Shown here: positions 1 through 26,106 of the stretch, piece after piece
How the letters are laid out: the number at the start of each line of letters is the position of its first letter
Position numbering within the stretch: position 1 is the stretch's first letter
From: a virus
Virus record (IMG/VR): IMGVR_UViG_3300037166_000040
Location: 1-26,106 of that record
Reading direction: 5' to 3' (one strand)
Length of the DNA: 26,106 nt
Made by a program: the position numbers and the translations under genes
The notes under the pieces: model-generated
Told to the model about the DNA's origin: nothing
The model's database searches: none
Seen by the model: only the letters and a program-made list of their open reading frames with translations

Positions 1-771
1 CGGGGCATTTAGTTCTAAGTAACCTGAGGTATCGTGCAATTTGACTGATTGACTCAACCCGTCGTTGGCACCGCTGGTACATCTCACAACGCCCTGCGTG
101 TAGTAGCCCGCAGCTTGGGAGAAGGCAGTCGCTGGAACGAGGGTGTATTGTGTGCTGGCTGACGCTGCTGTAAATGCCACGGTGTAGTTGGCTGCGGTAA
201 GGGTGCAGTTGGAATCACAAAATGACCATGGGCAACCGGCCTGAAACAGCCGGGTGGGTATTTTCATATTCAGCAGATACATCGGGTCTGAGCATTCAAA
301 CTCGACATGGACGCGATTGATGTCACTGATTTTGGTAACGGTGCCGACGAATTTGGTTTCCAGACCAGCAGATACATTGCCGTAGTTTCCCAATGGCATA
401 TATGCCGTAAGCACTGTAACCGTGGCAGCATCAAATAGGCCTTGCAGGGCGGCATTCAGGAGTCCAATCGTAGTGCCGGGGTATACAGTTGTTTGCTGAG
501 ACACGCAAGTCAGAGCCATGGTGTTTGCGTTCAAGTTGAACCCTGCTTCGCTCGTGATAGCACCACGGCTCCATCTGCCATATTGAGAGGAAGAGAATGT
601 AGTCGTCGCACCAGCCCAGCCGCCAGTGCCTGACGGGACAGTTATGTTCTGCGGCCCTTCGCATAGATAGACTTGTGTACCTGTTGGCAATGTGAGAGTA
701 AAGAGATCGGACTTGAGGCAGTTTGGGTTAGTTTGCAAGAATGTAATTAGGGAGGTTGGCATTCGTTTCAT
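1..771 (-). CDS. DUF2163/BR0599-type tail tip (hub) protein, 3' end cut by window edge
   Basis: This reading frame is open from an ATG at 771 to the first base of the window, 257 codons without a stop, so the C-terminus lies outside. The protein starts MKRMPTSLITFLQTN and carries a Cys motif, CPWSFCDSNCTL, near residue 185. Such a motif is typical of the C-terminal BR0599 domain of DUF2163 proteins, the family of gene transfer agent gp13. Family members sit at the distal tail tip beside DUF2460 and are thought to form part of the hub or baseplate. An AGAAGG ribosome binding site lies 6-7 nt before the ATG. It is the last visible gene of the late operon; NlpC-type and receptor-binding genes would be expected further left. 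Family assignment is from motif and order; the detailed role is inferred. Confidence 0.85.
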   Translation of the reverse strand, partial: MKRMPTSLITFLQTNPNCLKSDLFTLTLPTGTQVYLCEGPQNITVPSGTGGWAGATTTFSSSQYGRWSRGAITSEAGFNLNANTMALTCVSQQTTVYPGTTIGLLNAALQGLFDAATVTVLTAYMPLGNYGNVSAGLETKFVGTVTKISDINRVHVEFECSDPMYLLNMKIPTRLFQAGCPWSFCDSNCTLTAANYTVAFTAASASTQYTLVPATAFSQAAGYYTQGVVRCTSGANDGLSQSVKLHDTSGYLELNAP

Positions 772-895
772 TAGTTACCTTCTATACTGCCTTTGCAGCT
801 TTAATAGCTCTCGTACATAGCGCCCAGCGTCCTGGGGGTACTGCCTTACTCGCTGTTCTCATCCGCGTAAAAGAGTATTGGGCAACAAAGTAGTT

Positions 896-3229
896 TTAAT
901 TCGGATTCCCAATGACAAGCACTTGCCACGTGAGCGAGTTTGTCGCGGCGGCGGTCACTACGGCATTATTGCTGGATACGGCGCAGTAGACGCCGGTTGT
1001 GTTGTTAGTAGTCGCTTGCACAAAGCAGAGCGGCGTACTGCTGTAGCTATGCTGGAGAGATACCGTGCAGGTGGACGTGCTGGACATGGAACACTTTCCG
1101 GCAAAGTCGCCTGTTGCCGCCTGATTAAGATGGTTGGTAACTGCAAGACTGTTGGCGACGGTGGCGCTGCCATTGCTGCTCACAGTAAATGCCGGGGTGC
1201 TATAGTTCGCGCCGCCCTCGTATACGACGAAGCCGCCCGTGCCCGCTGTCGAGTGGTTGTTGATGACGACTGAGGATGTTCCCTGGCTGTCGATCTCGGT
1301 GCCTCCATTCGTGTAGGCAATGAAGGGCGACATGGGAGTGGTAGCGTTGGCGTTGCGAAGTTGGCAACCGGTTAGGCTCTGGCATTCCCACTGCCACGTC
1401 TCGGTTGAGCCGCTATAGAAATTCAACTGGCCCCACTGCGAGGTATTTCCGCTCGAATCTATGAAGTAGATTTCAGATGGTGTCGTGCCGCCGCTGTCAA
1501 TAACCACACCGCCGGTTCCTGAGTTGGCAGAGCCGTTGATTACCACCGCGCCCGTGCCAGCAGAGTTGAGAACGGTCTGATTGTTCGTGCTGCCCGTGGT
1601 TGCGATCTCGGCAACCGCATTCGGCGCAGTGACCTGGTTCGACGCCGTCCACGTCACGGTTGGCTGCGAGGTGTAACTCGCTCCGCCAGCCGTCATCGTC
1701 ACGCTTGAAACCGTCCATCCGCCAGAGCAGCTCGAAGCGGCCATGACCGCCGTGCCCGCCGCGCTGCTGCCGCCGCCCCCAGTGAAGACAATGGTCGGCG
1801 GCGTGGACGAGGAGTAGCAGCCGCCATTGTTCAGGATCACGTTTGTTACGACTCCGGCAGTGGGGCTGAGATATTGGCCAACCGAGATACGGTTGATGTT
1901 GTTGAGCAGGTCCTGCACATACCAGATCTGCTGGCCCGCCGTTCCATCGCTCAAGCCTTCAACCCAGCGATAGCCGTAGTCGGTCTGGTATTCCGTAACG
2001 CGCCCGCGCTCGTTGCCCAGGCCTATGCCGAGGCGCTGGTGATCGGTGACCGTCGCATCCTGCTGGCTCCCGTACCAGTCGCCCTTTATTCCATTCACGG
2101 TACGATGAAATGAGTCCCAGAATGAGTTGCGGCTTCCGTTGTCGATCAGGTCACCAGTGAAGAGTGTCCCGCCTGTCGCCACGTAGTTATAGCTTGATCC
2201 AGAATCGGCCTGATACTGGATCGTAGAGTTCTCGTTACGCAAACCGTTGATGGTGTTGTTAACGGCGTTCGCGCCGAGGTGGACCATAGTCGAGCAACCC
2301 TCAACGTCGCCACCCGTCCATGTGTTTCCGTCACCGTAGACTACATTGATTCCATAGGTTCCAGCGATGGGATTGCCGCCGCTCGTGGGGCAGACGATGT
2401 GCGTCTTGACGAAAGTGCTGGCATTAGCGAAGCTGCCAGCTGGACTCGTATTTCCGGTCAGATACCATCCTGTTCCAAAACCGTTCATCACTATGTCGAT
2501 GAAAGTTCCGCCCGCGTAGTTTCCGCCGCCATCCAGCGTGATTCCAATTTGGCCGGCACTCTGATTTCCATTCAGATAAAGATTGTCCAGCCGTATTTCC
2601 TGCGTCCGGTAGAAGTACATCGCTTGCGCCGCGCTGCCTGCGCTGGCAGTGTTGATGTTCACGTTCTGCATCCAAAAGCCGTTTGTGTTCGCCGCATAGG
2701 TGGGATCGCCAATCTGGAAAGCGTTGCCGCTCCCGGTGTAGACCCAGACAGTACCTCCAGCCGCGCCATTGGCGTTCGAGCCGCCCTGGTAGGTGCATCC
2801 CTCAATGCGGACATTGCGAACGCCAACGGGAACGATAAACTGGTACGCAGACGTGAGCGTTGCGCAGGGAAGGTAGACAAGGACATTCGGGGTTGACAGG
2901 GTAACGGTTTCGGAAATCGTCAATGCACCCGTGGAACTTCTGCCATCGCAAACGCCGCCATAGGTGGAACTCTGCGCGACTACGCAATTCATCAGCTTTG
3001 CGCCAAAGTCCGCTCCGGGGAATGAGGCGATAGAAGCAACCAGTCCGCCTACTGAAACCGAAACCGAGCCTGATACATTCACGGGATTGGAGTTGTCATG
3101 CTGCCAAATAACATTCACACTGCCAGATGGAGCGGCTGGAGTGGTATTGGAAAAGTTCACCCCCGGAGTCTGCGCTTGTATTCCAGCCGCGAGTAATGCA
3201 ACACAACAAATAACAAATGCCTTATACAT
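896..3229 (-). CDS. Secreted-type beta-helix tail protein (fiber/tailspike-like)
   Basis: The 777-residue product begins with a clear Sec signal peptide: MYK, a hydrophobic stretch to about residue 16, and a likely cleavage after AGIQA. Residues about 90-400 are rich in Gly, Asn and Thr in a pattern typical of right-handed beta-helices of the pectate-lyase or tailspike type. Residues about 458-530 hold two Gly/Ser-rich repeats of the kind common in phage fibers, around NNGGCYSSSTPPTIVFTGGGG and TAGGASYTSQPTVTW. The C-terminus is a small beta-rich domain with paired Cys. The start is 2 nt after the stop of the DUF2460 gene, so it is co-translated with tail genes. A signal peptide on a tail protein is unusual; the protein may instead be an exported lysogen surface product. 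Substrate and polymer specificity cannot be read from the sequence. Confidence 0.78.
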   Translation of the reverse strand: MYKAFVICCVALLAAGIQAQTPGVNFSNTTPAAPSGSVNVIWQHDNSNPVNVSGSVSVSVGGLVASIASFPGADFGAKLMNCVVAQSSTYGGVCDGRSSTGALTISETVTLSTPNVLVYLPCATLTSAYQFIVPVGVRNVRIEGCTYQGGSNANGAAGGTVWVYTGSGNAFQIGDPTYAANTNGFWMQNVNINTASAGSAAQAMYFYRTQEIRLDNLYLNGNQSAGQIGITLDGGGNYAGGTFIDIVMNGFGTGWYLTGNTSPAGSFANASTFVKTHIVCPTSGGNPIAGTYGINVVYGDGNTWTGGDVEGCSTMVHLGANAVNNTINGLRNENSTIQYQADSGSSYNYVATGGTLFTGDLIDNGSRNSFWDSFHRTVNGIKGDWYGSQQDATVTDHQRLGIGLGNERGRVTEYQTDYGYRWVEGLSDGTAGQQIWYVQDLLNNINRISVGQYLSPTAGVVTNVILNNGGCYSSSTPPTIVFTGGGGSSAAGTAVMAASSCSGGWTVSSVTMTAGGASYTSQPTVTWTASNQVTAPNAVAEIATTGSTNNQTVLNSAGTGAVVINGSANSGTGGVVIDSGGTTPSEIYFIDSSGNTSQWGQLNFYSGSTETWQWECQSLTGCQLRNANATTPMSPFIAYTNGGTEIDSQGTSSVVINNHSTAGTGGFVVYEGGANYSTPAFTVSSNGSATVANSLAVTNHLNQAATGDFAGKCSMSSTSTCTVSLQHSYSSTPLCFVQATTNNTTGVYCAVSSNNAVVTAAATNSLTWQVLVIGNPN

Positions 3230-3231
3230 AG

Positions 3232-4029
3232 TTAGACCACCATATTGTTAACTTCGATAACACCGAATGTGCTGGTTGATGTGATGCTGCCTATTGTCGC
3301 CACTGGGGGTGCCACGACTGGTGTGACCGTCACAGCACCAGCAACTACCGCCGTAGAGTCATAGACAAATTCAGACGCGAATTTGATACTGCTCATATCC
3401 CATAAATCCACGCCGTTATTTGAGGTGAAGGTGCGAGTGGCGTCTATCGTGTCTGAGTCGAACCGGCAAGCGAAGTAAAATGCCCCACACCACGACAGCG
3501 TTGCACCAGAAGGTGGAGCAGCGGAAAAGGTTATGAGTCCCGATTGTGACAACGTACAGGATGAAGTAATCGTCCCATTGACGTATATGTTGATGTTCCC
3601 ATTTATGCTCTGGATAATGTCCAGTGCCCCCGCGATTCCGCCGATATTTCGAGCAAGCTGAAACACCGTCGAAGTGCCATTTGCAATCGCGGATAATGGG
3701 GTAATTGAGCCGCTGGTTACGTCCACCATAGTAGAGGTAGTGAGCGGCACATAATTGTCTTGCGGGTCATTGAAAAGAAACAATCCATTCTGACCACCGC
3801 AAGCCATAAACAAGCCCATGAATCCAGCTACGACGGAAGAGATATAAGACTCATTGCCTTGTATTGCATCCAAGTCATATTCAAAGGCCCATGTGGGGAA
3901 TGGCATTAGTCCAACGGATGCGTTACCTCTACCCGCTGCTACCTTTTGCACGACGGTGTTATAAGTAGACGATTTGTGTAACCCCTTAGCCATACTGAGG
4001 GGGAAGTTTGCCATTATGGGGTATGTCAT
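3232..4029 (-). CDS. DUF2460 distal tail protein (GTA gp12-like)
   Basis: The 265-residue protein has the features of DUF2460: an N-terminal FPLSMAKG segment, a WAFEYDLDAI stretch near residue 48, and a late WCGAFYFACRFDSDTI segment near residue 180. In gene transfer agents and many siphoviruses this family follows the tape measure gene and forms the distal tail ring. Its ATG overlaps the stop of the tape measure gene by one base (TAATG), so the two are translationally coupled. In related tails the DUF2163 hub gene normally follows directly; here the beta-helix gene lies between them. The family call is good; the structural role is taken from the family. Confidence 0.85.
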   Translation of the reverse strand: MTYPIMANFPLSMAKGLHKSSTYNTVVQKVAAGRGNASVGLMPFPTWAFEYDLDAIQGNESYISSVVAGFMGLFMACGGQNGLFLFNDPQDNYVPLTTSTMVDVTSGSITPLSAIANGTSTVFQLARNIGGIAGALDIIQSINGNINIYVNGTITSSCTLSQSGLITFSAAPPSGATLSWCGAFYFACRFDSDTIDATRTFTSNNGVDLWDMSSIKFASEFVYDSTAVVAGAVTVTPVVAPPVATIGSITSTSTFGVIEVNNMVV

Positions 4030-6572
4030 TATGCTGCCCTTTTATTTTGTTTCCGTAGCTGGGCATTAACGTGCTTAGAGAATGTTGCAGCGTGCTTCTT
4101 TAGCATCTTCTCCACTCCGTCAGAGTCAATAGCCGAGACGTTGGGTGCATAGGTTAGGTTATTGTGGTGGTGAACATCGCCCTTGCCACCCGACCCGGTG
4201 TTAGAAGCAACCTGCTCAGTCAATGCCCTCGATACAACCGTCTCGCCAGGGCTGAGCATGGCTGGCACAGTATCCCCCGTACCGGAGCCGGGAACCAATC
4301 CGCCCTCAGCGAAGGCTAACGCTGCTGTCATTGCGGCTGTCGCGGCTGCACCAGCGCCCGTATCAATCGGCCATGGTGCGGCTGAGAAACTAGCCATCAT
4401 GTTTGCACCGGCCAGGGATGCGGCTGCAATTTGCTGGGTTTTATCTGCTGCTATCGCTGTTGCGGCGGCTGCTGATGCACTTGCGGTATCCGATGCTTTC
4501 TGCGTGACTTGTGTCGTCTCGTGGTGAATCAGCCTCTGTATGTCGCCCCATAGGGCCTTTTCCACCTTCTTCATTTCCATTTCGATGAACTGCTCTGCCA
4601 TTTGTGTGGCGAGCTGCTGCATCGACTTGCCGAAGTTCTTGCCTTCGGTGACCATCTTGGCAAAGTCAGCATTGAACTGGTTTTGCACTTCCTTCATCTT
4701 TTGCTCTAGGGGTGTGAGGGCATCCTTCTCTTTCTGGATTGCAGCCACGCCCTGCTGTGCCGCCAGTTGCTGGTCGTGCCCCAGCTTGATTTGCAGAGCG
4801 TCAATTTCAGTCAGCAACAGCTTTTGCTGGTTGAGGAAGGCGATGTACTTGGGATCTGTCTTGTCGCCGTGGCTCTCCGCCAGTGCGGCCTGTTCGTCAA
4901 GCTGTATCTTTTTCTGGATTGCGGTAACTTCTAATGCTTCCTCTTTCGCAAGTGCAGCTTCCTTCTCTGAGGTCTCCTGGTTAATGAGCGCAATCTTTGC
5001 ATCGTGCGCCTGTTTCCACGACATCGTTTCGTGAGCCACAGCGGAGTTGATAGCCTCTTCTTGCGAGGCAAAGCTCAGCTTGGTTTGCTCGTCCTCAACT
5101 CTGAAGGCTTCCTTGGCAAACTTTATGCTCTGGTCGGATGCTTCCTTGGCGAACCCTAGCTTCCGCTTAACGGCTTCTTCGTCCAGTGCGGTTTTCTGCT
5201 TGTCCGCGTCCGCTGTTGCTTCCACATCCTTTTTGTCTCTCGCGGCTCTCGCATCCATGAATACGTTGTACAAGGCAGAAACATCGTTAGCGTACTGTGC
5301 TTCCAACTCCCTTTTCTTGGCTAGATCACCGGCTGCGGCCTTAACCTCGGCCTCGTATATCTCTCTTTTACCCTCAAGGGTTTTCTGGGCGAATGTCACG
5401 GCGTTGGTGTATTCTGCCTGGTCTGCGGCGATGTGTGCTGCTAATTGCTTGTCAACCTGCCCATCGGATGTTGGGTTTGCTTTTGTGGCCGCTGCGAGGT
5501 TAGCCTCAACTTCCGCGTCGGCCACCTTTTTAACCATTGCTGCTTTTTGTTCCAGACCAGCGACTTGGGTTTTAACCAAGCTCACTTGCTCGGCCATTGA
5601 TTTCGTCGCTTCTCCCGTGCGGTCGTTACCTGTCACGACAGCCCTTGTTTGGTTTATAAGAGCGGTAGCCTTTTGCTGGTCCTGTAATGCATCGACCACG
5701 GCCTGTTGCACAGCAAGGCCGTCTTTGTCTGCACCAATGCCAGCCTCTTTCAGGATGGCGTTGTCTGCTTCAATCCTGTTTAGGTGGTCAGCTACCTGAA
5801 CGTGGTTTTGTGTTATGTCAATAATCTCTTGCTGAGCACGTTGAACCTTTAGTGCGGAATCGAGGGTGCCTTTGAGTAAGTCACCAGCACCTTTGGTATC
5901 ACCCTTTGCTATAAGTGCATCGTACTGAGTCTTGAAGTCATTAATAGCGGACTTTGCACCGTCAGAACCTGACTTAAACACTTCCCAAAAACTGTTATTC
6001 GCCTTGACCTTCGCAAAGATCTGATCTGCTTCCCCACCAAACTTGTCAAATGTATCCATCAACTCTTTGAGTGATTGATGGTCAAGCAGTTCCAGTTGCT
6101 TGTTCAGGGCACCGATGTGATTACCGGCTAGTTCATCGGCTTTAATTCCAGCCTCTATCAGCCTGTCCCCAAGTCCCTGCAATACCATCGTGGACTTGGT
6201 GCCAGCGTCCACTTCAGCGTTGCCCAATTCTCTCGCGGCGGTGGCAGCTTTCTCGTGGGCTTGAACGAGCTTTGACACAACCTCAATGGCAGCTACGACG
6301 CCGAGGATGGGCAGCATGGCCGTGAATGCAGCCCCAACAGGACCGATGCTGGCAATGAGCGACGTGAGGGCACGGGGCAGGTGTACGCCCGTGGCTTCCT
6401 CTAACAGCATGACCCCCTCACGACCTTCCCGCATCGAGCCGGAGACACGTCCACCGGCAGACTCTGATCTGTCCGCTAGATCATCAAGGTTGCCTTGCAC
6501 TTTACCGAGGTCGTCTGAGAACTCAGCGGTTTCAGCCTGGAGTTTTACAGTCAGTTTGCCAATTTCGGCCAC
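4029..6572 (-). CDS. Tape measure protein
   Basis: This long protein of about 847 residues sets tail length and is expelled ahead of the DNA during infection. It is mostly heptad-patterned helix rich in Ala, Lys, Glu and Gln, with a hydrophobic segment about 65-100 residues in (LTSLIASIGPVGAAFTAML) and a Gly/Ala-rich segment near the C-terminus. Its length is close to the 853 residues of lambda gpH, so a tail of similar length, near 150 nm, is expected if the usual proportionality holds. I prefer the GTG at 6572, preceded by AGAGG at 8 nt and giving VAEIGKLTVKLQAET, a typical start. The GTG at 6611 would also be open but overlaps the upstream gene and has no better ribosome site. Confidence 0.9.
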   Translation of the reverse strand: MAEIGKLTVKLQAETAEFSDDLGKVQGNLDDLADRSESAGGRVSGSMREGREGVMLLEEATGVHLPRALTSLIASIGPVGAAFTAMLPILGVVAAIEVVSKLVQAHEKAATAARELGNAEVDAGTKSTMVLQGLGDRLIEAGIKADELAGNHIGALNKQLELLDHQSLKELMDTFDKFGGEADQIFAKVKANNSFWEVFKSGSDGAKSAINDFKTQYDALIAKGDTKGAGDLLKGTLDSALKVQRAQQEIIDITQNHVQVADHLNRIEADNAILKEAGIGADKDGLAVQQAVVDALQDQQKATALINQTRAVVTGNDRTGEATKSMAEQVSLVKTQVAGLEQKAAMVKKVADAEVEANLAAATKANPTSDGQVDKQLAAHIAADQAEYTNAVTFAQKTLEGKREIYEAEVKAAAGDLAKKRELEAQYANDVSALYNVFMDARAARDKKDVEATADADKQKTALDEEAVKRKLGFAKEASDQSIKFAKEAFRVEDEQTKLSFASQEEAINSAVAHETMSWKQAHDAKIALINQETSEKEAALAKEEALEVTAIQKKIQLDEQAALAESHGDKTDPKYIAFLNQQKLLLTEIDALQIKLGHDQQLAAQQGVAAIQKEKDALTPLEQKMKEVQNQFNADFAKMVTEGKNFGKSMQQLATQMAEQFIEMEMKKVEKALWGDIQRLIHHETTQVTQKASDTASASAAAATAIAADKTQQIAAASLAGANMMASFSAAPWPIDTGAGAAATAAMTAALAFAEGGLVPGSGTGDTVPAMLSPGETVVSRALTEQVASNTGSGGKGDVHHHNNLTYAPNVSAIDSDGVEKMLKKHAATFSKHVNAQLRKQNKRAA

Positions 6573-6583
6573 TATATCTACCT

Positions 6584-6994
6584 CTATGCCCTCTTGAGCG
6601 AGGGCCAGCACTCGTCAAACAACTGCTCCGCGTCTGTGCGGCCCTGACTTGACAGGCTTGCAATGGTTCTGGTTCGTATCTTTTGTAGCTTTTCTGTCGT
6701 TGTGCAAGCGGGAAGTTGACCGATAACCTGCTTTATGAGTCGCTTGATTTCCAGGGTGTTCTCTCTGTATGGGTCCGGCTCTCGCACGAAGTCCATCGGT
6801 TCTATCAGGGGGGCATCTGTACTGGCACGGTTCACGTTGTAAATAGCCGCTGCAGTCAGAGCATTTGCATATCTATCCATCTTGAACTTGAGGTTACGGC
6901 GTTTACAGAGCGCCTGAAATGTCAAGGGTGTTAAGTCTTCAAATTCCTCAATTGCCAGTCCCAGGTCATACCGGGCAATCGCCCATAAGTCCAC
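6584..6994 (-). CDS. Tail assembly chaperone, second (T-like) part, probably made by -1 frameshift
   Basis: The 136-residue frame, read from a GTG at 6994, begins MDLWAIARYDLGLAIEEF and sits exactly where lambda gpT sits: after the G-like chaperone and before the tape measure gene. The frame is open upstream of the GTG, past the end of the preceding gene, reading RLEEPPQTWVDLW. There is no convincing ribosome binding site at the GTG. The natural product is therefore probably a G-T fusion made by -1 slippage at 7039-7045 rather than an independent protein. Such fusions recruit the tail tube subunit to the tape measure during tail assembly and are absent from the finished virion. Family membership is inferred from position and layout more than from motifs. 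Confidence 0.75.
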   Translation of the reverse strand: MDLWAIARYDLGLAIEEFEDLTPLTFQALCKRRNLKFKMDRYANALTAAAIYNVNRASTDAPLIEPMDFVREPDPYRENTLEIKRLIKQVIGQLPACTTTEKLQKIRTRTIASLSSQGRTDAEQLFDECWPSLKRA

Positions 6995-7014
6995 CCAGGT
7001 CTGCGGCGGCTCTT

Positions 7015-7419
7015 CTAGGCGGTCGCCGGAGTCTCTACGTTTGGGCTGGCAGTTGCACCCGTTTCCTCTTCTTGCGCTTTCCTGTATGCCTCCACAACGC
7101 CGGGAAACATGAGGTTGAATATCTCATCACTGAGCAGTCGTTGCGCTTGAGGGTTGAGCATATCCAGCACGTTGTCAAGAGTGACCTCCGGGTTATAGCG
7201 ATGTAATCCGCCATGAACAACTTGAGGAAACTGCTTGCCGCTGGAGATGGACTTCCATGATTCAATCTTCTTGAGGTCAAGTCCAGTTGCATCTTCGATG
7301 AGGGCTATAGACCTGTAGTCATAGCAGAGTCTCCACACTTTCTCGGTGCCATCCTCGTTGTCGATGACTAGCTTGAAATAGGGGGTGACGCAAGTCTTAA
7401 TGATACTTTCGTTTTTCAT
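7015..7419 (-). CDS. Tail assembly chaperone, first (G-like) part
   Basis: This 134-residue protein contains RSIALIEDATGLDL near residue 37 and a helical segment around residues 80-110 (VTLDNVLDMLNPQAQRLL). That matches the small GTA gp10/TAC-type chaperones which follow the tail tube gene in siphoviruses. It starts 67 nt after the tail tube gene stop, beyond two strong hairpins. Its last codons contain an in-frame C CCA AAC slippery site, nine codons before the TAG stop, that would join it to the downstream frame. The role in tape measure loading is family knowledge. Confidence 0.85.
   Translation of the reverse strand: MKNESIIKTCVTPYFKLVIDNEDGTEKVWRLCYDYRSIALIEDATGLDLKKIESWKSISSGKQFPQVVHGGLHRYNPEVTLDNVLDMLNPQAQRLLSDEIFNLMFPGVVEAYRKAQEEETGATASPNVETPATA
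7039..7045 (-). promoter_or_regulatory. Programmed -1 ribosomal frameshift heptamer CCCAAAC
   Basis: On the minus strand the zero frame reads AGC CCA AAC GTA, so the heptamer is C CCA AAC, the canonical X XXY YYZ form. Slippage by -1 gives CCC AAA CGT and enters a frame that stays open to 6584, passing through RRDSGDRLEEPPQTWVDLW. A possible stimulatory stem lies just downstream (CGGCG pairing with CGCCG across the TAG). Lambda uses the equivalent GGGAAAG site between G and T. Confidence 0.72.
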
Positions 7420-7440
7420 AGTTCTCCGTTATGAGACGGC

Positions 7441-7483
7441 GGGAGCGTTAGCTCCCACCATCAAACACCATCCGGGGTGGTGT
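7441..7483 (-). terminator. Two strong hairpins after the tail tube gene, no U-tract
   Basis: Immediately after the tail tube stop the minus strand carries ACACCA...TGGTGT (7465-7483; 8 bp including one G-T, loop of 3). It is followed by GGGAGC-TAAC-GCTCCC (7441-7456; 6 bp, loop of 4). Neither is followed by a run of T, so they are more likely mRNA-stabilising or partly attenuating than efficient intrinsic terminators. The genes downstream must still be transcribed. Confidence 0.45.
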
Positions 7484-7486
7484 CTA

Positions 7487-7927
7487 TTAGGCTCCAGTTG
7501 TTACGATGGTCCACGGGCCGGTCAGTTTCACCTTGTAATCAATCGTGGCGGGTTTGTCGAGCGGTAGAGCTATTGTTGCTGATTCGACAATGCCGCTGAA
7601 ATTCTTGCCGCCGAGAGAAAGAGGGTACGCAATCTCAAAGGGAACAGCAGCGCCAGCAAAGCGGATAGCTTCTAGGGCTACCTGAGAGGTTTCTCCGGGG
7701 CTGTAAAGGCACTTAATATCGCACGTGCCGGGTTCCTGAGTTCCACCGATATAGGTGTCTACACCGGAAGTAGTGAGCATATTGGTGGTTTTCTCTGTGG
7801 AAACCTTGTCTCCGCTAAATGAAACTGATGTGACGCCATTAAGTACGGTGAAAACTGTGGGCGTTGCTACTGTTGCGAATTGTACGGTGGTGCCAAGCCC
7901 AACGATGGGCGCGAATGTAGTTGGCAT
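7487..7927 (-). CDS. Major tail tube protein
   Basis: The 146-residue protein is beta-rich, starts MPTTFAPIVGLGTTVQF, and has the Thr/Val/Gly-rich composition and GTQEPGTCDIKC segment of small siphovirus tail tube subunits (lambda gpV N-domain fold). It lies between the DUF3168/gp10 completion proteins and the tail assembly chaperone, the standard position. Two hairpins follow it, as expected for a highly expressed structural gene. About 108 bp upstream separate it from the HK97-gp10 gene; that gap may hold a leader, but I see no clear promoter. Confidence 0.85.
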   Translation of the reverse strand: MPTTFAPIVGLGTTVQFATVATPTVFTVLNGVTSVSFSGDKVSTEKTTNMLTTSGVDTYIGGTQEPGTCDIKCLYSPGETSQVALEAIRFAGAAVPFEIAYPLSLGGKNFSGIVESATIALPLDKPATIDYKVKLTGPWTIVTTGA

Positions 7928-8035
7928 GAGTTACTCTTTCTGCCTTTTTGGGCTGTTAGCTATTGTTGTACTTGAGATATTGCTTCCCTAACCTCTATGG
8001 GTATGTCGCTGTGACTAACCCTTGTAAACCGATGA

Positions 8036-8638
8036 TTACTTTTCTTTCCCCCGGTGCTTGCTCTCTTTGTAGGCATCGTTCGATGACTTTTGCAGTCGTT
8101 CTGAACTCTCTTTTGCTCTGCTGTCTCTTGCGTCGTTTTCTCTATGTGCGGCGTTGCGGTCTCTGCGGAGCCGGGAAGGTGACACTCTGCCAGTCTCCCG
8201 GTCATTGTCATCGTTCTCAATCATGGCCTCAGACTGATCTCTAGCGACCAGCTTGGCGTATAGTTCGTTAATGCCCAGCATGAACACGTCAAGGACGCGC
8301 TCTTGACAGTCTGACCACGCCTGGCCCATCCAGTGACGCCCCGCGATATGGCTCGTGCCGAACTCCTGCCACATGCCCCACGGCACGTGCTTATTAGGAC
8401 CAACCGAGGTGATTAGTGCCTCTCCGCCATCCTCTGCCGTGCCCCACTGGTTGCGGTACACGATTGAGTCCCTCAGCGTCCCGACCTCTGTCGGAGCCGT
8501 GCTCTGCATTGCCTCAACTATTACTTGAGCGGCAGGTTTTGCACACTTGACGAGGTAAGACCTTGCGGCCTTGGGCGCGATCTGGGTAAGCATCTCGCTC
8601 AATTCTTTTAGCCCCGTAATTTCTATGGTCTTACCCAT
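8036..8638 (-). CDS. HK97 gp10-like tail completion protein with charged C-terminal tail
   Basis: Residues 1-130 match the HK97 gp10 family: a LKELSEMLTQIAPKAARSYL helix, the APTEVGTLRDSI segment, and GMWQEFGTSHIAGRHWMGQAW, the family hallmark. The family caps the tail at the head-tail interface. The remaining 70 residues are very rich in Arg, Asp, Glu, Lys and Ser and are longer than in usual members of about 130-150 residues. They could be a disordered extension or the product of a frameshift that removed an earlier stop. The start overlaps the end of the DUF3168 gene by 8 bases. Confidence 0.88.
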   Translation of the reverse strand: MGKTIEITGLKELSEMLTQIAPKAARSYLVKCAKPAAQVIVEAMQSTAPTEVGTLRDSIVYRNQWGTAEDGGEALITSVGPNKHVPWGMWQEFGTSHIAGRHWMGQAWSDCQERVLDVFMLGINELYAKLVARDQSEAMIENDDNDRETGRVSPSRLRRDRNAAHRENDARDSRAKESSERLQKSSNDAYKESKHRGKEK

Positions 8639-9029
8639 TGGTATGTATAACCTTAAGAGTCACAGAGCAACGGTATAAACGAGTGTCGTCCTCGAACATG
8701 TCCGGGATAGACTGAACGTCAGTAAAGAGCACATTCGTCCCATCAGGCAGCGTACCCACATACAAATCGAACAGTTCGTGAATGGCTTGAATCGCATAAG
8801 CGGCATCGTGATATGTCAAACCCCACGTCGAGACATCCACCAAGGATTCGGTCGCCAGAATCGACTTTGCACCAACATCGACTCCGGCATACTTGCTGTT
8901 GACGACGGTGTAAGTGACAGCAGGGACGGTGAAGTTTAGAGGCAACACAGCTTGCATTACCCGATTGCCGACTATTGCTGACAGCGCCGGGGCATTGACC
9001 ATGGCTTGATAAAGTCCCTCGTATAGCAT
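8631..9029 (-). CDS. DUF3168 tail terminator/completion protein
   Basis: The 132-residue protein begins MLYEGLYQAMVNAPALSAIVGNRV and ends with a VTLKVIHTNG strand, the usual shape of DUF3168. Members act as tail terminator (lambda gpU-like) at the head-proximal end of the tail tube. It follows the head-tail joining gene directly (stop and start abut at 9029/9030) and overlaps the HK97 gp10 gene. The order gp6-like, joining protein, DUF3168 or gp10 and tube protein is standard for HK97-type phages. Confidence 0.9.
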   Translation of the reverse strand: MLYEGLYQAMVNAPALSAIVGNRVMQAVLPLNFTVPAVTYTVVNSKYAGVDVGAKSILATESLVDVSTWGLTYHDAAYAIQAIHELFDLYVGTLPDGTNVLFTDVQSIPDMFEDDTRLYRCSVTLKVIHTNG

Positions 9030-9386
9030 TTATGCCGCCACCTCGTTTAACACATAAGCTATGATTTGCAATTCGCGGTGCCGGAAATCCTTATCGAGCA
9101 AAGCCTGTATTACAAACGTCGTGCCTTCGCACACAATGCGGTCTGCAACTGAAATAGTCACTGAGGGGGTGTAGCGAATTACGATGTTATATGCAGACTG
9201 TGCGAGAAACTCCCCAGTGTTGTACAGCAGTTCACCACGGAGAACATCTATAGAACCCCACAGTGTCGCATAAGTAGTCCACGTGGTCAGCTCACCGCCA
9301 GCGTTAGGCGTACCGCCTAGCTGCTGAAAGCAAAGCCTTTTGTTGAGCTTTCCGCCCGGTGTAACCGCTGGATACGTCTTGGCCAT
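9030..9386 (-). CDS. Head-tail adaptor (SPP1 gp16/HK97 joining type)
   Basis: The 118-residue protein has GKLNKRLCFQQLGGTPNAGGE at the N-terminus, then TWTTYATLWGSIDVLRG, and a conserved NIVIRYTPSVTISVADRIVCEGTTF core. This is the pattern of the phage head-tail joining family (PF05521), a beta-barrel ring below the connector. Its start overlaps the stop of the gp6-like gene by one base, indicating coupling. Confidence 0.87.
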   Translation of the reverse strand: MAKTYPAVTPGGKLNKRLCFQQLGGTPNAGGELTTWTTYATLWGSIDVLRGELLYNTGEFLAQSAYNIVIRYTPSVTISVADRIVCEGTTFVIQALLDKDFRHRELQIIAYVLNEVAA

Positions 9387-10030
9387 TAGCGGAGATACCC
9401 CACTGGTTGAGACTTATAGCCTTTGAGGAGTAGCGAAGCTGCGTTATTTGTAGTCATTGAGTCGCCGCGATTCTCCCACCAGTCGGTGATGAGCAAGCGC
9501 ATTGCAACCAGAATTGTCTCCGGCACGAACGTGTCATACCCGGCGACAAATTGAATCTGCACAGCGTTGCGAATTGTCCAGTTGAACGGCCAGTAGTAAT
9601 TGCTGACCGGGTAAATGCAACCGGGGTTGGATGCGGTGTCAACGGTGTATAGTGATGGGTCAAGCGTCTGGTATGTGCCGCCGTATGAGGGCATGTACTG
9701 CACGGACGTTATCGACTGCAATGGAGCTTTAGGGATTCTCAGAACCTGATTCTCTGACCACCAGTTCTGGAATCTGTTGATGGTGTTTCTGGCCGGACCA
9801 GTATTCTCCTGCCAGCCATACGGAAAGGAGTCCAGCCAGTATGTCCAATTGCTTGTAATCAGAGAACGGCCAGTAATTGTCTCCGCTCTCTCACGGGCAG
9901 CAGTGATCAGACCCGTAATGAGCGTGTCATCGGTCGTGTCGGTCGTGTCGATTTTCAGGAAGTTCTTTACGTCAGCAAGAGCCAGAGGTTCACTGCCCGT
10001 GTTTGAATTCCATTGTAAGGATATGGACAT
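9386..10030 (-). CDS. gp6-like head-tail connector protein
   Basis: The protein has 214 residues. LALADVKNFLKIDTTDTTDDTLI at the N-terminus followed by a helix containing AARERAETITGRSLI is the signature of the gp6-like connector family. The C-terminal half contains TILVAMRLLITDWWENR, also typical of the longer members. It forms a ring under the portal in HK97-type virions. The gene runs head to tail with the small upstream gene (abutting at 10030/10031). Confidence 0.88.
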   Translation of the reverse strand: MSISLQWNSNTGSEPLALADVKNFLKIDTTDTTDDTLITGLITAARERAETITGRSLITSNWTYWLDSFPYGWQENTGPARNTINRFQNWWSENQVLRIPKAPLQSITSVQYMPSYGGTYQTLDPSLYTVDTASNPGCIYPVSNYYWPFNWTIRNAVQIQFVAGYDTFVPETILVAMRLLITDWWENRGDSMTTNNAASLLLKGYKSQPVGYLR

Positions 10031-10222
10031 TTATAGCCTCTTGGTTTTACGCACGGCCTTTTCATAGGGCGGCTTCGTTGCGGTCTCTACTACTGGTGTG
10101 ACCGTCACAGCCAGACCAGCAGCTAACCACTCGGCGGCAATCTCGTCGGGCACGTCCACGACAGAGCCGCGAATCATCATCGTTGGGATGTACAGAAATG
10201 ACTGGGTGAGTTTAATTAGCAT
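10031..10222 (-). CDS. Small head-region protein of unknown function
   Basis: This 63-residue frame contains GSVVDVPDEIAAEWLAAGLAV, a pattern seen in many small phage proteins encoded between capsid and connector genes, and ends in a basic tail (KKPYEKAVRKTKR-like). No enzymatic motif is visible. Abutment with the gp6-like gene and placement 15 nt after a strong hairpin support it as real. The function is unknown; related genes are usually annotated hypothetical. Confidence 0.7.
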   Translation of the reverse strand: MLIKLTQSFLYIPTMMIRGSVVDVPDEIAAEWLAAGLAVTVTPVVETATKPPYEKAVRKTKRL

Positions 10223-10237
10223 GGATTCCTTGGTTAT

Positions 10238-10260
10238 GGGGGCTGGGTTGAGCAGCCCCC
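10238..10260 (-). terminator. Strong hairpin after the capsid gene, no U-tract
   Basis: On the minus strand GGGGGCTG, a 7-nt loop, and CAGCCCCC form a perfect 8-bp GC-rich stem 10 nt after the capsid stop. What follows is ATAACCAAGG rather than a T-run. It may protect or partially terminate the abundant capsid mRNA. Confidence 0.5.
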
Positions 10261-10269
10261 GGTTATGGT

Positions 10270-11430
10270 TTAGGCGTGGACGGTGAGGGACAGGACCGGA
10301 GGCATCCCAGCGTTAAGGACAACACCACCCGCACGGGCAAAGGCCACGTAAGCGACCTGATTCTGTGCCATGTAGAGTTGGTCAAGGAACTTGACGCGGA
10401 TGCCGGGGTTTACCTCGCGGAGCATATAACCCTGTTTGAAATCGCCGAACTGCATAGCAACGGCAGAGGCCGCTACGTTGGGCAGGTACTGGTTAATCTT
10501 GACTGGGTAGCCCAAGATTCCACCGGCGTAACCTGTGGTGGGAGCATCAGTGTACGGAGTGAAGATTGGACGACCGTTGTTGTCGAGAATCTCCAGTACA
10601 TAGCCCATCGTGGCCGTGTTGAAGGCCAAGCAAGCATCAGCCGTATACGCCGGGTCAAGCGTGGTGATAAGGCTGATAATGTCCTTGTAAGTGACCGTGC
10701 CTGATGCGCCACTCGTGACACCAGCAGTGATGGAAGTCAAGCCAGCGATGTTGGAGCCGTTGCCGGTCGTAATCCACTGAGACACATTGCGGATGTAGCG
10801 GGTATAAATGTCCGAAACTACCTGAGCCTGAATGTCGAACGCAGCATCCGTAATCAAGCTGTTATCCAGTAAGAGCGGGTTGAAGCGCAGGTCATCAATC
10901 GAGATGGTGGGACCGGCAGATACAGTCGGGTCGGTCGTAGTCAGACCGGCAGAGTTGAGTACCCAGGCGTTTGACAGGTCATTCCAGTAAGGGACTTTCA
11001 CGGGAGCGCCGGTCTCGGTTGCCATCTTGCCAACGAGGTCATAAATCTGCCCCGGAGACTTCTTGGCGACCACAGGCTGTGCGACAAAGGTTGGAATCAG
11101 GATGCCATCAGCGGACACCTGAAGTTCACGAGTTTCAATCTTGCCGGTACGAAGGTAGTTGCGGAATGCCTTGCCGGTTGCTTCTTGGTCTACGGCATCC
11201 GAAGAGCCGGTATTAGAAAGATTCAACGCCTTGGCGCGAGTCTCTTCGGTGCGCTGCTCTTCGGCCTCAAAAGACTGAATCAGAGAATCCAGACCCTTGG
11301 CATCGGCCAGCATGGCTTCCACCTTGGTGCGTAGCTCGGTGGTAAACAGCTTCATGTCTGAGGGCACCAGTGCGTTTGCGTCAGCTACCAACTTGGCACG
11401 CTGTTCGCGGAGTACAATTGCTTTGCTCAT
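10270..11430 (-). CDS. HK97-family major capsid protein
   Basis: The 386-residue protein has the HK97 layout. A helical, charged N-terminal scaffold (delta) domain covers about residues 1-110, including IQSFEAEEQRTEETRAKAL. The mature-fold region follows, containing GILIPTFVAQPVV, AWVLNSAGLTTTDP and GYAGGILGYPVKINQYLP. The coupled protease gene lies upstream and is expected to remove the delta domain after prohead assembly. The ATG is preceded by an AT-rich leader with a 6-bp hairpin at 11443-11459; no strong Shine-Dalgarno is seen. Confidence 0.95.
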   Translation of the reverse strand: MSKAIVLREQRAKLVADANALVPSDMKLFTTELRTKVEAMLADAKGLDSLIQSFEAEEQRTEETRAKALNLSNTGSSDAVDQEATGKAFRNYLRTGKIETRELQVSADGILIPTFVAQPVVAKKSPGQIYDLVGKMATETGAPVKVPYWNDLSNAWVLNSAGLTTTDPTVSAGPTISIDDLRFNPLLLDNSLITDAAFDIQAQVVSDIYTRYIRNVSQWITTGNGSNIAGLTSITAGVTSGASGTVTYKDIISLITTLDPAYTADACLAFNTATMGYVLEILDNNGRPIFTPYTDAPTTGYAGGILGYPVKINQYLPNVAASAVAMQFGDFKQGYMLREVNPGIRVKFLDQLYMAQNQVAYVAFARAGGVVLNAGMPPVLSLTVHA

Positions 11431-11562
11431 TATGTAAAACTCAATAGGGGTTGCCTATTCACTGCGTTGTTGCTTTACGGCTTGCGGCGTGCAAGCTCTG
11501 GCGGGTTGTTGTTATCTCGCTTGCCCATTCAAGGGCCGCACTTGGCAGCGAAGTATATTGTG
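11431..11562 (-). other. Capsid mRNA leader with two hairpins
   Basis: This 132-bp gap between protease and capsid genes holds no open frame of note. Its minus strand contains GCTTGC-ACGCC-GCAAGC (11480-11496) and AATAGG-CAACC-CCTATT (11443-11459). The latter ends 12 nt before the capsid ATG. They may act in mRNA processing or translation control; no convincing -35/-10 pair was seen. Confidence 0.35.
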
Positions 11563-12270
11563 TTAAAACTCTTTAGCGACTTCTAAAGCCAGCATGATAG
11601 CTCTTATATTTTGGCAATCACAGTTAGGGTCATTGCAATCTTCATTGCTGCAAATGGCGCAAGCATCAGCTTGGCACTGCTCACAATCACACTGGCAGTC
11701 ACCCTCTGCATTGTCATCGAGGGCCACGTCCGGGATGTCCGGGTTATCACGAGTTTCAGGGATGGTGATTTCCCCATCGGGAAACATACTCCGCAATTGA
11801 GCCGAGGGGCTTGAATAGGCGGGGAAGGTGACACCGACTGAGACTTCATAAAGTTCTGTATCCTTGACCGTGCGAATGTTTCTGCCTTCGGCGTCAGCAG
11901 TCCAGGAGTCGGCAACGGTGCAGAATCCGAAAGAGCAGCCTGTTACATCACCCCGGCTAACGCTGATCTTCAGATCTCGTGCCGCCGTGGTGTCGGGTAG
12001 ATCGCACTCGAAGGCCAGTCCCTTGTTATCTTCATGAAGCCGCAGCGTGCCACTCGCCGTATTGCCAAGGCAATGGTCGGTGTTGTGATTAGCCAAAGCA
12101 CGGATGGCTGTACCGGCTGTCAATGAAGACGAGAAGCAACCAGGAGACAGCATTTCGCGGAATCCGCCCAGGTCTTCCGACAAGGAATTGAATCGTGCGA
12201 TGTACCCCGTAAGGATGTTGCCAGTGGTTTGCAAATCCGATGTAGTTGACCTAATTTCGCGTTTCTTCAT
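11563..12270 (-). CDS. HK97-family prohead protease with Cys-rich C-terminal tail
   Basis: The protein has 235 residues. The N-terminal 155 residues match the HK97 prohead protease: GYIARFNSLSEDLGGFREML, the catalytic His in ALANHN (H62) and the catalytic Ser in GDVTGCSFGF (S113). It cleaves the capsid scaffold domain and itself. Residues 192-219 hold nine Cys in 28 positions (CxCxCxxC, CxxC, C, CxC), which could bind metal or iron-sulfur. Comparable Cys tails occur in some phage proteases, but I know no assigned role. The gene overlaps the portal gene by 20 bp and precedes the capsid gene. Confidence 0.93.
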   Translation of the reverse strand: MKKREIRSTTSDLQTTGNILTGYIARFNSLSEDLGGFREMLSPGCFSSSLTAGTAIRALANHNTDHCLGNTASGTLRLHEDNKGLAFECDLPDTTAARDLKISVSRGDVTGCSFGFCTVADSWTADAEGRNIRTVKDTELYEVSVGVTFPAYSSPSAQLRSMFPDGEITIPETRDNPDIPDVALDDNAEGDCQCDCEQCQADACAICSNEDCNDPNCDCQNIRAIMLALEVAKEF

Positions 12271-13945
12271 CTGTAATGTCCTTCAACTTTTCTTTAGCTC
12301 TAATTTCGGCGGCGTCTTCTTCAATAGCGAAGACAAGACTTTTCAATAACTTTCTGAATTCGGCGTCGGCGGTTGTCTTGCCGATCCTGGTCTCAAGGCC
12401 GGTGAGGTATTTATCAATTGCCTTTTGTTCGGATGGACCGGCCATATTGCCGATTCTGAAATATGCACCGGCTGCGTTACAGACCGGCGTCAATGTCTGA
12501 GCTATCGCGGCTGTATCTTTCCTGCTGCGACTCTGGAGTCTGCTGTATGCATCATTGAAGAGAGGCTCAAGCACAGACCTTGGCTGCTGTTTCTGAACCT
12601 GCTGTATCATCTGCGTTGCTTTTGCTGCTTGCACAGTCTCAGGGTCGTTGTTGTCAGCGTCAGTCTTTTCATCCGGGCTGGTATCAGTGGGGTCGGTGTC
12701 TGTCTCTTCCGGCACTGAATCCTGCGCAGCATCGACATAGTTTAACGGACGAATATATACGTCACCGCCCTCGACAGACTCCATGCCCAACTGCTCCCTG
12801 ATGTCGTTGGCCGACAGCCAGCCGCCCATTCTGCCCGCAGTTTGCTTGGCTGTGAGTGTCAGTGTGTCTGCTGCTAGAAGTCCATCCAAGTAGTGGCGGA
12901 GGGTGTACTGGTTAGCCGCACGACCCACCGAGGGGAGCAACTTATATTGAAATTCTTGCTGAATCTTAGTCAGCCACGGTTGCAATGAGTATGAAAGAAA
13001 CTCTCTGTTCTGCGCTTCCACCGTCGACTTAAGAATTTTCTCTGTGGACCCCACCATGTAACCGGGCACGCGCATAAATGCAGCTATTTCGTCTCGCGTG
13101 TACTTGGATGTGGTCGTATACTCGGCAAGTGCATTATCGTCTGTCTCGACCGGGACAATCTTTACACCGTTTGGAAGATTGGCAACCCGCCATGCATTTG
13201 CACCCGTGGATAGCGCCTCTACATCAAGACGCATTTCTGTCATTTCTTCAGGCGTTAAGTCATGGTCAGCTTGCAAAAAGAAGCTATTACGCGCCCCATT
13301 AGCGTAGAATCGAGCGCCAAAACGAGCGGCTACCATTGCTAAACCGATGCACTGACGAGCCATCCTGATAAAAGCCGTTCCTTGCAAACCATCGAAGGAG
13401 AAGCCAACAATGTGAAGCATATCCTCAGACTTGATCGTTGCAGGTAATCCATCGGCGGTATCGGTTGTCTCAAAAGTGAGCAGGCCATTCTTACGAACCG
13501 GCTTTGTCTTCCAGGGGCACAGCGGCCACAGTGCTACAGGCCGCGCTCCGCTTGAATCGCGTTCAATCTTGGCGTATGCATTCGACCAACCGGCTGCTGC
13601 TGTCATGAGCGTTTGAAAGAACACCGTTGCGGACATTTGCGGGTTGGGCCGCTCGGTAAGCAGATAGTAGAGATAATGGTCAGGCGCCGGACGCTGCCCG
13701 CGTGGCATCTTCTCATACACACGCAGGGGCAAGGAACCAATCGACTCTGAAAGAATACGGACGCAGGTAAGGTACGTGGGAACTTCAAACGCTGTGCGCT
13801 CATTGACAGATTCATTACTATCGGTGAATGTCCCCATTCCAAGAGCGGTAAGTCCAGCGGCAAGTGAGACCCCAGATTGGTTAAGGTTCACGCCGTCACG
13901 CTTTTCGAGCGGGAAGCTAAGATTAAGACTAATCAATTCGTTCAT
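12251..13945 (-). CDS. HK97-family portal protein, long form
   Basis: The protein has 564 residues. The core has the HK97 portal pattern: VPTYLTCVRILSESIGSLPL near residue 55, YLLTERPNPQMSATVFFQTL near 130, MLHIVGFSFDGLQGTAFI near 190, and DEIAAFMRVPGYMVG followed by AQNREFLSYSLQPWLTKIQQEF. Twelve copies form the DNA channel and the terminase dock. The region after about residue 420 is an acidic linker (DTDPTDTSPDEKTDADNND) plus a helical domain, making this protein longer than the usual 400-430 residues. It precedes and overlaps the protease gene and follows terL by 12 nt. Confidence 0.95.
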   Translation of the reverse strand: MNELISLNLSFPLEKRDGVNLNQSGVSLAAGLTALGMGTFTDSNESVNERTAFEVPTYLTCVRILSESIGSLPLRVYEKMPRGQRPAPDHYLYYLLTERPNPQMSATVFFQTLMTAAAGWSNAYAKIERDSSGARPVALWPLCPWKTKPVRKNGLLTFETTDTADGLPATIKSEDMLHIVGFSFDGLQGTAFIRMARQCIGLAMVAARFGARFYANGARNSFFLQADHDLTPEEMTEMRLDVEALSTGANAWRVANLPNGVKIVPVETDDNALAEYTTTSKYTRDEIAAFMRVPGYMVGSTEKILKSTVEAQNREFLSYSLQPWLTKIQQEFQYKLLPSVGRAANQYTLRHYLDGLLAADTLTLTAKQTAGRMGGWLSANDIREQLGMESVEGGDVYIRPLNYVDAAQDSVPEETDTDPTDTSPDEKTDADNNDPETVQAAKATQMIQQVQKQQPRSVLEPLFNDAYSRLQSRSRKDTAAIAQTLTPVCNAAGAYFRIGNMAGPSEQKAIDKYLTGLETRIGKTTADAEFRKLLKSLVFAIEEDAAEIRAKEKLKDITDEETRN

Positions 13946-13957
13946 TCATGCCGCCGT

Positions 13958-15637
13958 TTAGAAAAACGTGATTCTCGTATATTTACGCTCAGAAGATGGT
14001 GCTTGAATCGCCTGAGACAAAGCAATAATTGTTGCGACGGGACCGTCGATCTTATCCTCTGGCTTATTCTTGCGAGGGAAGATGTTGTCGTTAAAATCCG
14101 TCTTAATCTCGACGTTCCCCATTTGCCAGTTCATGCATGGGTTATTGTCGTGGTGCATCGTTCCATTCAGCACACCGGATTCGAGCCGTTTCATCGGTTC
14201 TGACAGGAATTTAACTTGCTGAGGAACCTTGACACGCATTATCCCTGTGCGTGATTCAAATTGCTGCGTTATGTCGGTTGCGCCCCACGGGTCATAACAT
14301 AGAGCTTTGACATTGTATTTATCAACGTCCTTTATCAAGTCTGCGGAGATTCTTGCAAAGTCAATCTCCGCTCCCTCGGTTGAAACTAAATAACCGTCAT
14401 GCACCCACTTTTGATAGTGCTGGCACGTTGGGTCGGTTGTCCTTGCTTCCGGCAGATAGAATCGCGGCACGATGTAATAGTGATACTTGCCGTCCTGCAA
14501 CCTGCGAAACACCTTGACCACTGCCGCTATATCTACTGCCGAGGCCAAGTCAAGCCCTATAAAACACTCGCAACTCTTGAGGAACTCTTCGGTGAGGAAT
14601 GATTCGTCTACACCTGAAGTTTGCCAATTAGTCGCATTCATCCATGCCGTTGTCGCGGTCATCCACTGGTTCAAATGCTTACAGCGGAAGATGTTTTGCT
14701 TCGCCGAGTTGCGGACAGCCTCGGCTTGGTCTAAAAGGAGTGCCTCTTCATCATTGCTAATACCCAGATTTGGGTTTGCCATAACGAGTGCATCACGAGT
14801 TGTCCAGTCTGTCTCCGGGTCTACCGTGTAAATAATCCCAAACAGCCGGTCGTTTTCTACCGTGCCGTCTAATACTCTCTCAACTTCCCTTTGCTTCTCA
14901 AGGCAAGGGCTTTGAGTTGAAACACCAGCCGTTGAAATCTCTAACAGGAGCGAGTTCTTGCGCTTATTGGCACCCGTCTTGAAGCAGTCGTACTGTACCG
15001 CATCTAATGCCTGATGCCACTCATCCAGCACCGCAAGATAGATACTCGCTCCGTCCTTTGGTTCTCGGATGACTGACTTAAAACGGGAACGAGTAGAACT
15101 CTGGTAGATGCTTTTTGCTGCTACTGTAATGCCATATCGCTTTGTGAGCTCCGGTACTTGCTCCAGCATCGCTTTCGCTGGCCTGAATACCTCATGGGCT
15201 TGCTCCTCTGACGCAGCACCGCAGTATGACTCCGCCCCAGGCTCACCATCGAAGAAAGTCATCCATATTGCAATGATGGCTGCTAATGGACTCTTACCGT
15301 TTCCACGCGGAACCAAGATGAAGGCTTCCCTGTACTTGCGTGTTCCATTCTCATCAATAAATCCGAAGATATTGCAGAGAATGAATACCTGCCAATCCTC
15401 TAACCTGAAACGCTGCCCTTGTAGCCGACCTTTTTCATGCCGCATTAACTCGGCAACCCTGCAAACCTCATTCGCAATATCCGGTACAAAATACCAACGA
15501 CTCTCTGCGTTGCGGAGGTCAGTTAAGAAGCGTTTCGCTGCTAACTTTACCCATTTGCAAGATATAATCTTGCCGGTCGTTACCCGTTGGGCGTACAAAA
15601 TTGCGCGTTCCGCGTAACTCAAAATCTCTATTGTCAC
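13958..15637 (-). CDS. terL: Terminase large subunit
   Basis: The 559-residue packaging motor has an N-terminal ATPase and a C-terminal RNase H-fold nuclease. Walker A is VPRGNGKS (109-116) and Walker B with catalytic Glu is LAVLDE (201-206). The nuclease acidic residues are in GLDLAS (D363), CYDPWGA (D449) and IDGPVA (D531). This is the HK97/lambdoid-related Terminase_1 type that pairs with P27 small subunits and often makes cos ends. The start is a GTG at 15637, directly after the TAA of the small subunit gene (TAAGTG). All key residues are intact. Confidence 0.97.
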   Translation of the reverse strand: MTIEILSYAERAILYAQRVTTGKIISCKWVKLAAKRFLTDLRNAESRWYFVPDIANEVCRVAELMRHEKGRLQGQRFRLEDWQVFILCNIFGFIDENGTRKYREAFILVPRGNGKSPLAAIIAIWMTFFDGEPGAESYCGAASEEQAHEVFRPAKAMLEQVPELTKRYGITVAAKSIYQSSTRSRFKSVIREPKDGASIYLAVLDEWHQALDAVQYDCFKTGANKRKNSLLLEISTAGVSTQSPCLEKQREVERVLDGTVENDRLFGIIYTVDPETDWTTRDALVMANPNLGISNDEEALLLDQAEAVRNSAKQNIFRCKHLNQWMTATTAWMNATNWQTSGVDESFLTEEFLKSCECFIGLDLASAVDIAAVVKVFRRLQDGKYHYYIVPRFYLPEARTTDPTCQHYQKWVHDGYLVSTEGAEIDFARISADLIKDVDKYNVKALCYDPWGATDITQQFESRTGIMRVKVPQQVKFLSEPMKRLESGVLNGTMHHDNNPCMNWQMGNVEIKTDFNDNIFPRKNKPEDKIDGPVATIIALSQAIQAPSSERKYTRITFF

Positions 15638-16165
15638 TTACGCATCCCTATTAAATAATTCTGTGACTGGTGGTCTGCTAAAGTTTCCACGTGGTATTGA
15701 TATTGCAAACTCGTCATCTACACTCGGTTTTACCGACTCTGCTGACAATCTTGTACGGGATGATGGGCTGAGTCCTAGCTCCGCTCCAAACTTTCTCATC
15801 TGATCAGCCGCAGTGTTGATAATCCCTATCAACGGATTTTGCATCGGATAACCCGTTTTGGTTCCGACAACCAGAACAGACTTCCCCTTGGTGCGTCTTA
15901 ACTCGTTTAGTTCGGCTGTAGCCTCTGACCATCGGGAATACGCATCGCAATAGCTGGCAAGCATTGCCCGGTCTACGGAAGTCAGCAGTCCAACTGCTAT
16001 TAGCTCCTTGCTTATGCGCGTCCACTCCCGCTTTGCAGTAGCATCGAGACAGGACGGGCAGGTGGGGATACCAGATGGCTTTGGTTCGTTCTGATTCAAA
16101 GGACGATGACCGGGATTTCCAGCAAGCTCTTTACTTATCGTGGGTTTAGGCTTTCTACCTGGCAT
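15638..16165 (-). CDS. terS: Terminase small subunit, P27 family
   Basis: The 175-residue protein opens MPGRKPKPTISKELAGNPGHRPLN, the characteristic P27-family start. The helical core includes AKREWTRISKELIAVGLLTSVDRAMLASYCDAYSRW-like sequence, and GLSPSSRTRL lies near residue 135. It recognises the packaging site and loads TerL. Its ATG overlaps the stop of the formyltransferase gene at 16165 (one base), so the accessory cassette upstream is on the same transcript as packaging. Confidence 0.94.
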   Translation of the reverse strand: MPGRKPKPTISKELAGNPGHRPLNQNEPKPSGIPTCPSCLDATAKREWTRISKELIAVGLLTSVDRAMLASYCDAYSRWSEATAELNELRRTKGKSVLVVGTKTGYPMQNPLIGIINTAADQMRKFGAELGLSPSSRTRLSAESVKPSVDDEFAISIPRGNFSRPPVTELFNRDA

Positions 16166-16941
16166 TATTTACCTTGTCCGTCTCCGTCGAGACTTTCCAG
16201 CTCGTATCGAAGGCTGGTAGTACCAAGCTGTGGCAGCTCTGGGCGGAAGAGTGGTGGCCTGTCGAACGACGGCTCCCAGGTGGCGCAGCTCTCGTCCTGC
16301 GGAACCCTGACCGCGAGGCCGTGGTCCAGGTCGGCCAGCGTCTTCAGGAGCAAGCGGACTCCAAGCGGGGCAAGCTGCTCACGCCAGAGGCTCTCGGCTG
16401 TTTCGCCGGGTCGCACAAAGACGTGCTGCTGGGCCGCAATTGGCCCCGCGTCGATCTCGTTCGTTAGCCAGTACACCGAGCCGCCTGTGACTTTGTCGCC
16501 GTCGTGGATCGCCCACCGCACCGCGTCACGGCCCTTGTGAAGAGGAAGCAGAGAGGGGTGAAAGCCGATAGCCCCAAAGGTTGCCCGATCCCGCGTCTTG
16601 CGACCTATAAAATCATGAGAGTGGGCAGCGACGATGATGTCTGTGCCGGAGGGCAGCGAGTCGGCGCGAACCTCTGGCTGCCAGGGAATTCGGAGGCGTT
16701 CAGCGGTTGCCCTTACCCTGTCGAAGACCTGTACTCCGTCGGTTGAAAGATGATCTGCGAACGGCGGACTGGACACACCGAGGACACAGTACCTTTTAGC
16801 GATGGCTTCGAGTACAGACGCTCCGAATTGTTTCTGACGCAGAGGAAGACGTTCATCAAGTCTGTTTTTGCTCCGGCAATCCGTAGTAGCGGAAGCCTTG
16901 AATGGCTCGGAAATGACCGCCGAATCCTGTTCCAGGCGCAA
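16165..16941 (-). CDS. Formyltransferase-fold protein with apparent 5' frameshift
   Basis: The core of this frame is a methionyl-tRNA/GAR formyltransferase catalytic domain: GFHPSLLPLHKGRDAVRW, GGSVYWLTNEIDAGPIA and VRPGETAESLWREQL. His128 and Asp164 are 36 apart, as in E. coli Fmt (H108, D144). However, Gly126 replaces the catalytic Asn (two before the His). The frame opens upstream to an ATG at 16941, overlapping the previous gene by 86 bp. A better start is the ATG at 16854-16856, overlapping that gene's stop as TGATG. From it the other frame reads MNVFLC and then should continue as QKQFGASVLEAIAKR, but one base is missing near 16837-16839. The substrate is unknown; it may supply a formyl group in DNA modification. 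Confidence 0.8.
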   Translation of the reverse strand: MRLEQDSAVISEPFKASATTDCRSKNRLDERLPLRQKQFGASVLEAIAKRYCVLGVSSPPFADHLSTDGVQVFDRVRATAERLRIPWQPEVRADSLPSGTDIIVAAHSHDFIGRKTRDRATFGAIGFHPSLLPLHKGRDAVRWAIHDGDKVTGGSVYWLTNEIDAGPIAAQQHVFVRPGETAESLWREQLAPLGVRLLLKTLADLDHGLAVRVPQDESCATWEPSFDRPPLFRPELPQLGTTSLRYELESLDGDGQGK

Positions 16942-18010
16942 TCAGATCGCTGCCTAGCTTAGTGGCTGAGTTCGTGATTGAGCGGGTTGATCTAATCTTG
17001 TTGCCGCCATAAAGTACTGCTGATACCTGTACCCACTTTGGATCGCGGCGAAGACTCGCACATAGACCTGGGTGGGAAGTATGAAAAATGGTGGTCAGCG
17101 GCTTGTTCCATTTGTTTTCGCCGCGACGCCACATCTCGCAGACGGCGTTCAGGAATCGAATGCCGACTCCTGCGCCCTGCCACTCAGGCATGACCACTAG
17201 CCTAGTTCCACGCGCTTCAAACTGACCGCGAGGAAGTGACTTGGTCGCCATCGCCAAGTGACAGACTGGCTCTCCGTCAACAGTGCCAACGAAGTATTGG
17301 CCGGCGACCGGAAGCGGGAGTTTCAAATAGTAATGCGGAGCAAAGAGCGGCCAATAACTTGAATCTGTCTGCCAAATCTCAAGCTCGAATTTGGGGCGTC
17401 GCCAAAGCGACCCCCTTGAGAACTTGCCAGTTCCCGTGTCATAAACCCAATCGGGTTCAATCCAATCGATTACATCGTAGTGGCAGGACAGCAACACACA
17501 CTGCCCACTCGTGCGCTTCCAGGCTTTTTGAAAAGCCAACGCGCCGAACTTGGCAATTTGCCTGTCGATTACTGAGGTGAATTCATCGACAACGATTTGC
17601 TCCGGCTTCTCGCTGATGATTCGCGCAAGGTCGGCGCGGAACCGTTCGCCAGTGGACAGCGCACTGTAAGGGCGCAGCCAGCAAGGAACGGAACCGAGGC
17701 CGACAGCGGCAAGCGCACCGGTCACGGCGTCAAAGTCGCCCTCTGGTGATATGGCATCAACGATTGGTTTGTCGGTGGGCCATCCATCAGGCGAATAGAA
17801 CGCATCCGGCCCGAAGATCATCCGGCCAAGAGACGATTTCCCGGAACCGCTTGAACCGACGATTACGCCGATCTTCCAATTCGAGTCGTCAATATCCAAC
17901 TCGGCGTCGAGGTTGAACTCCGCGCCAGACTCCGCATTGAAGAGAGACTTTACGCGGGCGGCGCGATAGCTGTTGAAATCCTTACAGGAGTTGCGTACTT
18001 CAAGTTTCAT
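16856..18010 (-). CDS. ABC-type ATPase fused to GNAT acyltransferase (COG2401-like)
   Basis: The start is the ATG at 18010, overlapping the upstream stop (TAATG); an ATG at 18031 is in frame but less likely. Of 384 residues, about 1-205 form an ABC ATPase: Walker A GSSGSGKS (52-59), signature LSTGE (118-122), Walker B IVVDE (139-143) and H-loop His177. There are no membrane segments, so it is not a transporter. Residues about 210-384 form a GNAT fold, with acyl-CoA motif MPEWQGAGVG (274-283) and HTSHPGLCASLRRDP near 310. Such fusions are known from phages and archaea. The GNAT fold is shared with Mu Mom, which modifies adenine. With a ParB-like gene before and a formyltransferase after, a DNA-modifying role is plausible but inferred. 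Confidence 0.9.
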   Translation of the reverse strand: MKLEVRNSCKDFNSYRAARVKSLFNAESGAEFNLDAELDIDDSNWKIGVIVGSSGSGKSSLGRMIFGPDAFYSPDGWPTDKPIVDAISPEGDFDAVTGALAAVGLGSVPCWLRPYSALSTGERFRADLARIISEKPEQIVVDEFTSVIDRQIAKFGALAFQKAWKRTSGQCVLLSCHYDVIDWIEPDWVYDTGTGKFSRGSLWRRPKFELEIWQTDSSYWPLFAPHYYLKLPLPVAGQYFVGTVDGEPVCHLAMATKSLPRGQFEARGTRLVVMPEWQGAGVGIRFLNAVCEMWRRGENKWNKPLTTIFHTSHPGLCASLRRDPKWVQVSAVLYGGNKIRSTRSITNSATKLGSDLIAPGTGFGGHFRAIQGFRYYGLPEQKQT

Positions 18011-18570
18011 TAAGTCACCACCACGCGGCAAAAAAGGCCCAGGCCAGTCAACTGCTCGTAAACTTTCTGCTGGTCGGCCTCATCCTCGCAGATACAAATC
18101 ACGCCGAACTGCTGTTTGTACCGGCCTTCGAGTGTTTCGGGGCCGGGTGCTCCAGTCTGCAACGCGTCGGGCTCGGTGATCTCGGTAAGTTCCTCGGCGG
18201 AAAAGAACGGTTCCAGATTGAGGTCAACCGAAAGCTCCTTGAGAACGTCCGCGTCCCACTCAAGTCCAAGTTCTGACGCGCGGTTGTCCGCAATCGCCAA
18301 GCCACGCGCTTTAGGGTCGTCCATGCTGAGGTCAGTACGCTGCACAGCTACCAACTTACTGCCGTCTGTCTGAACGACAATCACTTCCTCGATTCCAGCG
18401 TCAGCAGCCTGCGCGGCAGTCTTGTTTCCGGCAATAAGGTTCCCATCCCTGTCGATCAGAACGCTACGACCGGCACCATACTGTTCGAGAGACTTGGCTA
18501 CAGCGCCACGGCCTCGCGGTGTGCCCTTATTGGCGTTGCGACTATCTTGTTTAAGGTCTGATAGCTTCAA
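18010..18570 (-). CDS. ParB/sulfiredoxin-fold nuclease-like protein
   Basis: The conserved part begins KLSDLKQDSRNANKGTPRG, so I choose the TTG at 18570. It has a GGGGG stretch about 12 nt upstream and avoids overlap with the HNH gene; the frame is open to an ATG at 18768. The core motif LIAGNKTAAQAADAGIEEV (about residues 45-63) is the ParB N-terminal signature in the GNKT variant common in phages. The DDPKARGLAIADNRASELG segment is also typical. The C-terminus (FGVICICEDEADQQKVYEQL) is a small conserved domain of phage ParB-like proteins. There is no partitioning partner (ParA), so a chromosome segregation role is unlikely. DNA binding, nicking or NTP binding within the cassette is possible. 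Confidence 0.85.
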   Translation of the reverse strand: MKLSDLKQDSRNANKGTPRGRGAVAKSLEQYGAGRSVLIDRDGNLIAGNKTAAQAADAGIEEVIVVQTDGSKLVAVQRTDLSMDDPKARGLAIADNRASELGLEWDADVLKELSVDLNLEPFFSAEELTEITEPDALQTGAPGPETLEGRYKQQFGVICICEDEADQQKVYEQLTGLGLFCRVVVT

Positions 18571-18673
18571 TTTGCTTGAATACCCCCGGTGTTCATTTCG
18601 CGGTATTGATAATTTGTGGGCGCACCGCTCCCGCGTGATCGCTGAAAAATGGATTCTACTACCCGTCTGGGGC

Positions 18674-19021
18674 CTAAGAATGAGACTTCCTAACCCTCTC
18701 GGAGTCTGTCTTCGTCTTGTGACAGCCATTGCAAAGAGGTTGCAAGTTCTCTTCGTTGTCTTTGCCACATTGTGACTTAGGTACTATGTGGTCTGTACAG
18801 GTTGCTGCTCTTATCTTGCACATACGGCAAACAGGTTCATCGTGCCGTATCCTGCGGCTCAGTACATCCCAAGCATGGCCGTAGGGCTTACCAGAGTACC
18901 CACCTTTAATAGAGTCTTTCTTCTCCTGCTCGTGTATCGCTTTATGATCTGGGCAGTAACATTCCCGTGATAGGTTGCGGCAGCCGCTGTATGAGCATGG
19001 TCTCAGGGGTAAAAGTGGCAT
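18674..19021 (-). CDS. HNH endonuclease, packaging-associated type
   Basis: The 115-residue protein has an N-terminal Cys cluster (PCSYSGC, CYCPDH) and a C-terminal HNH fold: CRMCKIRAATCTDHIVPKS, NLQPLCNGCHKTKT. All metal and catalytic residues are present. Small HNH proteins next to terminase genes are needed for DNA packaging in HK97-like phages, where they work with TerL at the cos site. Here the gene is first in the packaging transcript but is separated from terS by three accessory genes. It lies after a 175-bp gap with strong hairpins. Confidence 0.9.
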   Translation of the reverse strand: MPLLPLRPCSYSGCRNLSRECYCPDHKAIHEQEKKDSIKGGYSGKPYGHAWDVLSRRIRHDEPVCRMCKIRAATCTDHIVPKSQCGKDNEENLQPLCNGCHKTKTDSERVRKSHS

Positions 19022-19196
19022 ATTATTACTGAGTGTTTATGGAGGGAGCGGCTATGATGGCCGCCCCGATCTCCGTTATAATACCGTTACCTTATATGCT
19101 CCTCTTAGATGGAGTACCGCGACGGTTAGCGCGGGATTCTATAAATATATATTCTTCTATGATAGAAGACGTTGGGAGACGGTAAATTGTGACAAA
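19022..19196 (-). promoter_or_regulatory. Gap before the late operon: AT-rich dyad and GC hairpin
   Basis: On the minus strand, 28 nt after the sigma-like gene, is a perfect dyad TCTTCTAT-C-ATAGAAGA (19153-19169) followed by AT-rich sequence. Further on, TAACGG occurs twice 11 nt apart. A GC hairpin, GGGGCGGC-CATCATA-GCCGCTCC (19045-19067; 8 bp with one G-T), lies 24 nt before the HNH start. This is the natural place for the late promoter, an operator, or the cos site. No consensus -35/-10 pair is evident. Confidence 0.4.
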
Positions 19197-19739
19197 CTAC
19201 TTAGAGTTATGCTTCCGGCGATAACGTTGAAGACGCTTTCTCAGTGTTACCGGTCGTATGCCAAGCAACGCAGCTATATCTTTCTGACTTTTGCCATCCA
19301 ATATCAGCTCGCCAATGCGCCTTATTACGGGGTCAGGAATTGTAGCAAGCAGCTCTTCTTCGTCTGGTGAGTCTTTAGGTTCGTGTATGCTCTTGAAGTA
19401 GAAGTAATCAAGCACATCTTCGTCTGAAAGTGGAACGCCTTCGTAGTCTCGAATTATGGGAGGCTGCTCCAGTCTGATCTTCCTGTGAGACCGGGAACTC
19501 CGGTACAAGCCTGCCCTTTTGTTTCGCAGGCACTTATAAAGCCAAGCTGCGAAGCTGTAAGTAACTTCTAGGGCCGGGAGTTCTAACCACACTTCAATTA
19601 CAAAGTCTTGGGCGTGATCGGCGTCATGGAGGAGCATTACTGATTCTTTTGTTATGGCTTTGATCAGAGCCTCAATCCCGTTGACCCTATCATCCAGATA
19701 ATTTGCGTACAGGTCGTTTATTATATTTGCCTTAGTCAT
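19197..19739 (-). CDS. Sigma-70-like transcription factor, probable late-gene regulator
   Basis: The 180-residue protein resembles ECF-type sigma factors. A region-2-like N-terminal helical part contains DADHAQDFVIEVWLEL and FAAWLYKCLRNKRAG. After an acidic linker comes a region-4-like helix-turn-helix, VIRRIGELILDGKSQKDIAALLGIRPVTLRKRLQRYRRK. Its ATG overlaps the stop of the upstream gene (TAATG). Placement directly before the packaging and structural operon suggests it switches on late transcription, as short phage sigma-like factors do. Region 2 is weak, so it could instead be a plain HTH activator. Confidence 0.75.
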   Translation of the reverse strand: MTKANIINDLYANYLDDRVNGIEALIKAITKESVMLLHDADHAQDFVIEVWLELPALEVTYSFAAWLYKCLRNKRAGLYRSSRSHRKIRLEQPPIIRDYEGVPLSDEDVLDYFYFKSIHEPKDSPDEEELLATIPDPVIRRIGELILDGKSQKDIAALLGIRPVTLRKRLQRYRRKHNSK

Positions 19740-19990
19740 TATCTTGCCCTCAATGCGTCGAAGTCTGATGCTGATAAGATTGTTACCGGAAAGTTGAATT
19801 TCCAGGCGTCCCTTATCGCTTTCGACTCAGGATGACCGCTGGCGCATCCAAATGATAGTGACTGGTCGGGGTGTAAGGACTTCGTACTGTGCGCCTTACC
19901 AGGAATGAAATCTTCGGTAATTACTTTATCGAGAATGAAATCCTGCAAGTGGCGCTCGGTGGCGCTCTGCTTCTGTTCTGATGAAGACAT
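19739..19990 (-). CDS. Small early protein of unknown function
   Basis: I choose the ATG at 19990, which has AAAGGA at about 6 nt, over a TTG at 20014. The 83-residue product starts MSSSEQKQSATERHLQDFIL and ends FPVTILSASDFDALRAR. No known motif is recognised. It is translationally coupled to the sigma-like gene, so it may be a partner or a co-regulated early protein. Confidence 0.6.
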   Translation of the reverse strand: MSSSEQKQSATERHLQDFILDKVITEDFIPGKAHSTKSLHPDQSLSFGCASGHPESKAIRDAWKFNFPVTILSASDFDALRAR

Positions 19991-20030
19991 TCTAAATCCT
20001 TTCTTGCGATACAAAGTTTGTATGGAGCTG

Positions 20031-20465
20031 CTACTGAGCCTGAGCGAGGCGAGCTTGGCGCAGATACGCGTATATCGTCACTGCTGTTAGCCCCATAAGG
20101 TCGGCTATAAACCGTACAGATAAACCAGACTCTTTCAAGGTAAGAAAATATGCTCCACGTGAGGCACGCTTTTTGGCGAATTCAGCAGCGTGAATAGCGC
20201 GATGCTTCTCAGGGCTGATAGCCTCTAAGTGATCTGGTCTGATGCAGCGGCGGTTATTGCAGACGTGGTGAACGTGCCATCCTTCGGGGATGGGGCCATA
20301 AGTATTTTCAAACATCATTCGATGGGCATAAACAAAGCTACCGTCCGAATCAGTGAAACCGGGGTACTTGCCCTGTGAACTGAGTGCACCGGTCCAAAGC
20401 CAGCAGCCGTTGCTTGAAGAGTCTACAGAGACGTGAGCGGAGAGGCGAGCATTACTATTTGTCAT
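20031..20465 (-). CDS. HNH homing-type endonuclease with C-terminal HTH
   Basis: The protein has 144 residues. The N-terminal part matches HNH_3 homing nucleases: GCWLWTGALSSQGKYPGF, YAHRMMFENTYGPIPEGWHVHHVCNNRRCIRP and DHLEAIS, with His pair, Asn and second His intact. Residues about 108-144 form a short helix-turn-helix (SGLSVRFIADLMGLTAVTIYAYL), likely for target recognition. AAAAGGA precedes the ATG at 7 nt. Such genes are typical free-standing mobile nucleases of phage genomes. Confidence 0.9.
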   Translation of the reverse strand: MTNSNARLSAHVSVDSSSNGCWLWTGALSSQGKYPGFTDSDGSFVYAHRMMFENTYGPIPEGWHVHHVCNNRRCIRPDHLEAISPEKHRAIHAAEFAKKRASRGAYFLTLKESGLSVRFIADLMGLTAVTIYAYLRQARLAQAQ

Positions 20466-20535
20466 TAATTATCCTTTTAGTTGCCCAGCATAGCCGGGTG
20501 GGTAGTCGCTCAAAGGCGATCTATGTTTATTTGAG

Positions 20536-20718
20536 CTAATTGGCGAGAAGGCTGGCGTCTTCTCCGGTGAAGTCCATGAGCTTCATTCTCAAGGCCGCTA
20601 AATCGGCCCTTAGCTGCTTGTTATCAAGAATTAAGTCGGTGATACGGAGCGAGACTTTGAGAGTCAGGTTAACGAGGCTATTTAAGTCGGTTGCCATGTC
20701 ATTTATATGCTGTTGCAA
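20536..20718 (-). CDS. Possible small coiled-coil protein
   Basis: A 60-residue frame, starting at TTG 20718 or ATG 20697, contains LNSLVNLTLKVSLRITDLILDNKQLRADLAALRMKL-type heptad spacing, consistent with a short coiled coil. No good ribosome binding site is visible for either start. Small coiled-coil proteins occur at this place in many phages, but I cannot name a family. Confidence 0.45.
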   Translation of the reverse strand: MQQHINDMATDLNSLVNLTLKVSLRITDLILDNKQLRADLAALRMKLMDFTGEDASLLAN

Positions 20719-20837
20719 AATCTATCATTTGTTATTCTTTCTTATTGTGCTGAGATTGAAGGCCGGATACTCTGCGGCTCTACGCCCTAGCGGTCTAGCC
20801 GCGCTCTATCAAGGTAAGCTATGAAATTGTAGATACT

Positions 20838-20866
20838 CAGTAATTACGTAATCACTATAATTACTG
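20838..20866. repeat. Inverted repeat in AT-rich intergenic tract
   Basis: CAGTAATTA and TAATTACTG form a perfect 9-bp inverted repeat across an 11-nt spacer, followed by an alternating AT run to about 20881. On the plus strand a TATAAT hexamer lies at 20856-20861, though without a matching -35. It could be an operator, a replication-associated unwinding element or a weak terminator. Confidence 0.4.
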
Positions 20867-20883
20867 TAATTATATATATATGA

Positions 20884-20977
20884 TCTCATCAAGAGCCTGA
20901 TATGCCTCAACTAACCCCCCAACACTGGTTACTTGGGATTCGACGTTGTACTTTTCACTGAGCTTCTCATCAAGAGC
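20884..20977. repeat. Pair of 13-bp direct repeats TCTCATCAAGAGC
   Basis: Identical copies lie at 20884-20896 and 20965-20977, 81 bp apart. Each contains a small dyad (CTC...GAG). Both flank the start of the structured region, so they could be protein-binding sites or paired RNA elements. Confidence 0.5.
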
Positions 20978-20979
20978 AG

Positions 20980-21491
20980 GAATCCATGTTGTGGAGTCCC
21001 GTGACCGTCACCTGTCACCTGTCGGCTTTCTTGCGTTGTCTCAAACGCTATACCCTGCCGCAGGGCCTGATTGCTGAATCACCTGATTGTTTGGAGTCTT
21101 TGTAGCCTAGACCCTGGTCTGCGATGTCAGGTGAGGTTTGCAAGTGGTGCCCCGTCGAATGCTTAGGCAGCCGGTTGTCTCTCCAGCCCACTCCACCCTG
21201 TTTACTCAGGATGAATCAACCCCTAACCCACCGCTTCGCTTCCGCGAAGATTCATTACCTTTTGAGACTTGACCGCTCAGGGTCTCCGCTCAGGATGCCG
21301 GTGAGGTGGCTACACCAGACCGGTTCCCTGCCTTCACACCTGTCTAGTATAGTAGTTCCTGGCCTCGCGACCGGTTTGACTCCTAAATACTTTAACGTGG
21401 ATACCATTTCGCTGGTCTTTTCCCTAGATGCGAAACCATGCTGGTCTAAACCTTACCAAAACACAAGAAGGCCGGAGTCGAAACCCCGGCC
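20980..21491 (+). ncRNA. Candidate large structured RNA
   Basis: No convincing gene lies between 20719 and 21542. Perfect complementarity is dense. A closing stem joins 20982-20991 with 21393-21402 (10 bp, two G-U only if read on plus), and a nested stem joins 20993-20998 with 21378-21383. Local hairpins lie at 21033-21048, 21053-21065, 21109-21120, 21234-21249 and 21298-21323. An 8-bp helix joins 21079-21086 with 21127-21134, and a helix with a 2-nt bulge joins 21208-21217 with 21249-21260. The 6-nt loop at 21038-21043 is fully complementary to 21263-21268, a possible pseudoknot. G-U pairs favour plus, but a GGAA tetraloop at 21240-21243 would exist only on minus. Phages carry large ornate RNAs such as GOLLD and ROOL; I cannot assign a class. 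Confidence 0.42.
21470..21491 (-). terminator. GC hairpin followed by T-rich tract
   Basis: GGCCGG and CCGGCC form a 6-bp stem (8 positions with one mismatch). Read on minus, it lies 51 nt after the stop of the 51-residue gene and is followed by TTCTTGTGTTTT, so it could terminate the early transcript. On plus it would instead close the 3' end of the candidate RNA. Confidence 0.42.
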
Positions 21492-21542
21492 CTGTTGGTG
21501 GTGCTGGTTTGAGCTACTCTGTTTTGGCCAGCGTAGGGTTCG

Positions 21543-21698
21543 TTAGTTCTGTTTGGTAGTAATTGCATCGTCTTTCGAGGCCTTGGTCTTGGCCACGTCG
21601 ATGGCAATCACTATCAAGCCCGTCTTGCTCTCAAAATCAGCCATTGCCTCGCAAAGCTTCTTGTTCAGTTCGGCTTTGGCGATCTGGAATTGAGTCAT
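21543..21698 (-). CDS. Small phage protein of 51 residues, unknown function
   Basis: ATG at 21698 follows a near-perfect Shine-Dalgarno AAAGGAGGA with 8 nt spacing, the best in the window. The product begins MTQFQIAKAELNKKL and continues EAMADFESKTGLIVIAIDVAK before a polar tail ending TTKQN. The pattern of an amphipathic helix with DFE, then TG, then a beta strand resembles many short uncharacterised phage early proteins. Regulation or host take-over is possible, but nothing specific is visible. A hairpin terminator follows. Confidence 0.75.
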   Translation of the reverse strand: MTQFQIAKAELNKKLCEAMADFESKTGLIVIAIDVAKTKASKDDAITTKQN

Positions 21699-21874
21699 AA
21701 ATCGGTTCCTCCTTTCTGCTCCTCCGCTGCTGCGATGAAGCTGCCTAGCGCCGCTCGGATGCTTGTTCTTCTCTCTTCACCACCCTGCGTCGCTGAATGA
21801 ATGATCTTCCCCAACCTCGCCTTTACCTCTTAGTCCCCCCCCTTACAACCGCCACAAACGCCACACTCCTTTAT

Positions 21875-23176
21875 TCATGCGGCTGTAGAGCACTTATCGC
21901 AACCGGAACACGAACCGGAACACGCGGACTGTTCCGGGCAAAACCGCGCCCAGGAGTCAGCAAAGTCCTCTGCCCTGTAACCTCGCACCGTCTCAGACCC
22001 GAATCGGACCTTGGTGGGATACACCCGAAACTTCCTGAGCTGCCGTGCCAACTGGTTAGTCGTCATCGGCCTTCCGTTTGACCAATCGGCCCATGGGTGA
22101 CCCTCCTGGGCGTTCAATTCAAGTGCGAGATCCGTTGAGGTTAGGAAACGTGCTTTCGAATCATCAAAAGCAGCGCGAACGTCCGTCAACAGGGCGGCAC
22201 CAGTGGAATCATCTTCCTCCCCCACGGTGTTGAAGATCATTTTGAGGGACTCGGTGAGCCTTTGCAGCCATTCGTCGCCAGCGAGTTGCGCGATGCACAA
22301 CAAAGGCTCCACGATGTCGTTTTGCCGGTCCCCCAGATTGGCAATCGGTGCCGGTCTGATTCCTTGGAGCAAGGTGACGATACCTCTTGCCGCCCATTCT
22401 TCAATTGCTGTTTTTATCGGCAATGCAGCCGCAGCTACCTCTCGTGCACGGAATGCTTTAATCGTCTCTCCCGGTAGCTTCCGGGTCATTCGGATTTCGA
22501 TGGCGCGGCTGGCTACCGTATGGGGTAAACGACCGATTCCACCGATGCACTTGGGCGAGTAGACAGGGAACGCCGTTGGTTCGTAATCATCGCCAACGCA
22601 TCTATAGAAGACCCCCTTTGCTCGAAAGCCTTCATTCAAAACTCCGCGAATCGTCTCTGCATATTCTTTGTTCCCGCCAAGCTGCGTGTCCATCTCATCG
22701 AGGAAGAGCGTTGGCCGCTTGGCGGCGATTATGCGCACCATCGCCGCTGGCGTCATGCCACCAGATCGAACCGGGTTCGCTGCGAGGGGTTCCAGCACCT
22801 CCATCAGGCGCGATTTGCCGCACTCCTTGTCTGGCGCGGTGATGTGAATGTACGGCGTTGTCTCCGCCGCGTCGAAAGCGTGAGTGTGCAGTATCCAAGC
22901 GGCCAGAACGACAGCTTGCTCATCCGACACGAAAATGTAGCGCCTGATCCATGCCTTGCATTTGTCAAGCAATTCCCCGGTAATTCGCTCCATTTTAGTT
23001 ACGTCCATAAATATATCCTCCAGTTCCGAGTTCAGCCGGTCGAGTTCTGCCCCATGGTCTTGCAAGGCTTCGATCCGGGCTTGGGCGGCAACCTGCGTTG
23101 CCACGAGTTCAATCAAGGTGGTGCTCTTGTTGCCCACCTTGACGACCGTATTCACCGGTTCAGGAATGGCGTTCAT
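21875..23176 (-). CDS. DUF3631-type AAA/helicase-like ATPase, probable replication protein
   Basis: The 433-residue protein has a P-loop PDKECGKS (115-122), Walker B PTLFLDEMD (155-163) and an Arg-finger-like ASRAIEIRM (R224). PVYSPKCIGGIGRLPHTVASR is typical of DUF3631 proteins of phages and mobile elements. Such proteins resemble primase-associated or plasmid replication ATPases; a replication or DNA-remodelling role is inferred. The C-terminus carries five Cys (413, 419, 423, 426, 429). Its ATG overlaps the stop of the HTH gene (ATGA), so expression is coupled. After its TGA the 176 bp to the next start hold no clear gene. Confidence 0.85.
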   Translation of the reverse strand: MNAIPEPVNTVVKVGNKSTTLIELVATQVAAQARIEALQDHGAELDRLNSELEDIFMDVTKMERITGELLDKCKAWIRRYIFVSDEQAVVLAAWILHTHAFDAAETTPYIHITAPDKECGKSRLMEVLEPLAANPVRSGGMTPAAMVRIIAAKRPTLFLDEMDTQLGGNKEYAETIRGVLNEGFRAKGVFYRCVGDDYEPTAFPVYSPKCIGGIGRLPHTVASRAIEIRMTRKLPGETIKAFRAREVAAAALPIKTAIEEWAARGIVTLLQGIRPAPIANLGDRQNDIVEPLLCIAQLAGDEWLQRLTESLKMIFNTVGEEDDSTGAALLTDVRAAFDDSKARFLTSTDLALELNAQEGHPWADWSNGRPMTTNQLARQLRKFRVYPTKVRFGSETVRGYRAEDFADSWARFCPEQSACSGSCSGCDKCSTAA

Positions 23177-23505
23177 CCTGCCCGCCTATCAGTTGCAACT
23201 TCACGGTCGCGCAGCCATGCCGCAGTCCGAGCCGGGTCAAAGCGGACAGTTGCTCCAATTTTGATGGATGGAATGCGGCCCGTAGCTGCCATTTCATACA
23301 CGGCGGTCTTCCCCAAGCTCAAGAGCGCCGCGAGTTCGAGTGCGGTTAACGCGCCTGGCCAATTTTCGATTCGGGAAGCCAGATCGCTGCCACCGGTGGT
23401 GGCGCTTGCATTTGGAGGATGCGTTACCTCACCCACACACACGCGCCTCATTGACCTCGGCGACCGCCGGGGTACAATGATCGAAGTTTGATTTAACTGG
23501 CGCAT
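23173..23505 (-). CDS. Excisionase-like helix-turn-helix protein
   Basis: The protein has 110 residues. Residues about 50-100 form a winged HTH of the MerR/excisionase (HTH_17) type: ALTALELAALLSLGKTAVYEMAATGRIPSIKIGATVRFDPARTAAWL. The first 45 residues look disordered, so a later start is possible; GGAG at 8 nt supports the ATG at 23505. It may serve as recombination directionality factor for the nearby integrase or as a transcription regulator of the early operon. It is coupled to the DUF3631 gene. Confidence 0.85.
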   Translation of the reverse strand: MRQLNQTSIIVPRRSPRSMRRVCVGEVTHPPNASATTGGSDLASRIENWPGALTALELAALLSLGKTAVYEMAATGRIPSIKIGATVRFDPARTAAWLRDREVATDRRAG

Positions 23506-23624
23506 CCTCTTCGCTCCATCCTCCTTGGAAGGGCCTTTAACCCTTCACAGTTTTAGGTATAAGCTAAAGGCATCTGCATGTCTGGTTACGAAAAGGGTTA
23601 CGCTCAAATTCGATTTGGACAACT
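23506..23624. promoter_or_regulatory. Divergent control region
   Basis: This 119-bp gap separates the leftward early operon from the only rightward gene and must hold promoters for both. It contains the dyad GAAGGG-CCTTTAA-CCCTTC (23528-23546), a TATAAG-like hexamer at about 23568, and a direct repeat GGTTACG at 23584-23590 and 23596-23602 (12-bp period). Such repeats could be operators for the HTH protein or for an undetected repressor. Confidence 0.4.
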
Positions 23625-24692
23625 ATGAAAACGGTTATGCAGCAACGAGAGAAGATTTTCCGGCAGATGATTCTTCCGCCATGGGCCTTGAAGATTGATG
23701 TCAGGCAGAACGACACCGATTTGCTTATTTCCGGGGAGAAATGGTGGTTCCATCCCCTCAATCGCGACCCTTACGGTGATTGGGTTATTGACATTCTTCG
23801 TGGCTTTGACGAAGATCGGGGACTCCCCCCGGCTCTGCCTAGTGAGGCACCCCACTTTCTCTTCGCAAGTGCTAACACCCTCCCGAAGCAAGTGGAGTTC
23901 GTTAAGAGGTTCGGCCCAGTGCTCGCGAAGTTTCAATATGGGAACCACGACACCGTAAATGCTCATCAGAACCTGAATATCCTGAGCTTCGAGCAGCAGT
24001 TGTTTTCCCAGATCTTTCATTTAACCCGACTTATTAACGAATTGAATCGCTTTTGCTGGGAAGCATTTCGAGAAGAAAAAGTATATGGAAAGCGCTTTGT
24101 AATAACGGAACCCGACAATTATGACTTAGCCTCAATAGCCAAAGATATAGAACAGAGAGCAAAGGACTTCGACTCTTTCCTGACTCGAAGGAAGGTTCTC
24201 ACATCGGATGCGCGAGAAACAATTAAGAAGGTACGATCACTGGTGTCCGACATCGACGAACTCATGAATCCATGTCCTGAGGATCACCTGGAGGAATTTG
24301 ACGATCCCTGTTCATGGCGGAGTATATCCAGTCCCATACGTTCAAGAGACCAGATGTCTAAGGTGTCTAGCCTCGACGTGATTGACTATGCAAATGAGTT
24401 ATTGTGTGATGTTTTCAATTTCTTTCCAGTGAACCTCCGCTATGCAGCCGGAATGGCACATGACATGCCTGAAATGGAGCCTTCAGGAATCAGGCCAGCC
24501 TTGTATTACATGCTGCGCTTGGATTACCTTTACCAACGCCAGATAAAACTCTGTGCCCGCCCCAACTGTGGAGGGTACTTTGTTCCAGATCGCAAGGACA
24601 GAATCTATTGCAGCGGTTCTTGCTCTAATAGTGCCAAGCAGCGACGACACACGGCGAGGAGCAAACTTGCGGCTCAGAGGAAGTCCAGCTAG
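23625..24692 (+). CDS. CGNR-like zinc finger protein of unknown role
   Basis: The protein has 355 residues and the window's only rightward gene. The first 300 residues are helical and unrecognised. The C-terminus has four Cys, C310, C315, C329 and C333 (CARPNCGGYFVPDRKDRIYCSGSC), followed by a basic KQRRHTARSK tail. This is a CGNR-type zinc ribbon, usually found in putative transcription regulators. Orientation, and location between integrase and early genes, suit a lysogeny regulator or a lysogen-expressed cargo gene. The ribosome site is weak. The product could also be a host gene captured near the attachment end. Confidence 0.75.
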   Translation: MKTVMQQREKIFRQMILPPWALKIDVRQNDTDLLISGEKWWFHPLNRDPYGDWVIDILRGFDEDRGLPPALPSEAPHFLFASANTLPKQVEFVKRFGPVLAKFQYGNHDTVNAHQNLNILSFEQQLFSQIFHLTRLINELNRFCWEAFREEKVYGKRFVITEPDNYDLASIAKDIEQRAKDFDSFLTRRKVLTSDARETIKKVRSLVSDIDELMNPCPEDHLEEFDDPCSWRSISSPIRSRDQMSKVSSLDVIDYANELLCDVFNFFPVNLRYAAGMAHDMPEMEPSGIRPALYYMLRLDYLYQRQIKLCARPNCGGYFVPDRKDRIYCSGSCSNSAKQRRHTARSKLAAQRKSS

Positions 24693-24701
24693 CAAAGGCT
24701 G

Positions 24702-24719
24702 GCGGCGAAAAAATGCCGC
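24702..24719. terminator. Weak hairpin between convergent genes
   Basis: GCGGC, an A-rich 8-nt loop and GCCGC lie between the stop of the rightward gene and the integrase stop, overlapping the latter by one base. It may act on both transcripts, but it is short and lacks a T-run. Confidence 0.3.
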
Positions 24720-25942
24720 TACCAAACGACGGCGTTTATCTTTGCTTGCAGTTCTGGCCCGGAAGCGGGCCGCAAGTAGCGCAGGGTACTCTCCAGATCG
24801 CTATGCCCCGCCAGACGCTGTACCGTGCGAACGTCAACGCCACTCCTCAACAGAGCGGTTAGATAGGTCCGCCGGAACCGATGCAGGGTGAATTCCATGC
24901 AACCTCCACGGTATCCCGGCTCCTTCAATCTGGCGCATCCGTCGCAACGCCCACATGAGAGTCCGGCCTTCTCGGCCAGCCGCTTTACGTCCTCCAGCAA
25001 TACACTGCTTGGCGTATCGCGCCGTGTGCCAAGAACCAGCTTTGTGCCTGGTCGGCTCTCCCGCCAAGCCGTCAGTTCGGCCATGAGGTCATCGGGCAGG
25101 GGAAGTTCACGCTGCTCGCTATCCTTCACCTTGAAGCCCCACTCCGGCTTCCCACGCACCAGGAGTGTGTTATTCGTGAAGTTGATGTCTCGGAATTCCA
25201 AGTGCCGCAGCTCTTTGTCTCGAAGTCCGGCCTTCAACGCCAGCAAGATGCACATCTTCGTATGGGGGTCCGCCGCCTCAAGTAAAGCGCGATACTGCTC
25301 CGGCTCATAGATCGTCGGCAGAGCCTCTTCATACTTGGGTTTGGGCGGGATGTTCGCTTTGTCAATCCCGGCGAAACGCAGCCAGGATACAATCCGGGCA
25401 TGTTTATTTGACAGGGTGCGGGGGACACACCCACGCTTCCGAAGCGCGGAGTGAAACTTGTAAAAGTCTTCTTTTTTGATCTCGTCGACGTATGTCTTCT
25501 TCGTGAGAACGAGGAACTCAGCGGTCGCCGAGCGGGCCATCGACGCAGCAGCCATCGCTCCGCGCCCCTCGGCGTCCTGGATGTAGGCAGCAGCCGTGGC
25601 CTTGAGCGTTTTACGCTCCTCTCCGACCACGATCTGAAGCCCAGCGTCCTCGGCAACCACCTTTGCCGTGCTGGTTTTTTCCTGTCGGGCACGCTGGGCG
25701 TCGGCGTCCGCCGCGTTCTTCCCAGCGGGGGTATACACCACCCGCCTGTCTTCGTAGTGCCGCAGCTCGTAGGCTCCGTCCGTCACCGGAACGGCCTTGC
25801 CCCGTACCAGCGCGTGTCCGGGCTTGACCCGCCCGTTCGCGCCCCTTGCAACCGGGCTGCGCTGCCACTTGCCGTCAGCGGCCCGGTGCCTTACCATCAG
25901 CGTTACGGTCCTGTTTTCCATGCCCCAATCGTACTCCTGCAT
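24719..25942 (-). CDS. int: Tyrosine-type integrase with Cys4 insertion
   Basis: The 407-residue site-specific recombinase integrates and excises the prophage. The catalytic set is intact: Arg241 (AGLRDKEL), His354 and Arg357 (HRFR), His380 (AGHSD) and nucleophile Tyr389 (TLRYLRPA). An N-terminal arm-type region and a SAM-like core-binding domain (about 110-200) precede it. Unusually, four Cys (330, 333, 336, 348: CGRCDGCARL...GGC) sit just before the HxxR box and could bind zinc. The start could be the ATG at 25942 or at 25921. The gene is leftward at the right end; no neighbouring tRNA is seen. Confidence 0.97.
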   Translation of the reverse strand: MQEYDWGMENRTVTLMVRHRAADGKWQRSPVARGANGRVKPGHALVRGKAVPVTDGAYELRHYEDRRVVYTPAGKNAADADAQRARQEKTSTAKVVAEDAGLQIVVGEERKTLKATAAAYIQDAEGRGAMAAASMARSATAEFLVLTKKTYVDEIKKEDFYKFHSALRKRGCVPRTLSNKHARIVSWLRFAGIDKANIPPKPKYEEALPTIYEPEQYRALLEAADPHTKMCILLALKAGLRDKELRHLEFRDINFTNNTLLVRGKPEWGFKVKDSEQRELPLPDDLMAELTAWRESRPGTKLVLGTRRDTPSSVLLEDVKRLAEKAGLSCGRCDGCARLKEPGYRGGCMEFTLHRFRRTYLTALLRSGVDVRTVQRLAGHSDLESTLRYLRPASGPELQAKINAVVW

Positions 25943-26043
25943 GACAACGGCAGTACAACGAAAATGAGCACATTGAAAACAAAAAGCTTATGGCGCCACT
26001 GGATAGAGCCGTGCCCTTTCAAAACATGAACTTTTTGAATTTG

Positions 26044-26091
26044 TACGTTCATACGTTTGCCCTGGCATTTTGGGAAAAAGGGCAAAATGCC
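26044..26091. repeat. Repeats upstream of integrase, candidate attachment region
   Basis: TACGTT occurs twice (26044-26049 and 26052-26057) and is followed by a perfect 9-bp inverted repeat, GGCATTTTG and CAAAATGCC (26064-26091; 10-nt loop). The tract upstream of the integrase is AT-rich without a convincing gene. Integrase arm sites or the attachment core are often here, but the other end is outside the window, so this cannot be tested internally. Confidence 0.35.
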
Positions 26092-26106
26092 GCGCAAAGT
26101 GTGGCA

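Follow-up and report, generated by a model that had tools for sequence, protein, structure and literature searches.

The locus examined here raises the question of why genes for a ParB-like protein, a fusion of an ABC ATPase with a GNAT acyltransferase (ABC-GNAT) and a formyltransferase lie together beside the packaging genes of a phage, and of what such a gene set would act upon. The whole stretch of DNA analysed, referred to as the window, comprises 26,106 nucleotides (positions 1 to 26,106 of IMG/VR virus record IMGVR_UViG_3300037166_000040). It carries the trio on the minus strand, with an HNH gene on one side and TerS, TerL and portal genes on the other (Table 1). A preliminary description, made from the letters alone, had placed the three genes between HNH and terminase, and this placement is borne out by profile matches and coordinates. 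Its remark that they are richer in GC also holds, at 56, 55 and 61% for the ParB-like, ABC-GNAT and formyltransferase genes compared with 48.5 and 49% for TerL and TerS, and the TAATG overlap between the ParB-like and ABC-GNAT genes is present at 18008-18012. Elsewhere in the window, a plus-strand gene with a CGNR-type zinc-finger look (23625-24692) adjoins a tyrosine integrase-like gene (24719-25942), both judged by eye, and on account of these two genes the contig seems to be that of a temperate phage.

Table 1. Positions in the window of the three genes, of motifs within them and of the neighbouring genes.
Feature	Positions	Strand	Details
ParB-like gene with C-terminal tail	18010..18570	-	186 aa, TTG start at 18570; phrog_620, E 3.5e-23
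38-aa tail module	18013..18126	-	phrog_28816, E 1.5e-10
ABC-ATPase/GNAT fusion	16856..18010	-	384 aa, ATG at 18010; phrog_11143 over full length, E 7.8e-142
Walker A GSSGSGKS	17834..17857	-	invariant or nearly so in 67 homologues
GNAT acyl-CoA motif QGAGVG	17162..17179	-	Q278, G279, G281 and G283 invariant in 67 homologues
Formyltransferase gene, frameshifted	16165..16856	-	Formyl_trans_N, E 1.2e-18; phrog_9240, E 3.2e-48
TerS (Terminase_4)	15638..16165	-	context; next gene downstream of the cassette; PF05119, E 9.2e-28
TerL	13958..15637	-	context; PF20441, E 9.1e-41; PF03354, E 2.6e-22
HNH endonuclease	18674..19021	-	context; upstream, outside the conserved set; PF01844, E 6.1e-9

Given that the gene set recurs across many unrelated phages, the trio is not a chance association. 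Relatives of ABC-GNAT occur in at least 595 viral and at least 446 bacterial contigs, from which the best 80 of each were kept; the hosts of these best relatives include Acidobacteria, Pseudomonadota, Planctomycetes, Chloroflexi, Firmicutes, Bacteroidota, Verrucomicrobia and others. In a set of 191 loci that contains them, ABC-GNAT is directly preceded in 179 by a protein ending in the tail module, and a formyltransferase lies directly downstream in 127 of 179, or in about 146 when some 19 are added in which a frameshift masks the distance. Rarity of the combination elsewhere would have counted against the preliminary description, and across phages the three families commonly travel together. 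Furthermore, the evolutionary distances of ABC-GNAT and the formyltransferase correlate (r 0.61, a value reached in none of 999 permutations), indicating co-divergence. Searches with tblastn located ABC-GNAT with an adjoining formyltransferase in Gordonia phages, Porphyromonas phages, Pseudomonas phage Komp_PAO1_1 and gut phages, and in the Gordonia phages the ParB, ABC-GNAT and formyltransferase genes are genes 1-3, ahead of the terminase. The trio is real and forms a conserved operon.

The central protein of this operon carries the traits of two superfamilies. Walker A, the signature, Walker B with its Glu and the H-loop are conserved across 67 sequences, as is an invariant QGxGxG in the GNAT half, where the secondary structure of the model also fits; Pfam returned ABC_tran at 3.8e-7 and Acetyltransf_7 at 7e-4, the latter under the Pfam cut-off. 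The AlphaFold model (pLDDT 86) is closest among viral structures to a GNAT of Leptospira phage LE4 (TM 0.78), a homologue that is likewise preceded by a ParB-like gene. Foldseek with the whole model gave ABC proteins only among the PDB matches listed, the ABC domain dominating the search, and this counts somewhat against the explanation preferred below. It had been claimed that the GNAT fold is that of Mom of phage Mu. A profile of the GNAT half aligned with Mom in hhalign at a probability of 57% (E 1e-4 from one comparison), pairing HYY with HY and RLVV with RMWL, and a common HY and Arg lend the claim weak support. Against it, Mom has no acyl-CoA motif at the place where ABC-GNAT keeps QxGxG, the Mom profile (PF25680) found no match in ABC-GNAT in a Pfam scan, and a direct sequence comparison with Mu Mom gave no signal. 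ABC-GNAT is, by its sequence, not a member of the Mom family, and its GNAT half may be a distant cousin of Mom; the absent Pfam match and the weak profile link are a counterpoint to a role in DNA modification. The preliminary description had ATP perhaps handing an activated group to DNA; more likely, by analogy with other DNA-acting ABC proteins, it drives clamping or scanning of DNA.

The operon is found in two genomic settings. About half of the loci encode a ParB-like protein that ends in the tail, commonly with terminase genes next; the other half, in Mu-like phages, have the tail as a free-standing ORF of 40-80 residues. On a FastTree phylogeny the two forms have interchanged at least 10 times. 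The description of the cassette as linked to packaging consequently fits the ParB-fused form, which often adjoins the terminase, and does not extend to the free-tail form. Among the latter, annotations of the Komp and Porphyromonas phages include a transposase, transposition protein or MuB, and Gam. Homologues of MuA, MuB, Gam or Mor were present in all nine viral free-tail records checked, phmmer with annotated MuA and MuB being used because the Mu marker PF02914 matched nowhere and hence was uninformative. In 14 of 19 free-tail cases no more than 1.4 kb separates the cassette from the end of the record; mom likewise lies at the end in Mu.

In Mu, the translation of mom is activated by Com (PMC6483171), whose gene overlaps mom at the same, right end. 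A Com homologue stands just upstream of the cassette in 45 of 82 free-tail loci, compared with none of 64 ParB-fused loci, the type to which the window belongs; in 42 of the 45, com overlaps the tail ORF. All eight cassette-linked Com candidates tested scored above the cut-off for PF10122, as did Mu Com, and Mom was found in none of the 25 cassette-carrying records searched, with a positive result for the Mu control. The cassette resembles Mu com-mom (Mom PF25680, structure 8bv8) in its place at the right end of a transposable phage, its overlap with com and its GNAT-type enzyme; it differs in that Mu com-mom has no ABC ATPase, tail or formyltransferase, Mom lacks QxGxG and no Pfam match connects the two. 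In a sample centred on 66 com genes, for which three cassette genomes served as sampling centres, the next gene encodes a DNA methyltransferase in 29 cases, this cassette in eight (five outside the sampling centres) and Mom in one. These methyltransferases (D12, N6_N4 and C5) share with the cassette their position downstream of com, and are unrelated enzymes that take methyl from SAM. The slot after com is often filled by a DNA-modification enzyme, and the cassette is one of its occupants. Loci L205-L237, mostly from Burkholderiales, have com followed mostly by D12, N6_N4 or C5 DNA methyltransferases.

The remaining com genes, mostly of pseudomonads, precede bacteriocins and other genes, a counterpoint to DNA modification as the role of the cassette. 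In loci L238-L267, from Pseudomonadaceae, Com homologues stand ahead of lectin-like bacteriocins, colicin M and others. Regulation by Com seems to reach beyond DNA modification, and given the bacteriocin genes Com is by itself no proof of it. Nevertheless, the position in the com slot is the main, circumstantial argument for DNA as the substrate, which we infer it to be, and the proposal of DNA modification made in the preliminary description is well supported by a cassette that replaces mom after com in Mu-like phages, with Mom absent from the cassette records searched. This function is likely, and the mark on phage DNA would very probably be armour against restriction enzymes. The same position under com makes it very improbable that the GNAT instead acylates host or virion proteins for host takeover, with ATP hydrolysis as regulator. 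There is a precedent for a protein target, in that some phage GNATs act on RNA polymerase (PMC7824862), while a ParB or tail partner and a late or packaging-region position speak further against it.

The tail itself follows the pattern YxxQYGVIVxCxDExxQxxxYExLxxxGLxxKVVxV, with the C, E and Q invariant, and in an alignment of the ParB-like protein with 46 homologues it is conserved, whereas the N-terminal domain is variable. The window protein matches the ParB PHROG (Table 1), gave no match to ParB in Pfam (PF02195) and has GNKT at the ParB GxxR box, as does its clade, many relatives having GxxR; the model of ParB with tail (pLDDT 76) was too weak for a fold search. Across 198 Pseudomonadaceae genomes the tail profile matched once, in a genome already known to carry the cassette, and the tail therefore looks like a dedicated partner of the cassette. 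Two ParB-like genes stand in tandem ahead of ABC-GNAT in locus L113 (4490-5532), and L130 (3886-7134) holds an apparent decayed partial duplication of tail and ABC. A free tail ORF in Porphyromonas phage008a (L029, 5876-6004) is labelled 'acr candidate', a label made doubtful by the identity of the ORF as the free tail partner of ABC-GNAT. That label in Porphyromonas phages, together with a weak PADLOC similarity to mad3 (E 4.6e-9), might suggest that the cassette is a moron for defence or superinfection exclusion, an ABC-ATPase sensor joined to a GNAT toxin. This is highly improbable: the mad3 similarity is due to the shared ABC domain, no defence-system match covers most of the ABC-GNAT protein, and the cassette has a fixed place in the gene order, with com upstream.

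The formyltransferase belongs to the PF00551 family by profile match, with H128 and D164 conserved in 99% and 98% of sequences; the Asn of N-x-H is not kept, G, I, V, S or A standing there in nearly all 156 members. Among solved structures, the best relative of the formyltransferase is found in ALDH1L1, in its hydrolase domain (4qpd, 1s3i); this domain has the HPSLLP motif and the Asp, and the Asn is replaced there as well, although ALDH1L1, unlike the phage protein, is a cellular folate enzyme. The 10-formyl-THF dehydrogenase hands its formyl to a phosphopantetheine thiol, and by analogy with this step the likeness suggests that the formyltransferase could provide the GNAT with formyl-CoA or a donor like it. 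The protein also resembles Fmt (TIGR00460, E 1e-18), and TmcA, an ATPase plus GNAT that makes N4-acetylcytidine in tRNA, is an analogue of ABC-GNAT; the operon might then modify tRNA or other RNA during infection, in a TmcA-like manner with a partner like the Met-tRNA formyltransferase. This is improbable, since by sequence the closest relative of the formyltransferase is the hydrolase domain of 10-formyl-THF dehydrogenase, not Fmt, the com slot is shared with DNA methyltransferases and Mom, and a ParB domain and adjacent terminase accompany the operon in its ParB-fused form.

In the window the formyltransferase gene lacks one nucleotide near 16838. Close relatives carry one base more at its start, reading ...CTCTGCGGTCAG, where the sequence is ...CTCTGCGTCAG in the window and in four contigs that match it identically over 8-13 kb; given that the same deletion occurs in four further contigs of one virus population, it is not the error of a single assembly. 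The TGATG overlap of the preliminary description is present at 16854-16858, but its ATG (16854-16856) is shifted by one base from the reading frame of the gene body, which ends at 16165, and the 258-aa formyltransferase coupled through it was rejected, being an ORF that starts inside ABC-GNAT as an artefact of the one-base shift relative to the relatives. Intact copies are held by relatives; that of the window is, from its reading frame, probably broken and inactive, and for this reason the function of the cassette in the window's own phage is uncertain. The missing Asn, this frameshift and the absence of the gene from some relatives all weigh against the preferred explanation. No formyltransferase is adjacent in the close ABC-GNAT relatives L041, L057, L070, L128, L130, L145, L152, L171 and L184, its place being taken in L041 and L070 by an ORF of 70-73 aa without known family. 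In phage Jace (L033, 6879-7990) an aspartate decarboxylase and a partial CoA-transferase III follow ParB and ABC-GNAT, with no formyltransferase, and in this single case they could supply a beta-alanyl-CoA donor. As a recurrent partner the decarboxylase was rejected, Jace alone among the phage records seen having it beside ABC-GNAT.

A second frameshift concerns the fusion itself, which is in frame in the window. In 16 relatives (L095, L096, L098-L100, L102-L109, L111, L112 and L117) ABC and GNAT lie in separate frames (-1), and all 16 have 6-11 consecutive A at the junction, within the overlap, at a position that fits -1 slippage. The run is at most 6 in 159 of the 163 in-frame relatives in which it was measurable; L115, L116, L118 and L119 retain an A10 run, yet are in frame. 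On a FastTree tree the split copies need about two changes, and so few point to an inherited recoding, by ribosomal or transcriptional slippage, and not to scattered errors. The junction run is a candidate programmed frameshift that would yield ABC alone in addition to ABC-GNAT. Distant streptococcal and lactococcal relatives are also split, with other candidate sites.

It is suggested that, as a whole, the locus is likely a mobile operon by which phages modify bases of their DNA. ABC-GNAT, together with the tail protein, would bind and scan phage DNA under ATP control, and its GNAT acyltransferase would put an acyl-type group on an amine of a base, with adenine N6 or cytosine N4 the most likely sites, although both the transferred group and the target base are named speculatively. 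The 10-formyl-tetrahydrofolate formyltransferase would either supply the group, for instance as a formyl thioester, or formylate the group already attached. Modification would precede packaging, and the DNA would then resist host restriction. In terminase-type phages the ParB-fold domain would carry the tail and aid DNA targeting, and in Mu-like phages the tail would be free and the operon would stand under Com in place of mom; the window's phage, its formyltransferase probably inactive, would make an unformylated version or none. A more detailed version, offered tentatively, is a folate-fed, ATP-driven hypermodification in which a formylated acyl or aminoacyl base is made by the tail and ABC-GNAT and completed or supplied by the formyltransferase, the cassette being exchangeable with Mom and DNA methyltransferases in the com slot, lying near the terminase elsewhere, and having its ratio of ABC to ABC-GNAT set by frameshifting in one clade. 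That the product is a formylated base is speculative and rather doubtful.

According to a passage in PMC7824862, GNAT-ABC proteins were predicted as DNA acylating enzymes by Iyer, Aravind and colleagues in 2013. The system described there, of Tenacibaculum phage pT24, has the same domain pairing, and pT24 is among the relatives found here; the description in that passage makes no mention of a formyltransferase, ParB, tail, com or frameshifting. ABC-GNAT, the formyltransferase, the tail and ParB match PHROGs 11143, 9240, 28816 and 620, of which 11143 and 28816 carry no function there, and the link among them is made in this analysis. A literature search found nothing on the three-gene set or on an association of formyltransferase, tail or com in phages, which, with Iyer 2013 outside its scope, is no proof of novelty. 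Apparently new are the com-mom slot, the tail and the formyltransferase as partners, and the -1 poly-A frameshift at the ABC/GNAT junction; if the proposal is right, a bare prediction of GNAT-ABC acylation would gain a partner peptide, a folate enzyme and a regulator and become a defined operon. Since enzymes of DNA modification are often found in the slot marked by com, that slot can be mined for others. If the proposal is true, this would be a very common phage DNA modification, with hundreds of relatives across many host phyla, culturable carriers and a clear genetic test, and the chemistry of DNA bases could extend to one-carbon folate chemistry.
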